64,000 bases of DNA from Fundidesulfovibrio putealis DSM 16056 (GTDB lineage Bacteria; Desulfobacterota; Desulfovibrionia; Desulfovibrionales; Desulfovibrionaceae), in the NCBI RefSeq assembly GCF_000429325.1, contig NZ_AUBQ01000005.1:248001-312000 (forward strand). Reading direction: 5' to 3'. Positions 1 through 64,000 of the stretch are shown here, piece by piece; the stretch's first letter is position 1, and each line of letters starts with the position of its first letter. The notes under the pieces are model-generated. The model had not been told where the DNA came from, ran no database searches, and saw nothing but the letters and a program-made list of their open reading frames with translations. Position numbers and translations under genes: made by a program.

Positions 1-2
1 GC

Positions 3-872
3 CTGGCCGTGGCCTTCGAGCGCGCCAACCTCTCCGACCGCATCGCCGCGTTCGGCGGAGCCATCGTGGTGAACCGCACCATGGACAAGGCCACCGCCGA
101 GCTGATCGTGGCCAACTACTTCGAGGTGGTCGCCGCGCCCGACTACGAGCCCGCCGCTCTGGACATACTCAAAACCAAGAAGAACCTGCGCATCATCGCC
201 ATCCCCGGCATCAATCGGCTGGCCGAGGGCATCGCAGAGCCTTTCCTGGACGTCAAATCCCTGTCCGACGGCGGCATGGTGCTCCAGTTCTCCTTCCGCA
301 ACCGCATCCTCAGCGCCGCCGACTTCCTGCCCGCACAAGGCTCCACGAAAGACGGCGCGGCCTTCATCGCCCGCGCCCCCAGCTCCCAGGAAGCCGACGA
401 CCTGCTCTTCGCCTGGGCCGTGGAAGCAGGCGTGACCTCCAACTCCGTCATCTTCGCCCGAAACGGCGCAACCGTGGGCATCGGCACCGGCGAGCAGGAC
501 CGCGTGGGCGTTGTGGAGCTGACCATCCACAAGGCCTACACCAAGTACGCAGACCTTCTGGCCTTCACGCGCCACAAGCTCTCCATTCACGAGCTGCGCG
601 AAAAAGCCGCCGCCGACCCGGCGCTGGCCACGGCCCTGGCCGACATCGAGGCCCAGACCAAGGCCGACCGGGGCGGACTGCCCGGCAGCGTGCTGGTCTC
701 CGACGGGTTCTTCCCCTTCCGCGACGGCGTGGATCTGGCCATCGCCCAGGGCGTCATCGCCATCGCGCAGCCCGGCGGCTCCATCCGCGACTGGGAAGTT
801 GTCCAGGCCGTGAACGAAGCCACGCCCCAGGTGGCCATGGTCTTCACGGGGCAGCGTTCTTTTAGGCATTAA
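3..872 (+). CDS. purH: AICAR transformylase (PurH family), 5' end outside window
   Basis: The frame is open from the first base, so the N-terminus lies upstream; a GTG at position 9 is probably internal. The visible ~289 residues match the formyltransferase part of PurH, which formylates AICAR with 10-formyl-THF in the last steps of IMP synthesis. Family signatures are the stretch SNSVIFARNGATVGIGTG, then SDGFFPFRDGVDLA, QPGGSIRDWEV and the terminal MVFTGQRSFRH. Whether the IMP cyclohydrolase domain is fused upstream or encoded elsewhere cannot be seen. A composite hairpin repeat begins 3 nt after the stop codon. Confidence 0.9.
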   Translation: MAVAFERANLSDRIAAFGGAIVVNRTMDKATAELIVANYFEVVAAPDYEPAALDILKTKKNLRIIAIPGINRLAEGIAEPFLDVKSLSDGGMVLQFSFRNRILSAADFLPAQGSTKDGAAFIARAPSSQEADDLLFAWAVEAGVTSNSVIFARNGATVGIGTGEQDRVGVVELTIHKAYTKYADLLAFTRHKLSIHELREKAAADPALATALADIEAQTKADRGGLPGSVLVSDGFFPFRDGVDLAIAQGVIAIAQPGGSIRDWEVVQAVNEATPQVAMVFTGQRSFRH

Positions 873-874
873 CA

Positions 875-937
875 CCGGGCTCCGCCCGGACCCGGCAGGG
901 CGCTGCCCTGCACCCGCCAGGGGGATGATCCCCCTGG
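875..937 (+). repeat. Composite GC-rich triple-hairpin repeat (family 2, copy a)
   Basis: Three consecutive hairpins directly follow the purH stop: CCGGGC/GCCCGG around 875-889, GCAGGGC/GCCCTGC at 894-910, and CCAGGGGGAT/ATCCCCCTGG at 917-937. Linkers such as GACCC and ACCCGC recur in the copies at 20265-20333 and, on the opposite strand, 21495-21556. The element may act as a transcript end or processing site, or may be a mobile repeat. Confidence 0.75.
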
Positions 938-987
938 ACCCTCAGTGGGCTTCGCGTCTTAATCCGTCCATGATGACGAATTTCGAC

Positions 988-1071
988 GCGAAGCTACTTA
1001 AAAGTTTTTGAAAGGAGGTCCAGGAGGAAAACTTTTTTCAAAAAGTTTTCCTCCTGGCCGCCGGAGGCGCT
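988..1071 (+). repeat. Tagged hairpin repeat (family 1, copy A)
   Basis: Begins with GCGAAGCTA, then a long perfect stem (CCAGGAGGAAAACTTTT pairing with AAAGTTTTCCTCCTGG, 1020-1060) and ends with the invariant tag CCGCCGGAGGC. Other copies are at 12069, 19054, 32043 and 52627. Unlike them, this copy abuts the 5' end of a gene: its GGAGG may serve as ribosome binding site for the TTG start at 1078. Confidence 0.75.
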
Positions 1072-1077
1072 CTTCTC

Positions 1078-3210
1078 TTGACGACGACCAAACACCCGTC
1101 CATCCAACCCATCCCTACCGCAGGCTGCATCGTGGAGTTCCTCCAGGGCAACGAGCCGCACCTCGCCTGGGTTGAAGAGGCGTCCGGCGACAAGCTGCGC
1201 CTCTACACCCTGAACAAGCGCGAATCCAAGCTGTCCGCATCGCGCCTGCTGCCGTGGTCCGGGCCGCGCTACGACGGCCAGTTCAACCGCGAGGCCATTC
1301 TGGAAAAGCTGCGCGAGCACGCCAAGCGCCGCGAAGACATCTCCGCGTCCATCGATCCGCTGGAGGTGTGGGAGCTGGCCCAGGGCGAGGTGAACCAGGC
1401 ATCCACCCTGTGGTTCGCGGGGCTGGCCTTCGAGACGCCGGACGTGGACCATCTGGCGGCCATGGGGCGTGCGCTTCTGGGCGTGAAGACGCATTTCAAG
1501 TTCCAGCCGCCCAATTTCGAGGTGCACGCGGCTGAGGTGGTGGAGCGCCGTCTGGCCGAACAGGAGCTGGCCCGCGAACGCGAGCTGGTGGTCACCGCCG
1601 GACAGACCTTCTTCCATGAGCTGTGGACCGCCTGGGCCTCGGGCAGGAGCAAGGACGTTGCCAGGCTGGAGTCGCACCTGGACCCGCAGGCGGCGAAAAA
1701 GCTCAAGGAACTGCTGCGCGGCCTGCTGGCCGATCCGGACAGCCAGGAGCTCGCGCCCCTGTGGGCGAACCTGCGCAAGGGGCTGCCCGAGCACCCCAAC
1801 CAGCCGCTGATCCTGGCAATGGAGTGGGGCGTGGTGCCGCCGCACCACAACGCGCTGCTGGACCAGGCCGGATACGATGCCGGGGACGAATGGAGCGTGG
1901 CCTTCGCGGGGGAGATCGCGGCCCTGAAGCAAGATTTCGAGGCCAAGCGGGCCGAGCCCGAGCAGGTGGAGTACCTGAGCATCGACTCGCCCACCACCCG
2001 CGACATCGACGACGCCTTTCATGTGGAGAAGACTGGGGACGGCTGGCGCGTGGGCATGGCCCTGGCGCGCCCGACCCTGTCGCTTGATTTTGACGGTCCG
2101 CTTGGCCGGGCCATCTGGCAGCGGGCCACCAGCCTGTACCTGCCCGAATGCGTCAGCCACATGATGCCCGAGGAAATCGGCTGCGGTCTTTACAGCCTGA
2201 CCGCCGGGCAGGACCGGCCCTCACTGATATTGGAGTGGACCCTGGACGAGGCGGGCGCTGTGAAAGAGTTCGCGCCCAGGATGGGCTGGGTGCGCGTGGC
2301 CGCGAACCTGACCTACGAGGGCGTGGAAGAGGCCCTGGAGCGGGGCAGCGCGCCGGACTCAGTCAGCGCGGCCTGCGAGCTGGCCGGGATGCTTCGCGCG
2401 GCGCGCATCGAGCGCGGGGCGGTGATAATCGACAGGCCGGAGCCCAAGATCACGCTTTCCGGGCCGCCCGAGGCGGTCCAGGTGGAGATCGGCCCGTCGG
2501 AGGACCACCCCAGGGCCCAGATGACCGTGAGCGAGCTCATGATCCTGGCCAACGCGTCCATGGCTCTATGGGCCGGTCAGCACGGGGTTGCGCTTCTGCA
2601 CCGCGTGCAGGACATCTCCATCCCCCACGGCTGCGCCGGTGTCTGGACGCATCCCGTGGACATGCACCGGGTGGTGAAGCAGCTGGCCGGGGCTTCCATG
2701 GAAGTGCGCCCCATGCGCCACGCCAGCCTCGCGGCGGACGCTTACGCGCCGATCACTTCGCCGCTGCGCAGGCTCTCGGACCTGGTCAACCTGGCCCAGG
2801 TGCAGGCGTTTCTGGAGACGGGCGCGCCGCGCTACACCCGCGAGGAGCTGGTGGCCAAGCTGCCGGAGATCACCTCGCGCCTGGACGCGGTGGGGCAGGT
2901 GCAGCGCTACAGGCCGCGCTACTGGAAGCTGGTGTACATGCGCGAGCACTGCCGCGAGAAAGAGTTCGAAGCCGTGGCCCTGGAAGAGTGCGGGCAACTG
3001 GTCAGCCTGTCGATTCTCGATTTGCAGCTGTTCGTGCGCACCGGGCGCGAGGTGCTGGGATCGAACTTCCAGCCGGGGCAGCGCTACTGGCTGAAGCTCG
3101 GCCGGGTGGACCCGCTGACCAACGAATTCCGGGTGATGAGCGCGAGAGAGGCCGAGGAAAAGCCCGACGTGGGCGACTGGTTCCAGACGGACGATCAAGA
3201 CAAAGACTAA
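1078..3210 (+). CDS. RNB-domain exoribonuclease (RNase II/R family)
   Basis: A 710-residue protein expected to degrade RNA processively from the 3' end. The catalytic RNB signature is SIDSPTTRDIDDAF, giving the metal-binding aspartates at about D303, D309, D311 and D312, followed by the usual GMALARPTL region (canonical ADP reads ARP here). Residues 1-290 are a poorly recognisable N-terminal region; the last ~100 residues look like a diverged S1/OB region. Length is between RNase II (~640) and RNase R (~810). The TTG start is supported by GGAGG 10 nt upstream, though that GGAGG belongs to a repeat. plsY follows after 13 nt, so co-transcription is likely. Confidence 0.88.
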   Translation: MTTTKHPSIQPIPTAGCIVEFLQGNEPHLAWVEEASGDKLRLYTLNKRESKLSASRLLPWSGPRYDGQFNREAILEKLREHAKRREDISASIDPLEVWELAQGEVNQASTLWFAGLAFETPDVDHLAAMGRALLGVKTHFKFQPPNFEVHAAEVVERRLAEQELARERELVVTAGQTFFHELWTAWASGRSKDVARLESHLDPQAAKKLKELLRGLLADPDSQELAPLWANLRKGLPEHPNQPLILAMEWGVVPPHHNALLDQAGYDAGDEWSVAFAGEIAALKQDFEAKRAEPEQVEYLSIDSPTTRDIDDAFHVEKTGDGWRVGMALARPTLSLDFDGPLGRAIWQRATSLYLPECVSHMMPEEIGCGLYSLTAGQDRPSLILEWTLDEAGAVKEFAPRMGWVRVAANLTYEGVEEALERGSAPDSVSAACELAGMLRAARIERGAVIIDRPEPKITLSGPPEAVQVEIGPSEDHPRAQMTVSELMILANASMALWAGQHGVALLHRVQDISIPHGCAGVWTHPVDMHRVVKQLAGASMEVRPMRHASLAADAYAPITSPLRRLSDLVNLAQVQAFLETGAPRYTREELVAKLPEITSRLDAVGQVQRYRPRYWKLVYMREHCREKEFEAVALEECGQLVSLSILDLQLFVRTGREVLGSNFQPGQRYWLKLGRVDPLTNEFRVMSAREAEEKPDVGDWFQTDDQDKD

Positions 3211-3223
3211 GGAGCAGGCGGAT

Positions 3224-3820
3224 ATGCTGTTCGCGAAACTTCTCTGGCTTGGGCTGGCCTATCTGGCCGGGTCCTTCCCCTTCGGTCTGTTCATCGCCCA
3301 GGCGGCCTGCGGCATCGACCCCCGCGCCGCTGGCAGCAAAAACATCGGGGCCACCAACGTGGCGCGCCTGTGTGGAACGAAGCTCGGCGTGGCCACACTC
3401 CTCCTGGACGCACTCAAGGGCTTCGTGCCGGTGGCCGTGGCCTGGCAGATGTCGGATTCCGGCTGGTTCCCGGCCCTGACCGCCCTGGCTTGCGTGTGCG
3501 GCCACATGTTCCCGGTCTTCCTGCACTACAAGGGCGGCAAGGGCGTGGCCACCACCATCGGGGCCTTCCTGGCGCTTGCGCCGGGGGCGATTGTGGTCTC
3601 GGGCATCCTGTGCGCCGGAGCCATCGCGGCCACGGGGTTCGTGTCCGTGGGGTCGCTGCTGCTGGCGGCCAGCCTGCCCTTCACCGTGCTGTGGCTGGGC
3701 AAGTCCGGCATCGTGACGGTCACCCTGGTCATCGCCGGGCTGGTCATCTGGAAGCACAAGGAGAACATCTCCCGCCTGCTGACCGGCGAGGAGAAGCCCT
3801 GGAAGAAGAAAGCCGAGTAA
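3224..3820 (+). CDS. plsY: Acyl-phosphate:glycerol-3-phosphate acyltransferase PlsY
   Basis: A 198-residue inner-membrane enzyme that transfers an acyl group from acyl-phosphate to the sn-1 position of glycerol-3-phosphate, the first acylation in phospholipid synthesis. The three PlsY motifs are present: AGSKNIGATNVAR near residue 35, GHMFPVFLHYKGGKGVAT near residue 100, and WKHKENISRLL near the C-terminus. Length and about five hydrophobic segments fit the family. AGGAG lies 9 nt before the ATG. The stop codon overlaps the next start (TAATG), so the downstream glycosyltransferase is translationally coupled. Confidence 0.95.
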   Translation: MLFAKLLWLGLAYLAGSFPFGLFIAQAACGIDPRAAGSKNIGATNVARLCGTKLGVATLLLDALKGFVPVAVAWQMSDSGWFPALTALACVCGHMFPVFLHYKGGKGVATTIGAFLALAPGAIVVSGILCAGAIAATGFVSVGSLLLAASLPFTVLWLGKSGIVTVTLVIAGLVIWKHKENISRLLTGEEKPWKKKAE

Positions 3821-6207
3821 TGCGTCCGGTTTCAGGGGGAACGCCCGCCCAGGCGTGCCTGGCTTTCCTGGTCGCGCTGGGATTCGTGCTGCGCGTGTAT
3901 AACCTGGGCGTGCCGTCCCAGTGGATGGACGAGATCCTCGTCCCGCTGAACGCCAGCCATCCCATGGAGTACATCCTGGAGCTTTCCAGGCGCATCGAGG
4001 TCCATTCCCCGTTCTTCTACATGATCGTAAAGGCCCTGCTGGCGGCGGATTCGGGGGATTTCCTCCTGCGCCTGCCGTCGGCGCTGGCCGGTGCGGCCAC
4101 GATCTGGGTGGTGTTCCAGCTTGGCAGGGAGCTGCATGGTGACCGGCTCGGGCTCTATGCGGCGGCGTTGATCGCGTTGAACACGCACCATCTGTACCTC
4201 TCCCGCTACATCCGCCCCTATGGGCTTACGGTCTTCCTGTTCAGCCTGACGCTTCTGCTGATGCTTCGTGCGGAGAAATCCGGGAGGCGGGGCCTGCTGG
4301 CCTGGCTGCTGGTTGCCGACGCGTTCATGGTGCTGCTGCACAACCTGGGGGTGCTGGTGCTGGCGGCGCAGGCGTTCTACCTGATTGTCCGCCGGGCTGC
4401 GGGGAGGAGTCCGCTGAGCTGGCTGGCGGTTGCGGGGTTTTCGGCCTGCACGGCGGCCCTGGGCGCGGGCGCGTGGTTCTTCTTCATGCGCAGCAGCATC
4501 GTGGGGGAATTTCTGGCGCAGCCCATGCCTTTGGGCGACTCCCTGGCCGTGGTGGGCGAGAACTTCCTGCGCAACCTGTTCTCGTTCGACGCCCCCTGGG
4601 TCTGGGGCGGTTTCGCGCTGTGGTTCCTGGCGGGGCTGATGCTCCTGTGGCGCGCCGATGCCTGGAGCGGCTTCATCGTCGCGCTGTTCGTATTCCTCCC
4701 GCCGCTGGCCCTGGTGGGCGCGGGCATGACCTGGAACCTGTGGCCCAGGCACCTGAGCCACGTGATTCCACTGGCGGCGCTGGCCATGGCCGCGCTTCCG
4801 GCCTCCCTGCGCCTGACCGGATCGCGTCATGCCCTGTTGGCCGCATCATTGGGGATGGCCGGGGGCGTGGTGTTCCTGTGGCCCGCCCATGACCGCTTCT
4901 ACGAGGTCGACAGCTACCGCGACCGGGTGATCGGCACCAATTACAAGCTCCTGGCCCGGGAAGTCCCCTCCGGCATGGGGCCTGCGGACGCGCTGGTGGT
5001 CACCAACGACTATTTCCGCAACGGCCTGAACTGGTACGCAGACCGTGGACCGCAGCCCAACCGGTTCCGTTCCCAGACCATCACCCCACAGGACCGGGCA
5101 ATCCGGCTGCACGTGCTGGCCAACCTGCACTACGGGTACTTCGCCAAGGGCTGGCAGGACTTCGAGGAGCGCCACAGACCCGAGAGCGTGCGCCGCCTGG
5201 AGGAGAACGTCCGGCTGTTCACGCTGCCCGTGGAGCGCGACCCGGTCTTCACGGTGCGCGAACGCTCACGCCCAGTGGCCGTGCCCATGGACCTTGCGGG
5301 ATTCTACCGCAGCGTGGGCGCTCTTCGCGACGCGGTATTCTTCCAGGACGCGCGCGGGCCGTTCGCCATGGCCACCCGCAACAACTCCGAGGCGATGCTG
5401 GAATACGTGTTCGCCAACGAAACGGGCGGCGCTCCGGGTACAATCGTCCTGAACCTGTTCTACCGCAACACAGGCAAGGGCAACCACCTGACGGTGGAGA
5501 CTGCCTTTGACGGCGAAGCGCCCGCGCCGCACCCCATATCCATGGGGCCGGACCCGAGGAGCCAGGCGGGCATTGTGCTGGAGCGCGCCGCGCCGTTTTC
5601 CAGGCTGACCGTGCGGGTGAAGATGGTCTGCGCGCCGCTTACGCCCAGGTTTCCCGGCGGCAACTACGAGACCCTGCGTTTCGAGGGGCTGGAGGCGTCC
5701 TTCTGCGGCTCGCCGGACGCCCCGGCAACGCCGGGCTGCCTGGAGGCCATGGCCGAGCGCCGACGCGACAACGCCCTGCGCAATTTTCTGGCCGAGCGGT
5801 TCCTGGCTGCAAGCACAGTGAAGCAGAAGATTGACTCCGTCTCGCCTTTGCTGCGCAACGTCCCGGATGAGCAAATGCCAGGTTGGAGCAGGCTTGAATC
5901 AACCTCGCCGGACACTGCGGCCAGCCTTGTGGCCGAACTCCAGCCAGGCAGGGAACTGCTCGCCGTCTACCCCCGCGTGGGCGGCGGGTCCGCTGTGGCC
6001 CTGTATCAACTGGGGCCGGACGGCAGACGCGAGGAACTCCTGGCGCTGCGTGGCCGCGAAAGCGCCTGGACGCCTGTGTCGGGCCAGTATCCCATCCGCC
6101 TGGATCCGTCGCTTCGGGTCGGCGGGGCCTACCGCGTCGAGGCCGTGCTGGTGGGCAGGTGGGCCCAGCTCTGGAATAATAACGGAACTATTTTCTTCGA
6201 GCAGTAG
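3820..6207 (+). CDS. GT-C-type membrane glycosyltransferase (ArnT/PMT-like)
   Basis: A 795-residue protein. The first ~470 residues contain about ten hydrophobic segments, and the remaining ~320 form a soluble C-terminal part. The first outside loop carries SQWMDE (D37, E38), the acidic pair typical of lipid-linked sugar transferases of the GT39/ArnT type, which take a sugar from polyprenyl phosphate and attach it to lipid or protein outside the membrane. The ATG overlaps the plsY stop by one base. Donor and acceptor cannot be read from sequence. A hairpin follows the stop immediately. Confidence 0.7.
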   Translation: MRPVSGGTPAQACLAFLVALGFVLRVYNLGVPSQWMDEILVPLNASHPMEYILELSRRIEVHSPFFYMIVKALLAADSGDFLLRLPSALAGAATIWVVFQLGRELHGDRLGLYAAALIALNTHHLYLSRYIRPYGLTVFLFSLTLLLMLRAEKSGRRGLLAWLLVADAFMVLLHNLGVLVLAAQAFYLIVRRAAGRSPLSWLAVAGFSACTAALGAGAWFFFMRSSIVGEFLAQPMPLGDSLAVVGENFLRNLFSFDAPWVWGGFALWFLAGLMLLWRADAWSGFIVALFVFLPPLALVGAGMTWNLWPRHLSHVIPLAALAMAALPASLRLTGSRHALLAASLGMAGGVVFLWPAHDRFYEVDSYRDRVIGTNYKLLAREVPSGMGPADALVVTNDYFRNGLNWYADRGPQPNRFRSQTITPQDRAIRLHVLANLHYGYFAKGWQDFEERHRPESVRRLEENVRLFTLPVERDPVFTVRERSRPVAVPMDLAGFYRSVGALRDAVFFQDARGPFAMATRNNSEAMLEYVFANETGGAPGTIVLNLFYRNTGKGNHLTVETAFDGEAPAPHPISMGPDPRSQAGIVLERAAPFSRLTVRVKMVCAPLTPRFPGGNYETLRFEGLEASFCGSPDAPATPGCLEAMAERRRDNALRNFLAERFLAASTVKQKIDSVSPLLRNVPDEQMPGWSRLESTSPDTAASLVAELQPGRELLAVYPRVGGGSAVALYQLGPDGRREELLALRGRESAWTPVSGQYPIRLDPSLRVGGAYRVEAVLVGRWAQLWNNNGTIFFEQ

Positions 6208-6250
6208 AGCGGTTACGCCTGGGTCGCCCCGGCGTGGCCGCTCTTCAAAT
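6206..6250 (+). terminator. Probable terminator hairpin after the GT-C gene
   Basis: AGAGCGG (6206-6212) pairs with CCGCTCT (6238-6244) and the stem extends inward through TTACGCC/GGCGTGG with two G-T pairs. Only a short T run follows, so efficiency is uncertain. Confidence 0.5.
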
Positions 6251-6278
6251 TGACATGCCCTCAGGGAGGGCCTAAATC
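6250..6278 (+). promoter_or_regulatory. Candidate sigma-70 promoter for the riboswitch-nrdGD transcript
   Basis: A perfect -35 TTGACA (6250-6255), a 17-nt spacer and TAAATC (6273-6278, a weak -10 match) place a transcription start near 6285, just before the cobalamin aptamer. Confidence 0.55.
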
Positions 6279-6282
6279 ATCG

Positions 6283-6435
6283 CATCGCCCCGGAAAACGG
6301 AAGACGGTGCAAATCCGTCGCAGGCGCGCTGCTGTAACCGGCACTCACGGGCGGCAGGCCACTGGATGGAGAGACCATCCGGGAAGGCCTCCGCGCACAT
6401 CCGGCCGGAAGTCAGAAGACGTTCCTGGGGAGTTT
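6283..6435 (+). ncRNA. Cobalamin riboswitch
   Basis: Conserved cobalamin-aptamer blocks occur in the right order: GGTGCAAATCCGTCGCAGGC at 6307-6326 followed by GCTGCTGTAACCGG, then GCCACTGGATGG near 6358, GGGAAGGCC near 6381, and the B12 box GGAAGTCAGAAGAC near 6407-6420. It is on the same strand as nrdG-nrdD. By analogy with other B12-controlled reductases, cobalamin binding should shut off the class III enzyme when a B12-dependent class II reductase can work. The class II gene is not in this window. Confidence 0.88.
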
Positions 6436-6733
6436 CGGCCTGACCCCGCGAATGGGTCATGGTTCCCGCAAACTGATCGTGGCCTCGCCGCAGTCCGCCT
6501 TCTGGCGACGTGAGCGCGGCGTCCACGACGCGTCGAAAGCCGAGCCTGGGCGCAGGCGGCTCTCGATGCCCTTCTCCGTCGTTTCCCGCGCCGAACCCTT
6601 TGCATTTTTTCGTAATTGATAAATCCAGGCCGTTTGAGCAGTTGCATATTCAGTTAGGGAAGTTGCTGATATGTTGAACTATTATTTTCTTTTTTGCGGA
6701 AACGCCTTCTGCTAGGAGCATATCGTAACCACG
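6436..6733 (+). other. Long leader between riboswitch and nrdG
   Basis: About 300 nt without a credible gene. It contains a small hairpin (TGACCC/GGGTCA near 6440-6459), the palindrome CGACGCGTCG near 6526, then an AT-rich stretch from ~6600 to 6715. No clear intrinsic terminator is visible, and the only AGGAG (6714-6718) lies 15 nt before the nrdG ATG. A second promoter in the AT-rich part is possible but not resolved. Confidence 0.5.
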
Positions 6734-7435
6734 ATGCACACGCACACCCCCACCATCCCAGCCATCTCACTCGGTCACGGCGTCCACGCAGCCCCGGTCC
6801 CCCCGCTGGAGCGCTCCCCCGGACAGGACCCGGCCAGGATCAGGGCGGTGACGTCTTTCACGCTCAGCGACTGGGCCGGAAAGGCCTGCGCCGTGGTGTA
6901 CCTGGGCGGCTGCAACCTGCGCTGCCCCACCTGCCACAACGCCACCCTGGCCTTCACCCCCGAGCTCCATCCCCCCTTGGAGACCGGAGCGGTGCTGGCA
7001 TCGCTTGCGGCCCGCAAGCCCTGGCTGGACGGGGTGGTGGTCTGCGGCGGCGAGCCCACGCTGGACTCCGGCCTCGCTGATCTGGTGGAGAAACTCTTCG
7101 CGCTGGGGTTCGCCGTGAAGGTGGACACCAACGGCCTGCGGCCCGAGGCCGTGGCCGCCGTGCTGGCGCGCTGCCCGGACACGGTCTTTGCCGTGGACGT
7201 GAAAGGCCCCTGGCACATGTATCCCGAGCTCACCGGCGGGGGCGTTTCCTCCCAGGCTGCGCGCGAGCGCCTGGAGATGGTCTTCGCCATGGCCCGCAAG
7301 CATCCGCAATCATTCTTATTCCGTATCACCCTGGTCCCCGGTCTGACGCCGGAAGACGTCCAGGCGGCCAGGGACTCCCTGCCCGCCGGTTTCGTCCTGA
7401 AAGAACAAACGTATATGCCCCCCGCCTCAAGTTAA
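6734..7435 (+). CDS. nrdG: Anaerobic ribonucleotide reductase activating protein (radical SAM)
   Basis: A 233-residue radical SAM enzyme that uses a 4Fe-4S cluster and S-adenosylmethionine to install the glycyl radical on NrdD. The cluster motif CNLRCPTC (CX3CX2C) is near residue 58 and the SAM-contact GGEP motif is near residue 105. About 35 N-terminal residues before RAVTSFTL are not part of the usual fold, so the true start could be internal. nrdD begins 9 nt after the stop. Order is nrdG before nrdD, reversed from E. coli nrdDG. Confidence 0.9.
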   Translation: MHTHTPTIPAISLGHGVHAAPVPPLERSPGQDPARIRAVTSFTLSDWAGKACAVVYLGGCNLRCPTCHNATLAFTPELHPPLETGAVLASLAARKPWLDGVVVCGGEPTLDSGLADLVEKLFALGFAVKVDTNGLRPEAVAAVLARCPDTVFAVDVKGPWHMYPELTGGGVSSQAARERLEMVFAMARKHPQSFLFRITLVPGLTPEDVQAARDSLPAGFVLKEQTYMPPASS

Positions 7436-7444
7436 GGAGATCCC

Positions 7445-9514
7445 ATGCCCCTTCAGATACAGAAACGCGACGGCTGCCTGGAAACCTGGTCCCTGGAGCG
7501 CATCGCCCAGGCCATCCTCAAGGCTTTGAAAGCCAGCGGCATCCAGGACCCCATCCTGGCCAAGCGCGTTGCCCGCAAGGTCGAGGAGAAACTCGAAGGG
7601 GTGGACGTGCCCCGCCAGGAGCACGTGCAGGACATGGTGGAGCGCGTGCTCATGGAGTCGCGCCTGTACGAGGTGGCCAAGCGCTTCGTGATCTACCGCG
7701 AGAAGCGCCGCACCCTGCGTGAGCAGAAGGCCGCGTACCTGGACATCAAGGACACCATCGACACCTACCTCTCCAAGGCCGACTGGCGCGTGTCCGAGAA
7801 CGCCAACATGGCCCACTCCTTCCAGGGGCTCATGCTGCACCTCTCCGGCACGGTGCAGGCCCGCTACGCCCTGGAGAAGTACCCCGAGGAAGTCCGCGCC
7901 GCGCACGACCACGGCTATTTCCACATCCACGACCTGTCCTTCGGCCTCGCCGGATACTGCGCGGGCTGGAGCCTGCGCGACCTCCTGCTGGAAGGCTTCA
8001 ACCTGGAGGGGCGCTCCTCGGCCGGACCGGCCAAGCACTTCGATTCGGCGCTCGGCCAGATGGTCAACTTCCTGGGCACGCTCCAGAACGAGTGGGCCGG
8101 CGCCCAGGCCTTCAACAACGTGGACACCTACCTCGCGCCGTTCATCCGGCACGACGGGCTGGATTACCAGCACGTGCGCCAGGCCGTGCAGAAGTTCGTG
8201 TTCAACCTGAACACCACCTCGCGCTGGGGCGGCCAGACCCCCTTCACCAACCTGAGCTTCGACCTGACCGCGCCCAAGCACATCGCCAAGGAGGCCGCCA
8301 TCATCGGCGGCGCATTCCAGGACCAGAACTACGGCGAGTTCCAGGCCGAGATGGACATGTTCAACCAGGCCTTCCTGGAAGTGATGGCCGAGGGCGACTA
8401 CTACGGCCAGATCTTCTCGTTCCCCATCCCCACCTACAACGTCACGGAAGATTTCCCCTGGGATTCGCCCATCGGGACGCGCCTGCTGGAGCTGACCGCC
8501 AAGTACGGCGCGCCCTACTTCCAGAACTTCATCAGCTCCGACCTCTCGCCTGAAGACGTGCGCTCCATGTGCTGCCGCCTGCAGATGGACCTGCGCGAGC
8601 TGCGCAAGAAGGTCGGCGGCCTGTTCGGCGCGGGCGACCTGACCGGCTCCATCGGCGTGGTCACCCTGAACCTGCCCAAGCTCGCCTATCTGGCCCAGGG
8701 AGAGGAAGACTTCCTGGACCTGCTCACCGAGTACGCCACCCTGGCCAAGGACGGGCTGGAGTTCAAACGCAAGCTCATCCAGGGCCACCTCGATCGCGGC
8801 ATGTTCCCCTATTCCTCGCGCTACCTGAAGAACGGCTTCAAGGGCCACTTCTCCACCATCGGGCTGGTGGGCGGCCATGAGGCCTGCCTGAACATCCTGG
8901 GCAAGGGCATCGAGACCGACGCGGGCGTGCGCTTCATGACCCGCACCCTGAACCACCTGCGCGACGTCACCACCCGCTTCCAGGAAGAGACCGGACACCT
9001 CTACAACCTGGAAGCCACCCCCGCCGAGGGCACCAGCTACCGCCTGGCCAAGATCGACAAGGGCCTCTACGCGGACATCCAGGCCTCCGGCGACGACGTG
9101 CCGTACTACACCAACTCCACCAACCTGCCCGTGGGCTTGAGCGAGGACGTGATCGCCGCCCTGGAGCACCAGAACAAGCTCCAGCCGCTGTACACCGGCG
9201 GCACCGTGTTTCATACGTTCCTGGGCGAGGCCGTGGCCGACACCGAGGCCCTGAAGAACTTCATCATCAAGGCCTTCAAAATGACCAAGATCCCGTACCT
9301 GTCCATCACCCCGACGTTCAGCGTGTGCAAGGACCACGGATACATGTCCGGCGCGCACCCGGAATGCACCACCTGCGGCGCGGACTCCGAGGTGTTTACC
9401 AGGATCGTCGGGTACTACCGCCCGGTGTCGCGCTGGAACAAGGGGAAGAAGGCGGAGTACGCTGACAGGGTCACGTATATGGGTGTTTGTGGGTGTGAGC
9501 CGGGGCAGTTGTAG
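7445..9514 (+). CDS. nrdD: Anaerobic ribonucleoside-triphosphate reductase, class III
   Basis: A 689-residue glycyl-radical enzyme that reduces ribonucleotides to deoxyribonucleotides without oxygen. An ATP-cone (residues ~3-90) gives allosteric control. The catalytic barrel follows, then a zinc-site region with CKDHGYM and ECTTCG. The radical motif RIVGYYRPV places the radical glycine at about Gly656. The extreme C-terminus GVCGCEPGQL adds two further cysteines. AAGGAG precedes the ATG. The gene ends just before a strong intrinsic terminator. Confidence 0.95.
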   Translation: MPLQIQKRDGCLETWSLERIAQAILKALKASGIQDPILAKRVARKVEEKLEGVDVPRQEHVQDMVERVLMESRLYEVAKRFVIYREKRRTLREQKAAYLDIKDTIDTYLSKADWRVSENANMAHSFQGLMLHLSGTVQARYALEKYPEEVRAAHDHGYFHIHDLSFGLAGYCAGWSLRDLLLEGFNLEGRSSAGPAKHFDSALGQMVNFLGTLQNEWAGAQAFNNVDTYLAPFIRHDGLDYQHVRQAVQKFVFNLNTTSRWGGQTPFTNLSFDLTAPKHIAKEAAIIGGAFQDQNYGEFQAEMDMFNQAFLEVMAEGDYYGQIFSFPIPTYNVTEDFPWDSPIGTRLLELTAKYGAPYFQNFISSDLSPEDVRSMCCRLQMDLRELRKKVGGLFGAGDLTGSIGVVTLNLPKLAYLAQGEEDFLDLLTEYATLAKDGLEFKRKLIQGHLDRGMFPYSSRYLKNGFKGHFSTIGLVGGHEACLNILGKGIETDAGVRFMTRTLNHLRDVTTRFQEETGHLYNLEATPAEGTSYRLAKIDKGLYADIQASGDDVPYYTNSTNLPVGLSEDVIAALEHQNKLQPLYTGGTVFHTFLGEAVADTEALKNFIIKAFKMTKIPYLSITPTFSVCKDHGYMSGAHPECTTCGADSEVFTRIVGYYRPVSRWNKGKKAEYADRVTYMGVCGCEPGQL

Positions 9515-9529
9515 AAGCTGCATAAAGTC

Positions 9530-9556
9530 AAAGGGGGCTTCGGCCCCCTTTCTTTT
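9530..9556 (+). terminator. Intrinsic terminator of nrdGD
   Basis: Perfect stem AAAGGGGGC/GCCCCCTTT with a TTCG tetraloop followed by CTTTTT, 15 nt after the nrdD stop. Confidence 0.92.
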
Positions 9557-9617
9557 TGGCCTTTAGAGACATTTGTCGGCATCATACAACCCTTGCGGCA
9601 TCTCCAGGAGAATTCTT

Positions 9618-10223
9618 GTGAAGCCCTTTCGACTCTCCCTTGCCGCGCTGCTGGCCGCCGCAACGGCCATCTTCCTGACCCCGCAGGCCGCACAGGCCAA
9701 TGCGGGCGTGCCTATGATTTTCCTGACGCTGCCCGGCATGACGCTCGCGCTGGCTCCGGTCATCCTGCTGGAGATGCTGGTTCTCTCGTCGCGGCTGGGA
9801 ATTTCGCGGGGGAGCGCCCTGAAGGTCTCGTGTGCGGCCAATGCGTTCACCACATTCGTCGGATTCCCGTTGACCTGGCTGGCCCTGCTTGTCCTGGAGA
9901 TGGTCACGGGAGGTGGCAACGCATACGGCCTAAGGGACACGCTACACAAGATCCTCGCCGTGACTTGGCAGGCGCCGTGGATGATTCCCTACGAGGATAA
10001 CCACAGCCTGGAGTGGATGGTTCCGGCTGCGGGCATGTGGCTGCTGATTCCCAGCTTCTTCACGTCCTGGTGGCTGGAACTGCGCGTTGCGGCGAGGATG
10101 CTCCCGGACGTGCCACGCGCGTGGGTGAAATCCGCCGTGCTGCGGGCGAACCTGTTGACCTACGCCCTGCTGGAGGCGCTGGTCCTCGGGTATTTCCTGT
10201 ATGTTGTTCTCTGGGTGCTGTAG
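9618..10223 (+). CDS. Exported polytopic membrane protein of unknown function
   Basis: The GTG at 9618 is chosen because AGGAG lies 7 nt upstream and the reading frame then opens with a signal peptide (FRLSLAALLAAATAIFLTPQAAQA, cleavage expected after AQA at about residue 28). The ~200-residue product has about four membrane segments; a loop holds a conserved-looking WMIPYEDNHSLEWM stretch. No family was recognised. The DUF488 gene follows 1 nt after the stop, suggesting an operon. Confidence 0.75.
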   Translation: MKPFRLSLAALLAAATAIFLTPQAAQANAGVPMIFLTLPGMTLALAPVILLEMLVLSSRLGISRGSALKVSCAANAFTTFVGFPLTWLALLVLEMVTGGGNAYGLRDTLHKILAVTWQAPWMIPYEDNHSLEWMVPAAGMWLLIPSFFTSWWLELRVAARMLPDVPRAWVKSAVLRANLLTYALLEALVLGYFLYVVLWVL

Positions 10224-10224
10224 C

Positions 10225-10764
10225 ATGGCCAGCCCGGTTGATTCCGCTGCAAGGGCCGTCATCCTCACCATCGGCCACTCGAACCACCCGTTCGAGCATT
10301 TCCTCGGCCTGCTGCGCCGTCACGCCATCACCGCCGTGGCGGACGTCCGTTCGCGTCCCTACACCAAATACGCCAAGCACTTCTGTCGCGAACCTCTGGA
10401 GCGGCTGCTACGCGCCCAATCCATTCCCTACGTGTTTCTGGGCGACCTGATCGGCGGCAAGCCAGACGACCCTGCGCTCCTCGGCCCGGACGGCAAGCCC
10501 GATTACGCCCTGATCGCCGCAACTCCCGCCTTCGCCACCGGCATCGAACGCCTTATCACCGGCGCATCAACCCACGTCATCGCCCTCATGTGCGGGGAGG
10601 AAGATCCCTCCTGCTGCCACCGGCATCACCTGATCGCCCCGGCGCTCAGCGCGCGCGGCCTCAGCGTACGCCACATTCGCGGCGATGGCCGCATCGAGGA
10701 CGACGACGCGCTGCGGCGCGCGTCAGAGTCACAAGCCGGGCCGCAACAGCTGCTTTTGCTTTAG
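10225..10764 (+). CDS. DUF488 family protein
   Basis: About 179 residues with the DUF488 hallmarks: TIGHSNHPFEHFLGLL at the start, VADVRSRPYTKYAKHF in the middle, and a C-terminal MCGEEDPSCCHRHHLIAPAL cluster with conserved cysteines and histidine. The family's biochemical role is unknown; it is widespread and sometimes linked with nucleic-acid or stress functions. An upstream ATG at 10201 would overlap the previous gene by 23 nt and is less likely than the ATG at 10225, though neither has a strong ribosome binding site. Confidence 0.85.
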   Translation: MASPVDSAARAVILTIGHSNHPFEHFLGLLRRHAITAVADVRSRPYTKYAKHFCREPLERLLRAQSIPYVFLGDLIGGKPDDPALLGPDGKPDYALIAATPAFATGIERLITGASTHVIALMCGEEDPSCCHRHHLIAPALSARGLSVRHIRGDGRIEDDDALRRASESQAGPQQLLLL

Positions 10765-10900
10765 ACCGCTCGTCCCCCCAGGAGCACACTCCTTCCCTGC
10801 GCATGAAAAGGCGAGGCACCCGTGGCCTTGGCCTCTCATCTGTTGTACGGTCCAGGCACCATCCTGTGCGGACTCTCCAGGATCTCACGAGGAGGCGACA

Positions 10901-11974
10901 ATGGCGCGATCATTTTCGGACAGGGCCGCCGGGGCCGTGGTGGGGGCGTTCATCGGTGACGCCCTGGGACTGGGGCCGCACTGGTACTACGACCTCGCGG
11001 CCATGCGCCGCGACTACGGCGACTGGATCGACGGCTATACCGATCCCAAGCCGGATCGCTATCACGGAGGCCTCAAGGCGGGCGACCTGTCGCAGACCGG
11101 GCTCATCACCCTGGAGCTGCTGGAATCCGTGGCCGGGCACGGCGGATACGACCAGGACGACTTCACCCGGCGCATGGACCGGAACATTCTGTCCCGCACG
11201 GACGGCACAGCCTACAGCGGCCCTGGCGGCTACACCAGCATCTCCATCCGGGAACTCCACGAGGCGCGGGTCACGAAAGGGCTCGGCTGGAACGAGACGG
11301 GCGGTTACGCGGACACCACCGAGGCGGCGGAGCGGTCGGTGATCCTGGCGGTGCGCTATGCCCGGCTTCCCTCCCAGGCGGCGGCCCTTATCGCGGACCA
11401 CGTCCGCCTCACCCAGATAGACCCCTTCGTGGCCTCGCAGTCCGTGGCCTACAACGTGATCGTGTCGGCCCTGGTGCGCGGTGACTCTTTTAATCGGGAG
11501 CTTGGAAAGACCCTGTGGAACATGGTGACCGAGGGCGAGCTGCCCTTCACGCGCTCGGTGCTGGCCGAGGACCGGGGCACGCGCCCGCAGGGCTTCCGCC
11601 CACCCAGCGACCGACTGTATTTCCCGGACGCGCTGATCTTCCCGTTCCACGTATGGGAGGCCGCGCAGGACCCGGACGTGCGCATCGAACCGGCCTGGAA
11701 GGCGTCGCTGGTGTACGGCATGCCCTGCGCCATCAACTGCCAGCTTCCGGCAGCCTACTACCTGGCCGCGCGCTTCCCGGGCGATTTCGAATCGGCGGTG
11801 CTGCACGCGCTGAACGGCGGCGGCAACAACATGTCGCGGGCCATGCTGACCGGTGCGCTTGTGGGGGCGCAGGTGGGTCTGTCGGGCATCCCGGAGCGCT
11901 TTATCCAAGGCCTCACGTTGCGCGGAGCTATCGTGGACCTCGCCCGGAAGATCGCGGCCCAGGCCGACGAGTAG
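10901..11974 (+). CDS. ADP-ribosylglycohydrolase-fold protein with degenerate metal motifs
   Basis: A 357-residue protein starting at the ATG preceded by GAGGAGGCGACA. It opens with the ARH/DraG signature GAVVGAFIGDALG and has the family's all-helical layout. The magnesium-binding motifs are altered. Where active enzymes have T-D-D-T after a conserved glycine, this one reads KAGDLSQTGLI (near residue 60). Where they have GGD-x-D-T, it reads NGGGNNMSRAM (near residue 306). Hydrolysis of ADP-ribose links by the usual mechanism is therefore doubtful. Jellyfish J1 crystallins are known ARH-fold relatives, so a non-catalytic role is conceivable. Confidence 0.8.
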   Translation: MARSFSDRAAGAVVGAFIGDALGLGPHWYYDLAAMRRDYGDWIDGYTDPKPDRYHGGLKAGDLSQTGLITLELLESVAGHGGYDQDDFTRRMDRNILSRTDGTAYSGPGGYTSISIRELHEARVTKGLGWNETGGYADTTEAAERSVILAVRYARLPSQAAALIADHVRLTQIDPFVASQSVAYNVIVSALVRGDSFNRELGKTLWNMVTEGELPFTRSVLAEDRGTRPQGFRPPSDRLYFPDALIFPFHVWEAAQDPDVRIEPAWKASLVYGMPCAINCQLPAAYYLAARFPGDFESAVLHALNGGGNNMSRAMLTGALVGAQVGLSGIPERFIQGLTLRGAIVDLARKIAAQADE

Positions 11975-11998
11975 CCGGACGCCGCCCCTCCTGACCCC

Positions 11999-12038
11999 AA
12001 AAAAAAGGCAGGAAGCGCGGCCTTGCGCGCTTCCTGCC
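11999..12038 (-). terminator. Intrinsic terminator for the minus-strand epimerase gene
   Basis: A perfect stem GGCAGGAAGCGCG/CGCGCTTCCTGCC (12007-12038) is followed on the minus strand by eight T residues (11999-12006). It also separates the convergent plus-strand gene ending at 11974. Confidence 0.85.
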
Positions 12039-12068
12039 CTGATCACTTGAGATGTAACAACTCGCTAT

Positions 12069-12119
12069 GCGAAGCTATAAAGGATTCCAAAGGAACTTGT
12101 TCCTTTGGCCGCCGGAGGC
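12069..12119 (-). repeat. Tagged hairpin repeat (family 1, copy B)
   Basis: On the minus strand, 47 nt after the epimerase stop: tag GCCTCCGGCGG, then stem CCAAAGGAAC/GTTCCTTTGG (12087-12108), then AATCC and the distal TAGCTTCGC. Read on the minus strand it lies between the stop codon and the intrinsic terminator. Confidence 0.8.
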
Positions 12120-12165
12120 ATATTCTCTTCTCCCCTCCAGCTCCTCTTCCCTCTCTTGAAAAAAT

Positions 12166-13245
12166 CTACAGCTTGGCCAGCATCTCCAATTCCTGCTCGT
12201 GCTCTTTCACCCACACGAACAGATCCTGCATCACGTCTCTGGCGGTCTTCTTGGGCTCCCAGCCGAACGTCTCCCGCACCTTCGTCGTGTCCGTCAGGTA
12301 GATCGCCATGTCGGCGGGGCGGTTCTCGGGGTCGCGGATGACCTCGATGCGGTTGCCGGTGATCTCCTCGCAGAGCATGGTGGTCTCAAGAAGCGAGAGG
12401 CTCACTTCCAGGCCGCCGCCCACGTTGAAGATGCCGCCGTCGGCCTTGCCCCAGTCGGCCAGCTGAAGCTCCAGCAGGTCGAAGAGGTCGGCGGGGTGGA
12501 ACAGGTCGCGCACCTGTTTGCCCATACCGCCGAAGCCGATGTATTTGAGCTTGCGCTTGAAATAGTGGGCCTGCATCCACAGGGAGAACACGCCCTGGTC
12601 CACCTTGCCGAACTGCCACGGCCCGGCGATCACGCCGCAGCGGTTCACCACGCCGCGCACGCCGTACATGGCGCGGTACTCCTCCAGCACGAACTCCGAG
12701 CAGAGCTTGGTCGCCCCGTACATGGACTTGGCCCCGTAGATGGGGAAGCGTTCGGTGACGCCCTGGGGGGACCAGCCCTCGGGGCCTTGTTCCGTGGCCC
12801 AGACGAAGCGGGTGTCGCCCTCGGCGATGGGCACGGCGTTCAGGGGATCGTAGGCGTAGACGCGGCTGGTGGAGAGGAACACCACGTCGGCCTTGTGCTT
12901 GCGGCAGACTTCCAGGCAGTTGATGGTGCCCACGAGGTTGGTGTTCACCAGATACTCAGGGCTGCCGCCGAACCCGGCCAGCACGGAGGGCTCGGCGGAG
13001 CATTCCAGCAACAGGTCGATCTTGACCTCGAACTGCAGGTCCTCGGGGTTGCGGATGTCGCCGTGGACGAACTTGATGCCGGCCTCGGCCAGACGCGACA
13101 GGTTGAACTCGGAACCCCGGCGCTTCAGGTTGTCCAGGACGATGATGTCCTGCTTGGGATAGCGGGCCTTGTAGGCCATGGCCAGGTTGGAGCCGACGAA
13201 TCCGGCTCCGCCGGTGACGAGTATCGCGCCGTCGTATTTTTTCAT
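12166..13245 (-). CDS. NAD-dependent sugar epimerase/dehydratase, CDP-paratose 2-epimerase-like
   Basis: A 359-residue extended SDR. The Rossmann motif [13 protein letters not shown] is at the N-terminus and the catalytic YGATK tyrosine and lysine occur in SMYGATKLCSEFV. The pattern GGMGKQVRDLFHPADL resembles CDP-tyvelose/paratose 2-epimerases, which make rare dideoxyhexoses for surface polysaccharides. The exact substrate is inference. It lies 114 nt downstream of the MFS gene on the same strand and ends before a tagged hairpin and terminator. A second SDR of similar type sits at 19157-20242. Confidence 0.8.
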   Translation of the reverse strand: MKKYDGAILVTGGAGFVGSNLAMAYKARYPKQDIIVLDNLKRRGSEFNLSRLAEAGIKFVHGDIRNPEDLQFEVKIDLLLECSAEPSVLAGFGGSPEYLVNTNLVGTINCLEVCRKHKADVVFLSTSRVYAYDPLNAVPIAEGDTRFVWATEQGPEGWSPQGVTERFPIYGAKSMYGATKLCSEFVLEEYRAMYGVRGVVNRCGVIAGPWQFGKVDQGVFSLWMQAHYFKRKLKYIGFGGMGKQVRDLFHPADLFDLLELQLADWGKADGGIFNVGGGLEVSLSLLETTMLCEEITGNRIEVIRDPENRPADMAIYLTDTTKVRETFGWEPKKTARDVMQDLFVWVKEHEQELEMLAKL

Positions 13246-13358
13246 TATGGATCTCCGGCGTCCGACCGATGCTGAAATCAGGTCCGCACGCGTGGTGTTT
13301 TGAAGAACGCTGGTTGCCTACCAGGGGGCGCGGCGAAAGGGAAGTGCCGCGACGGACC

Positions 13359-14492
13359 TCAGGCCCGCTCGGTGCGCACCAGCTGCGCCAGGGCCAGGGA
13401 GATGGCTCCCAGCACCGCACCGGCCAGGAAGGGGATGCGGTAGTCGATGGTCCAGAGCAGCCCCCCCATCACCGGGATGAACACCGCCGCGATGTGGTTG
13501 ATGGTGAAGCCCACGGCGGAGGAGGGGGCGATGTCCGGCTTATCGGCGATCTTTTGCAGGAAGGTGCGGATGCACACCACGAAGTTGAAGGCCAGCTGGT
13601 CGATGATGAACACGGCCCCGGCCAGGATGGGCGAGTCGGTGAAGGCGTAGGTGACGAACACCAGGATCACCACCACGTATTCCAGGCTCATGAGGGCGCG
13701 CTCGCCGAAGCGGTTGACCATGCGCCCGATGATGGGGTTGGCCGCCCAGGCCACCACGTTGTTGACCACGAACAGGGCGCTCATGGTGGTCAGCGAGAAC
13801 TCGAATTTCTTGACCAGCAGATAGGCCGCGAACACCATGAAGATCTGTCGGCGCGCTCCGGACAAGAACGTCAGCGCGTAGTAGAGCCAGTAGCGCTTGC
13901 GAAGGATCATCTTCTTGTGCTGGGGCGGCATGGACTTGTCTGAGGGGTCCTGGAAGATGGCCCACAGGCCCATGAGGATGACGGCCCCGCCGATAAGCAT
14001 GAAGAGCGTGGAATATTCCAGACGGCTGGCCAGCAGGAAGATCGCCCCGCCCACGGCGATGTTGGCGATGGCCGAGGCCGCTCGCAGGCGGCCGAGCACC
14101 ACCGGTGCCATGTCCAGGCTGAAGTATTGCAGCGAGAGCGACTGGTTCAGCGGCTCGAAGTAGTGAAAGCCCGTGGACATGATGAGCGTGGTGAACACGA
14201 TGCCCCAGAAGCTGGGCAGGAATCCGGTGATGCTGATGCCAAGGCCAAGCACCAGGATGGCCAGGGCGGCGGCGCGGTGCTCGGTCATGATGAGCAGCAG
14301 GTAGATGACCAGCAGCGACAAAAAGCCCGGAACCTCGCGGATGGACTGGGCCAGGCCCATGTCGAAGGCGGAGAATCCGGCGGTCTCCACGGCGAAGTTG
14401 TTGATGAGCGTCACCCATCCCTGCATGCCGACTTGCGAGGCGATGGTGGTGACGAGCAGGAACAGATACATGCGGCGCTGCGTTTCGGACAT
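13359..14492 (-). CDS. Major facilitator superfamily transporter
   Basis: A 377-residue protein with about 12 membrane segments. The ATG giving MSETQRRMYLF is preferred because AGGA lies upstream at proper distance; an upstream extension to 14564 lacks one. MFS loop signatures are weak, and no substrate can be assigned. It precedes the SDR at 12166-13245 on the same strand, so export or import linked to glycan metabolism is possible but not shown. Confidence 0.8.
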   Translation of the reverse strand: MSETQRRMYLFLLVTTIASQVGMQGWVTLINNFAVETAGFSAFDMGLAQSIREVPGFLSLLVIYLLLIMTEHRAAALAILVLGLGISITGFLPSFWGIVFTTLIMSTGFHYFEPLNQSLSLQYFSLDMAPVVLGRLRAASAIANIAVGGAIFLLASRLEYSTLFMLIGGAVILMGLWAIFQDPSDKSMPPQHKKMILRKRYWLYYALTFLSGARRQIFMVFAAYLLVKKFEFSLTTMSALFVVNNVVAWAANPIIGRMVNRFGERALMSLEYVVVILVFVTYAFTDSPILAGAVFIIDQLAFNFVVCIRTFLQKIADKPDIAPSSAVGFTINHIAAVFIPVMGGLLWTIDYRIPFLAGAVLGAISLALAQLVRTERA

Positions 14493-14750
14493 GGGGAATT
14501 CCTGGCGGATGGTATCCGGGATGCGGACTCTGCCAGAAACCATCGGGTTGGTCGAGAAGGGCAACGGGTACTTCGCTTGGCAAATAAAGTGGGCGGGAGT
14601 ATGTCAGCATTGTCCTGTAACGCGCACCATATGGAGTGCCACGTATGACATTTGTGTGTCAAAACTCAAGCAAGTTCTTTTGCCTGGGAGATCTGTCCAG
14701 AGTAATATATGTAAACCTGTTTAGGAATGAATCCTTAAGGATAAGTCGCC

Positions 14751-15941
14751 ATGCCGTCGTTGGATATGAGAACCATTGGCATCATCGCCCTGGTGCTGCA
14801 TGCGGCCCTGGCCCTGGTGATGCTCCAGATCTACCTCACACGCAAAACCTATCCGGGGTTTCGCAGCTGGACCATCGGCCAAGCCTGCTGGGTGGCGGCG
14901 TCCTTTTTCTTCTATTTCCGGCCCATGTTGGGCGAAATGGTCTCCATCGTGGCCTCCAACGCCCTCTATATGGTATTCAGCCTGCTCATCTACAACGGGT
15001 TGGCACGGTTCTACGGCTTCGACCCCCACCTGCGAAAGCTCGCGTTGAACATCGGCGTGGCCGTCGTATCCCTGGGGTTTATCTACTGGTACCGGCTAGG
15101 CGTCGATAACGTGAACATGAGGATATTCTTCCAGTCCCTGGGGCTTGGGTTCATCGGCCTGAGAGGGGCGCTCGACCCGCTGCTGGTGGCGCAGGGGCGC
15201 AGATACCAGATCCAGACGGTCATCTCGGGAGCTCTTGCGCTGGTCTCGGTGCTCGTGATCATCCGGGGCGTGCTGGCGCTGTCGGCACCGATGTACACGG
15301 ACATGGTCAATCAGGATGGCTTGCTGAGGACCGTGCTTATCGTCTCGCTGTTCTCCATGGTCATCGAAGTGTGCGGCTTCATCACCCTCATGCACGCGCG
15401 CGTGGAGGACGAACTGCTGGACACCCAGGCGCGCCTTCAGGAGCTGGCCGACACCGACTCCCTGACCGGGCTGGTGAACCGCCGCAAGTTCACGGAGCTC
15501 GTCGCCCACGACATCGGTCTGGCCAGGCGTCACGGACACGCCTTGAGTCTGATCCTCTTCGACCTGGACCACTTCAAGCAGATAAACGACGTGTACGGAC
15601 ACGCGGCAGGGGACGCCGTGCTGGCGGAGGTGGCCCGAAAATGCCTGGAGACCGTGCGCCAGACCGACATCGTGGCCCGCTGGGGCGGCGAGGAGTTCGC
15701 GGTGCTTATGCCCGAAACGGACCAGGAGGGCGCGCGGCTCATGGCCAGACGCCTGCGGGAAATCCTTCGGGAGCTGCGCCCCCTGGATGACCAGGCAGTC
15801 CGGACCACGGCCAGCTTCGGCGTGGCAGAGCTTGGCGGGGACGGGAGCGGCGAGAGCTTCGAGAGGTTGGCCGCACGTGCGGACGCGTGCCTGTACCGCG
15901 CCAAGCGGGAAGGGCGCGACCGGGTGTGCGTCAGCGCCTAG
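14751..15941 (+). CDS. Membrane-bound diguanylate cyclase (GGDEF)
   Basis: A 396-residue protein. Residues 1-215 carry about six or seven hydrophobic helices forming a membrane sensor. Residues ~230-390 are a GGDEF domain that should make c-di-GMP from GTP. The active site RWGGEEFAVL is intact, and an inhibitory RxxD site (RQTD) lies five residues upstream, so product inhibition is expected. AAGGAT precedes the ATG. Upstream sequence includes an AT-rich TAATATATG stretch near 14703 that may be a -10 region. Confidence 0.92.
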   Translation: MPSLDMRTIGIIALVLHAALALVMLQIYLTRKTYPGFRSWTIGQACWVAASFFFYFRPMLGEMVSIVASNALYMVFSLLIYNGLARFYGFDPHLRKLALNIGVAVVSLGFIYWYRLGVDNVNMRIFFQSLGLGFIGLRGALDPLLVAQGRRYQIQTVISGALALVSVLVIIRGVLALSAPMYTDMVNQDGLLRTVLIVSLFSMVIEVCGFITLMHARVEDELLDTQARLQELADTDSLTGLVNRRKFTELVAHDIGLARRHGHALSLILFDLDHFKQINDVYGHAAGDAVLAEVARKCLETVRQTDIVARWGGEEFAVLMPETDQEGARLMARRLREILRELRPLDDQAVRTTASFGVAELGGDGSGESFERLAARADACLYRAKREGRDRVCVSA

Positions 15942-16106
15942 ATGGCGCGGCGCGTGGAAGTGGCCCCAGGCCAGACAGGCAAAGCGTCTCTCGCGTCAGG
16001 CGCGCAGGCGGGGCGTTCGGGCAACCAGACCGCTTCGGCGGGTTATCGTCTGATTTGCCGGGCCGTCTTGGCATAATTGCCGGATGGGGGTACTCGTATC
16101 CCATCC

Positions 16107-17699
16107 ATGTCCATCCAAGAACATCGGTTCCCCTGGCAGGACGCCACTCCGCAGCGCTCCCGCACCTGGTGGCCGGAAGCAGTCGCCTTCCTGGCCCTGC
16201 TGGCGGCCTATCGCTGCTGGAGCCAGATTGCGCCCCTGCAGCAGGGGCGCGATTTCATCACCTACATGTCCTATTTCGTCCAGCTCTTCAGGCCCGAGCC
16301 GGTGGATCACCTGCTCATGCTCTTCAGGACACCGGGCGCGCCATTGTTTTTCGGCACGCTGGACGCGGTGGGCGGTCCGGAACTGGTGGACGCGTCGCTG
16401 AACGCCCTTTTCGCATTAAGCCTGACCTGTCTGTTCCGGGCGGTCCGACTGGCCTGGAACACTCTGGCCGCCACGCTCGTGCTCTGCCTGCTGGCGCTGC
16501 TGCCGTCCTACAACTGGGCCTGGCACACGGTGGCCAGCGAGAGCCTGTCCTGCGCGGGCGTGGCCTTCCTGGCCGCTGCCTGCATCGGCGCATTCCGGCA
16601 GCAGACCCCGGCGCGTTGGGCCATCCTTGGTGTTCTGGCCTTCTCGTTGTCCATGATCAGGCCCTCCGGGCAGCTCTTTGCGCTGCTGTCCCTGGGGGCG
16701 CTCTCCCTGGTTGGCGTGAGCTTCAAAGTCCGGTTCAGGCTTCTGGCGGCCATGCTCGTGCCCTTTGCGCTTCTGACCACGGCCTGGATGACGCACAACG
16801 CGGTGCGCTACGGCGAGTTCACCGTGGCGCGGGGCGGTGCGGCCATCATCCCCGCCTACCGGGTGTTCCTGTGGGATCGCATCATGCGCCCGGACAACGG
16901 CCCGGCCTCGAGGGCGCTGGCCGAGGCCGTGGCCCGCGACCTGCTGCCCCGCAAGGAATACCGCGACAAACAGGTGGACCTGGATCTGTTCTTCACCGCC
17001 GGGGACAGCTTCATGTTCGCGGACCTCATCCCCCTCTGCGACCGCGCCTGGGGCTGGGACAGCAACTACGCCACGCTGCGCAGGGCCGCGCTGGAGGCCG
17101 TGTATTCCTCTCCCGGCGTGTACTTCTCGGGGCTTGCGGACACGCTGTGGCTGGTGTTCTCATCCAGCGAGCACGACATCTTCGCCAAATCCCGCAGGCG
17201 CTGGCCCGAGCCCCCGACCATTGCCGAGCATAAGCGGCGCATCGGCCTGCACGAACCGGCGCTGCCCGGAAACGTGGAGATTCTGTCCTCGTCCAGCGAG
17301 TACTGGCTGGCTTCGGGGTCCGGGCGGTTCCCGCATCGTGATGCTGATTTCCTGGACGTGAAGGCCTTGGAGAAACAGTACCTGGAGAGATACCCGGCGC
17401 TGCTGGAGGCGCTTGGGGACAGGCCCTGGGCCATGAAGCTGTGGGTGACGCTGGCGCGGGCGTCGTCGTGGTTCTACGTGCTGCCGCTTCTGGGGCTCTT
17501 GTGCTTTCTGGAACCGAGCCCCAGGTGCGCGGCGGTGCGGTGGCTCTTCGCAGTGAGCGCGGCAATCCTGGTGGTCACCTACATGGGCACGGACGCGGTG
17601 ATCCAGTTCCGCAACCCCTTCGATCCCGTCTTCGTTCTGTCCGGCGTGGCCGGAGTGGCGACGCTCAGGAGACTTTTCCCAGCAGCTCGTCGCGGTTGA
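16107..17699 (+). CDS. Polytopic membrane protein, GT-C glycosyltransferase-like
   Basis: About 530 residues with 9-11 membrane segments. The first loop contains QGRDFITYMSYFVQLF, a layout reminiscent of ArnT/PMT-type lipid-linked sugar transferases. A large soluble stretch (residues ~240-430) precedes the last segments. No decisive motif was found, so the function is tentative. The ATG at 16107 starts MSIQEHRFP; a TTG at 16077 would add ten residues, and neither has a clear ribosome binding site. The 3' end overlaps the convergent MFS gene by 35 bp. Confidence 0.6.
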   Translation: MSIQEHRFPWQDATPQRSRTWWPEAVAFLALLAAYRCWSQIAPLQQGRDFITYMSYFVQLFRPEPVDHLLMLFRTPGAPLFFGTLDAVGGPELVDASLNALFALSLTCLFRAVRLAWNTLAATLVLCLLALLPSYNWAWHTVASESLSCAGVAFLAAACIGAFRQQTPARWAILGVLAFSLSMIRPSGQLFALLSLGALSLVGVSFKVRFRLLAAMLVPFALLTTAWMTHNAVRYGEFTVARGGAAIIPAYRVFLWDRIMRPDNGPASRALAEAVARDLLPRKEYRDKQVDLDLFFTAGDSFMFADLIPLCDRAWGWDSNYATLRRAALEAVYSSPGVYFSGLADTLWLVFSSSEHDIFAKSRRRWPEPPTIAEHKRRIGLHEPALPGNVEILSSSSEYWLASGSGRFPHRDADFLDVKALEKQYLERYPALLEALGDRPWAMKLWVTLARASSWFYVLPLLGLLCFLEPSPRCAAVRWLFAVSAAILVVTYMGTDAVIQFRNPFDPVFVLSGVAGVATLRRLFPAARRG

Positions 17700-18888
17700 A
17701 GAGGCCCGGAAAGAACTTCACCCACAGGGCCACCACCACGAGCGTGCCCACCCCGCCGAGCACCACGGCCCCCACGGAGCCAAGCAGCGCGGCGGCCACG
17801 CCCGATTCGAAATCCCCCAGCTGATTGGACGTGCCGATGAACACCGAGTTCACGGCGCTCACCCGGCCGCGTAGCTCGTCAGGCGTATCCAGCTGCACCA
17901 GCGTGGAGCGCACCACCACGCTGACCATGTCGCTGGCGCCCAGCACGGCCAGGGCCGCGCAGGACAGCGCGAAGTTCTCGGACAGGCCGAACACGATGGT
18001 GGCCAGCCCGAACACGGCCACGGCCCCGTACATCTTCCTGCCCACACCGCGCTTGAGCGGGCGGCGCACCAGAAACAGCGACATGCACAGCGCTCCGACA
18101 GACGGCGCGGCCCGCAGGATGCCCAGGCCCCACGGTCCCGTGGCCAGGATGTCCTTGGCGAATACGGGGAGCAGCGCCGTGGCTCCGCCCAAAAGCACCG
18201 AGAAGAGGTCCATGGAGATGGCTCCCAGGATGTCCGGGCGCTTGCGGATGTACTCGATGCCACCCATGACCGAGCGCCAGGAGGCCGGTTCCTTGCGCTG
18301 GGTGACGGCTGGTTTGGGAATTCCCGCAGCCAGGAAGGCCGCCAGCAGGCAGGCCAGGCCGCTGGCCGCGTACACCGCGCCGGGCCCGGCCATGTACAGG
18401 AGCCCGCCTGCGGCGGGGCCGAGAATGACGGCAGTGCGCCAGACCGAGGCGCTCCAGGCCAGCATCCTGGGGAACTGCGCAGGCTCCACGAGGCCCGGCA
18501 GCAACGCCTGGAGGGATGGGGTCTCGAAGGCACGCGCCGTGCCGATCATGAACACACAGCCGAAGATGCCGTACAGACCGAGTGCGCCCGTGACGCTGCC
18601 CACGGCCAGGGTCAGGGCCATGAGGCCCTGGAGCAGCTGGCAGACGCTGGCGATGGTCTTGCGGTCCACGCGGTCGGCCACGTGGCCGGCCACGAGCGTG
18701 AGCAGAAACTGCGGCAGGAACTCCACCAGCCCGACCAAACCGAGGTTGAAGACGCTTCCGGTGAGTTCGTAGACCTGCCAGCCGATGGCCACGGCGGACA
18801 TGTGGTAGGCGAAGCCGGAGGCGCTCCGGGAGAGCCAGAAGCGCGTGAAGGCGGTGTTGGCGAAGATGTCTGATTTCAGCAGGGACAT
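17665..18888 (-). CDS. MFS exporter, EntS-like
   Basis: A 407-residue 12-helix transporter of the EntS/enterobactin-exporter type. It contains the loop motif GHVADRVDRKTI (G-x3-D-R-x2-R-K type) near residue 68 and DTPDELRGRVSAVNSVFIG near residue 330, both usual in this subgroup. It likely effluxes a small molecule; the substrate is unknown and no siderophore genes are nearby. AAGGA precedes the ATG. Its end overlaps the convergent membrane-protein gene by 35 bp. Confidence 0.82.
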   Translation of the reverse strand: MSLLKSDIFANTAFTRFWLSRSASGFAYHMSAVAIGWQVYELTGSVFNLGLVGLVEFLPQFLLTLVAGHVADRVDRKTIASVCQLLQGLMALTLAVGSVTGALGLYGIFGCVFMIGTARAFETPSLQALLPGLVEPAQFPRMLAWSASVWRTAVILGPAAGGLLYMAGPGAVYAASGLACLLAAFLAAGIPKPAVTQRKEPASWRSVMGGIEYIRKRPDILGAISMDLFSVLLGGATALLPVFAKDILATGPWGLGILRAAPSVGALCMSLFLVRRPLKRGVGRKMYGAVAVFGLATIVFGLSENFALSCAALAVLGASDMVSVVVRSTLVQLDTPDELRGRVSAVNSVFIGTSNQLGDFESGVAAALLGSVGAVVLGGVGTLVVVALWVKFFPGLFNRDELLGKVS

Positions 18889-19001
18889 TGGTTCGTCCTT
18901 CTATGCATTTCCGGCGCGCGCCGGAACGGTCGAAGGCCGTGACGTTGCGCCAATCGGGGGAAAGGTCAAGCGTGTGCTGATTCGCTTCGCCATCAAACAT
19001 A

Positions 19002-19029
19002 AAAACGGGGGCCGTTCGGCCCCCGTTTT
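19002..19029 (-). terminator. Bidirectional intrinsic terminator
   Basis: Perfect stem AAAACGGGGGCC/GGCCCCCGTTTT with a GTTC loop. It is positioned to end the minus-strand epimerase transcript (stop at 19157) before the MFS gene. Confidence 0.85.
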
Positions 19030-19053
19030 ACGTCAATCGTATCGCATCATCCC

Positions 19054-19103
19054 GCGAAGCGGAGAGGGTGTCCAGAGGGCGTAGCCCTTTGGCCGCCGGA
19101 GGC
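19054..19103 (-). repeat. Tagged hairpin repeat (family 1, copy C)
   Basis: Minus-strand sense: tag GCCTCCGGCGG, stem CCAAAGGGC/GCCCTCTGG with one G-T pair (19072-19092), then distal GCTTCGC. It starts 54 nt after the epimerase stop and precedes the terminator at 19002-19029. Confidence 0.8.
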
Positions 19104-19156
19104 ATATTCATCCTCCGCCTTTCTCCCTTCTTCTCGGATGCTATCTCAACTCCAAC

Positions 19157-20242
<1,086 letters not shown>

Positions 20243-20264
20243 GAAGTAGCTCCTTGAAGAGAAG

Positions 20265-20333
20265 TTGGGGGCGCTGCCCCCAAACCCCCGGCAGGGCGTT
20301 GCCCTGCACCCACCAGGGGGATGATCCCCCTGG
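20265..20333 (+). repeat. Composite GC-rich hairpin repeat (family 2, copy b)
   Basis: Hairpins TTGGGGGC/GCCCCCAA (~20265-20283), GCAGGGC/GCCCTGC (20291-20307) and CCAGGGGGAT/ATCCCCCTGG (20313-20333). The last two are nearly base-identical to the copy at 894-937. It lies between two minus-strand glycan genes, here antisense to them. Confidence 0.75.
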
Positions 20334-20353
20334 ACCCTCAACGGGGTGGGTTG

Positions 20354-21343
20354 TTATCGTTTGAATTTATCCAGTACGAACATAAAGCCGACTAAAAACC
20401 GTAGGAAATACATCCCGAAAGCCAGGCGCGGATGGGAGAGGAGCCTCTTCCAGCGGCCTGATTCCAGAAAGACGCCGAAAAATCTGTAGGGCAGCCCGAA
20501 CTGGCGCTTGATGTCTGGGTCGTTCGCGGGCCATTTGGCGATGTAGGCCTCGAAAGAGCCGCCGTAGTAGGTCTTCTTGGTGAGGTAGCGCCAGAGGTCG
20601 AAGGCGGCCTCGTTATGGAAGAGCAGCGGAGTGTCGTCCTGGGCGAGGCGCTCGTATCCGGTGAGGGCCGGGACCATGCCGTGGCCCGCCGGGCTGGTGG
20701 ATGCAGCGCAGCCGCAACCGGCAGAACAGGCCTTGGGTGACGGGGCGTCGGGCAGCACGGACACATAGGCGTCCACCCGGTCGAAATCGTAGGTGCTCAG
20801 AACGCCCACGGGGCCGTGGTCGCGCATGTGGCGGTCGAAGTCCCAGTCTTCCGGGCCGGTGAGGCTCTCGTCGAAGCCGCCGGTGGCGGCGAAGGCCTCG
20901 CGGGTGAAGATGCGCACGCAGTCGATGACCGTGCCGTCGTAGAAGCTGCGCTCGAAGCGGCGCACCGAGGGGAAGAAGCCCTTGCCCAGCACGATCTCCG
21001 GTATGTAGAGCGCGCAGAGCCGCTCGCGGCGCATCTTGACGACGCAGCTGCCGATCACGGAGGAGGAGAGGATCATGTCCGCGTCCAGGAACATGAACAG
21101 ATCGCCTGTCGCCTGGGCGAAGCCGAAGTTGCGCTGTGCGCTGCGCTCGGGGCCTTTGTCGAAGACCTTGTCGGTATAGCGCGAAGCGATGGCAACGGTG
21201 TCGTCCGTGGACTTGTTGTCCACGACGATGATCTCGATCAACTCCGGCGGGTAGCCCTGGGCCTTGATGGAGTCCAGGCAATTGCCGATGTTGCGGGATT
21301 CGTTGCGGGTGGTGACGACGACCGAGACGCGCTCAGAATTCAT
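20354..21343 (-). CDS. Family 2 glycosyltransferase with a Cys-rich insert
   Basis: A 329-residue cytoplasmic or peripheral GT2 enzyme. VVVTTRNESRNIGNCLDSI opens the GT-A fold. VVDNKSTDDT and the DxD motif FLDADMIL bind the nucleotide-sugar and metal, and GPEDWDFDRHMRDHG is the acceptor-side ED motif. Near residues 210-235 there is an unusual insert, SPKACSAGCGCAASTSPAGH, rich in Cys, Ala and Gly. The C-terminus ends in a hydrophobic helix. The start codon is the first after the repeat-filled spacer; a weak GGAG is 13 nt upstream. Confidence 0.85.
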   Translation of the reverse strand: MNSERVSVVVTTRNESRNIGNCLDSIKAQGYPPELIEIIVVDNKSTDDTVAIASRYTDKVFDKGPERSAQRNFGFAQATGDLFMFLDADMILSSSVIGSCVVKMRRERLCALYIPEIVLGKGFFPSVRRFERSFYDGTVIDCVRIFTREAFAATGGFDESLTGPEDWDFDRHMRDHGPVGVLSTYDFDRVDAYVSVLPDAPSPKACSAGCGCAASTSPAGHGMVPALTGYERLAQDDTPLLFHNEAAFDLWRYLTKKTYYGGSFEAYIAKWPANDPDIKRQFGLPYRFFGVFLESGRWKRLLSHPRLAFGMYFLRFLVGFMFVLDKFKR

Positions 21344-21494
21344 GACTCGTGCATATCTCCAATGAAACGGCCAAACCCCCTCTCTCGGGGGTCCGGGGGA
21401 AATCATTTGACTCGGGCCGTCCTGGCCCTCGCCCTTCGGGCGCTGCTGCGCAGCGTCCAATTGCGCTATCCTGCGCAATTGTCCCCCGGCGGGT

Positions 21495-21556
21495 GCAGGG
21501 CAGCGCCCTGCCGGGGTCCGGGGCAGAGCCCCGGCGGGGTGTGGGGCGGAGCCCCA
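21495..21556 (-). repeat. Composite GC-rich hairpin repeat (family 2, copy c)
   Basis: On the minus strand, directly after the radical SAM stop codon: TGGGGC/GCCCCA (21542-21556), CCGGGGC/GCCCCGG (21518-21534), GCAGGGC/GCCCTGC (21495-21511). Orientation relative to the preceding gene is the same as for the copy after purH. The adjoining spacer (21356-21494) holds a further perfect hairpin CAATTGCGC/GCGCAATTG. Confidence 0.75.
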
Positions 21557-21561
21557 CCTAA

Positions 21562-23034
21562 CTATTTCTTACACTCCGCGCAGCCCTTCCTGTTGTTCAA
21601 CAGGTGGCCGATAAGCTTCCCGCCAGCGCGATAGAAGAAGGCGATATCGTCCCAGCTTCTGATGGAGAGAATCTTGCGCAGCAGGAAGGCCGGGGTCAGG
21701 GCGGCCTTATACAGTTCGTTCTTGAATTGCAACACGTCTTCGTTGGAGATGGGCGATTTCCACACGCTCTGGCGCATGTCGTAGTCTTCCCAGTTCTCCG
21801 TGGTCAGCCAGCCTTCCTTCTTGGCCTCGGCGAACAGCGGCGTGCCGGGGTAGGGCACCACGATGGTGGCCTGGAGCGTGTCCAGATAGCCCTGGGTGAA
21901 CATGCGCTTGGCGAACTCGATGGTGGAGCGGGCGTCGGCCATGGTCTCCCAGGGATAACCCACCATGGTGGTGATGTGCGGGGCCAGTCCGGCCTTCTTG
22001 CACATGCGCAGCGTCTCCTCGATCTGGGCGACCTTGATGCCCTTCACCAGCCGGTCCAGGGTGGACTGCACCACGGACTCAAGGCCGATGAGGATGAAGC
22101 GGAAGTTAGCGGCCTTCAGGAGGTTCCACTGCTCCTGCGACAATGCGCCCACGCGCATGTTGCAGCCCATGACCACCTTCTTGTGCAGGCCGCGCCGGAT
22201 CATGCCGTTGCAGAAGTCTTCGAGCCACTTGCCCTTGGGGAAGCAGCCGGAATCGTCGAAGATTTCCTTCACGCCCATGGCCACGAGCTTCTCGATCTCG
22301 TCCAGGTGGCGCTCAACGGACACGGTGCGGTAGTTGCGGCCCGGATACAGGGTGGTCCAGGAGCAGAAGGTGCACTTGCCCCACCAGCAGTCGCGCCCTG
22401 CGTAGACGTAGGTGCCGGGGGTGTATTTGAAGTTGCCGTTCTTGTAGGCGTAGAGCTCCCACTTGGTGAGCGTGCGGTCGATGTAGGGCAGCTTGTCCAG
22501 GTCGTGTTCCAGCGAAGCCGGACCGGTGTCTTTTATCTCGCCGTTCTCGCGGTACCAGATGCCGCCGGGCATTTCGGGCGACTTGCCGGAGAGGAAATCG
22601 GCCAGATCGGCCAGCATGAAGTCGAAGTCTCCGCCCGCGATGACGAAATCCACCGGGCAGTTCTCCATGGTCTCGCGGGGCAGGGCGGTGACGTGGTCGC
22701 CCATGAGCACGAGCTTGCTGTCAGGCAGGGCGCGCTTCAGCTCCTCCACGATCTTCCAGTGGCGCTTGATGACCGGAGTCTTGGACTCCATGGCGATGAG
22801 CTCGGGCTTCTCGCGCAGGATCCGGGCCATCCAGTCGGCGTAGGACAGCTCTTCGGCGATGCCGTCGTCCCAGAAGACCTGGTGCCCGCGCGACTGGCAG
22901 AGGCTGGCCGCGTAGGAGGGCACCATGGGATAGATGTAGGTGGGGTTGGTGAACCACTGGAACTGACGGTTCTGGGACAAAAGCGCGACGCCCTTGGACG
23001 ATTCCAGGGGCGGATAGGACACGGATAGTTTCAT
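21562..23034 (-). CDS. Cobalamin-binding-type radical SAM protein
   Basis: A 490-residue protein. Residues ~1-165 resemble a B12-binding Rossmann domain, and residues ~205-430 a radical SAM barrel. The cluster motif is C216-WWGK-C221-TF-C224, i.e. CX4CX2C rather than the common CX3CX2C. Further conserved stretches are DDSGCFPKGKW, GLESVVQSTLDRLVKG and GYPWETMADA. Such enzymes often methylate or rearrange unactivated carbons using SAM and cobalamin. Its place between two glycosyltransferases suggests modification of a sugar, lipid carrier or glycan. It starts immediately after the stop of the upstream GT2 gene. The C-terminus ends CAECKK. Confidence 0.85.
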   Translation of the reverse strand: MKLSVSYPPLESSKGVALLSQNRQFQWFTNPTYIYPMVPSYAASLCQSRGHQVFWDDGIAEELSYADWMARILREKPELIAMESKTPVIKRHWKIVEELKRALPDSKLVLMGDHVTALPRETMENCPVDFVIAGGDFDFMLADLADFLSGKSPEMPGGIWYRENGEIKDTGPASLEHDLDKLPYIDRTLTKWELYAYKNGNFKYTPGTYVYAGRDCWWGKCTFCSWTTLYPGRNYRTVSVERHLDEIEKLVAMGVKEIFDDSGCFPKGKWLEDFCNGMIRRGLHKKVVMGCNMRVGALSQEQWNLLKAANFRFILIGLESVVQSTLDRLVKGIKVAQIEETLRMCKKAGLAPHITTMVGYPWETMADARSTIEFAKRMFTQGYLDTLQATIVVPYPGTPLFAEAKKEGWLTTENWEDYDMRQSVWKSPISNEDVLQFKNELYKAALTPAFLLRKILSIRSWDDIAFFYRAGGKLIGHLLNNRKGCAECKK

Positions 23035-24021
23035 TTATCTGCCGAGTGTGCTCTTTAAATCGGTTGAGAACCAGCCGCGCAGGAAGCGCCAGCCGTACCA
23101 GATATGGGTGAGGACGATGTAGGGCACGGCGGCCAGGGTCACGTCCAGGGGTTCGTGGCGCAGGATGTTGGCCGCAGCCAGAACCAGGGCCGCGCCGTAG
23201 AGATACAGGCCCGCCGAGTATACGGAGCAGGGCAGGATGAAGAAGCCCAGCACCAGAAACAGCAGCCAGAACGTGGGCATGAAATAGGGCAGGCGGCGCG
23301 AGGTGTCGGGGTAGTTGCGCGCGAAGTGGCCCCGGTGCGCGCCGTAGTTGCCGATCTGGCGCAGGTGCTTGCACAGGCCTTCGCGCCTGTGGTGCCACAC
23401 CAGCATCTCCGGCAGATAGAGGATCTTGCCGCCGGTCTTGGCGACAAGGTCCATGCAGAACTTGGTGTCCTCGCCGGGCCAGTAGGCGTTGTCGAAGCCG
23501 CCCGTCTCCAGGAAGGCGTCGCGACGCACCAGGAGGTTCACGGTGGGCCAGTCGTCCACGAAGCGGCGCGGGGGCAGCGGCAGGTAGCGCTGGGGGAAGC
23601 CGCCCGAGAAGCGCGACAGGAACACCGCGCCCGAAGCCCTGGCCCAGAAGGGGTCGGAGGCCGGGGTCTGGGCCGGTCCGCCCACGGCCACCACGCCGGG
23701 CTCGCGCTCGAAGGCCTGGAGCGCGTAGGTCAGCCAGTAGGGCTCGGGGTAGGCGTCGTCGTCGATGAAGGCCAGATACTGGCCGGAGGCGAACTCCGCG
23801 CCCTTGTCGCGCTTGATGGCCGGGCTCACCGCGCCGGTGGGCAGGATGCTCACCGAGGGGTGCGCGTACACGCCCACGGGGTTGGGCATGGCCGCGTCAG
23901 GCAGCAGGATGACCTCGTAGCGGGTCTCCTTGAGCTCGAAGATGTGCCGCAGGCATTCCTCGACCAGGAGGCCCGGTTCCTTGAAGGGGATGATGATGGA
24001 AAACAGGGGGGTGTCGGCCAT
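23035..24021 (-). CDS. Family 2 glycosyltransferase
   Basis: A 328-residue GT2 enzyme. FSIIIPFKEPGLLVEECL starts the fold, FIDDDAYPEP is the DxD region, and NAYWPGEDTKFCMDL carries the ED catalytic-base motif. Two or three hydrophobic helices near residues 235-310 anchor it in the membrane. It lies 3 nt after the GtrB-like gene and directly abuts the radical SAM gene, so the three form one transcription unit. Confidence 0.87.
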   Translation of the reverse strand: MADTPLFSIIIPFKEPGLLVEECLRHIFELKETRYEVILLPDAAMPNPVGVYAHPSVSILPTGAVSPAIKRDKGAEFASGQYLAFIDDDAYPEPYWLTYALQAFEREPGVVAVGGPAQTPASDPFWARASGAVFLSRFSGGFPQRYLPLPPRRFVDDWPTVNLLVRRDAFLETGGFDNAYWPGEDTKFCMDLVAKTGGKILYLPEMLVWHHRREGLCKHLRQIGNYGAHRGHFARNYPDTSRRLPYFMPTFWLLFLVLGFFILPCSVYSAGLYLYGAALVLAAANILRHEPLDVTLAAVPYIVLTHIWYGWRFLRGWFSTDLKSTLGR

Positions 24022-24024
24022 GGT

Positions 24025-24975
24025 CTACTCCCAGCGTCCCGCGCGTTCGCGGATGATGTACAGCGGCCTTTGCACCACTTCGGTGTGGATGTGCCCGATG
24101 TAGAGCGACACCATGCCCAGTCCGCAGAGCACGATGCCGATGAGGAAGGTGTTGAACACGGTGAAGAAGGCCATGGGGGTGTAGTTGGCCCCCCAGATCA
24201 GGTTGCCGATCATCATGAAGGCCAGGCACAGGAGCGACACGCCGATGATGGTCAACCCCAGATAGCCCGTGAAGCGCAGCGGCAAGAGCGAGAAAGAGGT
24301 GAAGCTGTTCACAGCCAGGTTGAACAGTTTCTTGAAGGAATAGCCCACTTGCCCGGTGTCGCGCGCAGGGGCCACGAAGGGGATGTAGGTCTTCCTGAAG
24401 CCCATCCAGTCGATGAGGCCCCGGAACATGCGGGTGCGCTCGGTGAACTTCAGGAGCGTGCGGACCACCTTCTTGTCCAGCAGCCGGAAGTCCGTGCTGG
24501 AGGGCGGGATGTCCAGGTCGGAGAAGCGGGTCATGACCCAGTAGAAGGCCCTGGAGCCCAGCTTCTTCATGGGCGAGTAGTCGGCCACGGCCTCGCGCAC
24601 GGTGGCCACCATCTCGTAGCCCTCCTCCCACTTGGCGGTGAGGGTGGGGATGAGCTCCGGCGGGTGCTGGAGGTCCGCGTCGATGCAGATGACCGCGTCC
24701 ACGTCAGGGCAGAGCTCCACGCCTGCGGTCAGGGCCATCTCCTTGCCGAAGTTGCGCGAGAGCATGAGCCCCTTGACCCGCTCGTCGCGCGCGGCGATCT
24801 CCTGGATCTTCTCCCAGGAGTCGTCGGGGCTTCCATCGTCCACCATGATGATCTGCCAGCCGTAGGGCAGCGATTCGAGGACATCCTTGAGGCGGGCGTA
24901 AAGGGCGTCGAGTCCCCGGGCTTCGTTGAAGACAGGGACCACGACGGCCAGGTTCTTGCGGGTGGATTCAGGCAT
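24025..24975 (-). CDS. Polyprenyl-phosphate glycosyltransferase, GtrB/DPM1-like
   Basis: A 316-residue GT2 enzyme of the GtrB/ArnC/dolichyl-phosphate-mannose-synthase class. These enzymes load a sugar onto undecaprenyl phosphate at the inner face of the membrane. Signatures are VVVPVFNEARGL, MVDDGSPDDSW, CIDADLQHPPE and the SRNFGKEMAL acceptor loop. Two C-terminal membrane helices (residues ~230-295) are typical. It could supply lipid-linked sugar to the GT-C-type proteins in this window; that pairing is inference. Confidence 0.88.
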   Translation of the reverse strand: MPESTRKNLAVVVPVFNEARGLDALYARLKDVLESLPYGWQIIMVDDGSPDDSWEKIQEIAARDERVKGLMLSRNFGKEMALTAGVELCPDVDAVICIDADLQHPPELIPTLTAKWEEGYEMVATVREAVADYSPMKKLGSRAFYWVMTRFSDLDIPPSSTDFRLLDKKVVRTLLKFTERTRMFRGLIDWMGFRKTYIPFVAPARDTGQVGYSFKKLFNLAVNSFTSFSLLPLRFTGYLGLTIIGVSLLCLAFMMIGNLIWGANYTPMAFFTVFNTFLIGIVLCGLGMVSLYIGHIHTEVVQRPLYIIRERAGRWE

Positions 24976-25135
24976 GGACGCATATCGAGAGCGGACCCGC
25001 TGAAAAAAAGCATGACGCGGTCCGGTCGGGCCGCGCCCCTGTGGACGACGCCGGGCATCGTCGCGGGCTTTTTCGGGGGCGTTCTTCTCGAACTCTCCTT
25101 GAGGGACGTTTTACGATCGTACAGGGCGGCGAAAT

Positions 25136-25167
25136 GGGTCCGGAGGGAGGCGTCTCCCTCCGGACCC
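25136..25167 (-). terminator. Probable terminator of the UDP-glucuronate decarboxylase gene
   Basis: Perfect 14-bp stem GGGTCCGGAGGGAG/CTCCCTCCGGACCC starting 8 nt after the minus-strand stop at 25175, followed by only a short ATTT tail. Confidence 0.65.
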
Positions 25168-25174
25168 GGGCGTC

Positions 25175-26125
25175 TTATTTTCTTTTCAGGAACCAGTCAA
25201 AGTATTCGATGGTCTTCTTCAGGCCGTCGGCCAGCTTGACGGTGGGCTCCCAGCCCAGGGCGCTTTTGGCCAGGGTGATGTCCGGCTTGCGCTGCCTGGG
25301 GTCGTCCGAGGGCAGGGGGCGGTATTCGATCTTGGACTTGGAGCCGGTGTACTCGATCACCAGCTTGGCCAGTTCCAGGATGGTGAACTCGCCGGGGTTG
25401 CCCAGGTTCACGGGGCCGGTGAACTCGTCGGGGGTCTTCATGGAGCGCACGAAGCCGTCGATCAGGTCGTCCACGTAGCAGAAGGAGCGGGTCTGCTGGC
25501 CTTCGCCGTACACGGTGAGGGACTGGCCCTGCAGCGCCTGCACGATGAAGTTGGACACCACGCGGCCGTCGTTGGGGTGCATGCGCGGCCCGTAGGTATT
25601 GAAGATGCGCACGACCTTGATCTTCAGGTTGTGCTGGCGGCGGTAGTCGAAGAAGAGCGTTTCGGCGCAGCGCTTGCCCTCGTCGTAGCAGGAGCGGAAG
25701 CCGATGGGGTTGACGTTGCCCCAGTAGGACTCCGGCTGCGGATGGATGGAGGGGTCGCCGTAGACCTCTGAGGTGGAGGCCTGCATGATCTTGGCGCGCA
25801 CGCGCTTGGCCAGACCCAGCATGTTGATGGCGCCGTGCACGCTGGTCTTGGTGGTCTGCACCGGGTCGAACTGGTAGTGGATGGGCGAGGCCGGGCAGGC
25901 CAGGTTATAAATCTCGTCCACCTCGATGTAGAGGGGGAAGGTGACGTCGTGTCGCATGAGTTCGAAGCTGGGGTTGTCCAGCAGGTGCTGGATGTTCAGC
26001 TTCGAGCCGGTGAAGTAGTTGTCCAGGCACACCACTTCGCAGCCTTCGGACAGCAGGCGCTCGCAGAGGTGGGAACCGAGGAAGCCCGCGCCGCCGGTGA
26101 CGAGCACACGTTTATTCAGGTGCAT
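25175..26125 (-). CDS. UDP-glucuronate decarboxylase (UDP-xylose synthase)
   Basis: A 316-residue SDR that converts UDP-glucuronate to UDP-xylose for glycan synthesis. Start motif [16 protein letters not shown] binds NAD. The UXS-specific features are [38 protein letters not shown] (the catalytic Y-x3-K) and [21 protein letters not shown] is upstream of the ATG. It heads the minus-strand glycan cluster but is separated from the GtrB-like gene by ~200 nt and a terminator-like hairpin. Confidence 0.92.
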
Positions 26126-26200
26126 GACGGATGATCCTTTCTGGGTGATATGAAACGGTCCTTGCCGAACGCCTGTAATCCCCTTTGGGGTGAATGTAAA

Positions 26201-26935
26201 TCAGCTTGGGGGCCGCGAATACCCGGCAAGCGCCCTCAATCCCTCGTACACTCCTGGCAGGCCGGAGAGCAGCCCGTAAAGGCCCAGCGCCGAGAGCCCC
26301 CCGGAGAGCCCCGCCCCGTGGGCCGCGTCGACATGGGCGTGCGCCCCCTCCCAGATCTCCCACGCGCCGCCGCACAGCATGAGCGCCCCGGCGACGGCCT
26401 GCACGCCGGGGTTTTTCACGGCGCGGTCCAGCCAGAAGGGCAGGGGAAAACGCTCCGGCAGGGCCGCGCGCTCGCGGTCGATGCGTTTCGCGCCCTTGTA
26501 CAGGGCCAGAAACGCGTTCAGCGCCGGAGCCAGACCGAAGGCCACGGCCCCGGAGGCGCTGCCCAGCAGGGGCAGGGCGCGCCCGGACACGGCGATGTCC
26601 ACCAGGTCCGCCGCTCCGGCCCCCATCAGGATGAGGCCCATGGCCAGGTCCACGGCGTGGGAGTGGGTCATGCGGTCCAGGACGTTAAGGGCCGGGCGCA
26701 GGGTGACGCCCTGGAAGGCCTTGTCCGCGATCTCCAGGCCCAGGAACATGCCCGGCAGCGACCGCAGGACCAGCGCCGCGCCCAGTGTGGCCGCAGCGTG
26801 GGGCATCATGGAGCCGGTGTTGGGCATGCGCACCAGGATCACGTCGCGGATCTCCATGAGGCCCGCAGCCAGGAGGACCAGGCCCACGGCCAGTTCCGCA
26901 CAGGGAGAGTCGAGCAGGCGACGCAATGTGTTCAT
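26201..26935 (-). CDS. Membrane protein with three internal repeats
   Basis: A 244-residue protein of unknown function built from three related ~65-residue units. They begin near residues 9 (CAELAVGLVLLAAGLMEIRD), 89 (HAVDLAMGLILMGAGAADLV) and 172 (VQAVAGALMLCGGAWEIWE), and each ends in an alternating hydrophobic/Gly segment before a charged stretch (ADKAF, GAKRID, LRALA). Each unit has two hydrophobic helices. No family was recognised. The start at 26935 is preferred over an upstream extension that has no hydrophobic or conserved content. Confidence 0.65.
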   Translation of the reverse strand: MNTLRRLLDSPCAELAVGLVLLAAGLMEIRDVILVRMPNTGSMMPHAAATLGAALVLRSLPGMFLGLEIADKAFQGVTLRPALNVLDRMTHSHAVDLAMGLILMGAGAADLVDIAVSGRALPLLGSASGAVAFGLAPALNAFLALYKGAKRIDRERAALPERFPLPFWLDRAVKNPGVQAVAGALMLCGGAWEIWEGAHAHVDAAHGAGLSGGLSALGLYGLLSGLPGVYEGLRALAGYSRPPS

Positions 26936-27159
26936 GGGTGTGTCTTGGCGGCCGGGGCGGACCCACGGTTTTACGGTTGTGGAGAGGCGAGGGCCTTTCT
27001 GCACCGGGACGCCGCAAGAGCGCAAGACGTTCGAAAGCGCGCTCTACATTTTTGTAGGACTTTGTTCCAATTGTTCACATGCTCCTCTTGCCTGACTTCG
27101 GTCAGTGGAGTATGAAATTGTCACGACTTGAAGTCTGTAGCATTCAGCCGGAGTATGTC

Positions 27160-28014
27160 ATGCAACGTCCCAGGCCCGCAGCCACCGCCCTCCGTTTGCG
27201 TTCCGCAACAGTGTCGGCAGTGCTGCTGGCGATGCTGGCGTGCGCTCCGCTTTCGGCTCGGGCCGACGGGCTGAGGCTCGGCGGTACCGGCTCCGGCACG
27301 GTGCTCCTGAGGGTGCTCGCCGAAGAGTACTGCGCTGCGCATCCTGCCGAGCAGGTGGACGTCCTGCCCTTCTCGCTGGGAACGGGCGGAGGCGCTCGCG
27401 CCCTGGCCGCAGGCAAGATCGACCTCGCGATCCTCGGGCGTCCTCTGGCGGACGACGAGAAGCAGGAGGGCTTGCGGGTGTCCGCCTGGGCGCGCACGCC
27501 GCTGGTGCTGGCCACATCCGACGGAGAGCTGGCGGGCGGCCTGAGCGTCGCCCTGCTGGTGGACATCCTCAGGATGCGGCGCACCACCTGGGACGACGGG
27601 TCGAGAATACGCCTGGTGCTGCGCATTCCCCAGGAAACCGACACCATGCTCCTGGCCGGCCTCTCCCCGGAGCTGAAGCGGGCCCTGGACGCCTATCTTT
27701 CGAGCCCTGGCGCGGTGGTGGCGGACACGGACGTGGACGCCATCGATCTGTTGGCCCGCACGCCCGGATCGCTCGGGACCACCACGCTGGGTCTGGCCGC
27801 GCTGCGGGGCAGCCACATTTCTCCCTTGTCTTTCGAGGGCGTGACGCCAAGCCTGAAGACCCTGGCCGAGGGGAGCTACCCGCTGGCCAAGGAGCTCTAT
27901 CTGATGGCCGGGGACAAGCCGTCCCCCCAGCTCGCCCGCTTCACGGCCTGGCTGGTTTCCCCCGCAGTGGCGCAGCGCCTGCGGGAGCTTGAGCACGAGC
28001 CACTCTTTCCATGA
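27160..28014 (+). CDS. Periplasmic substrate-binding protein, PstS-like
   Basis: About 284 residues. An N-terminal signal peptide (SATVSAVLLAMLACAPLSARA) leads into LRLGGTGSGTVLLRVLAEEY, and the downstream LGTGGGARALAAGKIDLAILGRP matches phosphate-type (PstS/PBP) binding proteins. No permease or ATPase gene is adjacent. Instead the ATGA stop overlap couples it to a sensor kinase, suggesting it supplies ligand information to the kinase. The ATG at 27160 is used because CCGGAG precedes it; ATGs at 27112 and 27079 are alternatives. Confidence 0.78.
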   Translation: MQRPRPAATALRLRSATVSAVLLAMLACAPLSARADGLRLGGTGSGTVLLRVLAEEYCAAHPAEQVDVLPFSLGTGGGARALAAGKIDLAILGRPLADDEKQEGLRVSAWARTPLVLATSDGELAGGLSVALLVDILRMRRTTWDDGSRIRLVLRIPQETDTMLLAGLSPELKRALDAYLSSPGAVVADTDVDAIDLLARTPGSLGTTTLGLAALRGSHISPLSFEGVTPSLKTLAEGSYPLAKELYLMAGDKPSPQLARFTAWLVSPAVAQRLRELEHEPLFP

Positions 28015-29684
28015 ACGCCATCCCGCCGATCAGCTACGCCGGTCTGCCGCGAATCATCGCGCTGTACGTGTTCGTGTTCATGGCCGTGGCCCCGCCCCTG
28101 GCGGTCTGGTACATTGAAAGCGAACGGAGCGTGCAGTCCCTGGAGACCGAGGCGCGGATACTGTCCGTGACCGTGTCGCGGGTGATCGCCCGCAATCCCG
28201 GATACTGGAACCTCATCCCGGAGCGGCTGGCCTACGTCATCCGCGACGTCATGCCGCCGGGTCGCCATCTCGACATCTCCGACGAGTCCCGAACCACCGT
28301 CCTGAGCGTGGGGGAGCCGCCCGGCGCGCCCGTCATCAGCTGTTCGCAGCGCCTGTTCGACCGCGACGAGGTGGTGGGCACACTCACTCTTCGCGGGACC
28401 CTGCGCGATGTGCTGGTGGACACGGTGGTCACGGCGGTGTTGTCCCTGGTGTTCTCGCTTGGCACGACCATCGTGCTGTGGCGCAGGGTACTGCTGGTCA
28501 TGCGCGAGGCGGCGCTCCACGTGCAGCAGAGCCGCGAACGCTTCCAGCGCCTGACGGAACTCTCCAACGACGGCTACTGGACCATGGACGCGGGGCTGCG
28601 TTTCACGGCCCTGTCCGGCGGCATGGAACGGATCGGGCTCGGCATGGACGCGGCGGGCGGCAGGCAGCTTCAGGAGATCCCCTTCTCGGGCAACCCGGCG
28701 CCGCTTGCGCGCCTGTGCGAGGCGCTCCGCAGCCGCGCGGTGTTCCAGCACGAGCCGCTGTGCCTGGACGCCGCCGGGCAGATCCACTGGATTCTGCTGA
28801 GCGGGGAACCCCTGTACGACCATGCGGGCGTTTTCCTGGGCTACCACGGCACGGCCACGGACGTCTCCGAGCGCATCCGCATGCAGGACGCGCTGGTGCA
28901 GTCAGAAAAACTGGCCAGCGTGGGCCAGCTCGCGGCGGGCATGGCCCATGAGATCAACAACCCCCTGGGCGGCATCCTGCAAAGCGTCCAGGTGATTCAG
29001 CGAAGGCTCGATCCGCAGCGCCAGCCCAACCTGGACGCGGCCCGTGAGGTCGGCTGCGGTATCGATTCGGTCCGGGCGTATCTCGCGCAGCGCCGCATCC
29101 TCGAAATGCTCGACAACATCGACGGCGCAGGCAGAAAGGCCGCAAAGGTGGTGGCCCACCTGCTGGAGTTCAGCCGCAAGAGTTTCGAAAACAGGACGCG
29201 CGAAGACCTGATCAGGATCATGGACGACGCGGTGGCTGTCTGTGGCGTGTGGTCCCTGCAGGGCGGCGGTGATTTCCTGCGCGACGTTGAGATCGTGAAG
29301 GACTACCGGAGCGCAGCCCTCCCTGTGCTCGGCTCCAGGGGGGAACTGGAGCAGGTGCTGGTGATCATCATCAAGAACGCAGCCCAGGCCATGCAGGGAA
29401 AATCCTACGGGGAAAAGCGGCCACGGCTCACCCTGAGGGCCTTCGAGCGTGAGGGCAGCGCCTTCCTGGAGATAGAGGACAACGGGCCGGGAATGGACGC
29501 GGCAGTGCGAAAACACGTGTTCGACCCGTTCTTCACCACCAAAAGGCCCGGCGAGGGCACGGGCCTGGGGCTGTCCGTGGCGTACTACATCGTCACCAAC
29601 AACCACGAAGGCGGCATGGCCGTGGAGTCCACGCCGGGAGAGGGGACGACGTTCACCGTGCGGATTCCGCTCAGCCCGCAGTAG
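28011..29684 (+). CDS. Membrane sensor histidine kinase
   Basis: A 557-residue kinase. A membrane helix at residues ~14-33, a periplasmic segment to ~140, and a second helix at ~143-162 form the sensor. A PAS-like domain (~180-290) follows, then HisKA with the H-box GMAHEINNPLGG (phosphoacceptor His313) and an HATPase domain with IKNAAQAM (N box), DNGPGM (G1) and GEGTGLGLSVAYY (G2). It overlaps the upstream binding-protein gene by 4 nt. No response regulator is adjacent. Confidence 0.9.
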   Translation: MNAIPPISYAGLPRIIALYVFVFMAVAPPLAVWYIESERSVQSLETEARILSVTVSRVIARNPGYWNLIPERLAYVIRDVMPPGRHLDISDESRTTVLSVGEPPGAPVISCSQRLFDRDEVVGTLTLRGTLRDVLVDTVVTAVLSLVFSLGTTIVLWRRVLLVMREAALHVQQSRERFQRLTELSNDGYWTMDAGLRFTALSGGMERIGLGMDAAGGRQLQEIPFSGNPAPLARLCEALRSRAVFQHEPLCLDAAGQIHWILLSGEPLYDHAGVFLGYHGTATDVSERIRMQDALVQSEKLASVGQLAAGMAHEINNPLGGILQSVQVIQRRLDPQRQPNLDAAREVGCGIDSVRAYLAQRRILEMLDNIDGAGRKAAKVVAHLLEFSRKSFENRTREDLIRIMDDAVAVCGVWSLQGGGDFLRDVEIVKDYRSAALPVLGSRGELEQVLVIIIKNAAQAMQGKSYGEKRPRLTLRAFEREGSAFLEIEDNGPGMDAAVRKHVFDPFFTTKRPGEGTGLGLSVAYYIVTNNHEGGMAVESTPGEGTTFTVRIPLSPQ

Positions 29685-29708
29685 CGGGGGGAACTGTCGA
29701 AAGAGCAA

Positions 29709-29751
29709 ACGCCGGTCCAGGCGGGCGAAGCGCCCCAGCCTGAACCGGCGT
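29709..29751. terminator. Bidirectional terminator hairpin between convergent genes
   Basis: Extended imperfect stem: ACGCCGGT/ACCGGCGT (29709/29744), CAGGC/GCCTG and GGGCG/CGCCC around an AAG loop. It lies between the histidine kinase stop (29684) and the prmA stop (29786). Confidence 0.6.
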
Positions 29752-29785
29752 CGTATCTTCTATGCGGCGTCGCCGCGTCAGCGAA

Positions 29786-30685
29786 CTACACCCAGAACAA
29801 CCCGCTCCATTCCCCTTCGTCGATGCGCTCCGGCTCCGGCATGCCAAGCGCCGTGTAGGCCAGCGCCACGGCAGGGGCCTGGGTGGTCAAAATGCCGGAC
29901 AGGATCAGCGCCCCGCCGGGCTTCAGGTGCTTGGACAGCACCGGGGCCATGTCGATCAGCGGCTGGGCCAGGATGTTGGCCACGATGCAGTCGAAAGTCA
30001 TGTCCGGCGAGAGGCTCTCCAGTCCGCCCACGGCCAGGAGCACCGGGGCGTCCGGCTGTCCGGAGGGGGGCAGGCCGTTCAACTCCAGGTTCTCGGCGGC
30101 GCAGAGCACGGCCTGGGGGTCGATGTCCAGGGCCAGGCCGGTGCAGCCGAGCTTCACAAGGCCAATGGCCAGGATGCCCGAACCCGTGCCCAGGTCCAGA
30201 AAGCTCATGCCCTTTGTCAGGCGTCCCGACTCCACCAGCCGCGCGATGCCGCCCAGGCACAGGGCCGTGGTGGCGTGGTGGCCGGTGCCGAAGGCCATCT
30301 TGGGCTCGATGATGATGGGCTCCAGGCCGTGGTGGTCGGCGTCGGCGAGCCAGGGCGGCACGATCTCGAAGCGCCCGCCGATGTCGATGGGGGTGAAGAA
30401 TTCCTTCCAGGCGGCGGACCAGTCCTGCTGCTCCAGGGATTCCACTGCCAGCGTGGCCATGGGCCACTGGGAGGCGGCGTAGCTGGCGATGATCTCCGCC
30501 AGGGGGGACTGGGGCTCCAGGTAGAAGCGGAAGGTGACGTCGCGGGTGGCGGGGGCGGTGAGCTCTTCCCATCCCTGGAGCGAATTGCCGGACAGCCATG
30601 CGGAGATGTCCTCGCCGATGGTTTCCAGTTTCTCCTCTCCGAGGGTTCCGGGGAGGGTGAGTTCGACTTTCAGAAGCTTTGACAT
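29786..30685 (-). CDS. prmA: Ribosomal protein L11 methyltransferase
   Basis: A 299-residue SAM-dependent methyltransferase. PrmA trimethylates lysines of ribosomal protein L11. Signatures are AFGTGHHATTALCL, the SAM motif FLDLGTGSGILAIG and the catalytic-side VANILAQPLIDMAP, all in PrmA order; the N-terminal ~100 residues are the L11-recognition region. The chosen ATG has AAGGAT 8 nt upstream. It is downstream of argD, separated by a hairpin with a T run. Confidence 0.9.
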   Translation of the reverse strand: MSKLLKVELTLPGTLGEEKLETIGEDISAWLSGNSLQGWEELTAPATRDVTFRFYLEPQSPLAEIIASYAASQWPMATLAVESLEQQDWSAAWKEFFTPIDIGGRFEIVPPWLADADHHGLEPIIIEPKMAFGTGHHATTALCLGGIARLVESGRLTKGMSFLDLGTGSGILAIGLVKLGCTGLALDIDPQAVLCAAENLELNGLPPSGQPDAPVLLAVGGLESLSPDMTFDCIVANILAQPLIDMAPVLSKHLKPGGALILSGILTTQAPAVALAYTALGMPEPERIDEGEWSGLFWV

Positions 30686-30700
30686 GATGCGATCCTTACG

Positions 30701-30728
30701 AAAAGGGCCGGACCCCATGGCCCGGCCC
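30701..30728 (-). terminator. Terminator-like hairpin between argD and prmA
   Basis: Minus-strand stem GGGCCGG/CCGGCCC (30722-30728 with 30705-30711) followed by TTTT (30701-30704). It sits 16 nt before the prmA start, so it may attenuate read-through. Confidence 0.6.
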
Positions 30729-30752
30729 CGGCGTTGATGTATTGTCAGGCGT

Positions 30753-31988
30753 TTAGACGTTGCCCAGCACGTCGCCCAAGGCCCTGGCGAAGCGCTCCAG
30801 GTCCTTTTGCTCGATGACCAGCGGCGGCAAAAGGCGCAGCACGTTGCCCTGGGTCAGGTTCAGGATGAAGCCCAGCCTGATGAGCTCCTCCCACACCTTC
30901 TGTTCTTTCCCGGATACGTCCTGCCCAAGCTCGACACCGATCATGAGCCCCAGGCCGCGCACCTGTGCGATCTTTCCGGGCATGGCCGCGGCCAGGTCCT
31001 CGAACAGGGCCATGGCGAAGTCGCCCATGCGCGCGGCCCGTTCGGCCAGCCGGTCGCGCGTCATGATCTCCAGGGTCTTGGTGGCGGCTGCGGCCACCAC
31101 GGGGCCGCCCCCGAAGGTTGTGGCGTGGCTGCCCGGCTGGAATCCGGCGGAGACCGCTTCGGTGGCCATGATGGCCCCCATGGGCAGGCCGTTGGCCAGG
31201 GCCTTGGCCACGCTGACCACGTCGGGCGTAAGCCCGTAGTGCTGGTGCGCCCACCATTTGCCGGTGCGGCACAGCCCGGTCTGGATTTCGTCCACCATGA
31301 ACAGGACCCCCTGCTCGCGGCACAGGGCCTGGACGCCTTTCAGGTACTCTTCGGGGAAGGGTTTCACGCCGCCCTCGCCCTGGATGATCTCCAGGAGCAC
31401 GGCGGCGGTCTTTCCGGTCATGGCGGCCTTCAGGGCCTCCAGGTCGCCCGAGGGCACGGTGACGAAGCCTTCGGGCAGGGGGTGGAAGCCCTCCTTGACC
31501 TTGTCCTGGCCGGTGGCGGTCAGGGTGGCCAGGGTGCGCCCATGGAAGGAGTTGGTCAGGGTGATGACCTCGTGGCGCTCTTCGCCCCGGACCACGTGCA
31601 TGTAGCGCCGGGCCAGCTTGATGGCGGCCTCGTTGGCTTCCGCGCCGGAGTTGCAGAAGAAGACGCGCCCGGTCCGACCGCTTTGGCCGTCAGCCTGGGG
31701 CCAGGTGGCCAGCAGGGCCTCGGCCAAGTCCACCTGGGGCTCCTGGAAGAAGAGGTTGGACACGTGCACCAGCTCGCCCGCCTGTTTGGCGATGGCTGCG
31801 GTGACCTCGGGGTGGGAGTGGCCCAGGTTGGCCACGGCGATGCCCGCCAGCAGGTCCAGGTATTCGCGTCCGTCCAGATCGAAGAGGGTGCAGGCCTTGC
31901 CCCGGTCCAGGGCCAGGGGGTAGCGGCCGTATGTATTCATGACGGACTTCATGGTCCGGTCTTTCAAGGCTTCGAATTTCTCGCTCAT
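30753..31988 (-). CDS. argD: Acetylornithine aminotransferase
   Basis: A 411-residue class III PLP aminotransferase. ArgD converts N-acetylglutamate semialdehyde to N-acetylornithine in arginine synthesis, and often also acts on succinyldiaminopimelate. Key stretches: FCNSGAEANEAAIKLAR, SFHGRT, VLLEIIQGEGGV, MVDEIQTGLCRTG (PLP-ring aspartate) and SVAKALANGLP with the Schiff-base lysine. Length is standard. It is downstream of dut on the same strand with a tagged hairpin between them. Confidence 0.9.
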   Translation of the reverse strand: MSEKFEALKDRTMKSVMNTYGRYPLALDRGKACTLFDLDGREYLDLLAGIAVANLGHSHPEVTAAIAKQAGELVHVSNLFFQEPQVDLAEALLATWPQADGQSGRTGRVFFCNSGAEANEAAIKLARRYMHVVRGEERHEVITLTNSFHGRTLATLTATGQDKVKEGFHPLPEGFVTVPSGDLEALKAAMTGKTAAVLLEIIQGEGGVKPFPEEYLKGVQALCREQGVLFMVDEIQTGLCRTGKWWAHQHYGLTPDVVSVAKALANGLPMGAIMATEAVSAGFQPGSHATTFGGGPVVAAAATKTLEIMTRDRLAERAARMGDFAMALFEDLAAAMPGKIAQVRGLGLMIGVELGQDVSGKEQKVWEELIRLGFILNLTQGNVLRLLPPLVIEQKDLERFARALGDVLGNV

Positions 31989-32042
31989 TTCATCCTCTCA
32001 AATACAGTTACGCCATTGCGGCGCAACGGTCCCGTTACATTC

Positions 32043-32093
32043 GCGTAGCTATAGGGGATTCCAAAGGGACTTGTCCCTTTGGCCGCCGGAGGC
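32043..32093 (-). repeat. Tagged hairpin repeat (family 1, copy D)
   Basis: Minus-strand sense: tag GCCTCCGGCGG, stem CCAAAGGGAC/GTCCCTTTGG (32061-32082), AATCC, then TAGCTACGC. It begins 42 nt after the dut stop codon. Confidence 0.8.
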
Positions 32094-32134
32094 TTTCTTC
32101 CGTCGGCCCTGTCCGGCTCACTGCGGATTCGCGC

Positions 32135-32638
32135 CTACACCTTGCCGGTGTGGCCGAAGCCGCCGCCACCTCGGCAGGTTTCGCCCAATTCGTCCACCAC
32201 ATCCAACCGGGCCTGCCGGAAAGGCATGACGACGAGCTGGGCAATACGCTCTCCCCGCGCGACGGTCTTGTGAGTTTCTGAGGTGTTCAGGAGCCACACC
32301 ACGATCTCGCCCCGGTAGTCCGGGTCGATGACGCCCACGCCCTGGGCCACGGTGAGGCCGTGCTTGGCCCCGAGGCCGGAGCGCGAATACACGAACCCGG
32401 CCAGCCCCGGTTCGCAGATCTCGATGGCAAGCCCGGTGCTGAAGGCGTGGCGCGCGCCGGGCGCGATGTCCACGGAGGGCTCGTCCATGGCGGCGCGCAG
32501 GTCGATGCCAGCCGAGCCTGGGGTGGCCTGCTCCAGGGGGAATTCCTGCCAGACGGGATGGAGGTGTTTCACCTTCATGCGCACCGGCGGGGATATGGGG
32601 GCGCTGGGGGCGTAAAAACTGGAATCTGTGAGGCTCAC
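32135..32638 (-). CDS. dut: dUTP pyrophosphatase
   Basis: A 167-residue trimeric dUTPase that hydrolyses dUTP to dUMP, limiting uracil in DNA. The five family motifs are visible: GSAGIDLRA, SRSGLGAKHGL, GVIDPDYRGEI, RGERIAQLV and the flexible C-terminal GGGGFGHTG. A GTG start is used because AAGGAG lies 6 nt before it. Confidence 0.95.
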   Translation of the reverse strand: MSLTDSSFYAPSAPISPPVRMKVKHLHPVWQEFPLEQATPGSAGIDLRAAMDEPSVDIAPGARHAFSTGLAIEICEPGLAGFVYSRSGLGAKHGLTVAQGVGVIDPDYRGEIVVWLLNTSETHKTVARGERIAQLVVMPFRQARLDVVDELGETCRGGGGFGHTGKV

Positions 32639-32799
32639 GGCTGCTCCTTGAAGACGAAGGCGTCAGGTTCCAGTAGCGTTTTTGCCCGCAGGGCAAAAGG
32701 AAAAAATCTCAGGCATTCGCGAACGGTTTTGGATTCCTTGCCATTTCCGTCGAGGACTGGCATGGTGTCCACGCTGAAACTCTTTCATAAGGAACGCCC

Positions 32800-35373
32800 A
32801 TGCAGCCCTTACGCGTCTACAGCGTCGTGCCCAAATTGCCTCCCAAGCTGAAGCCCCTGTGGGAGCTGGCATACAACTGCTGGTTCTCCTGGAACAACGA
32901 GATAACCGAGCTGTTCGCCCAGGTGGATCAGAAGCTCTGGCGCGAGTGCGAGAACAACCCCGTGGCGTTTCTCAACAGGCTGCCCCAGCGCACCCTGGAG
33001 ACCCTGGCCGGGGACCAGTTCTTCCAGGACCGCCTGAACGAACTTCGCAGGAACCTGGAGCACTACCTCTCCAAGACCGCCACCTCCATCCCCTTCCCGG
33101 AAGGCGACAACTCCGAGCCGGTGATAGCGTATTTCAGCCTGGAGTACGGCGTATCCAAGGCGCTGCCCATCTATTCGGGGGGCCTGGGCATCCTGGCGGG
33201 CGACCACCTGAAGTCCGCGAGCGACCTGTCGCTGCCCCTGGTGGCCATCGGCATCGCCTACCAGCAGGGCTACTTCCGCCAGTACCTGACGCCCGACGGC
33301 TGGCAGCAGGAGCGCTACCCCATCTACGACTTCGAGCAGATGCCCATGACCCCGGCCCTGGACGCCGAGGGCAAGCGCATGCTGGTGGCCGTGGACCTGA
33401 AGGGCGACCGCATCTTCGCCCAGGTCTGGAAGGTGGCGGTGGGGCGCATCAGCCTGTTCCTTTTGGACACCAACATCGCGGAGAACCAGCCCCAGTTCAA
33501 GCAGATCACCACGCGCCTGTACGGCGGCAACCTGGAGATGCGCCTGTGGCAGGAGATTCTGCTTGGCATCGGCGGCATCAAGGTGCTGGACATGCTGGGC
33601 TACAAGCCCAAGGTGATTCACATGAACGAGGGGCACTCGGCCTTCGCGGGCCTGGAGCGCATCCGCCGTTTCATGGAAGACTCCAAGCTGACCTTCGAGG
33701 CCGCCGCCGAGTTGGTGGCCTCCTCATCGATCTTCACCACGCACACCCCGGTCCCGGCGGGCAACGACCGCTTCCCGCCGGACCTCATGCAGCCCTATTT
33801 CGAGGATTACGCCCGCAAGCTCGGCCTGGCCTGGAAGGTGTTCCTGGCCCTTGGCCGCGAAGACCCCAGGAACGACGCCGAACCCTTCTGCATGACCGTG
33901 CTGGCGCTGCGGCTCTCGCGCATCAGCAACGGCGTGTCGCAGCTGCACGGCTACGTGTCGCGCAACATGTGGAAGCGCGTCTGGCCCCAGTATCCCGTGG
34001 AGGACGTGCCCATCGGCGCGGTCACCAACGGGGTGCACGCGCCCTCCTGGGTGGCCCCGGACATGGCCGTGCTGTTCGACCGCTACATGGGCTCCAACTG
34101 GCGGGAAGATCCGGATTGCGCCCGCGTTTTCGAGCAGACCGAGGCCATCTCCGACTCCGAGCTGTGGCGCACCCATGAGCGCCTGCGCGAGCGGCTGGTG
34201 GACTACGTCCGCCGCAAGCTCCACGACCAGCTCCTGGCGCGCGGCGCCAAGCGCAAGGAGCTCCAGATGGCCGAGGAGGTCCTGGACCCCCAGGCCCTGA
34301 CCATTGGCTTCGGACGCCGCTTCGCGACGTACAAGCGGGCCACGCTGATTCTTTCGGACCAGGAACGCCTGATCAAGATCCTGTCCGAGTCGCCGCGCCC
34401 GGTGCAGTTCATCTTCGCGGGCAAGGCCCACCCCCAGGACAACGAGGGCAAGAAGCTCATCCAGCAGCTGGTTCAGCTGTGCGAAACCCCGGAGTGCCGC
34501 TACAGCATGGTCTTCCTGGAAGACTACGACATGGAGGTCGCCTCCTACATGTACCAGGGCTGCGACGTGTGGATGAACACCCCGCGCCGCCCGCTGGAAG
34601 CCTGCGGCACCTCTGGCATGAAGGCCATGATGAACGGCGTGCTGAACTTCTCCACGCTGGACGGCTGGTGGGCGGAAGCCTGGAAGCCCGACAACTCGCT
34701 TGGCTACGCCATCGGCCTTGGCGAGGACTACGAGGACGCCCAGTACCAGGACTTCGTGGAATCCCAGACGCTCTACAACGTGCTGGAGAATGAAATCATC
34801 CCCACCTTCTACGACCGGGGACACGGCAACCTGCCGCGCACCTGGATCAGGCGCATGAAGGACTCCCTGAAGACGCTCGGGCCGGTGTTCTCCTCCCACC
34901 GCATGGTGGAGGACTACGCCAAGGTGGCCTACGGCCCGGCCATCGAGAACTACAACAGGCTGGTCAAGAAGGACTTCGCCGCCGCCAAGGACCTGGCCCA
35001 GTGGCGCATGGACATGATGACCAAGTGGTCCAGCCTGAACATCCGCAACGTCAAGGCCACGGAGCCGCAGCAGGTGTTCGTGGGCGAGCCCATCGTCATC
35101 ACCGCCGAGATCAGCCTGAACGGCATCAGGCCCCAGGACGTGCGGGTGGAGGTGTACTCCGGCCCGGTGGACTTCGAAGGCAAGTTCACCCAGCGCCTGA
35201 CCACCATCATGCAGCCCGGCGGCAACGTCGAGGACGGCTGGCAGGAATTCAGGGGCGAGGTGATGCCCATCGAGGCCGGACGCTTCGGCTTCACGGTGCG
35301 CATCCTGCCGCATCACCCGCTGCTGCTGGATTCCCACTCGCTTGGCCTCATCAAGTGGGCGGACATGGGCTAG
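32800..35373 (+). CDS. glgP: Alpha-glucan (glycogen) phosphorylase
   Basis: An 857-residue GT35 enzyme that releases glucose-1-phosphate from glycogen or maltodextrin. The N-terminal ~110 residues (WELAYNCWFSWNNE) are the DUF3417 segment typical of the bacterial/archaeal branch. IHMNEGHSAFAGLE, GRRFATYKRA and RPLEACGTSGMKAMMNG (PLP-binding lysine) identify the catalytic core. The C-terminal ~110 residues form a beta-rich extension. It is monocistronic, with its own terminator, and divergent from dut. Confidence 0.93.
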   Translation: MQPLRVYSVVPKLPPKLKPLWELAYNCWFSWNNEITELFAQVDQKLWRECENNPVAFLNRLPQRTLETLAGDQFFQDRLNELRRNLEHYLSKTATSIPFPEGDNSEPVIAYFSLEYGVSKALPIYSGGLGILAGDHLKSASDLSLPLVAIGIAYQQGYFRQYLTPDGWQQERYPIYDFEQMPMTPALDAEGKRMLVAVDLKGDRIFAQVWKVAVGRISLFLLDTNIAENQPQFKQITTRLYGGNLEMRLWQEILLGIGGIKVLDMLGYKPKVIHMNEGHSAFAGLERIRRFMEDSKLTFEAAAELVASSSIFTTHTPVPAGNDRFPPDLMQPYFEDYARKLGLAWKVFLALGREDPRNDAEPFCMTVLALRLSRISNGVSQLHGYVSRNMWKRVWPQYPVEDVPIGAVTNGVHAPSWVAPDMAVLFDRYMGSNWREDPDCARVFEQTEAISDSELWRTHERLRERLVDYVRRKLHDQLLARGAKRKELQMAEEVLDPQALTIGFGRRFATYKRATLILSDQERLIKILSESPRPVQFIFAGKAHPQDNEGKKLIQQLVQLCETPECRYSMVFLEDYDMEVASYMYQGCDVWMNTPRRPLEACGTSGMKAMMNGVLNFSTLDGWWAEAWKPDNSLGYAIGLGEDYEDAQYQDFVESQTLYNVLENEIIPTFYDRGHGNLPRTWIRRMKDSLKTLGPVFSSHRMVEDYAKVAYGPAIENYNRLVKKDFAAAKDLAQWRMDMMTKWSSLNIRNVKATEPQQVFVGEPIVITAEISLNGIRPQDVRVEVYSGPVDFEGKFTQRLTTIMQPGGNVEDGWQEFRGEVMPIEAGRFGFTVRILPHHPLLLDSHSLGLIKWADMG

Positions 35374-35400
35374 GGCGCGTTCGCCCCGGCATGATCATCG

Positions 35401-35431
35401 AGCGGCGGGGTTTCGGCCCCGCCGCTTTTTT
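35401..35431 (+). terminator. Intrinsic terminator of glgP
   Basis: Stem AGCGGCGGGG/CCCCGCCGCT, loop TTTCGG, then TTTTT; 28 nt after the glgP stop. Confidence 0.92.
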
Positions 35432-35573
35432 AAAACTTGCCGTGGGTGAGGCCCAGGATGCCGATCACGATCAGGTAGACGGCCACGATATAGCTCAGGA
35501 GCCTGGGCATGATGAGGATCAGGATTCCGGCCAGCAGGGCGACGATGGGCTGAAGGGCAAAGTTGGTCAGCAT
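35430..35573 (-). CDS. DUF3096-type small membrane protein (47 aa)
   Basis: A short gene found by reading the minus strand. It encodes 47 residues starting MLTNFALQPIVALLAGIL and ending GILGLTHGKF. Two hydrophobic helices are separated by MPRLLSY. The LQPIVAL...ILIMPRLL pattern matches DUF3096, a family of tiny two-helix membrane proteins of unknown role. AAAGGAAC lies before the ATG. Its stop codon overlaps the last bases of the glgP terminator. Confidence 0.8.
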   Translation of the reverse strand: MLTNFALQPIVALLAGILILIMPRLLSYIVAVYLIVIGILGLTHGKF

Positions 35574-35742
35574 GGTTTGTTCCTTTGGCGGGCGGCGCGA
35601 TGTTAAGGGCGGGACAGCCCGGAGGCGATGCGCGCCTGACCTGTCTCATACAATTCTGTATGCGCGTGGGGGAGGGAACACAAGTTCAAAAACAGGAAGG
35701 CGAACTTCGTCTGGGGCGCGCATGGAGCGCGGCGGATCATGC

Positions 35743-35787
35743 AAATCAAAACGGCGCGGGGCATACGCCCCCGCGCCGTTTTGATTT
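35743..35787 (-). terminator. Long perfect hairpin after the lipoprotein gene
   Basis: A 19-bp perfect stem (35743-35761 with 35769-35787) beginning AAATCAAAACGGCGCGGGG, 10 nt after the lipoprotein stop. The T residues are inside the stem, so it probably terminates in both directions. Confidence 0.7.
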
Positions 35788-35796
35788 CGCGGGCCT

Positions 35797-37350
35797 TTAG
35801 CTGACGGACATCACGAACTGCTTGAACCCTTCCAGCTGCGGCAGGAAGTTGTCCTCCGGGGACAGGATCACGGCCAGGATCAGGTCGTTGCCCCTGGGCA
35901 GGATGGACACCGCCATGTTGTGGTAGTGCGGGATGGAGACCATCTTGGTGTTCGCCTCGCGCCCCTTGTCGTCGCCGCCCACCGGAGGCCCGGTGTCCAG
36001 CTCGATCTTGCGGCGCTCGATCTTGATGTATTTGTACACGCTGATGGGCTTCTGTCCGCTTTTCGACTCCACCACCTCCACACCCAGGGATTCAGCCAGG
36101 GCCGCCTGCTGGAAGTGCTTCTCCAGCTGGGCCAGCACCGCCTTGGGGTCGGACTTGCCCGCAGCGCCGGGCAACACGAAGATTCTTCCTTCCACGCCGG
36201 GGCCGGTGATCGCGGTCGCGCCGGAGGCGTTGGCCAGCATGTTGCCGGGCGCGTTCAGGGTGACCATGGGGCCGGCGGCCTGGATCATGAGCGAGTCGGC
36301 CAGGGCGGAGGCGGTCTTATTCCCGTTCTTGTCCTTGCCTTCCAGCACGGTGATGTTGGGATTGCTGGCCAGGGCGACCTCCCTGATGGTGGGGACTCTG
36401 CCCGTTGACCACGTGTTGGGGATCATGCAGACCGCGCCGCCGATGGTAAGCGGCACGCAGGCGATGGCTGTGGTCTGGTCACTCTTCTCCTCGGCGCTCT
36501 TCTTGCCCTTGGGGGCGGGCTTTTCCGCCACCACGCTGGCCTTGGCGGACTTGGGCTTCTCCTGCGCTGCCTGCTCCATTGCGGGGAGCTTGTGCTGGGC
36601 GTCGATGTCCTGCACGGCCTTCTGGACAAGACGCTGGGTGACGGTGGAGAGCTGGAGCCCGCCGGCCTGAGAGGTGTCGAAGCCCATGAATCCCGAGAGT
36701 TCCTTGGAGATCTGGGCCTTGTCCGAGAACTGGCCTTCGTGGAGGCGCGCCCCGGTGCTTCCGTCGAGCACGCTGTAGCGCAGGGTGAGGGTCCATTCCC
36801 GGTGCTCCTCGGCGGAGCTGATGGAGGAAAAGGCGGCGCTTCCGGCCTTGGCCCCAAGGTCGCCCAGGAGCATGCTGCCCATGAGGGCTCCGGCCATCCC
36901 GGCCATCTGCTTGTCGAGCTGCTTGAACCCGGTCGAGCGCGGGACCACCTCGATGATGTCGAAGCGCACCAGCCACCTGGGCGGGGCCATCTTGTACTTC
37001 TTGAACTTGGAGAGCACCGACGAGTCGCCGAGGTTGGCGGCCACTGCGATCTCCTGGAACATGGCGGGCTGGTCAGTCCTGTCGAGAACCTTGAAGTTGC
37101 TCTTGCCCATTTCCGATTCGGCGAAATCCCGCAAGGCGGAGGGGGATACCCGCGCCAGGTATTCGTAGCTCGGCGTGGTGATGGCGCCCGGAATGACCAT
37201 GACGGTCGGGCCGGCCTGCCCCGCGTTGGCGTACTCCACGCTCTGGTAAACGTTCTGCTGGGCTATTTCGTTCGCCTTCTTCGATGCCGTCACGCATCCG
37301 CCGGAAACAGCCAAAGCCAAGACAAGCAGACAGGTCGCCAATCGCCGCAT
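35797..37350 (-). CDS. Putative lipoprotein of unknown function
   Basis: A 517-residue protein. MRRLATCLLVLALAVSGGC is a lipoprotein signal with the acylated cysteine near residue 19, so it is probably anchored in a periplasmic leaflet. The first ~230 residues, with VMVIPGAITTPSYEYLA, DRTDQPAMFQEIAVAANLG and an LTLRYSVLDGSTGARLHEG region, resemble CsgG/curli-type or LPP20-like lipoproteins only loosely. A basic linker (KPKSAKASVVAEKPAPKGKK) near residue 265 joins a second domain of ~230 residues that was not recognised. AAGGAGG precedes the ATG; the longer frame to 37629 has no such site. Confidence 0.7.
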   Translation of the reverse strand: MRRLATCLLVLALAVSGGCVTASKKANEIAQQNVYQSVEYANAGQAGPTVMVIPGAITTPSYEYLARVSPSALRDFAESEMGKSNFKVLDRTDQPAMFQEIAVAANLGDSSVLSKFKKYKMAPPRWLVRFDIIEVVPRSTGFKQLDKQMAGMAGALMGSMLLGDLGAKAGSAAFSSISSAEEHREWTLTLRYSVLDGSTGARLHEGQFSDKAQISKELSGFMGFDTSQAGGLQLSTVTQRLVQKAVQDIDAQHKLPAMEQAAQEKPKSAKASVVAEKPAPKGKKSAEEKSDQTTAIACVPLTIGGAVCMIPNTWSTGRVPTIREVALASNPNITVLEGKDKNGNKTASALADSLMIQAAGPMVTLNAPGNMLANASGATAITGPGVEGRIFVLPGAAGKSDPKAVLAQLEKHFQQAALAESLGVEVVESKSGQKPISVYKYIKIERRKIELDTGPPVGGDDKGREANTKMVSIPHYHNMAVSILPRGNDLILAVILSPEDNFLPQLEGFKQFVMSVS

Positions 37351-37521
37351 GGTATCCTCCTTGGATGGAAATGAGCCTTCTCCGATTTGAAAAATGACTA
37401 TGCGTGAGTATTTTTCCAAAACCAAGTAGGAAAGCGGGATGTGTGGGTTCGTGAAACCCGCTGTTTGTCGGATAACCGTTGTGAAAGGGCTTTGCGCGGC
37501 GCAGTCCGGCGGCTCGCGGGC

Positions 37522-37549
37522 TTGAGCTTGAGCGTCGTTTTCGTATAGA
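37522..37549 (+). promoter_or_regulatory. Candidate sigma-70 promoter for corA
   Basis: TTGAGC (37522-37527), 16-nt spacer, TATAGA (37544-37549); 26 nt before the corA ATG. Confidence 0.5.
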
Positions 37550-37574
37550 GCCAGTTTAAGAGGAGCAGCCGCCC

Positions 37575-38657
37575 ATGTTCGAATACCTTCGCCGCCGCAG
37601 CCAGACCGCCGGACGTCCGCCCGGATCACCCATGTATGTGGGCGTGGAGCGCTCCGACCCCGTCAGCGTGGAGATGATCACCTACGACGCGGGCGGGGCC
37701 GAATCCGTGAGGCCCAAGAAGCTCAGCGAGTGCGCCTGCTTCGAGGACGGCCCCAAAATCACCTGGATCAACATCGACGGCCTGCACGACATGGGCATCG
37801 TCAACCAGGCCGCCCAGATCTTCAAAATCCATCCCCTGGTGCTGGAGGACATCGTCCACACCGGCCAGCGTCCCAAGATGGAGGAGCTGCGCGACGGGGG
37901 CCTGTTCGTCATCGTGAAGATGCTGGTCTACAACGAAGAGGAACGCAGGGTTGAGGATGAACAGGTCAGTTTCATCCTGGGCAAGCACTACCTGCTCACG
38001 TTCCAGGAGCACGCCGGGGGCGACGTGTTCGAGGACGTGCGCAAGCGCATCATGGCCCAGAAGGGGCGAGTGTGCACCCTGGGGCCGGACTACCTGATGT
38101 ATGCCCTGCTGGACGCCATCGTGGACCACTACTTCGTGGTGCTGGAGCGCATGGGCGACGACATCGAGGAAATCGAGGAGCAGCTCCTGGCCGCGCCCAA
38201 GCCAAAGCATCTGGAGGCCCTGCACGAACTGCGGCGCGAGGCCCTGTATCTGCGAAAGTACATCTTTCCCATGCGCGAGGTTGTGGCAAAACTGGAGATG
38301 GGCGGGCACGAACTGGTGGCCGAGAACACGATCTTCTTCCTGCGCGACCTCTATGACCACACCATCCAGGTGATGGACACCGTGGAGACCTTCCGGGATA
38401 TGCTGGCCAGCATGGTGGAGCTGTATCTCTCCAACATCAGCCTGAAGATGAACGAGATCATGAAAGTGCTGGCCATGTTCACCAGCCTGTTCACGCCGCT
38501 TACTTTTCTTGCTGGGCTCTACGGCATGAACTTCAAGAACATGCCGGAATTGGAATGGCAGTGGGGGTACTACGGCGTGCTCGGAACCATGGCCGTGACG
38601 GCTGTGGGGATACTGTTATTCTTCAGAAGGAAAGGCTGGATCGGGAATAAGGGCTAG
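37575..38657 (+). CDS. corA: CorA magnesium/cobalt transporter
   Basis: A 360-residue pentameric divalent-cation channel. The large N-terminal cytoplasmic domain leads to a long helix and two C-terminal membrane helices. The selectivity motif YGMN is present in LAGLYGMNFKNMPE, followed by the family's conserved W/Y-rich loop. AAGAGGAG precedes the ATG. Its last 4 nt overlap the convergent cbiK. A link between metal import and the cobaltochelatase next door is possible but not required. Confidence 0.93.
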   Translation: MFEYLRRRSQTAGRPPGSPMYVGVERSDPVSVEMITYDAGGAESVRPKKLSECACFEDGPKITWINIDGLHDMGIVNQAAQIFKIHPLVLEDIVHTGQRPKMEELRDGGLFVIVKMLVYNEEERRVEDEQVSFILGKHYLLTFQEHAGGDVFEDVRKRIMAQKGRVCTLGPDYLMYALLDAIVDHYFVVLERMGDDIEEIEEQLLAAPKPKHLEALHELRREALYLRKYIFPMREVVAKLEMGGHELVAENTIFFLRDLYDHTIQVMDTVETFRDMLASMVELYLSNISLKMNEIMKVLAMFTSLFTPLTFLAGLYGMNFKNMPELEWQWGYYGVLGTMAVTAVGILLFFRRKGWIGNKG

Positions 38658-39448
38658 GCGCCGAGCAGCGTCCGCAGGCGCTCAAGCCAAAGCCTGACGA
38701 ACACTTCGCGCTCCAGAAGCCCGGCCAAGTCCGGCAGGCCCGCAATGCCGTGTTCGGCCAGCACCGACTTCCAGGAGCCGGGGCGGTCTCCGGCCAGGTC
38801 CTTGTGGGCGTGGCGTCCGGCCACGGTGAGCAGCGGGACCAGCCGCGCCGAGCGCACTCCGCACGACTCCAGGTCGCGGGCGATGGCCTGGATGGACAAC
38901 GGGTCGCCGGGGTCGGCGGCCTCCAGCACGCCCAGGCGGGCCTTTGGCAATTCGGTCTTCAGGCGCTCGGCCAGCACGCGGTACAGGTCCTGGGCGTCGT
39001 GGGTGGTTCCGTGGCCCATCAGCACCACGGCCTCGCCCGGTTCGTCCTCACCCAGCGCCGCGGCCAGAGCCCTGGCCGCTGCGGGCGCGTCCTGCGGCCC
39101 GGCCAGAAGCGGCGCGCACATGGTCAGCCGCGCGCCTGCGGCGGCCGCGAATGCTTCCAGCGCCTCGCGCATCCTGTCGTAATCCGCCCCAGCGATCACA
39201 TGGAGCGACTGCACCCGCAGGTCCAGTCCGGTCTTTCCGGCCAGACCGGCCAGCGTGTCCGCCAGTCCATAATTTGAATTCGCACCCGGATGGTTTCCGG
39301 GGCGCGGCGTGGCGGTATAGGCCATGCGCACGTCCAGGCCGGGATGCTCCCGGCGCACGCGCGCGGCGAACCCCTCCAGGGACTCGCGCGCCTGGGGGTG
39401 CGAGGAGCCGTGGGCGGCCAGGATGAGTATGGTTTCGGGCGTAGGCAT
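38654..39448 (-). CDS. cbiK: Sirohydrochlorin cobaltochelatase, CbiK type
   Basis: A 264-residue class II chelatase that inserts Co2+ into sirohydrochlorin in the anaerobic cobalamin pathway. ILAAHGSSHPQARES holds the first catalytic histidine. VLMGHGTTHDAQDLY and VAGRHAHKDLAGD follow the CbiK pattern with further histidines. The chosen start MPTPETIL gives no signal peptide, so the protein should be cytoplasmic, unlike the exported CbiK form known in Desulfovibrio. The upstream extension (to 39517) is not signal-like. It fits the B12 dependence implied by the riboswitch and the radical SAM protein. Confidence 0.88.
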   Translation of the reverse strand: MPTPETILILAAHGSSHPQARESLEGFAARVRREHPGLDVRMAYTATPRPGNHPGANSNYGLADTLAGLAGKTGLDLRVQSLHVIAGADYDRMREALEAFAAAAGARLTMCAPLLAGPQDAPAAARALAAALGEDEPGEAVVLMGHGTTHDAQDLYRVLAERLKTELPKARLGVLEAADPGDPLSIQAIARDLESCGVRSARLVPLLTVAGRHAHKDLAGDRPGSWKSVLAEHGIAGLPDLAGLLEREVFVRLWLERLRTLLGA

Positions 39449-39510
39449 GGGAGCAGGACCCCTAGCAGACTTCCCACCGCCAGCCAATGCCCGCTTTTCG
39501 GCCAGACGCC

Positions 39511-39538
39511 TTGACAAAATACCCCTGGGGGGTATCTT
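39511..39538 (+). promoter_or_regulatory. csoR-copA promoter with CsoR-type operator
   Basis: TTGACA (39511-39516) and TATCTT (39533-39538) with a 16-nt spacer. Inside lies the inverted repeat ATACCCC-TGG-GGGGTAT (39519-39535), the form of operator bound by CsoR/RcnR-family repressors. Repressor bound here would block RNA polymerase. An 18-nt perfect palindrome (GGGCGCTGC/GCAGCGCCC, 39547-39564) follows in the leader before the GGAGG ribosome binding site. Confidence 0.82.
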
Positions 39539-39576
39539 TCATGCACGGGCGCTGCGCAGCGCCCCCGGAGGATCGC

Positions 39577-39891
39577 ATGGAATGCACGAAATGCAGCGGC
39601 GAGGCCTGCCCGCCGGACAAGAAGATGACGGCGCGCGTCAAGCGCATCGCCGGTCAGGTGGCGGGCATCGAGCGCATGCTGGAGGATCGCCGCTACTGCG
39701 TGGACATCTTGAATCAGATCGCGGCCGTGCGTTCGGCCCTGGATTCGCTCGGTATTGAGCTGCTCACCCGGCATCTGGAGACCTGCGTGCTGGGCCAAGG
39801 CAGCGGCACGGAACACGAGGACGCCAAACCCCTGACCCGCCAGGAGCTGCTGGACGAGGTCAAGACCGCGCTGTCGCGCTTTTTGAAATAG
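39577..39891 (+). CDS. csoR: CsoR-family copper-sensing repressor
   Basis: A 104-residue all-helical repressor of the DUF156 (CsoR/RcnR) family. The C-H-C copper set is visible: RRYCVDIL near residue 43, TRHLETC near residues 68-72. It should bind the palindrome in its own promoter and leave it when Cu(I) binds, derepressing copA. GGAGG lies 5 nt before the ATG. Two extra N-terminal cysteine pairs (CTKC, EAC) are present. Sensing of another metal cannot be excluded, but the neighbour is a copper ATPase. Confidence 0.88.
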
Positions 39892-39917
39892 CCTGCCAGG
39901 CTTATGAGGGCCACCCC

Positions 39918-42383
39918 ATGGAAAAAACCACCCTGCCCATTCGAGGCATGCACTGCGCCTCCTGTTCCAGCCGCATCGAGCGCGTGGTGGGCCAGCTGCC
40001 CGGCGTCGGGCAGGCCAGCGTCAACCTCGCCGCCGAGACAATGGAACTCCAGTTCGATCCGACAACCATCACGCTGCCCGAGGTGGCCGAGCGGGTAAAG
40101 CAGCTGGGCTTCGAGGCCGTGCTGCCCGAGCCCCCCGGCGCGATCCGCATGAGCCTGGGCGGCATGCACTGCGCGTCCTGCTCGCGGCGCATCGAGGCCG
40201 TGGTGGGCGGCATGGAGGGCGTTCGCGCCATGCGCGTCAATCTGGCCACGGAGACCGGCGAGCTGGAACTCTCTCCCGAAGGCCCGTCGCTGGAAGCGGT
40301 CATAGATCGCATCGCAACGCTCGGCTTCACCGCAGCCGTTCTGCCAGATGAGGACGAGTCCCGCTTCGAGACCCAGCAGCGCGAAGCGGCTCTTCGCCTG
40401 GAGGCCCAACGCCGTGCGCTCATCCCCCAGCTTGGCCTGGGGGCGCTCATCCTGCTGGTGGCCATGGGGCCGATGGTGGGCATGCCCCTGCCTGCGATCA
40501 TCTCGCCGGACACGTCTCCCGCCGCGTATGCGCTCACGCAACTGGCGCTCACCGCGCCGCTTCTGTGGCTGGGGCGGCGCTTCTACCTGGACGGCGTCCC
40601 GGCGCTCCTGCGCGGCGGCCCCAACATGGACTCGCTCATTGCGCTGGGCACGGGCGCGGCCTTCCTGGCCTCGCTGTGGAGCACCCTGGAGATCCTGCTC
40701 CAGCACGGCGCGGACCACAAGGTCCACGAGCTCTACTACGAGTCGGCAGCGGTGATCATCGCGCTCATCTCGTTGGGCAAATATTTCGAGGCGCGCTCCA
40801 AGGCCAAGACCACCGAGGCCGTGAAGGCGCTCCTGTCCCTGGCTCCGGACACGGCCACGCGGCTCACCGACGCTGGTTCGGAAACCGTGCCCGTGAAGCT
40901 GGTGCGCCCTGGCGACCGCCTGCTGGTGCGCCCCGGCGAGCGCGTGCCTGTTGACGGTGTGGTGCTGGAGGGTGCGTCCGAAGTGGATGAGTCCATGCTG
41001 ACCGGCGAGAGCCTGCCCGTGCCCAAGAACCCCGGCGACCCGCTGGCCTCGGGTACGCAAAACTCGCTTGGCGCGCTGACCATGCGCGCCGAGCGCGTGG
41101 GGCCGGACACGGTGCTGGCGCGCATCGTGCGGCTGGTGCGCGACGCGCAAGGCTCCAAGGCTCCCATCGCCAGTTTGGCCGACCGGGTCAGCCTGTATTT
41201 CGTGCCCACGGTCATGGCCCTGGCCGTGTGCGCGGCGGGCGCGTGGCTGCTGGCCGGGGAGGGCTGGCCCTTTGCGCTGCGCATCTTCGTGTCCGTCATG
41301 GTGATCGCCTGTCCGTGCGCCATGGGGCTGGCCACGCCCACGTCCATCATGGTGGGCACGGGGCGCGGGGCGGGCATGGGCGTCCTGATAAAGAGCGGGC
41401 AGGCCCTGGAGTCCGCAAGCGCCGTGTCCGCCGTGGTGCTGGACAAAACCGGCACCCTGACTCTTGGCCATCCCGTGGTGACTGACGTGCTGCCGGTTCC
41501 AGGCGAAACCAAGGACTTCCTGCTGGGCCGCGCCGCCGCCGTGGAGGCTTTGTCCGCGCATCCGCTGGGGCAGGCCGTGGTGCAGGCCGCCCAGGCGCGC
41601 GACCTGGACCTGCCTCCGGCGTCCGACGCCAAGGCCGTGCCCGGCCAGGGCGTGGAGGCGCACGTGCTCGGCGCACGGGTGCTGGTGGGGCGTCACGCCT
41701 GGCTTTCGGGCGAGGGCGCTGCCGTGCCTGCCGACCTGCTGGAGCAGGGCGAGCGGTTGTCCGCCGAGGGCAAGACGCCGCTCTACGTGGCCGAGGGAGG
41801 CCGGATGCTGGGCATCCTGGCCGTGGCCGACGCCCTGCGTCCGGAAGCGCCGCAGGTCATCAGGCAGCTTTCAGACATGGGCATCCGTGTGGTGATGCTC
41901 ACAGGCGACAACCCGCGCACGGCGGCGGCAATCGCCGCCCAGGCCGGGGTGACCGAGGTGTTCGCGGAGGTCGCGCCAGAGGGCAAGGCCGCCAAGGTGA
42001 ACGAGCTGAAGGCCCAGGGGCTGACCGTGGCCATGGTGGGCGACGGCATCAACGACGCCCCGGCCCTGGCCACGGCGGATGTGGGCATGTCCATGGGCAC
42101 GGGCATCGACGTGGCCATCGAAACGGGCGACATCGTGCTCATGCGCGGGGACCTGCGCGGGGTGGTCACGGCGCTGAAGCTGGCCAAGGCCACGGTGCGA
42201 AACATCAAGCAGAACCTGTTCTGGGCGTTCGCCTACAACGTGCTGGGGATTCCCGTGGCAGCCGGGGTGCTGTACGCCTTCGGCGGGCCGACGCTCTCGC
42301 CCATGATCGCAGGAGCGGCCATGGCCATGAGTTCGGTGTCGGTGGTGAGCAACGCGCTGCGGCTGCGCTTCTTCAAGGGGTGA
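39918..42383 (+). CDS. copA: Copper-exporting P1B-type ATPase
   Basis: An 821-residue inner-membrane pump exporting Cu(I). Two N-terminal heavy-metal-associated domains carry GMHCASC near residues 10 and 80. The membrane metal site is ACPCAMG. Other motifs are MLTGES (actuator), DKTGTLT (phosphorylated Asp), [10 protein letters not shown] (the HP motif) and [11 protein letters not shown]; the last helix has [15 protein letters not shown]. It is 26 nt downstream of csoR and clearly in the same operon. Confidence 0.96.
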
Positions 42384-42417
42384 TGGGCAGCGTACACTTC
42401 AGTAGAGGTCAAGAAAC

Positions 42418-42756
42418 GTGATGAGCAGACATACTAACCACACTATTCTCGAAAAAGACGGTGTACCCGCCTTCGTCGTCGTGCCTTACGAAGAATATCT
42501 CGAATTGTTGGGGGAACAGGACGACGACCTGCTTCTTCCCCATGAGGTGGTCGTGGCGCACGGCGTGGACGGCAAGAGCCTTGTCCGGGCTTGGCGCGAA
42601 TACAAGGGGCTGACGCAGGCCGATGTCGCGACGCGCCTTGGAATCAGTCAGTCGGCGTATGCTCAGATGGAGCGGCCCGATGCGAACCTGCGCAGGGTGA
42701 CGCTTGCCAAGTTGGCGGGGGCGCTGGGCGTTGAGATAGGCCAACTCCGGCTATAG
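42418..42756 (+). CDS. XRE-type helix-turn-helix protein with antitoxin-like N-terminus
   Basis: A 112-residue protein. Residues 8-35 (ILEKDGVPAFVVVPYEEYLELL) resemble the short beta-hairpin and helix of Phd/type II antitoxins, and residues 55-110 form a lambda-repressor-like HTH (LTQADVATRLGISQSAYAQMER). The combination is typical of antitoxins that autoregulate, but no toxin gene of RelE/HigB type is adjacent. Start is GTG 42418 or ATG 42421. Its 3' end overlaps the convergent cupin gene by 6 bp. Confidence 0.75.
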   Translation: MMSRHTNHTILEKDGVPAFVVVPYEEYLELLGEQDDDLLLPHEVVVAHGVDGKSLVRAWREYKGLTQADVATRLGISQSAYAQMERPDANLRRVTLAKLAGALGVEIGQLRL

Positions 42757-43113
42757 CCAGACCGGCGCGTCCTGCGTGCGCGCGTCGCCGCCTGCGTCGC
42801 CGGTGTTCACGGTGCTGGCCGGTTCTATCAGCATGATGCGCACCTCTTCCGGGGCAAACGGGCAGTGCTCAACGCCGCGCGGGATGGCGATGGCCTGGCC
42901 TGCGTCCAGCCACACGTCGCTGTCGCGGAACTTTATGCACAGCCTGCCGGAGAGCACCACGAACATCTCGTCCTCGGCCTCGTGGGCGTGCCAGACGAAT
43001 TCGCCCTGGATGCGGGCGAGCTTGACGTAGGTGTCGTTTATTTTCGCGGCCACGCGCGGCGACCAGAGGGCGTCGATGGACGCGGCAGCGGGGAGGAGGT
43101 CGATTGGCTTCAT
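42751..43113 (-). CDS. Small cupin-domain protein
   Basis: A 120-residue single-domain cupin. Motif 1, WHAHEAEDEMFVVLSGRLCI, carries the H-x-H-x3-4-E metal ligands; motif 2 reads AIPRGVEHCPFA with a further histidine. The domain should form a small beta-barrel, with metal binding likely and activity unknown. Its ATG overlaps the stop codon of the upstream Phd antitoxin (ATGA), so translation of the two is coupled. GGAGA lies upstream of the start. Confidence 0.82.
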   Translation of the reverse strand: MKPIDLLPAAASIDALWSPRVAAKINDTYVKLARIQGEFVWHAHEAEDEMFVVLSGRLCIKFRDSDVWLDAGQAIAIPRGVEHCPFAPEEVRIMLIEPASTVNTGDAGGDARTQDAPVWL

Positions 43114-43292
43114 GATGTGGTCTCCGGTGCGGTGGAGCAGCGCTTTATCGTGTCTTCGTAATCTTCCTGATTGACGATGACGACCTGCTTGCCCTTGCAA
43201 CGGGTGATGATGCAGGGATCGTGGTCGTCGCAGACGCGGTCCATGATTTCGGAAAGCTTGGCGCGGGCGGTGGAGTAGGTGGTGGCGTTCAT
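43110..43292 (-). CDS. Phd/YefM-family antitoxin, short
   Basis: A 60-residue protein, MNATTYSTARAKLSEIMDRV at the start, which is the DNA-binding N-domain of Phd/YefM antitoxins, followed by VNQEDYEDTIKR. Typical YefM proteins are ~80 residues and precede a YoeB toxin. Here the C-terminal toxin-binding part is short and the next gene is a cupin overlapping by 4 nt. It could be an orphan remnant or half of an unfamiliar pair. The AT-rich cassette lies immediately upstream. Confidence 0.8.
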   Translation of the reverse strand: MNATTYSTARAKLSEIMDRVCDDHDPCIITRCKGKQVVIVNQEDYEDTIKRCSTAPETTS

Positions 43293-43299
43293 GGTTTAT

Positions 43300-43309
43300 G
43301 AATTTGCCT
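43300..43309 (+). repeat. Direct repeat, left copy, flanking the AT-rich gene
   Basis: GAATTTGCCT, identical to 44229-44238. It lies 6 nt beyond the stop codon of the AT-rich gene and 8 nt before the Phd start. Confidence 0.7.
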
Positions 43310-43315
43310 TTTATG

Positions 43316-44227
43316 TTAAGATTCGCCGCATGATAAACAGCCTACATTGTCAGCCAAAACATTTCCTTTGCAATCACCTTCTCCGCACTTTTCTCTCTTC
43401 ACTGGGGAATATTGAAGGCACATAAAACAATAAACATTTGTTGAAGTGGGAGTGTTGGGCTTAAGCACAGCAAACAGCGGTGTGTCTTCACCCATTCCTG
43501 AGGTGCGACTATGGCAACTTGGGCATATATAGAATCTTGATTTCTTGCTAACTTGAAAGAATTGTTTCATTTCAGAGTCTGTAAGGATTGATTTTACGTA
43601 GCTACACTCGGTAATTACTCTGTCGTTATAATATTCATCATGATCAATAATAGCCCATGGTCTGGTAGAGAGGTACTCCATTCTTCTTAAAAACCATTCA
43701 CCTGGGTTTGAAAGTGTGTCGTTTGTAATAAGTATGTCTCTGATTATGCTATTTACTTCAAAGCGCAAGTTGTTGTCTATCGAGTGCATTATTTTGTTTC
43801 GCTTTCTGCTTGTAGACATAAAGAAGCTAACAAAACTTTCATCGAGCTTGATTGGGAGAAAAGTGTTGTGTATTTTTACTAAATCTCCAGTGTCGACTGT
43901 TTTAAAATCTGAAAAATAAACGTCTCCTTTGTCGCATCCTTTTGGCCAGTCTTTAGGCTGGGATAAGATGAGCAAGTGCGGGTTTACGCTAGCAATTTTC
44001 CCTTTTATCAAAAAGCTAATGCCTTGGTGTGTTAGCGTTACTGAGGTAGATAACTCGTCACTTGCTGCACGCCAGTAGTCAACTTCTCCTGAAGCATCCT
44101 CAAACATGTCTTGATCTTTCGCAAGTTTATAGTATTCTATGAGTTCGAATACGTTGTTCCATGCTTGGTTCAGTAGGCTTATCCCAGTTCTGAAAAAATC
44201 TTCAGCAGTAGGAACCTCTAGAATCAT
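43316..44227 (-). CDS. AT-rich accessory gene: HEPN-like motif plus C-terminal zinc-ribbon cysteines
   Basis: A 303-residue protein with no confident family. The DNA is strikingly AT-rich against its surroundings (20 G/C in the 60 bases 43741-43800). The N-terminal two thirds are predicted helical. STSRKRNKIMHSIDNN near residues 140-155 contains R-N-x3-H, the form of the catalytic motif of HEPN ribonucleases. The last ~70 residues hold CPSC, CFMC, CGEGDC and CLSC, enough for two zinc ribbons. The ATG is 7 nt after GGAGGC. Identical 10-bp repeats lie at both ends of the frame. Recent acquisition and a toxin or defence role are inference. Confidence 0.75.
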   Translation of the reverse strand: MILEVPTAEDFFRTGISLLNQAWNNVFELIEYYKLAKDQDMFEDASGEVDYWRAASDELSTSVTLTHQGISFLIKGKIASVNPHLLILSQPKDWPKGCDKGDVYFSDFKTVDTGDLVKIHNTFLPIKLDESFVSFFMSTSRKRNKIMHSIDNNLRFEVNSIIRDILITNDTLSNPGEWFLRRMEYLSTRPWAIIDHDEYYNDRVITECSYVKSILTDSEMKQFFQVSKKSRFYICPSCHSRTSGMGEDTPLFAVLKPNTPTSTNVYCFMCLQYSPVKREKCGEGDCKGNVLADNVGCLSCGES

Positions 44228-44228
44228 G

Positions 44229-44238
44229 GAATTTGCCT
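44229..44238 (+). repeat. Direct repeat, right copy, flanking the AT-rich gene
   Basis: GAATTTGCCT, identical to 43300-43309, one base before the start codon of the AT-rich gene and overlapping its ribosome binding region. Possible target-site duplication or recombination micro-homology. Confidence 0.7.
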
Positions 44239-44293
44239 CCGGTGCGCCTCTGCTTGGGTTGTTTGGGGAAATTTACTAGCAGCACAATCATCC

Positions 44294-46696
44294 CTACCCC
44301 CGCCCCATGGCCTGCTGCGCCTCATCAACCTTGCCCTGTTTCTCCAGCGCACGCGCCAGATCGCGCCAGAACTGCTTCTGATCGGGCCGCAGGGCCGCGC
44401 TCTGCCTCGCCAGCGCTTCGGCGATTGCAGGATCTTCGCCGCCGTCCAGATACAGCCGCGCCAGCAGGTTCAACGAAAACGCGTCCTTGGGGTCGTGCAG
44501 CAGCGCCTGATGCAGGTACTCGCGGCCCTGGTCGGTGTGCCCCTGGGCCAGCTCCACGCGCGCCAGATGCCGCATGGTCAGCCCCTTGCCGGACGGCAGC
44601 GCCGCCGCCTTCTCGTAGTACTTGCGCGCGTTGGTCAGCTTGCCGGTGTCCTCGGCCATGCGGCCCAGGCGCAGGAGGCAGTACACGTCCTGGGGGTTCA
44701 GCTTCAGGCAGCGCTGGAAGGCCTTGCGGGCCTGGGCTTCCTCGCCCAGGCGGTGGCAGGCGTGGCCCAGGTTGTAGAGCGCCATGATGTTGCGCGGCTC
44801 CTTGGAGAGCACCCGCTCGAACTCGGCCTTGGCCTGGGCCATGCGCCCCAGGCGCGCCAGACAAATACCCAGCGAATTGCGCGCCAGCAGGTTGTGCTCG
44901 TCGGCCAGCAGCGCCAGCTTGTAGTCCTCCACGGCCCCGTACACGTCGCCGATGGTGAACAGCCGGTCGGCGCTTATGGTCAGGGAGATGGAGTCGAACA
45001 CGGCCAGCTGCGGGCCGCTGGCGATGAGCAGCGAGTGGTCCAGGGCCTTGCGGCAGTTCTCCAGCACGTCGGCCTTGCCGAAATTCAGGAACGGATACCC
45101 GGCCAGCCCCACGGCCAACCTGAGGTCCAGGCGCGACTCGGCCTGCTCCATGAAGGCGGCGAAGCGCTCGCGCAGCACCAGCGGATCAAGCCCCGGCACG
45201 TAGAGGATCAGGCTGCCGGTGGAGAAGCGCCCGCCCTGCACCTGGGAGCCGAAGACCTCCCGGCAGAGCGCGGCCACTTCCTGCACGCGGGCTTCGGCCG
45301 GGGACGCGCTCCCGGACTGGCGGTCCTTGCCGGAATCGGGCAGGCGCACCAGGGCCAGGGTGAACACGCTCTGGGCCTCGCGCACCTGGGTGATGTGGCG
45401 GATGAAATCCCGGTGGCCCAGCAGGCCGCTGACCATGTCGCGCTGCGGCGGCGCAGCCGGGTCGGCCTCGGCGGCGAAGAGGTCCTCGGGTTCCTGGGCC
45501 AGCAGCAACCGGTCGCCCGGCTCGATGGGCCAGGAGGCGTCGGTGAGGTGCAAAACCTCGGCGAAGGACACGTCCTCCTGGGTTTCCATGAGGATGATCT
45601 CGCCCTTGACCATGGACGGATAGCGCCCGGACACCCGCTCCCCGGCGCGCCCCAGCGGCTGGGCCGCGCCCGTTCGGGGCGACCACACCAGGAAGCGCTG
45701 GCCCTCCTTGGCGTCCACGGCCTTGCCCAGGCTCACGGCCAGGCGGCCAAGCGGCAGCGACTCCAGCACCTGCCCGCCCTCGCGCAAAAGTTTCGAGAAG
45801 CTCATCACCTGATCGCGCCCGAGGTCCTTGGCGCAGGCCAGGGTCTTGCGGGCCTTCTGCACCAGGATGCGCACGGCCTCGCCGATGGGCGAGGCCAGCT
45901 GGCCGCCGTGGAGGTCGCGCGGGTAGAGGGAGAACCCGGCGCTCACGGTGAGGCGGATGCGCTCGCCGTTGACCGGATACTCGAAGATTTCCTCGGCCAC
46001 TGCCGCGCGAAGCGACTCGGCCAGATCCTGGCAGCGCGCGGCGGAGGCTCCGGGCAGGAGCGCCGCGAACACGTCGCCGTCCAGGCGGGCGCACAGGGCG
46101 TCCTCCGGGGCCTTGCGGGCCAGGAGCTCGCCGAGCTTCTTGAGCAGGGTCTCGCCGAAGAGGTAACCGTAGTTCTGGTTCACCCAGGAGAAGAAGTCCA
46201 CGTCCAGGAGCACCAGCCCGAAGCCGCCCCGGGCCTCGCCGGGCGTGTCCAGGCAGCTGGCCGAGCCGGGCAGGATGCAGGCCTGCACCAGCTCGATCTC
46301 GCGCTCCATGGCGGACATCAGGCATCCACGGTTCAAGAGCCCGGTCACGGAGTCGGTGCGGCAGGCCTTGGCCAGGCGCAGGTTCTCCAGGCACAGCGTC
46401 GCCGCCTGCGTGAGCAGCGCAAGCGAGGTCTTGGGGATGGATTTCATACCGCGCGCCATGAACATGCCCAGAAATTCGCCGTCCAGCGTGAGCGGCAGCA
46501 ACAGCTTCTGTTCGCCGCGCAGGTACTCGGCCTCGAACTGTTCGCCCGAGGAGTCCGGCGGCGGGAAGTAGAGGCTGTAGGATTTGAAGCTCACGAAGGC
46601 CTGGAGCGCGTCCTTCAGGGCGTGCTCTCCGGCGATGAGGTCGTGGCGGGTGAGGCGCATGCTTTGGGAACGCTTAAGGGGGGTGTTCGGTCGCAT
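44294..46696 (-). CDS. Degenerate GGDEF protein with C-terminal TPR repeats
   Basis: About 800 residues. Residues ~15-110 look like a GAF-type sensor, and ~120-290 are a GGDEF fold in which the active site reads RLDGDVFAALLPG instead of GGDEF, with no RxxD site. Cyclase activity is unlikely, though nucleotide binding is possible. A middle region (~300-560) contains a second, more diverged nucleotidyl-cyclase-like part. Residues ~600-790 are at least five TPR units (DVYGAVEDYKLALLADEHN, AKAEFERVLSKEPRNIMAL, ARKAFQRCLKLNPQDVYCL and others) for protein binding. Start at 46696 or 46660; neither has a clear ribosome site. Confidence 0.75.
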   Translation of the reverse strand: MRPNTPLKRSQSMRLTRHDLIAGEHALKDALQAFVSFKSYSLYFPPPDSSGEQFEAEYLRGEQKLLLPLTLDGEFLGMFMARGMKSIPKTSLALLTQAATLCLENLRLAKACRTDSVTGLLNRGCLMSAMEREIELVQACILPGSASCLDTPGEARGGFGLVLLDVDFFSWVNQNYGYLFGETLLKKLGELLARKAPEDALCARLDGDVFAALLPGASAARCQDLAESLRAAVAEEIFEYPVNGERIRLTVSAGFSLYPRDLHGGQLASPIGEAVRILVQKARKTLACAKDLGRDQVMSFSKLLREGGQVLESLPLGRLAVSLGKAVDAKEGQRFLVWSPRTGAAQPLGRAGERVSGRYPSMVKGEIILMETQEDVSFAEVLHLTDASWPIEPGDRLLLAQEPEDLFAAEADPAAPPQRDMVSGLLGHRDFIRHITQVREAQSVFTLALVRLPDSGKDRQSGSASPAEARVQEVAALCREVFGSQVQGGRFSTGSLILYVPGLDPLVLRERFAAFMEQAESRLDLRLAVGLAGYPFLNFGKADVLENCRKALDHSLLIASGPQLAVFDSISLTISADRLFTIGDVYGAVEDYKLALLADEHNLLARNSLGICLARLGRMAQAKAEFERVLSKEPRNIMALYNLGHACHRLGEEAQARKAFQRCLKLNPQDVYCLLRLGRMAEDTGKLTNARKYYEKAAALPSGKGLTMRHLARVELAQGHTDQGREYLHQALLHDPKDAFSLNLLARLYLDGGEDPAIAEALARQSAALRPDQKQFWRDLARALEKQGKVDEAQQAMGRG

Positions 46697-46811
46697 GGCG
46701 AAGGTTGTAACGGGCGCGCGCGCCTTGGGCAAGGGGCCAGGAGCCCCGGATGCGCTTGCGGCTTGCCCGTGCGCCGGGCATGGGCTAAGGGACGGGGCTG
46801 GAGCAGTTCCC

Positions 46812-47342
46812 ATGCAGCACAATCCAGTACTCGAAGCCATCCGCCAGCGCCGCTCCATCAGGCGTTTCACGCCGGAGCCGGTGTCGCTCGCGGAGATCGA
46901 AGCCATTTTGGACGCGGGCCGCTGGGCTCCCAGCGGGCTGAACAACCAGCCCTGGCGCTTCCTGGTGGTCCGCCCCGGCGAACCCCGCCAGGATGCGCTG
47001 GCGCGCCACACCAAGTACGCCCATCTGGTACGCGGAGCCCAGGCGCTCTTCTGCGTGTTCCTGGACCGCGAGGTGGTGTACAACCGCGCCAAGGACCTTC
47101 AGAGCATCGGCGCGTGCCTGCAGAACATGCTGCTGGCCGTGCACGCGCTGGGTCTTGGAGGCGTGTGGCTGGGCGAGATCATAAACCAGGAGCCGGAAGT
47201 CACCAGGGCGCTGGGCTTCGACGAGCGCAGCCTGGAGCTGATGGCCGTTTTGGCCGTGGGCAGGCCGGACCAGAAAGGCTCGTCCGAACGAAAGCCGCTG
47301 GCCGAACTGCTGCTGGAGCCCCTGAGCCTGGCCGACGAATAA
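46812..47342 (+). CDS. Nitroreductase-family FMN oxidoreductase
   Basis: A 176-residue FMN-dependent NAD(P)H oxidoreductase. RQRRSIRRFTPEPV contacts the FMN phosphate, WAPSGLNNQPWRFLVV and GLGGVWLGEI complete the binding site. Substrate unknown. The ATG at 46812 is used; the frame is open further upstream but overlaps the divergent gene. It heads a tight plus-strand run through comF. Confidence 0.88.
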   Translation: MQHNPVLEAIRQRRSIRRFTPEPVSLAEIEAILDAGRWAPSGLNNQPWRFLVVRPGEPRQDALARHTKYAHLVRGAQALFCVFLDREVVYNRAKDLQSIGACLQNMLLAVHALGLGGVWLGEIINQEPEVTRALGFDERSLELMAVLAVGRPDQKGSSERKPLAELLLEPLSLADE

Positions 47343-47354
47343 GAGAGAGGCATC

Positions 47355-47981
47355 ATGAAGGTTGAGATTTTTCCGCTTGGACCGCTTGAGACCAACAGCT
47401 TCCTGGCCATCGAGGGTTCGAGCGCCGTGGCCGTGGACGTGGGGGGCGACCCTTCGTCCATGCTGCGCTTTCTCAAGCGCGAGGGCCTGACCCTGACCCA
47501 CATACTGCTGACCCACCTGCACTTCGACCACACCTTCGGGGTCAAGGCCCTGCACGACGCCACGGGCGCGGTGGTGCTGGCCTGCGCCGGGGACGCCCCG
47601 CTGATGCAGACCGAGCTTGGCCGGGGCGGCTTCATGGGATTTCCCAAGGTGCCGGAGTTCTCCTACGCGCCGGTGGAGGAGGGCGAAATCGAGCTTCTGG
47701 GCCAGCCCTGCAAGGTGCTGTTCACGCCGGGGCATACGCCGGGCGGGGTGTCGTATTATTTCCCCAAGGCGGGCGTGGTGTTCGCGGGGGATTTGCTGTT
47801 CTACCGCTCCATCGGGCGTACGGACTTTCCCGGCGGCAGCCACCAGACCCTGCTTGATTCCGTGACGACCCGGATCTTCCCCCTGCCGCCGGATACGGTG
47901 GTCTACGCGGGGCACGGGCCGGAAACCACCGTGGGCGACGAGAAGCTGCACAACCCCTATTTCAGCGATTTCGCAGGGTAG
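47355..47981 (+). CDS. Metallo-beta-lactamase-fold hydrolase, GloB-like
   Basis: A 208-residue MBL-fold protein with the metal motif THLHFDHTFG, later histidine in FTPGHTPGGVSYYF, aspartate in FAGDLLFY, and final YAGHGPET. The small size and pattern match the hydroxyacylglutathione-hydrolase-like group that cleaves thioesters, but the true substrate is unknown. AGAGAGG precedes the ATG, 12 nt after the nitroreductase stop. Confidence 0.88.
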   Translation: MKVEIFPLGPLETNSFLAIEGSSAVAVDVGGDPSSMLRFLKREGLTLTHILLTHLHFDHTFGVKALHDATGAVVLACAGDAPLMQTELGRGGFMGFPKVPEFSYAPVEEGEIELLGQPCKVLFTPGHTPGGVSYYFPKAGVVFAGDLLFYRSIGRTDFPGGSHQTLLDSVTTRIFPLPPDTVVYAGHGPETTVGDEKLHNPYFSDFAG

Positions 47982-48004
47982 CGGCGAAAGGGCGCGAGGC
48001 AGGC

Positions 48005-48631
48005 ATGAAGAGCATCATCCCGGCAACGCTCACGCAGGAGTCCCCCCTGGTGCTGGCGTGCAGCCCGCGCAAGGGCGGCAACTCGGACGCGGCCGCGGCG
48101 CTATTGGCCGAGGGGCTCACCGCCGCCGGAGCGACGCCCCTGCTGCTCCGCCTGCGCGACCTGGACATCACGCCCTGCCGGGGCTGCCAGGCCTGCGGGC
48201 GCGACCCCGAGCACCGCTGCGTGCTCATGGAGCGCGACCAGTCCGAGGAGCTGTTTCGGTTGATCATGGCCGCGCCCGTGCTGTTTTTCGCCGCGCCCAT
48301 ATTTTATTATCATCTCCCGGCCATGTTCAAAGGCTTCATCGACCGGGGACAGCGCCACTACGAGGCGCGGCTGGCAGGGGACCCGGCGCTTTGCGCCCTG
48401 GCTCCCAGGCAGGCCCACATGTGCATGGTCTCCGGGAGGCCGCGCGGCGAGAAACTGTTCGAGGGGTCGCTTCTGACCATGCGCTACTTCCTGTGGCCCT
48501 TCAACGTGACGCTCGGCGAACCGCTGCTCCTGCCGGGCTACGACGCGCCGGGCGATCTTTCGGGCGACGAGTCCGCGCGCGCAAGGGTGCGGGAGTTCGC
48601 GTCCGGGGCCTGGACGGCTGTCGGGCGCTGA
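48005..48631 (+). CDS. NADPH-dependent FMN reductase / flavodoxin-fold protein
   Basis: A 208-residue flavodoxin-like protein. LVLACSPRKGGNSDAAA is the FMN-phosphate loop and the CRGCQACGRDPEHRCVL cysteines are typical of iron-sulfur-flavoprotein-type reductases. AAPIFYYHLPAMFKGFIDRG is the second flavin loop. Likely a redox enzyme of unknown partner in this anaerobe. comF follows after 6 nt. Confidence 0.85.
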   Translation: MKSIIPATLTQESPLVLACSPRKGGNSDAAAALLAEGLTAAGATPLLLRLRDLDITPCRGCQACGRDPEHRCVLMERDQSEELFRLIMAAPVLFFAAPIFYYHLPAMFKGFIDRGQRHYEARLAGDPALCALAPRQAHMCMVSGRPRGEKLFEGSLLTMRYFLWPFNVTLGEPLLLPGYDAPGDLSGDESARARVREFASGAWTAVGR

Positions 48632-48637
48632 GTTCTC

Positions 48638-49375
48638 ATGCATGGCCGATTGAGCCTGCTGCTGCGCGGCACGTGGCGTTCCCTGGCCGGGGCGCGCTGC
48701 CGGGTGTGCGGTCTGGTCACCAGCGGGCCGGGCCTGTGCGAGGCCTGCGCGAAGGAGCTCAGGCCCCGCCTGACGGACTACTGTCCCGGCTGCGGCGCGC
48801 TCTGCGAGACCGCCGGACAGCCTCCGTCGCTGTGCGGGGCCTGCCGCGCGGCACCCAGGCCCTGGACCGGCATGGCGTTTTACGCCGAATACGGCGGCCC
48901 GCTGCGCCGGGCCATCCTGCGCCTGAAGTTCGGCGGAGGGCTTGCGGGCCTGGGCCTTCTGGCCGAGTTGGCGCGACACGCCTACAGCCTGCACCGGGAG
49001 CGCCCCGGCGGGCTGGACCCCATGGGGCCTGATCTGGTGGTCGCCGTGCCCATGCACTGGCGAAAGCTCCTGCGGCGCGGCTACAACCAGAGCCAGGAGC
49101 TGGCCAGGGCCGTGGCCGGGCCGCTGGGCGTCCCGGTTGCCGGGCGCGCGCTCAGGAAGATCCGCCACACCAGCCCCCAGAGCAGGCTGAAGGCCAAAGA
49201 GCGCCGCACGAACCTTGCCGGGGCCTTCGAGGCGGATAGAGAATTGGTGGGAGAAAAATCCGTGCTGCTGGTGGACGACGTGATGACCACCGGAGCCACG
49301 CTGGACGCGGCCTCGCGGGCGCTTCTGGAAAGCGGGGCCAGGCGCGTGGATGTGCTTGTTCTTGCTCGTGACTGA
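48638..49375 (+). CDS. comF: ComF family amidophosphoribosyltransferase-like protein
   Basis: A 245-residue protein. An N-terminal zinc finger has CRVCG, CEAC, CPGCG and CGAC, and a type I PRTase domain carries VLLVDDVMTTGATL, the PRPP-binding loop. ComF proteins are linked with DNA uptake in competent bacteria, but homologues are general and the reaction is unknown. The NQSQELARAVA and SPQSRLKAKERRTNL segments are family-typical. Confidence 0.88.
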   Translation: MHGRLSLLLRGTWRSLAGARCRVCGLVTSGPGLCEACAKELRPRLTDYCPGCGALCETAGQPPSLCGACRAAPRPWTGMAFYAEYGGPLRRAILRLKFGGGLAGLGLLAELARHAYSLHRERPGGLDPMGPDLVVAVPMHWRKLLRRGYNQSQELARAVAGPLGVPVAGRALRKIRHTSPQSRLKAKERRTNLAGAFEADRELVGEKSVLLVDDVMTTGATLDAASRALLESGARRVDVLVLARD

Positions 49376-49384
49376 AAATTGGAG

Positions 49385-49412
49385 TTGACAAATTTACGGG
49401 GTGTCCTTAGGA
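49385..49412 (+). promoter_or_regulatory. Candidate promoter for rplU-rpmA
   Basis: TTGACA (49385-49390) right after the comF stop; the -10 near 49407-49412 (TTAGGA) is weak. Confidence 0.45.
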
Positions 49413-49441
49413 ACGGTTTCCCCGTTTGCGGAGGTCTAACC

Positions 49442-49753
49442 ATGTACGCTATTGTTGAGTCCGGCGGTAAGCAGTACCGCGTTGAGGAAGGCACCAAGAT
49501 CACCGTCGAGAAACTCACGGTTGATGCTGGCGCTGAAGTTGCCCTGGAAAAGGTGCTCCTGGTGGGCGAGAACACCGACCTGAAAGTCGGCTCTCCCTAC
49601 GTGGACGGCGCCAAGGTGACCTGTGAAGTGGTCGAGCATCTGCGCGGCCCCAAGGTTGTGGTCTTCCACAAGTGGCGTCGCAACGACTCCCACAAGAAGA
49701 CTGGTCACCGCCAGGATCTCACCACCCTGAAGATCAAGTCGATCACGGCCTAG
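49442..49753 (+). CDS. rplU: 50S ribosomal protein L21
   Basis: A 103-residue large-subunit protein that binds 23S r[20 protein letters not shown] at the start and [19 protein letters not shown] near the end are diagnostic. GGAGG lies 7 nt before the ATG. rpmA follows at once, the usual order. Confidence 0.97.
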
Positions 49754-49763
49754 GAGGGACACC

Positions 49764-50036
49764 ATGGCTCATAAAAAAGCAGGCGGCAGTTCCCGCAACG
49801 GTCGCGACAGCGCAGGTCAGCGCCGTGGCGTGAAGCGCTACGGCGGGCAGGTCGTCCGGGCTGGCAACATCCTGGTTCGTCAGCTTGGCACCAAGTTTCA
49901 CCCCGGCGACAACGTCGGTCTGGGCAAGGACTTCACCCTCTTTGCCCTGGTCGACGGCACCGTCGCCTACGAAAAGTACACCCGTAACCGCAAGGTTAAG
50001 ACCCGGGTGCACGTCCTTCCTCCCGTCGCCGCCTAA
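49764..50036 (+). CDS. rpmA: 50S ribosomal protein L27
   Basis: A 90-residue protein whose N-terminus reaches the peptidyl-transferase centre. [16 protein letters not shown] and [18 protein letters not shown] are diagnostic. The usual downstream obgE is absent; a terminator follows and then motB. Confidence 0.97.
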
Positions 50037-50062
50037 GGCGCAGGAGTGGACCCGGCTTTTCG

Positions 50063-50093
50063 AGCGGGGCGGCCAAAAGCCGCCCCGCTTTTT
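50063..50093 (+). terminator. Intrinsic terminator of rplU-rpmA
   Basis: Perfect 11-bp stem AGCGGGGCGGC/GCCGCCCCGCT, CAAAA loop, TTTT tail. Confidence 0.93.
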
Positions 50094-50183
50094 GGCGTTC
50101 TCATTTCCGGCACTTCGTGTTCCTCCCCTTGCGCCCGGCGCGCGGGCGTCCTATAGGGGCGTATCCATGCGTCCGGTAACGCG

Positions 50184-50199
50184 TGGCCTCTCTTTTGCA
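50184..50199 (+). promoter_or_regulatory. Candidate sigma-54 promoter for motB-motA
   Basis: TGGCCTCTCTTTTGCA has the -24 GG and -12 GC separated by exactly 10 nt, and TTGCA matches the -12 consensus. The predicted start near 50210 leaves a short leader before AGGGAG and the motB ATG at 50227. The same GGCCTCTCTTTTGC core occurs at 61630-61643. Confidence 0.6.
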
Positions 50200-50226
50200 T
50201 TGATTTTCCCCTAGGCAGGGAGCGCC

Positions 50227-51213
50227 ATGGCGGACAAAGAACACAAGAAGATCATCATCAAGAAGGTGAAGAAGGGCGGGCACGGCGGCGCGCATGGCGG
50301 CAGCTGGAAGGTCGCCTACGCCGACTTCGTCACCGCCATGATGGCCTTTTTCCTGGTCATGTGGCTGGTCAACTCGCTGCCCAAGGAAAAGAAGGTGGAA
50401 ATATCCAAGTATTTCCAGTCCTATAGCCTGCTCGAGGGCAGCCCCTCTGGTCTCGTCCCGGCCACCGACCTCTCGCAGATCGCGCAGGAGCAGAACCCGC
50501 CCAACATCGTGGAGCCCATCTCCGAGAACCCGTCCAGCCCGGCCAAGGAGAAATCCGAGGCGGAAAAGGCTGCCGAGGCCATAAAAGAAGCCATCGAAGC
50601 CAAGACCCCGGACATGAAGGACCAGATCATCGTCAAGACCGAGGCGGGCAAGGTGATCGTGGACGTGTTCGAGGACGCCAAGGGCAAGCCCCTTTTCGCA
50701 CTTGGCCGTTCCGACCTGACCCCGGACGCCAAGCGCGCCCTGGCCGCGGTGGCTCCGCCCTTCGCCAAGGCGGGCAAGGGCCTTTTGACCATCGAGGGGC
50801 ACACCGACGCCTTCACCTACGCGGGCGAGCGCTTCACCAACTGGGAGCTCTCCACCGAGCGCGCCTCGGCGGCCCGGCGCGAGCTGGAACGCTCAGGCGT
50901 CTCCCAGGACAGCATCGGGCAGGTGGCAGGGTTCGCAGCCACCAAACCCATGGACGCCCAGGCTCCTTTCTCCCCCAAGAACCGCCGTATCCGGCTGGTG
51001 ATGACCGTGCCCCAGCCCGTCCAGCCGTCCAAATCGCCCGACGCCGCAAAAGGCCAACCTCCGGCCAAGGCGCAAGAGGCTCCGGCGGCTCCTCCCGCTC
51101 CCCCGCCGGACATCCCGATGTCTCCGGAAAAGCGGGAAATCCTGGACCAGCAGATAGAAAGGCTTTACGACCAGAGCATCAAGGGAAAACAAAAACCTGA
51201 CGGGGTTCAGTAG
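50227..51213 (+). CDS. motB: Flagellar motor stator protein MotB (first set)
   Basis: A 328-residue stator subunit. A basic N-terminus leads to one membrane helix with WKVAYADFVTAMMAFF, where D33 is the proton- or sodium-carrying aspartate. The OmpA-like peptidoglycan-binding domain (~150-260) contains IEGHTDAF and NWELSTERASAARREL. A Pro/Ala-rich tail (~265-310) is longer than usual. The order motB then motA is opposite to the common motAB; motA starts 3 nt after the stop. Confidence 0.92.
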   Translation: MADKEHKKIIIKKVKKGGHGGAHGGSWKVAYADFVTAMMAFFLVMWLVNSLPKEKKVEISKYFQSYSLLEGSPSGLVPATDLSQIAQEQNPPNIVEPISENPSSPAKEKSEAEKAAEAIKEAIEAKTPDMKDQIIVKTEAGKVIVDVFEDAKGKPLFALGRSDLTPDAKRALAAVAPPFAKAGKGLLTIEGHTDAFTYAGERFTNWELSTERASAARRELERSGVSQDSIGQVAGFAATKPMDAQAPFSPKNRRIRLVMTVPQPVQPSKSPDAAKGQPPAKAQEAPAAPPAPPPDIPMSPEKREILDQQIERLYDQSIKGKQKPDGVQ

Positions 51214-51216
51214 AGC

Positions 51217-52077
51217 ATGTTTGCCATCATAGGTGTCGTCACGGTCCTTGGCGCGGTCGTCCTGGGCTACATGCTGGAGAAGGGCAACTTCAGCGTGCTC
51301 TGGCAGCCCGCCGAGCTGGTGATCATCTTTGGCGCGGCCTTCGGCTCCATGCTCCTGGGTTCGCCCAAGGAAGTGGTCATCGGCGCGCTCAAAGGCATGG
51401 GCGGCGCGTTCGGGTCCTCCAAGACCAGCAAGGCCTTCTTCCTGGACATGCTCATCATGCTCTCCATGCTGTTCATGAAGATCCGCCGCGAAGGGCTGGT
51501 GGCCATCGAAAAGGACATCGAGGCTCCCGAAGCCAGCCAGATTTTCACAGGCTTTCTGAAAGACAAATCCAACGCCTTCATCGTCGAGTTCGTGTGCGAC
51601 ACCATGCGCGTGTTCTCCACCGTGAACATCGAACAGCACGAGTTCGAGAACATCATGGACGCCGACATCGAGGCCTACTCCCACGAAGCGGTCGCGCCGG
51701 CGCAGGCCGTCAACAAGATGGCGGACGCCCTGCCGGGCCTGGGCATCGTCGCGGCGGTGCTCGGCGTCGTCATCACCATGGGCGTCATCTCCGAGCCCCC
51801 CGAGGTCATCGGCCACCACATCGGCGCGGCGCTGGTGGGCACGTTCCTGGGCGTTCTCATGTGCTACGGCATCGTAGGCCCCATCGCGGCCAACATGGAA
51901 TCCAAGGCCAAGGAAGGCGAGCACTGCCTCATCGTGATCAAGTGCGCGCTGGGAGCGTTCGTCGGCGGCAACCCCCCGCCAGTGGCCCTGGAAGCGGGCA
52001 GGCGCGCCATCCCCAACCATCACCGGCCAAGCTTCGCGGAACTGGAAGAGGCGGTGAAGGCCTCCAAGGGCAAATAG
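51217..52077 (+). CDS. motA: Flagellar motor stator protein MotA (first set)
   Basis: A 286-residue four-helix stator subunit forming the ion channel with MotB. The cytoplasmic loop MKIRREGLVAIEKDIE and the LPGLGIVAAVLGVVITMG and GAALVGTFLGVLMCYG helices are typical. It is followed after 23 nt by a receiver-domain protein in the same direction. Confidence 0.93.
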   Translation: MFAIIGVVTVLGAVVLGYMLEKGNFSVLWQPAELVIIFGAAFGSMLLGSPKEVVIGALKGMGGAFGSSKTSKAFFLDMLIMLSMLFMKIRREGLVAIEKDIEAPEASQIFTGFLKDKSNAFIVEFVCDTMRVFSTVNIEQHEFENIMDADIEAYSHEAVAPAQAVNKMADALPGLGIVAAVLGVVITMGVISEPPEVIGHHIGAALVGTFLGVLMCYGIVGPIAANMESKAKEGEHCLIVIKCALGAFVGGNPPPVALEAGRRAIPNHHRPSFAELEEAVKASKGK

Positions 52078-52100
52078 ACGCCGGACCACCTTCGGGAGCG

Positions 52101-52541
52101 ATGATGGACAACGGGACGATTCGGGTTTTGCTGGCCGAGGACGTGGCCATCCTGCGCAAGGGGCTCATGATGCTTCTGGGCGCGGCTTCCGACGTGGTCG
52201 TGGTGGGCGAGGCGGCAGACGGGCTGGAGGCTGTCCGGCTGGCCGGGGAGCTTTCCCCGGGTGTGGTGCTGATGGACCTCTCCATGCCGCGTCTGGACGG
52301 GATCGGGGCCATCGGGGAGATCAAGCGCCTGCACCCTCAGGTGCGCGTCCTGGCGCTCACGGCGCACCTGGACGCCGAGCTGGTCCGCAGGACCTTCGCG
52401 GCCGGGGCGGACGGATATCTTCTGAAGAACGTTGGCGAGGCCGAGCTGGCCAGGGCCATCCGCCTGGTTGCCGGGGGCAGCCCGTATCACAGCCCGGAAG
52501 TGGCGGCCCTGCTGGCCGAACAGGAACCGGAGGCGGGCTGA
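52101..52541 (+). CDS. Stand-alone receiver-domain response regulator
   Basis: A 146-residue single REC domain with no output domain. VLLAEDVAILRKG has the acidic pocket, VVLMDLSMPRLDG the phosphorylated aspartate, LALTAH the switch threonine and YLLKN the conserved lysine. The pattern is NarL-like but the HTH is missing; ~25 residues follow the REC fold. In the mot operon it may act like CheY on the motor or serve the nearby hybrid kinase. Start is one of two tandem ATGs (52101 or 52104). Confidence 0.88.
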   Translation: MMDNGTIRVLLAEDVAILRKGLMMLLGAASDVVVVGEAADGLEAVRLAGELSPGVVLMDLSMPRLDGIGAIGEIKRLHPQVRVLALTAHLDAELVRRTFAAGADGYLLKNVGEAELARAIRLVAGGSPYHSPEVAALLAEQEPEAG

Positions 52542-52626
52542 GGCTCCTGGCCAGAGAGGCTTTGCGCGGGACCTCTGGTATAAATTGATATTTATCAGGA
52601 TCTTGCGAGGTCGGTAGTAGGTGGAT

Positions 52627-52668
52627 GCCTCCGGCGGCCAAAGAGCTGCGCCCTTTGGAATCCAAAAG
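52627..52668 (+). repeat. Tagged hairpin repeat (family 1, copy E)
   Basis: Plus-strand sense, 86 nt after the response-regulator stop: tag GCCTCCGGCGG, stem CCAAAGAGC/GCCCTTTGG with one G-T pair (52638-52658), then AATCC. The distal TAGCTTCGC part is missing. Confidence 0.78.
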
Positions 52669-52765
52669 TATCCCGTCCTGTTACCGGCTCACCCCTCTGT
52701 TCGGACTGCTGCGGGCGATGAGTTTGCTTGATCCTCACGTGTTCGAATTATTCAAGACATCAGCA

Positions 52766-55700
52766 TTACACAGCGTCATTTGAAGGCGCGCCGCTCGTGT
52801 TGGCCTTTTCAACATCCCCCTGATTCCCGGCATCCCCCGCAAGCAGCACCATCAACTCCCGCGTCGCGGCCAAGGCCGCTTCCAGGTCGCCCTGTCTGGC
52901 GGCCTGCTCAAGCCGTGCGCCCAGCAGGTTGGCTTCGGTGACGCCGAAGGCCATGGACGTGCCCTTCACGTCATGCCCGGCCCTGGCAGCCTGCTCCAGT
53001 TCCCCGGCCTCCAGATGGGCCATGGCCGTGGCCGCGCGTTCCTGAAGAAATGCCGTGAATTCGGCCATGAGCGGCTCAAATCCCTTGCGCACCTCCTGCC
53101 CGGCAGACTGGGCAACAGGGGCCTGGACCGGAAGAGGCGCGTCCTTGGGGGCGTATTCGGCCAGTGTCTGCTGCAAGGCGTTCAGGCTGACGGGTTTGGG
53201 CAGGTAGCCGGACATGCCCGCATGCAGGAAGCGCTCGCGGTCCCCGCTCATGGCGTAGGCGGTCAGGGCCACCACGGGAACCTCGGCCTTGTCCGCGCCG
53301 CACTCGCCCGCCCGTATTCGTCGTACGGCCTCCAGGCCGTCCACGCGCGGCATCTGCACATCCATGAAGACCAGGTCGAACGTCGCCTGGGAGAGCTTTT
53401 CCAGCGCCTCCGCCCCGTCCTCCGCCGTGGTCACGGCGTGGCCCAGCGAGGACAGGAACTCCGTGAATACGTGGCGGTTCACGGGGTTGTCCTCCGCAAC
53501 CAGCACCCTCATTCCGGTGGGGATCCTGCCGGAGGGCCTGTCCGGATGCGGCACGGGCGGTTCCAGGCTGGCGGCGTTGGGTATGGCGAAGCGCGCGGTG
53601 AAATGGAATGCGCTGCCCGCGCCGGGCACGCTGTCCACCCAGATGCGCCCGCCCATGAGGAGCGTCAGTTCCCGGCTGATGGCCAGGCCCAGGCCAACGC
53701 CCTGGTAGGGTTTGGAAAACGAGGAGTCCGCCTGACGGAAACTCTCGAAGATGGCCCCGGTCAGCTCCGGGGAGATGCCGATGCCGGTGTCCTTGACGCA
53801 GAACTGGAGTTCGCAGTGGCTGCCGCTTTGCGTCAGGATTTCGGCGGACACGGTTATGCGCCCCTGGCTGGTGAATTTCACGGCGTTGCCCACCAGGTTG
53901 GCCAGGATCTGGCCCAGCCGGATGGGATCGCCTTCCAGGGTTTCGGGCAGCTCCCGGGGCAGTTCCAGCTTGAGCTCGATCTCCTTGGCCGCGCATTGCG
54001 ACTGGAAGGGCTGGGTGGCGCGCTCCACTGCGCGCGGCAGGTTGAAGACCTTGTATTCGAGGGTCAGCTTGCCCGCTTCCACGCGCGAGAGGTCCAGCAC
54101 GTCCCCGATGATTCCCAGGAGCGTCTGGGCGGACTCGGCGATCATGCGCAGGTGGATGGCCGTCTTGGCGGGGTCGTTCTGTCGCTGGGACAGCTCGGCC
54201 AGGCCGAGGATGGCGCTCAGGGGCGTACGGATTTCATGGCTCATGTTGGCCAGGAACTCACTCTTGGCCTTGCTGGCGGCCTGGGCCTCCTGGTGCGCCA
54301 GACGCAGGCGGATCTCGCCCTCCTTGATCTCTGTGACGTCCTGCAGGGACACCAGGACCCGTTCAAGCCCGGCTTCGTGCCCAGGCATGGGCCGTACGCT
54401 GAAAAAAGCGTGCTTTTGCTGTCCGGACAGGGTCATGAACGCGGATTCGTAGGCGTAGGAGGTGGCCCCCTGCGTCAGCGCCCTGAAGAGATTGACGGTG
54501 GCCGGGAAGGTTTCGGGCAGCGTGACCATCTGGAGATTGGACGACAGCTCATTGACGCTTGAGGCGCAGAAGATGTCCAGGGCGGAGGGGTTTGCGTCCA
54601 GCAGGTGGATGAGGCGCAGGCAGTCGAGCATGAAGTCCGGCTTGTCCGCCACCAGGGCTGCCATGTCGGTGACGGCGGCGGTCTCCGGGCTGCGCAGGAA
54701 CTCCGCCAGGGCGGACATGTCCACCTCCAGGAAGGCCACGGGAGAGTGCATGAACAGGTTGCGGTAGCGGGCTTCGCTGCTGCGCAGGCGCTCGTTTGCC
54801 GCTTCCAGGGCGGCGGTGCGCACTTTGACGCGAGTTTCCAGGTCCTGGTTGAGCTTGGCCAGGGCGTCCCTTGACGCTGCCAGTTCCCGCGAGGCGTTCT
54901 CCCTGGCGCGGGCGGCCCGTTGCAGCCTGGCGATGCCGGAGTCCAGGGCCTGGAGGGTGTCCGCCCAGGCCGACGCCAGCATCCCCGCCTCGCCGGGGTG
55001 TCTGGCGGCCAGGGTGCGCAGCTCGCTCAGCATGGCCGGGCCAGCGCCCTCCATGGGGTCCAGGTGCGCAACGCTTTCCGTCAGGTCCCGGATGGGGCGG
55101 CTTATGCGGTTGGTGATGATCCAGGCCAGGACGAGGCCCGCCAGCAACACCGCGCCGATGGCCATCATCTGGCGTTTGGCCAGGGTGGACGCTGCGGCGG
55201 ACAGCGATGAGGAGTCCATGATGAGTCCCACCCGCCAGCCCAGTTCCGGCAGTAGGAGCACGTAGGCCACGCTGTCCCCGGACTCGTATTTCCAGTCGAA
55301 CCTGGCGGGGGTTTCGGGGCTGGTGACCGCGCGGGTGATCTGTTCCGCGTGGGCTTCAACCACTTCGCGAAACGCCCCGGACGGCAGAAGCAGGAAGGAC
55401 TTGCCCATGTCGGACATTACGAACACGCCGCCGGGGCGGCCATGGCGCAGGCGCGAGAGGGAATCCAGCACGTCGCGCACCATGTGGTTCTTGTCGAGCA
55501 CGGCGCGGGTCTCCAGGCGTCCGTAGTCGACGCTGACCCCCACGTACCAGCCCCAGGCGGGGAAATACCCCAGGCTGGCCAGGTGCTTGCTCTCCACGCG
55601 GGAGTTGCCCTCCGGCCACCACAGGAGCAGCGTGTCGAAGCCGTCGCGGTCCACGATTGAGCGCGCGAACTCCAGGGCGCCTTTGTCCACCGTGCCCTTC

Positions 55701-56158
55701 AGGTTGCGCCAGTTACTGCCCACCAGGGACTTTTCCGCATTGGCCAGGCCGGTGAAATCCTTGTCGAACACGAAGACGTTCAACCCGGTGCGGAAGCTGG
55801 CCTGATCCGCTGCGGCCAGGGCCATGCGCTTGGCTTCGGCTTCGGACACGCCGCTTCGCAGCAGGTGCGACTGTTCAGCCTCCAGGGAGGCCAGGAACAT
55901 GTCCAGGTTCTGCTTGAGGGTCACGCGCTGGTCGGTGATGGCCTCCAGGCGTCGGTCGGTCTGGTCGTCGTTGCGGTCGCGGATGAGCAGCGAGGCCAGG
56001 GTCAGGGTCTCCATGGCCTGGGTCTCCTGCTCCCTGGTGACCGCCCCCTCGTAGGTGAGCCAGACCAGGCCCAGGGCGCTTGCCGCCGACGCGGCCATGA
56101 GGACCGCGATCAGCAGGAGCATCCTCCCCTTGAGCGTGACGGGAGGAAATACGGCCAC
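52766..56158 (-). CDS. Hybrid sensor histidine kinase with receiver and Hpt domains
   Basis: An 1130-residue membrane kinase. A helix at ~12-32, a large periplasmic dCACHE/Cache-like region (~50-330) with VFVFDKDFTGLANAE and GYFPAWGWYVGVSVD, a second helix (~335-355) and HAMP (~355-410) come first. Then follow a coiled coil, a PAS-like domain (~470-620), HisKA with MSHEIRTPLSAI (His641), HATPase (NLVGNAVKFT, DTGIGIS, GVGLGLAIS), a receiver with FMDVQMPRVDG (Asp933), and an Hpt domain with GHDVKGTSMAFG (His1062). The GTG start overlaps the motB stop by one base, so the kinase is translationally coupled to the second stator set. Confidence 0.9.
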   Translation of the reverse strand: MAVFPPVTLKGRMLLLIAVLMAASAASALGLVWLTYEGAVTREQETQAMETLTLASLLIRDRNDDQTDRRLEAITDQRVTLKQNLDMFLASLEAEQSHLLRSGVSEAEAKRMALAAADQASFRTGLNVFVFDKDFTGLANAEKSLVGSNWRNLKGTVDKGALEFARSIVDRDGFDTLLLWWPEGNSRVESKHLASLGYFPAWGWYVGVSVDYGRLETRAVLDKNHMVRDVLDSLSRLRHGRPGGVFVMSDMGKSFLLLPSGAFREVVEAHAEQITRAVTSPETPARFDWKYESGDSVAYVLLLPELGWRVGLIMDSSSLSAAASTLAKRQMMAIGAVLLAGLVLAWIITNRISRPIRDLTESVAHLDPMEGAGPAMLSELRTLAARHPGEAGMLASAWADTLQALDSGIARLQRAARARENASRELAASRDALAKLNQDLETRVKVRTAALEAANERLRSSEARYRNLFMHSPVAFLEVDMSALAEFLRSPETAAVTDMAALVADKPDFMLDCLRLIHLLDANPSALDIFCASSVNELSSNLQMVTLPETFPATVNLFRALTQGATSYAYESAFMTLSGQQKHAFFSVRPMPGHEAGLERVLVSLQDVTEIKEGEIRLRLAHQEAQAASKAKSEFLANMSHEIRTPLSAILGLAELSQRQNDPAKTAIHLRMIAESAQTLLGIIGDVLDLSRVEAGKLTLEYKVFNLPRAVERATQPFQSQCAAKEIELKLELPRELPETLEGDPIRLGQILANLVGNAVKFTSQGRITVSAEILTQSGSHCELQFCVKDTGIGISPELTGAIFESFRQADSSFSKPYQGVGLGLAISRELTLLMGGRIWVDSVPGAGSAFHFTARFAIPNAASLEPPVPHPDRPSGRIPTGMRVLVAEDNPVNRHVFTEFLSSLGHAVTTAEDGAEALEKLSQATFDLVFMDVQMPRVDGLEAVRRIRAGECGADKAEVPVVALTAYAMSGDRERFLHAGMSGYLPKPVSLNALQQTLAEYAPKDAPLPVQAPVAQSAGQEVRKGFEPLMAEFTAFLQERAATAMAHLEAGELEQAARAGHDVKGTSMAFGVTEANLLGARLEQAARQGDLEAALAATRELMVLLAGDAGNQGDVEKANTSGAPSNDAV

Positions 56159-56907
56159 TAATTCACGACTCGGCTGTTCATGACGTCGGGCCGGTGGAAA
56201 TAGAACTCGACGCGCCGGTTCACCTTGTCGCTCTCGGGGGTGAAGGAGGGGGCGAGCGGCATGGTGTCGCCATAGGAGACGGCCCGGATGCGGTTGGGGA
56301 GCAGCTGCTTGTCGGTGAGCACGGCGCGGACCACCGCTCCGGCGCGAGCCCCGGACAGCTCCCAGTTGGAGGGGAACGGCCCGCCCTTGAACTCGTCGGG
56401 CACGGAGTGTCCGCGCACCATCAGGTACAGGTTGAAGGCCCTGAGCACCTCCTGCACCTCCTTGACGACCTTCTGGGCCTCGGGCGTGAGCTCCGCCGAG
56501 CCGGGCTTGAACATGGCGTCGTTGTTGACGCGCAGCAGCACGCCCGTGTCATCGGAGCTGACGCCGGAGCTCTGCTTGAGGAACGGGTCCTCGGTGATGA
56601 TCTTCTTGAAGCGCATGGCGATGGCGTAGCGCGCGGCCTGCTCTTCCGAAAGCTGCTGGGTCTTGACGTCGGGGCTGCCTACCAGGGCGTTGTTGGGGTC
56701 GATTCCGGCCTTGCCGAGCTTGGTGTCGGCCTTGAAGTAGGTCTCCAGGGCTTTCTGCACGTCTTTTGGGACCATGTTCAGGATCCACATGAGCAGGAAG
56801 AAGGCCATCATGGCCGTGACGAAGTCGGCGTAGGCGACCTTCCAGCTGCCGCCGTGGAACTGCTGGTGGCGTCTGGTGCTTTGCGGGGGGCAGCGTTTCG
56901 CTTTCAT
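56158..56907 (-). CDS. motB: Flagellar motor stator protein MotB (second set)
   Basis: A 249-residue MotB. WKVAYADFVTAMMAFFLLMW holds the ion-carrying D28. The OmpA-like domain contains LYLMVRGHSVPDEF, NWELSGARAGAVVRAVL and NRRVEFYF; the usual GHTD is GHSV here. It lacks the long Pro/Ala tail of the first MotB. It is between motA2 (66 nt upstream) and the hybrid kinase (1-nt overlap). AGGA precedes the ATG. Confidence 0.9.
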   Translation of the reverse strand: MKAKRCPPQSTRRHQQFHGGSWKVAYADFVTAMMAFFLLMWILNMVPKDVQKALETYFKADTKLGKAGIDPNNALVGSPDVKTQQLSEEQAARYAIAMRFKKIITEDPFLKQSSGVSSDDTGVLLRVNNDAMFKPGSAELTPEAQKVVKEVQEVLRAFNLYLMVRGHSVPDEFKGGPFPSNWELSGARAGAVVRAVLTDKQLLPNRIRAVSYGDTMPLAPSFTPESDKVNRRVEFYFHRPDVMNSRVVN

Positions 56908-56973
56908 GCCGGGTGTCCTGCCGCCGGGAATCGGCCCGGCGTCTGAATGATGGAGCTCCAGGGGGCTCCCGGA

Positions 56974-57819
56974 TCAACTCCTGATGAGGCGTTCCAGGTC
57001 CTCGAAGGTGGGCCGGTAGACTTCGGGAACGGAGCGCCGCCCGAACTCCAGCGCGATCATGGGGGTGGCCCCGTGGGCGGTGCTGGCGATGGTGGCCCGG
57101 ATCACCCCGAAAAAGGCCTCGCGCTCCAGGGACCGGTTCTCGAGCTTGGTGGCCATGGGGCCGACGAAGCCGTAGCAGAGCAGCACGCCCAGGAACGTGC
57201 CCACCAGAGCCGCGCCGATGGAGTGGCCCAGTTCGTCCGGGGGGGCGGTGATCTTCTGCATGGTGAGCACCACGCCAAGGACCGCCGCCACGATGCCCAG
57301 GCCCGGCAGCGACTCGGCCACCTTGGAGAGGTTCTGGGCCGGCAGCGAGCTCAGGGCGTGCATGGACTCGATGTCGGCGTGCATGATGCCCTCGATCTCG
57401 GCTGGTTCGCCGGTGACCAGGTACACCCGGAAGGTGTCGCAGATGAAGCGCACCACCTGCGGGTCTTCGCGCACCCTGCGGTGCGCGCCGAAGATGCCGC
57501 TGGATTCGGGGTGTTCGATGTCCGGCTCCACGCTGGCCAGGCCTTCGCGCCGGATCTTGATCAGCAGCCGGGCCAGGAGGCTTAGCACCTCGGTGTAGTC
57601 GGCGGTGTCGTAGTGCTTGGCGGAAAAGACTTCCTTGATGTTCTGGAAAACCAGCTTCAGCGAGGTCTTGGTGGAGGCGATGAGCAGGGCGCCCAGGGCC
57701 GCGCCGCCGATCACCAGCAGTTCGGCTGGCTGAAGCAGAATGCCGAATTTGCCCCCGGCAATCCAGTAGCCGCTGCCGACACAGCCCAGCACCACCAGGA
57801 TGCCCAGTATCGCGATCAT
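56974..57819 (-). CDS. motA: Flagellar motor stator protein MotA (second set)
   Basis: A 281-residue four-helix stator subunit. LIKIRREGLASVEPDIEHPE, ESLPGLGIVAAVLGVVLTM and GAALVGTFLGVLLCYGFVGP match the first MotA. It overlaps the PilZ gene upstream by 4 nt. The residues between helices 2 and 3 differ strongly from the first set (FGAHRRVREDPQVVRFICD), suggesting separate function rather than recent duplication. Confidence 0.92.
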   Translation of the reverse strand: MIAILGILVVLGCVGSGYWIAGGKFGILLQPAELLVIGGAALGALLIASTKTSLKLVFQNIKEVFSAKHYDTADYTEVLSLLARLLIKIRREGLASVEPDIEHPESSGIFGAHRRVREDPQVVRFICDTFRVYLVTGEPAEIEGIMHADIESMHALSSLPAQNLSKVAESLPGLGIVAAVLGVVLTMQKITAPPDELGHSIGAALVGTFLGVLLCYGFVGPMATKLENRSLEREAFFGVIRATIASTAHGATPMIALEFGRRSVPEVYRPTFEDLERLIRS

Positions 57820-58415
57820 GTCGTTTCCTCTCCGGCCGTGCAGGGATGGGCGAGCGCGGCCTCGATTTCAGCCAGCAGGTTGTTCATGTCCAGTCCGCTA
57901 CAGAACCGGGCCGTTCCGGAGAACCCGCCGCGCAGGATGTTGTCGCACCAATGGGCCAGGTGGGAGACGCCGCAGGATCTGGCGTCCAGGAATTCCAGCG
58001 CCTTCTCCAGCCGCGAGCCAACGGCGAAGCGCAGGAAGTGCGAACCGAGCAGCAGCCCTCGGTCGGTCTGCGCAACCCTGGTCAGCTGGTTGTAGGTGAA
58101 GACGCTCAGCTCTCCGTACGGGTCGTCGGCGCTGGGGTCCCACAGCTTAAGGTAGATGAAGCAGGTCTTGGCCTCAAGCAGTTTGGAGGCCACGTCCGGC
58201 GGCAGGGTGGCATGCAGCCCGAGCCCGCGGATGGACAGGTCCATGAGCACGATGCTTCCCTGGCCCAGTTTGGACAAGGCCAGGTGCGGCCTGCCGAGTT
58301 CGGCGGCGCTCAGCCGGACGTAGTCGCGTCCTGGGCAGAACCAGATGGCCAGCTCCCGCAGGTAGGCTTCGGGCACGGCCACCCTGTAGTCCGTGCGTCT
58401 GTTGGAACTTTGCAC
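57816..58415 (-). CDS. PilZ-domain protein, putative c-di-GMP receptor
   Basis: A 199-residue protein. The two PilZ signatures are present: N-terminal RRTDYR (R-x3-R type) at residues ~6-10 and DLSIRGLGLH (D-x-S-x2-G) near residue 59. The rest is not clearly assignable. It starts the pilZ-motA-motB-kinase operon, overlapping motA by 4 nt, and so could link c-di-GMP level to stator function in the manner of YcgR. The GTG start has AGAGG upstream. Confidence 0.78.
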   Translation of the reverse strand: MQSSNRRTDYRVAVPEAYLRELAIWFCPGRDYVRLSAAELGRPHLALSKLGQGSIVLMDLSIRGLGLHATLPPDVASKLLEAKTCFIYLKLWDPSADDPYGELSVFTYNQLTRVAQTDRGLLLGSHFLRFAVGSRLEKALEFLDARSCGVSHLAHWCDNILRGGFSGTARFCSGLDMNNLLAEIEAALAHPCTAGEETT

Positions 58416-58613
58416 TGTCGCGCCTCTGCTTTGAGTCGGAAATCAACGATTCTGCCCATCTCGTACCATGCGCCAAATGCGGCAGGCAAGGCGGATATTG
58501 GCGATCCGGCATTGAGGATGTTCCACAACAGCCTCATGGCCCCGCCCAGTGCAAGAAGTTGATTGTCACTGCCCTGGCGCTGAGTGTAGATTCGCCGCAC
58601 GGATATCCAATAC

Positions 58614-60728
58614 ATGCCGACCACGCCATCATCCCCGCCCCCATCCGGGCCACAGTCCGGGAATACCCCTGCCCGGGACGTGCCGGACGACGCGGCGGCG
58701 TTGCGCCTGGGAGGCGCGCTGCTCGCCGGCACGGCGCTCGCGGTGCTGCTGACGGACGGCGACGGCTCGGTGCTTCAGGCCAACGAGGCGGCCCTTGTGC
58801 TGTTCGGCCTGGACGGCGCGCCCCCTCCCGGTACGCCCGCCTGGGACCTCGCCGCGCCGCATTCGCGCGACAACGCGCGGGCGATGATCCTGGAGGCGCT
58901 CCATGACGGGGCCGGGAGCATGGGGAGCATGGGCAGCACGGGCGTTTTGCACCTGGCCGGGCGCGGCGGCAGGGCCGTGACGGCCCAGGCCACCTTCCTG
59001 GCGGTTGCCGGGGAGTCCGGCGGGCGGTCCGGGCTGGCCATCCTGGCCCGGGACATCACCGCCGAGCACGAGGAGACCGAGAAGCTGCGGCGCGGCACCC
59101 TGGACATCATCCGGCTCAATGCAGAGCTGCGCTCCGAATACGTGGCCAAGCAGGTGGCGCTGCAATCCCTGGAGGAGCTGTCCGGGCGGCTCAAGGGCGT
59201 GCTGGAGGCCGCCTCGCGGGTGGTGATCGTGGCCACCAGCCAGAGCGGCGTCATCACCATGTTCAACCCCGGCGCGTCCAACCTGCTGGGCTTCAGGCCC
59301 GAGGAGATGGAAGGCCTGGAAACACCGCTGGCCTTTCTGGACGAGGACGAGCTGGCCCTGCGCGGGCGCTCGGTCAGCGCCGCCGAGGGGCGCTCCATCG
59401 CCGGAGTCGGGGTGCTGGCGGCACTGGCGCGTTCGGGCCGCAAGGATTTCGGCGAGTGGACCCTGGTGCGCAAGGACGGCTCCCGTTTTGCGGCAGAGCT
59501 TGCGCTTTCGGCCATCGAGGGCAAGCACGGCGTGGAAGGCTACCTGCTGGTGGGCGTGGACGTGTCCGGGCGCAAACACGCCCAGGAGGCCATGCGCGAG
59601 CGCGAAGCCAGACTGCGGGCCATCCTGGACGGCGCGGCGGACGGCATCATCACCGTGGACCAGCACGGGCGCATCGAGTCGCTCAACAGCGCGGCGGCGT
59701 CCATGTTCGGCTACAGCCTTCCAGAGCTCCAGGGCCGGGCCATGGAGGACATCGCCCCCGGCGCGTTGCAGGGCAGGCACGCGCGGGGCCTGGGTCCCGT
59801 GCGGGAGGTGTCCGGCTGGCGCAAGGACGGGCGCCGCTTCCCCATGGAGCTGAGCGTGGCCATGGTGGACCTGCCCTCCAAGCCGCTTCGCACCTGCATC
59901 ATGCGCGACATTACCCCCAGGCGCAAAGCCGAGGAGGCCCAGCGCCAGTTCACCCAGCGGCTGGCCCAGCAGCAGGCCGACATGGAGCGCGACCTCAAGG
60001 CCGCAGCGGAGATCCAGAAGAGCCTGCTGCCCAAGGACCTGCCCCCGGACCCGCGCTTTACGGCCCGCTGGCTGTTCGCCCCCAGCGCCACCATCGGCGG
60101 CGACATATTCAACATCTTGTGGCTGGATGAGAACCGCATCGCCGTGTACATGCTGGACGTAAGCGGCCATGGGGTGCCCTCGGCCCTGGTGGCGGCGGCA
60201 GCGGCCCAGGCGTTGCAGTTCCATTCGCTCTCGGTTGGCTGGGCCGCCCACTCCTCTTCCGGCCCTGCTCCGGACCGGGTGCTGACCGCCCTGGACATGG
60301 AGTTTCCGCTGGAGCGCTTCGACCGGTACTTCTCCCTGGTGTATTTCACGGTGGACCTGGAGCGCATGGCCCTCTGCTACTGCAACGGCGGACATCCCCC
60401 GCCGCTTCTGGTACGCGCGGGAGGGGGAGTGGAAGAGCTGCACGAGGGCGGCACGGTGATAGGTCTGGCAGGGCTGTTGCCCTTCCAGGCGGGGCAGGCC
60501 ACGCTTGATCCGGGGGATACGCTGGTGCTCTACACCGACGGGCTGACCGAATTCGAGAACGCGTCAGGCAAGCGCTTCGGCATGGCCCGGCTGCGCAAAT
60601 GGCTGGACGCCACCGCCGGGCTGCCCGTGGACGCCCGGATGGACGCCCTGCGCAAGGCCCTGGAATCCTTCGGAGGCAAGGCCAGCCCCCAGGACGACCT
60701 GACCGTCCTGGTCATCACCTTCGCATAA
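58614..60728 (+). CDS. PAS-PP2C (RsbU/SpoIIE-like) serine phosphatase
   Basis: A 704-residue protein. Three PAS-type domains (~35-150, ~190-320, ~325-440) are followed by a coiled coil and a SpoIIE-type PP2C domain (~470-700). Metal-binding motifs are IGGDIFNILWL, YMLDVSGHGVPSAL and LVLYTDGLTEFE, with the final SPQDDLTVLVI. Such phosphatases dephosphorylate a STAS anti-sigma antagonist in response to a PAS signal. The STAS and kinase partners are the next two genes. No membrane segment is seen. Confidence 0.9.
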   Translation: MPTTPSSPPPSGPQSGNTPARDVPDDAAALRLGGALLAGTALAVLLTDGDGSVLQANEAALVLFGLDGAPPPGTPAWDLAAPHSRDNARAMILEALHDGAGSMGSMGSTGVLHLAGRGGRAVTAQATFLAVAGESGGRSGLAILARDITAEHEETEKLRRGTLDIIRLNAELRSEYVAKQVALQSLEELSGRLKGVLEAASRVVIVATSQSGVITMFNPGASNLLGFRPEEMEGLETPLAFLDEDELALRGRSVSAAEGRSIAGVGVLAALARSGRKDFGEWTLVRKDGSRFAAELALSAIEGKHGVEGYLLVGVDVSGRKHAQEAMREREARLRAILDGAADGIITVDQHGRIESLNSAAASMFGYSLPELQGRAMEDIAPGALQGRHARGLGPVREVSGWRKDGRRFPMELSVAMVDLPSKPLRTCIMRDITPRRKAEEAQRQFTQRLAQQQADMERDLKAAAEIQKSLLPKDLPPDPRFTARWLFAPSATIGGDIFNILWLDENRIAVYMLDVSGHGVPSALVAAAAAQALQFHSLSVGWAAHSSSGPAPDRVLTALDMEFPLERFDRYFSLVYFTVDLERMALCYCNGGHPPPLLVRAGGGVEELHEGGTVIGLAGLLPFQAGQATLDPGDTLVLYTDGLTEFENASGKRFGMARLRKWLDATAGLPVDARMDALRKALESFGGKASPQDDLTVLVITFA

Positions 60729-60753
60729 ACAGCATCCGGCATTGGGGGAAATC

Positions 60754-61125
60754 ATGACGGCAACGGTTGTGGAAAGCTCGATCAACGGCGTGACGGTGCT
60801 CGCCCCCCTGGGAGGCAGGCTGGACGCGTCCGGGTGCGGCGAATTCCGGCGCAGGCTTGAGGAAATCCTGGCGCGCGGCCAGACCCTGGTGGTCTGCGAC
60901 CTCTCCTCCGTGCCCTTCATGGACTCCACGGGCCTTGGCGTGCTGTTGGGGGCGCTTCGCGCCCTGTCCGGCAGGGGGCGTCTGGCCTGCTCGGGGGCCG
61001 TGCCCGCCGTGCGCAAGCTGTTCGAGGTCACCCGCCTGGACCAGGGCCTCATGGGGGTCTACGACACGGTGGAGGGCGCGGTGGAGGCCCTCTCCGGGAT
61101 CGAAAACCGGGGGGACAGGCCATGA
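60754..61125 (+). CDS. STAS-domain anti-sigma-factor antagonist
   Basis: A 123-residue single STAS domain. GGRLDASGCGEFRRRL and VPFMDSTGLGVLLGAL are the SpoIIAA/RsbV motifs; Ser58 is the likely phosphorylation site. The ATG at 60754 is preceded by GGGGGAAATC. It should be dephosphorylated by the upstream phosphatase and phosphorylated by the downstream kinase, whose gene it overlaps by 4 nt. Confidence 0.92.
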   Translation: MTATVVESSINGVTVLAPLGGRLDASGCGEFRRRLEEILARGQTLVVCDLSSVPFMDSTGLGVLLGALRALSGRGRLACSGAVPAVRKLFEVTRLDQGLMGVYDTVEGAVEALSGIENRGDRP

Positions 61126-61550
61126 CGGGGCGCAAGCGCGTGCGCCTGACCATCGACAGCGCTCTGGAGCACGTCTCCATGGTGGGCAACGCCCTGCGGG
61201 GCATCCTGGAAAACGAGCCCGGGCCGCGCCAGGACATCCCGCTTGTGGAGCTGGCCGTGTGCGAGGCCGTGAACAACGCCATCATCCACGGCTACGGACG
61301 CAGGGCCGGTTCCCCGGTGGAGGTGGACGTGAGCCTGGGCGACGGACGCCTCGACGTGATCGTGGCCGACCTGGGCCAGGGGTTCGAGCGCTTCCCGGAC
61401 ATCCTGCCCGCGATACCCGGCGGCGACGACCTGGAACAGATGCCCATGGGCGGCTGGGGGCTTCGCATCATGGGCGAAGTCATGGAGGCCGTGGGCTATT
61501 CAAGCGCCCGGGGGCGAAACGAACTGTCCATGTCGCGCCGCTGGGAATAA
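61122..61550 (+). CDS. RsbW-type serine kinase / anti-sigma factor
   Basis: A 142-residue GHKL ATPase. ELAVCEAVNNAIIHGYG is the N box, IVADLGQGFERF the G1 box and GGWGLRIMGEVM the G2 box. Proteins of this class phosphorylate a STAS partner and bind a target, often a sigma factor. No sigma factor gene is adjacent, so the controlled output is unknown and may not be transcriptional. Confidence 0.9.
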   Translation: MTGRKRVRLTIDSALEHVSMVGNALRGILENEPGPRQDIPLVELAVCEAVNNAIIHGYGRRAGSPVEVDVSLGDGRLDVIVADLGQGFERFPDILPAIPGGDDLEQMPMGGWGLRIMGEVMEAVGYSSARGRNELSMSRRWE

Positions 61551-61628
61551 GTTTGGCGGCCTAACCTCCGCAGGGGCAGGGTTGCCAAGGGGTGGCCTTT
61601 ATCTTACTGGGACGTGACACGGACGCCC

Positions 61629-61644
61629 CGGCCTCTCTTTTGCG
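61629..61644 (+). promoter_or_regulatory. Candidate sigma-54 promoter for the DAC-domain gene
   Basis: CGGCCTCTCTTTTGCG has GG and GC spaced by 10 nt, sharing a 14-nt core with the motB promoter at 50185-50198. The -24 T is missing. A start near 61655 would allow either proposed start codon. Confidence 0.5.
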
Positions 61645-61731
61645 CGACGCTTTCCCTTTCAGCAGGAACGTTTGCATCTCCGCACCGCTTGGGCGCGGGG
61701 ACGACCCGAGGGCCGCGCTTCCGCATCACCC

Positions 61732-63171
61732 ATGATCCTCAATACCGCAAAGCAGATATCCGCACGCAACGTGCTCGAGGGCCTCCGCCAGGGGCTGACC
61801 CGCTTTTCCGGGCCGAGCCGGGTGGCGCTCATCATGGCCGAGTCGCGCGACTCCAAACTGCTGGTGCACGACCCCAGGCGTCTGCTGCGCGGCCACGAAC
61901 CCAAGCTGGCCAAGGTCTTCCTGGAATCCGACGAATGGCGCGAGACCGCCCCGGACACCGCCTCCATGAAGCCTTTCGGTCAGGCTGCCTGGGCGCAGAA
62001 GCTCCACCTGACGGGCATGATCTGCTCCGGCGGATACGCCCAGCCCCTGTTCTACCAGATGTGGTTCACCGAGCTGCACCCCAACATGTGCTCCACCGGC
62101 CCCACCGAGCGCTGGCTGGAGCACGCGGTGTGGCTCCTGGCTCACGACTACGCCTCCGAGGGCGCGTTCTTCACTTCGGCCTCCAAGCACGCCCTGGAAG
62201 CCTTCGAGCACCACGCCGTGCGCAACCATCTTTTCGCCGAGATGAGCAAGACCCTGGGCAGGCCGCCGCACATCCCGCTCTATCCCATCCTGGAGGCCGT
62301 GCTGAACGTCTCCACCACCCGCGAGGAGGGCCAGCCTCCCACGGGCCGGGTCATCTTCATCGAGCCAGCCGAAGCCGACAACGTCCAGTGGATGATCCGC
62401 TTCCCGGAGGTGGAACGCCCCTTCCTGCACAACGCCAAGCATGTGCGCAAGCTGCTGCTCTCGGTGGAGGACTCCACGCGCCGTCTGGTCAGCGACGGCG
62501 AGCGGGTGCTTGGCATCTGCGCCCAGGCCAACGGCCTCTCCAACCGGCTCACCGCCGATTTTCAGGACCGGTTCGGCTTTTTGCGCCTGGGGGGCAAATC
62601 CGTGTGCAGTTTCGTGGACGGCGTGTACCAGTCCACCACGCGAAAGCCCAACCTGGTGGTGCTGGAGGAAGCCCTGCTCGAGGCCCAGACCGGTCCGGAC
62701 CAGGGCCATGCGCTGTTCCAGATGACCAGCGCCATCGTGGACCAGGCCCGCAAGGAAGGCTTCGGCTGCACCCTGGTGCTCGATCCCGGCGCGTCCCTGC
62801 CCCCCATGGCCGGGCAGCACGTGGACCCGCCCCTGCACCTGGAAGACCCCCAGCACCTGGATCTGGCGAAATCGCTCGCCAAGCTGGACGGGGCGCTGCA
62901 CCTCACCGGAGCGGGGCTCCTGTGCGCCTTCGCCTGCCTGCTGGACGGCAGGGGCGTGGACTCCGAGGACCGCTCGCGCGGGGCGCGCTACAATTCGGCC
63001 CTGCGCTTCACGGCCATGCATCCGCGCATCATCGTGGTGGTGGTCTCCGCCGACACGCCGGTGTTCATCATCCAGGGCGGCGTGCAGCTCAACGCCGCCT
63101 GCGACCTGCACAAGGAGGGCGACCTGGACCTGAACCCGCCCGCTTTGGAATCCTGGCTGGAGGGACAGTAG
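61732..63171 (+). CDS. DisA_N/DAC-domain protein, probable diadenylate cyclase
   Basis: About 479 residues. The C-terminal ~140 residues (LAKLDGALHLTGAGLLCAFAC, RGARYNSALRFTAMHPRIIVVVV) match the DAC domain that makes c-di-AMP from two ATP. The DGA motif is intact, while the usual RHR-type motif reads RGARYNSA. The first ~330 residues are a soluble region of unknown fold, presumably sensory. The ATG at 61732 lacks a ribosome site; a TTG at 61672 with AGGA 4 nt upstream would add 20 residues. The M23 peptidase gene follows after 2 nt. Confidence 0.8.
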   Translation: MILNTAKQISARNVLEGLRQGLTRFSGPSRVALIMAESRDSKLLVHDPRRLLRGHEPKLAKVFLESDEWRETAPDTASMKPFGQAAWAQKLHLTGMICSGGYAQPLFYQMWFTELHPNMCSTGPTERWLEHAVWLLAHDYASEGAFFTSASKHALEAFEHHAVRNHLFAEMSKTLGRPPHIPLYPILEAVLNVSTTREEGQPPTGRVIFIEPAEADNVQWMIRFPEVERPFLHNAKHVRKLLLSVEDSTRRLVSDGERVLGICAQANGLSNRLTADFQDRFGFLRLGGKSVCSFVDGVYQSTTRKPNLVVLEEALLEAQTGPDQGHALFQMTSAIVDQARKEGFGCTLVLDPGASLPPMAGQHVDPPLHLEDPQHLDLAKSLAKLDGALHLTGAGLLCAFACLLDGRGVDSEDRSRGARYNSALRFTAMHPRIIVVVVSADTPVFIIQGGVQLNAACDLHKEGDLDLNPPALESWLEGQ

Positions 63172-63173
63172 GC

Positions 63174-64000
63174 GTGAACGCGAGTTACGTCGTCTACCGG
63201 CGCACGCGCGACGGCAGGCTGCGCTGGGGCGTGCGGCTTCCGGTGTGGCTGCCCTGGGCGGTCATGGGCGTTACGCTCCTGGGGGCGGCGCACCTGGCCT
63301 GGAGAATGCCGGAGGTCACGTCTCTCAGCGCCCTTCGCCTGCGCCTGCACGCCGCCCGTTCCCAGAGCGCCGTGGAGCGCGGCCAGCTGCTGGCCGTGCA
63401 TGACAAGCTGAGCTCCCTGCGCCGCCAGCTGGACCCGGTGGTCAGCCTCAACAGCAAGCTTTCACGCGTGACCAGCCTGGACGAGTCAGAGTCCAGGGTG
63501 TCCATGGGGTCCGCGCCGCTGGTCGAAGGCGGGAGCGGCAGCGAGAAGCGCCTTGTCCGACAGCTCTCGGCCATGGCGCGAGCCCTGGTGGAGGAGGTGG
63601 CCTTCCAGGAGGTCCGTCAGCGCCAGCTGGCTTCAGTGCTGCACGAGCGGGCACTGGAGTTCGCAGCGCGGCCCTCCCTGTGGCCCGTGCGCGGAACGAT
63701 CAACTCCGATTTCGGCGCCCGCTTGATGGGGCGCTCCCGCGAATACCACAAGGGCGTGGACATCGGCGTCCCCATTGGCAGCCCCATCGTGGCCCCGGCG
63801 GACGGCAAGGTGGTCTCGGCAGGCTACGAGTCCGGCTACGGGCTTGTGGTGGTGCTCGAACACCGGCACGGGGTCAGCACGGTCTTTGCGCACCTGAAGT
63901 CGGTTTCGGTGGAGGCTGGGGACGAGGTGACGCGCGGCAAGCTGATCGCCCACTCCGGCATGAGCGGACGCACCACGGGCTCGCATCTGCACTACGAGGT
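63174..64000 (+). CDS. M23 family metallopeptidase, 3' end outside window
   Basis: The open frame runs off the window; 275 residues are visible. The GTG start has GGAGGGA upstream. A membrane helix (WAVMGVTLLGAAHLAW, ~28-43) is followed by a coiled-coil region (~50-165) and a LytM/M23 domain beginning WPVRGTINSDFGAR. Zinc ligands are seen in YHKGVDIGVPIG (H and D) and SHLHYEV. Proteins of this layout cut peptidoglycan cross-links or activate amidases. c-di-AMP is widely tied to cell-wall homeostasis, which fits its pairing with the DAC gene. Confidence 0.9.
   Translation, partial: MNASYVVYRRTRDGRLRWGVRLPVWLPWAVMGVTLLGAAHLAWRMPEVTSLSALRLRLHAARSQSAVERGQLLAVHDKLSSLRRQLDPVVSLNSKLSRVTSLDESESRVSMGSAPLVEGGSGSEKRLVRQLSAMARALVEEVAFQEVRQRQLASVLHERALEFAARPSLWPVRGTINSDFGARLMGRSREYHKGVDIGVPIGSPIVAPADGKVVSAGYESGYGLVVVLEHRHGVSTVFAHLKSVSVEAGDEVTRGKLIAHSGMSGRTTGSHLHYE

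Follow-up and report, generated by a model that had tools for sequence, protein, structure and literature searches.

In this study, we concluded that an ordinary cobalamin riboswitch very probably opens the nrdG-nrdD operon of Fundidesulfovibrio putealis DSM 16056, with B12 lowering the class III anaerobic ribonucleotide reductase and the B12-dependent class II enzyme NrdJ taking over. This reading starts from an aptamer, a P13 hairpin, the gene order, a conserved -35 box, a nrdJ gene and the lack of any class I match, all of which were observed directly. The features below lie within the window, the whole 64,000-nucleotide stretch that was analysed, and all are on the plus strand.

6245 to 6442, plus strand: cobalamin riboswitch aptamer with an extended GCCACUGG...GGGAAGGC domain (cmscan, RF00174)
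6250 to 6278, plus strand: inferred promoter, -35 TTGACA at 6250-6255, 17-nt spacer, -10 TAAATC at 6273-6278 (from sequence)
6441 to 6459, plus strand: P13 hairpin UGACCC-CGCGAAU-GGGUCA (sequence, genus alignment, covariation)
6605 to 6720, plus strand: genus-conserved AT-rich block in the riboswitch-nrdG interval (six-member alignment, limits approximate and set by eye)
6734 to 7435, plus strand: nrdG, radical-SAM activase of the class III reductase, with a CNLRCPTC motif (profile matches)
7434 to 7439, plus strand: nrdD ribosome-binding site AAGGAG, overlapping the nrdG stop codon (read directly from sequence)
7445 to 9514, plus strand: nrdD, class III anaerobic ribonucleoside-triphosphate reductase with ATP-cone (profile matches)
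9530 to 9557, plus strand: intrinsic terminator AAAGGGGGC-UUCG-GCCCCCUUU with a trailing U run at the operon end (read directly, without a scan)

The search of the whole window with cmscan returned one RNA match at gathering level, RF00174 (Cobalamin), which scored 88.8 bits (cut-off 31.5 bits) at an E-value of 1.3e-20 and covered the model over its full length (1-189). The original prediction had placed a cobalamin aptamer 5' of nrdG-nrdD, which this match and the position of the two genes bear out, and the start it gave, 6250, is the first base of the TTGACA box. Because of the E-value and the recurrence of the arrangement in 22 of the 35 NrdD-bearing genomes (own genome included), the pairing of RF00174 with nrdD is not a matter of chance. 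A transcript start is expected near 6285 from the promoter sequence, and the transcribed portion of the aptamer region probably begins at about that position. TTGACA occupies identical alignment columns 5' of the aptamer in all six riboswitch-bearing members of the genus; in the seventh, G006, a genome of 66% completeness, NrdD gave no match. The promoter at 6250-6278 is absent from the list of the consensus scan, whose sole promoter within 6100-7500 is at 6152-6180, inside the end of the upstream ORF. Three further riboswitches in the genome lie before cbiK, cobT and a gene for a CbpB radical SAM protein, and at least two of the three thus act in B12 synthesis.

The next same-strand genes 3' of the riboswitch are nrdG and nrdD. 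NrdG matched PF04055 (65.6 bits), and its best NCBIfam model was TIGR02495 (NrdG2) with 125.3 bits, slightly under the cut-off of 131.15; NrdD matched PF13597 (621.9 bits) and NF006126 (1022.7 bits), its ATP-cone matched PF03477 (64.6 bits), and its translation carries near the C-terminus RIVGYYR, which we take to be the glycyl-radical motif. Since the AAGGAG of nrdD overlaps the nrdG stop codon, the two genes would form a single operon and are likely to be translationally coupled.

The class II nrdJ that was predicted to lie elsewhere was recovered by the genome search as a single copy (TIGR02504, 728.2 bits; NF006417, 1210.9 bits), and it is the only PF02867 gene in the genome, which therefore holds no second class I or II large subunit. 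A class I enzyme as the true partner was ruled out, as the small subunit PF00268 gave no match among the 39 genomes searched. No RNA family was found at E 0.01 in the region upstream of this nrdJ (L040), no riboswitch stood 5' of nrdJ in any of the six regions of the window's genus (L040, L081-L085), and in 20 genomes that do not belong to the sister genus the stretches upstream of nrdJ, with gene starts checked in part, likewise gave no RNA family. The idea of a switch between two oxygen-compatible strategies had to be dropped, as class III reductases work only anaerobically and class II reductases with or without oxygen, according to the available part of PMC4009431. The choice of reductase would also set oxygen tolerance, because NrdJ alone works with oxygen present.

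Considering these results, a plausible course of regulation can be proposed. With ample (adenosyl)cobalamin the aptamer would fold and its L5 loop would dock onto L13 of the P13 hairpin; less of the class III reductase, which is oxygen-sensitive and needs no B12, would be made, and deoxyribonucleotides would come from NrdJ. Under a shortage of cobalamin or cobalt, NrdDG would be made. We infer the ligand, the sign (off by B12) and the L5-L13 docking. Cobalamin riboswitches have a downstream P13/L13 hairpin able to dock with L5, and we take the names P13, L13 and L5 to fit the elements found here, L13 being the would-be partner of the aptamer L5 (AGGCGC). In five distinct sequences of the genus, 25 of 25 pair cells of P13 can pair, one position showing three different pair types, and 51 of 5000 shuffles equalled this. 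A wider count over 12 of the 22 sequences gave 59 of 60 pair cells and 0 of 5000 shuffles from a favourably selected set, as it omits G003, whose hairpin is the same as that of G001, and G007, G013, G014, G017, G023, G025, G026, G030 and G036, in which the loop differs or the hairpin was unrecognised; the five-sequence genus count is therefore the fairer one. The putative L5-L13 pairing amounts, judged by eye, to only about four G-C pairs.

An intrinsic terminator as expression platform was rejected, since the scan of 6100-7500 gave no plus-strand terminator-like site between aptamer and nrdG, and the leader was not seen to mask the ribosome site of nrdG directly. With no intrinsic terminator found and the nrdG start 291 nt past the aptamer, control may be transcriptional or translational. 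Rho-dependent termination was also set aside: the C-over-G excess of the P13-nrdG spacer, 11 per 60 nt, is not notable because, counting both strands, an excess of 10 is reached in 6.6% of all 60-nt stretches in the window. Control by NrdR was rejected, as the genome has no NrdR match and no motif common to the upstream regions of nrdJ and nrdG was seen by eye.

The AT-rich block at about 6605-6720 may act as an additional promoter or as an operator, in which case the riboswitch would be bypassed. There would then be two transcripts, only one of them carrying the riboswitch, and nrdGD would sometimes escape B12 control. All six genus members retain the block, whereas the preceding spacer is not conserved; in the window an insertion lengthens this spacer, and yet the block remains beside nrdG. 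However, no sigma-70-like site was listed within it, NrdR gave no match in the genome, no convincing operator was seen by eye, and a conserved leader RNA would look alike. We regard a second start as doubtful, though it survives better than the other alternatives to control by the riboswitch at the head of the operon.

All 22 genomes with a riboswitch at nrdD also contain a PF02867 gene, which we assign to class II since the searches gave no class I small subunit. Two genomes, G012 and G019, have NrdD and lack a PF02867 match at E 0.001 (G019 with a sub-threshold match of 11.6 bits, E 0.12), and neither carries a riboswitch at nrdD. Among the 13 of 35 NrdD genomes lacking a riboswitch at nrdD, 11 have PF02867, which differs little from 22 of 22. 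Degenerate riboswitches overlooked in these genomes were considered and rejected, as a sensitive scan at E 0.1 of 13 regions from 12 of the 13 genomes (all but G019) gave none and yielded only five sub-threshold microRNA matches, all in one region. Second NrdD copies occur in G007, G008 and G014.

The sister genus g8 (17 genomes, G013 and G039-G054) departs from this pattern. There a riboswitch lies 5' of a divergent B12-dependent nrdJ in 12 of the 17 genomes and 5' of nrdD in 15, with both genes so preceded in 10; the nrdD riboswitches of G040 (29.5 bits) and G041 (28.9 bits) are below the cut-off of RF00174. In five of the 17, two of them with a score below the Rfam cut-off, a riboswitch stands at nrdD although searches for a large subunit of class I or II came back empty, with TIGR02504 at E 0.001 and with PF02867 at E 1; these genomes are 99-100% complete, three being one contig. 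The two leaders of G013 agree at 118 of 146 aptamer columns and at 160 of 206 columns over the next 200 nt. If the RNAs work, riboswitches at both reductases, and at nrdD where no class I or II enzyme was detected, mean that no simple isozyme swap operates there. B12 control of nrdDG beside a B12-dependent NrdJ is a published model, in the portions of PMC545781 and PMC3848588 available, and the g8 genomes weaken it as a general rule. Tentatively, the short riboswitches of g8, if working, may let B12 tune or activate the whole of dNTP synthesis, and the link between riboswitch and nrdD may predate the back-up by NrdJ or not depend on it. Applied to the window, the same evidence would suggest some other logic, such as partial damping, activation or a different corrinoid signal. 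We consider this improbable, since the short g8 aptamers have no extended domain like that of the window, and six of six nrdJ upstream regions in the window's own genus gave no riboswitch. Least credible of all is that the aptamer is a relic with no working output, as the distance to nrdG and the lack of a recognisable terminator or ribosome-site masking might suggest, because the aptamer core and P13 are conserved in the genus and P13 shows compensatory changes.

A scan of genome contigs for the divergent NrdJ gave eight loci, three from close relatives, all MAGs (two Desulfovibrio sp., one Desulfoplanes sp.), and five from distant Paenibacillus. In the open-licence literature we found no clear earlier case of a cobalamin riboswitch 5' of nrdJ; the available part of PMC5962746 states loosely, citing others, that some B12-dependent reductases are riboswitch-regulated. 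The g8 exceptions make the usual account of such riboswitches directly testable, and the present genome, judged from its sequence, would support an anaerobe that chooses its DNA-precursor enzyme by cobalamin status.

The nrdABS operon of Streptomyces (Borovok et al. in 2006) reportedly has an experimentally tested riboswitch through which B12 represses a B12-independent reductase as proposed here, the difference being that nrdABS is a class I operon. For Oleidesulfovibrio alaskensis G20, the accessible text (PMC11124144) reports two cobalamin riboswitches, which lie before metE and cbiK and not before nrd genes, a case that counts against the present reading. In Propionibacterium acnes, cobalamin riboswitches stand 5' of nrdAB and nrdDG and not of nrdRJ, argued with RNA-seq in the part of PMC3848588 consulted; as in the window's genome, the B12-independent reductases are riboswitched and nrdJ is not, whereas P. 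acnes also has class I and NrdR boxes and the window's genome has no NrdR match. "Ca. Chlorobium antarcticum" likewise has a cobalamin riboswitch 5' of its class III gene nrdD (PMC8620254, in part) but belongs to another phylum, and that text does not deal with NrdJ. A B12-switched nrdDG beside nrdJ is not new, having been published for related bacteria: in the sections available, Rodionov et al. (2004; PMC545781) described B12 elements in front of nrdDG in Desulfovibrio vulgaris and in Desulfuromonas, and they suggested that B12 represses nrdDG and NrdJ takes over. The likeness extends to the riboswitch before the class III genes, NrdJ in the genome and the proposed B12 repression; for the window we describe in addition a promoter box, the P13 hairpin and a conserved block further downstream, and no class I enzyme was found in its genome.

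A cobalamin riboswitch matching the whole RF00174 model (88.8 bits, E 1.3e-20) lies upstream of nrdG and nrdD in the window, as the original prediction had stated, and RF00174 was the sole Rfam family at gathering score in these 64 kb. The features of the region are as follows:

6245-6442, plus strand: cobalamin riboswitch RF00174
6441-6459: hairpin UGACCC-CGCGAAU-GGGUCA, found at the same place in other genus members with compensatory changes
about 6605-6720: AT-rich block between riboswitch and nrdG, conserved in an alignment of six genus members
6734-7435, downstream of the riboswitch: nrdG (PF04055; TIGR02495 NrdG2, 125.3 bits, slightly under the cut-off of 131.15)
7445-9514, after nrdG: nrdD (PF13597, 621.9 bits, with ATP-cone; NF006126, 1022.7 bits)
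about 9530-9557, 3' of nrdD: terminator hairpin, read from the sequence

As the ribosome-binding site of nrdD overlaps the nrdG stop codon, again by reading of the sequence, and the terminator hairpin follows nrdD, the two genes form one operon. The central expectation, that a class II nrdJ would occur elsewhere in the genome, was borne out by one nrdJ (TIGR02504, 728.2 bits; NF006417, 1210.9 bits), which is the sole match to PF02867, the class I/II large subunit, in the assembly, which spans 4.7 Mb in 29 contigs at a completeness of 99.99. A search of 39 genomes, this one included, found no class I small subunit, NrdR had no match in this genome, and its nrdJ region gave no RNA family at E 0.01. 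The whole assembly has four cobalamin riboswitches, the three further ones preceding cbiK, cobT and the radical SAM/SPASM gene CbpB; the last of these, at 7320-7526 on the minus strand of locus L039, is followed by the peptide-modifying radical SAM gene at 5686-7269 on the same strand (TIGR04163, 709.9 bits). Riboswitch, operon and nrdJ partner are all real, and an isozyme switch by which B12 would turn nrdGD off is very probably the best reading for this genome. The description of the enzymes as two oxygen-compatible strategies was wrong, because class III works only anaerobically, while class II works with or without oxygen (excerpt of PMC4009431).

Upstream of the aptamer, TTGACA occupies identical columns in all six riboswitch-bearing genus members aligned, and in the window a TAAATC box stands 17 nt after it; together they would form a putative promoter with a transcript start near 6285, a position that the Rfam alignment would assign to the outer 5' arm. 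The consensus promoter scan listed only one other site, 6152-6180, within the upstream ORF, so the promoter call rests on conservation. Across five distinct sequences of the genus, pairing in the hairpin at 6441-6459 was kept in all 25 of the 25 pair cells, a value reached by 51 of 5000 shuffles, and one position carries C-G, G-C and U-A pairs among them. In a wider set the count was 59/60, from 12 of 22 sequences picked for a recognisable loop, a choice that favours the count. The hairpin is read as P13/L13, a candidate partner of L5 by analogy with solved cobalamin riboswitches. Folding of 6285-6475 gave z -2.39. From the aptamer end to the nrdG start codon there are 291 nt, and the plus strand between them yielded no terminator-like site in the scan.

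In the set of 39 genomes, own genome included, NrdD was present in 35, and 22 of these have a riboswitch upstream of nrdD on the same strand. A PF02867 gene occurred in 22/22 genomes with this riboswitch vs 11/13 without it, a small contrast that is not proof of a rule. The two exceptions, G012 and G019, had no PF02867 match at E 0.001, G019 giving a sub-threshold match (11.6 bits, E 0.12). Thirteen regions from 12 of the 13 riboswitch-less genomes (all but G019) gave no cobalamin match at E 0.1, and no RNA family came up in the regions ahead of nrdJ in 20 genomes that do not belong to the sister genus. One locus, in G025, has a tandem NrdD pair behind a single cobalamin riboswitch, which is weak (33 bits), and an NrdG-like motif lies between the two genes.

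The unexpected part of the analysis was the sister genus, where tblastn of the regions around riboswitches in 17 genomes placed nrdJ after a riboswitch in 12, nrdD in 15 and both in 10. Loci of note are:

L049 (genome G013), 4142-4286, minus strand: short riboswitch, 43 bits, upstream of nrdJ
L049, L137, L138, L140, L142, L143, L144, L145, L148, L149, L150, L151: short riboswitches before nrdJ
L133 (G052), L135 (G051), L141 (G053), L155 (G040), L156 (G041): riboswitch before nrdD, no class I/II large subunit found

Two of the 15 nrdD riboswitches score below the cut-off of 31.5 (G040, 29.5 bits; G041, 28.9 bits). A TIGR02504 search recovered NrdJ in exactly the 12 genomes with a riboswitch before nrdJ, three of the matches being under the model cut-off. 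G013 is also one of the relatives in the set of 39 genomes. Its NrdJ is divergent (894 aa; 403.9 bits vs a cut-off of 399.95), and its best solved relative is the B12-dependent reductase 1xje (E 6.8e-53). The nrdJ and nrdD leaders of G013 have 118/146 aptamer columns in common and 160/206 over the 200 nt that follow; for the nine further genomes in which both genes have a riboswitch, common aptamer columns ranged from 73/153 (G039) to 117/147 (G049). Sister-genus leaders of both genes also have in common a second conserved stretch 3' of the aptamer, AAgTCCtGCgGgatg.GCCTtCcGGG.cgCCtGC, which by eye is complementary to L5 in some genomes and may be the expression platform. G040, G041 and G051-G053 (completeness 99-100, three on a single contig) had nothing matching PF02867 when the threshold was relaxed to E 1, and NrdG was not found in their fetched neighbourhoods. 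In G051-G053, one 30-nt aptamer stretch is identical at 28/30 positions, the remaining stretches (12 to 20/30) being kept no better than parts of the upstream region. If it works, a sister-genus riboswitch of the same kind does not fit, and cannot be, a plain isozyme swap.

Excerpts of earlier reports describe comparable systems. B12 elements precede NrdDG in D. vulgaris and Desulfuromonas, NrdJ was present in all delta-proteobacteria of that study, and B12 was proposed to inhibit the B12-independent isozyme (Rodionov et al., 2004, PMC545781). For P. acnes, the excerpt describes cobalamin riboswitches annotated before nrdAB and nrdDG, not nrdRJ, and argues that B12 lowers both; the early termination that it supports by RNA-seq is that of nrdAB (PMC3848588). 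An Antarctic Chlorobium has a cobalamin riboswitch before nrdD (PMC8620254). The two cobalamin riboswitches described for Oleidesulfovibrio alaskensis precede metE and cbiK (PMC11124144), so control of nrdDG is not universal in the group. Given the published cases as excerpted (PMC545781, PMC3848588, PMC8620254), the riboswitch-nrdGD unit of the window is a new example of an arrangement already described.
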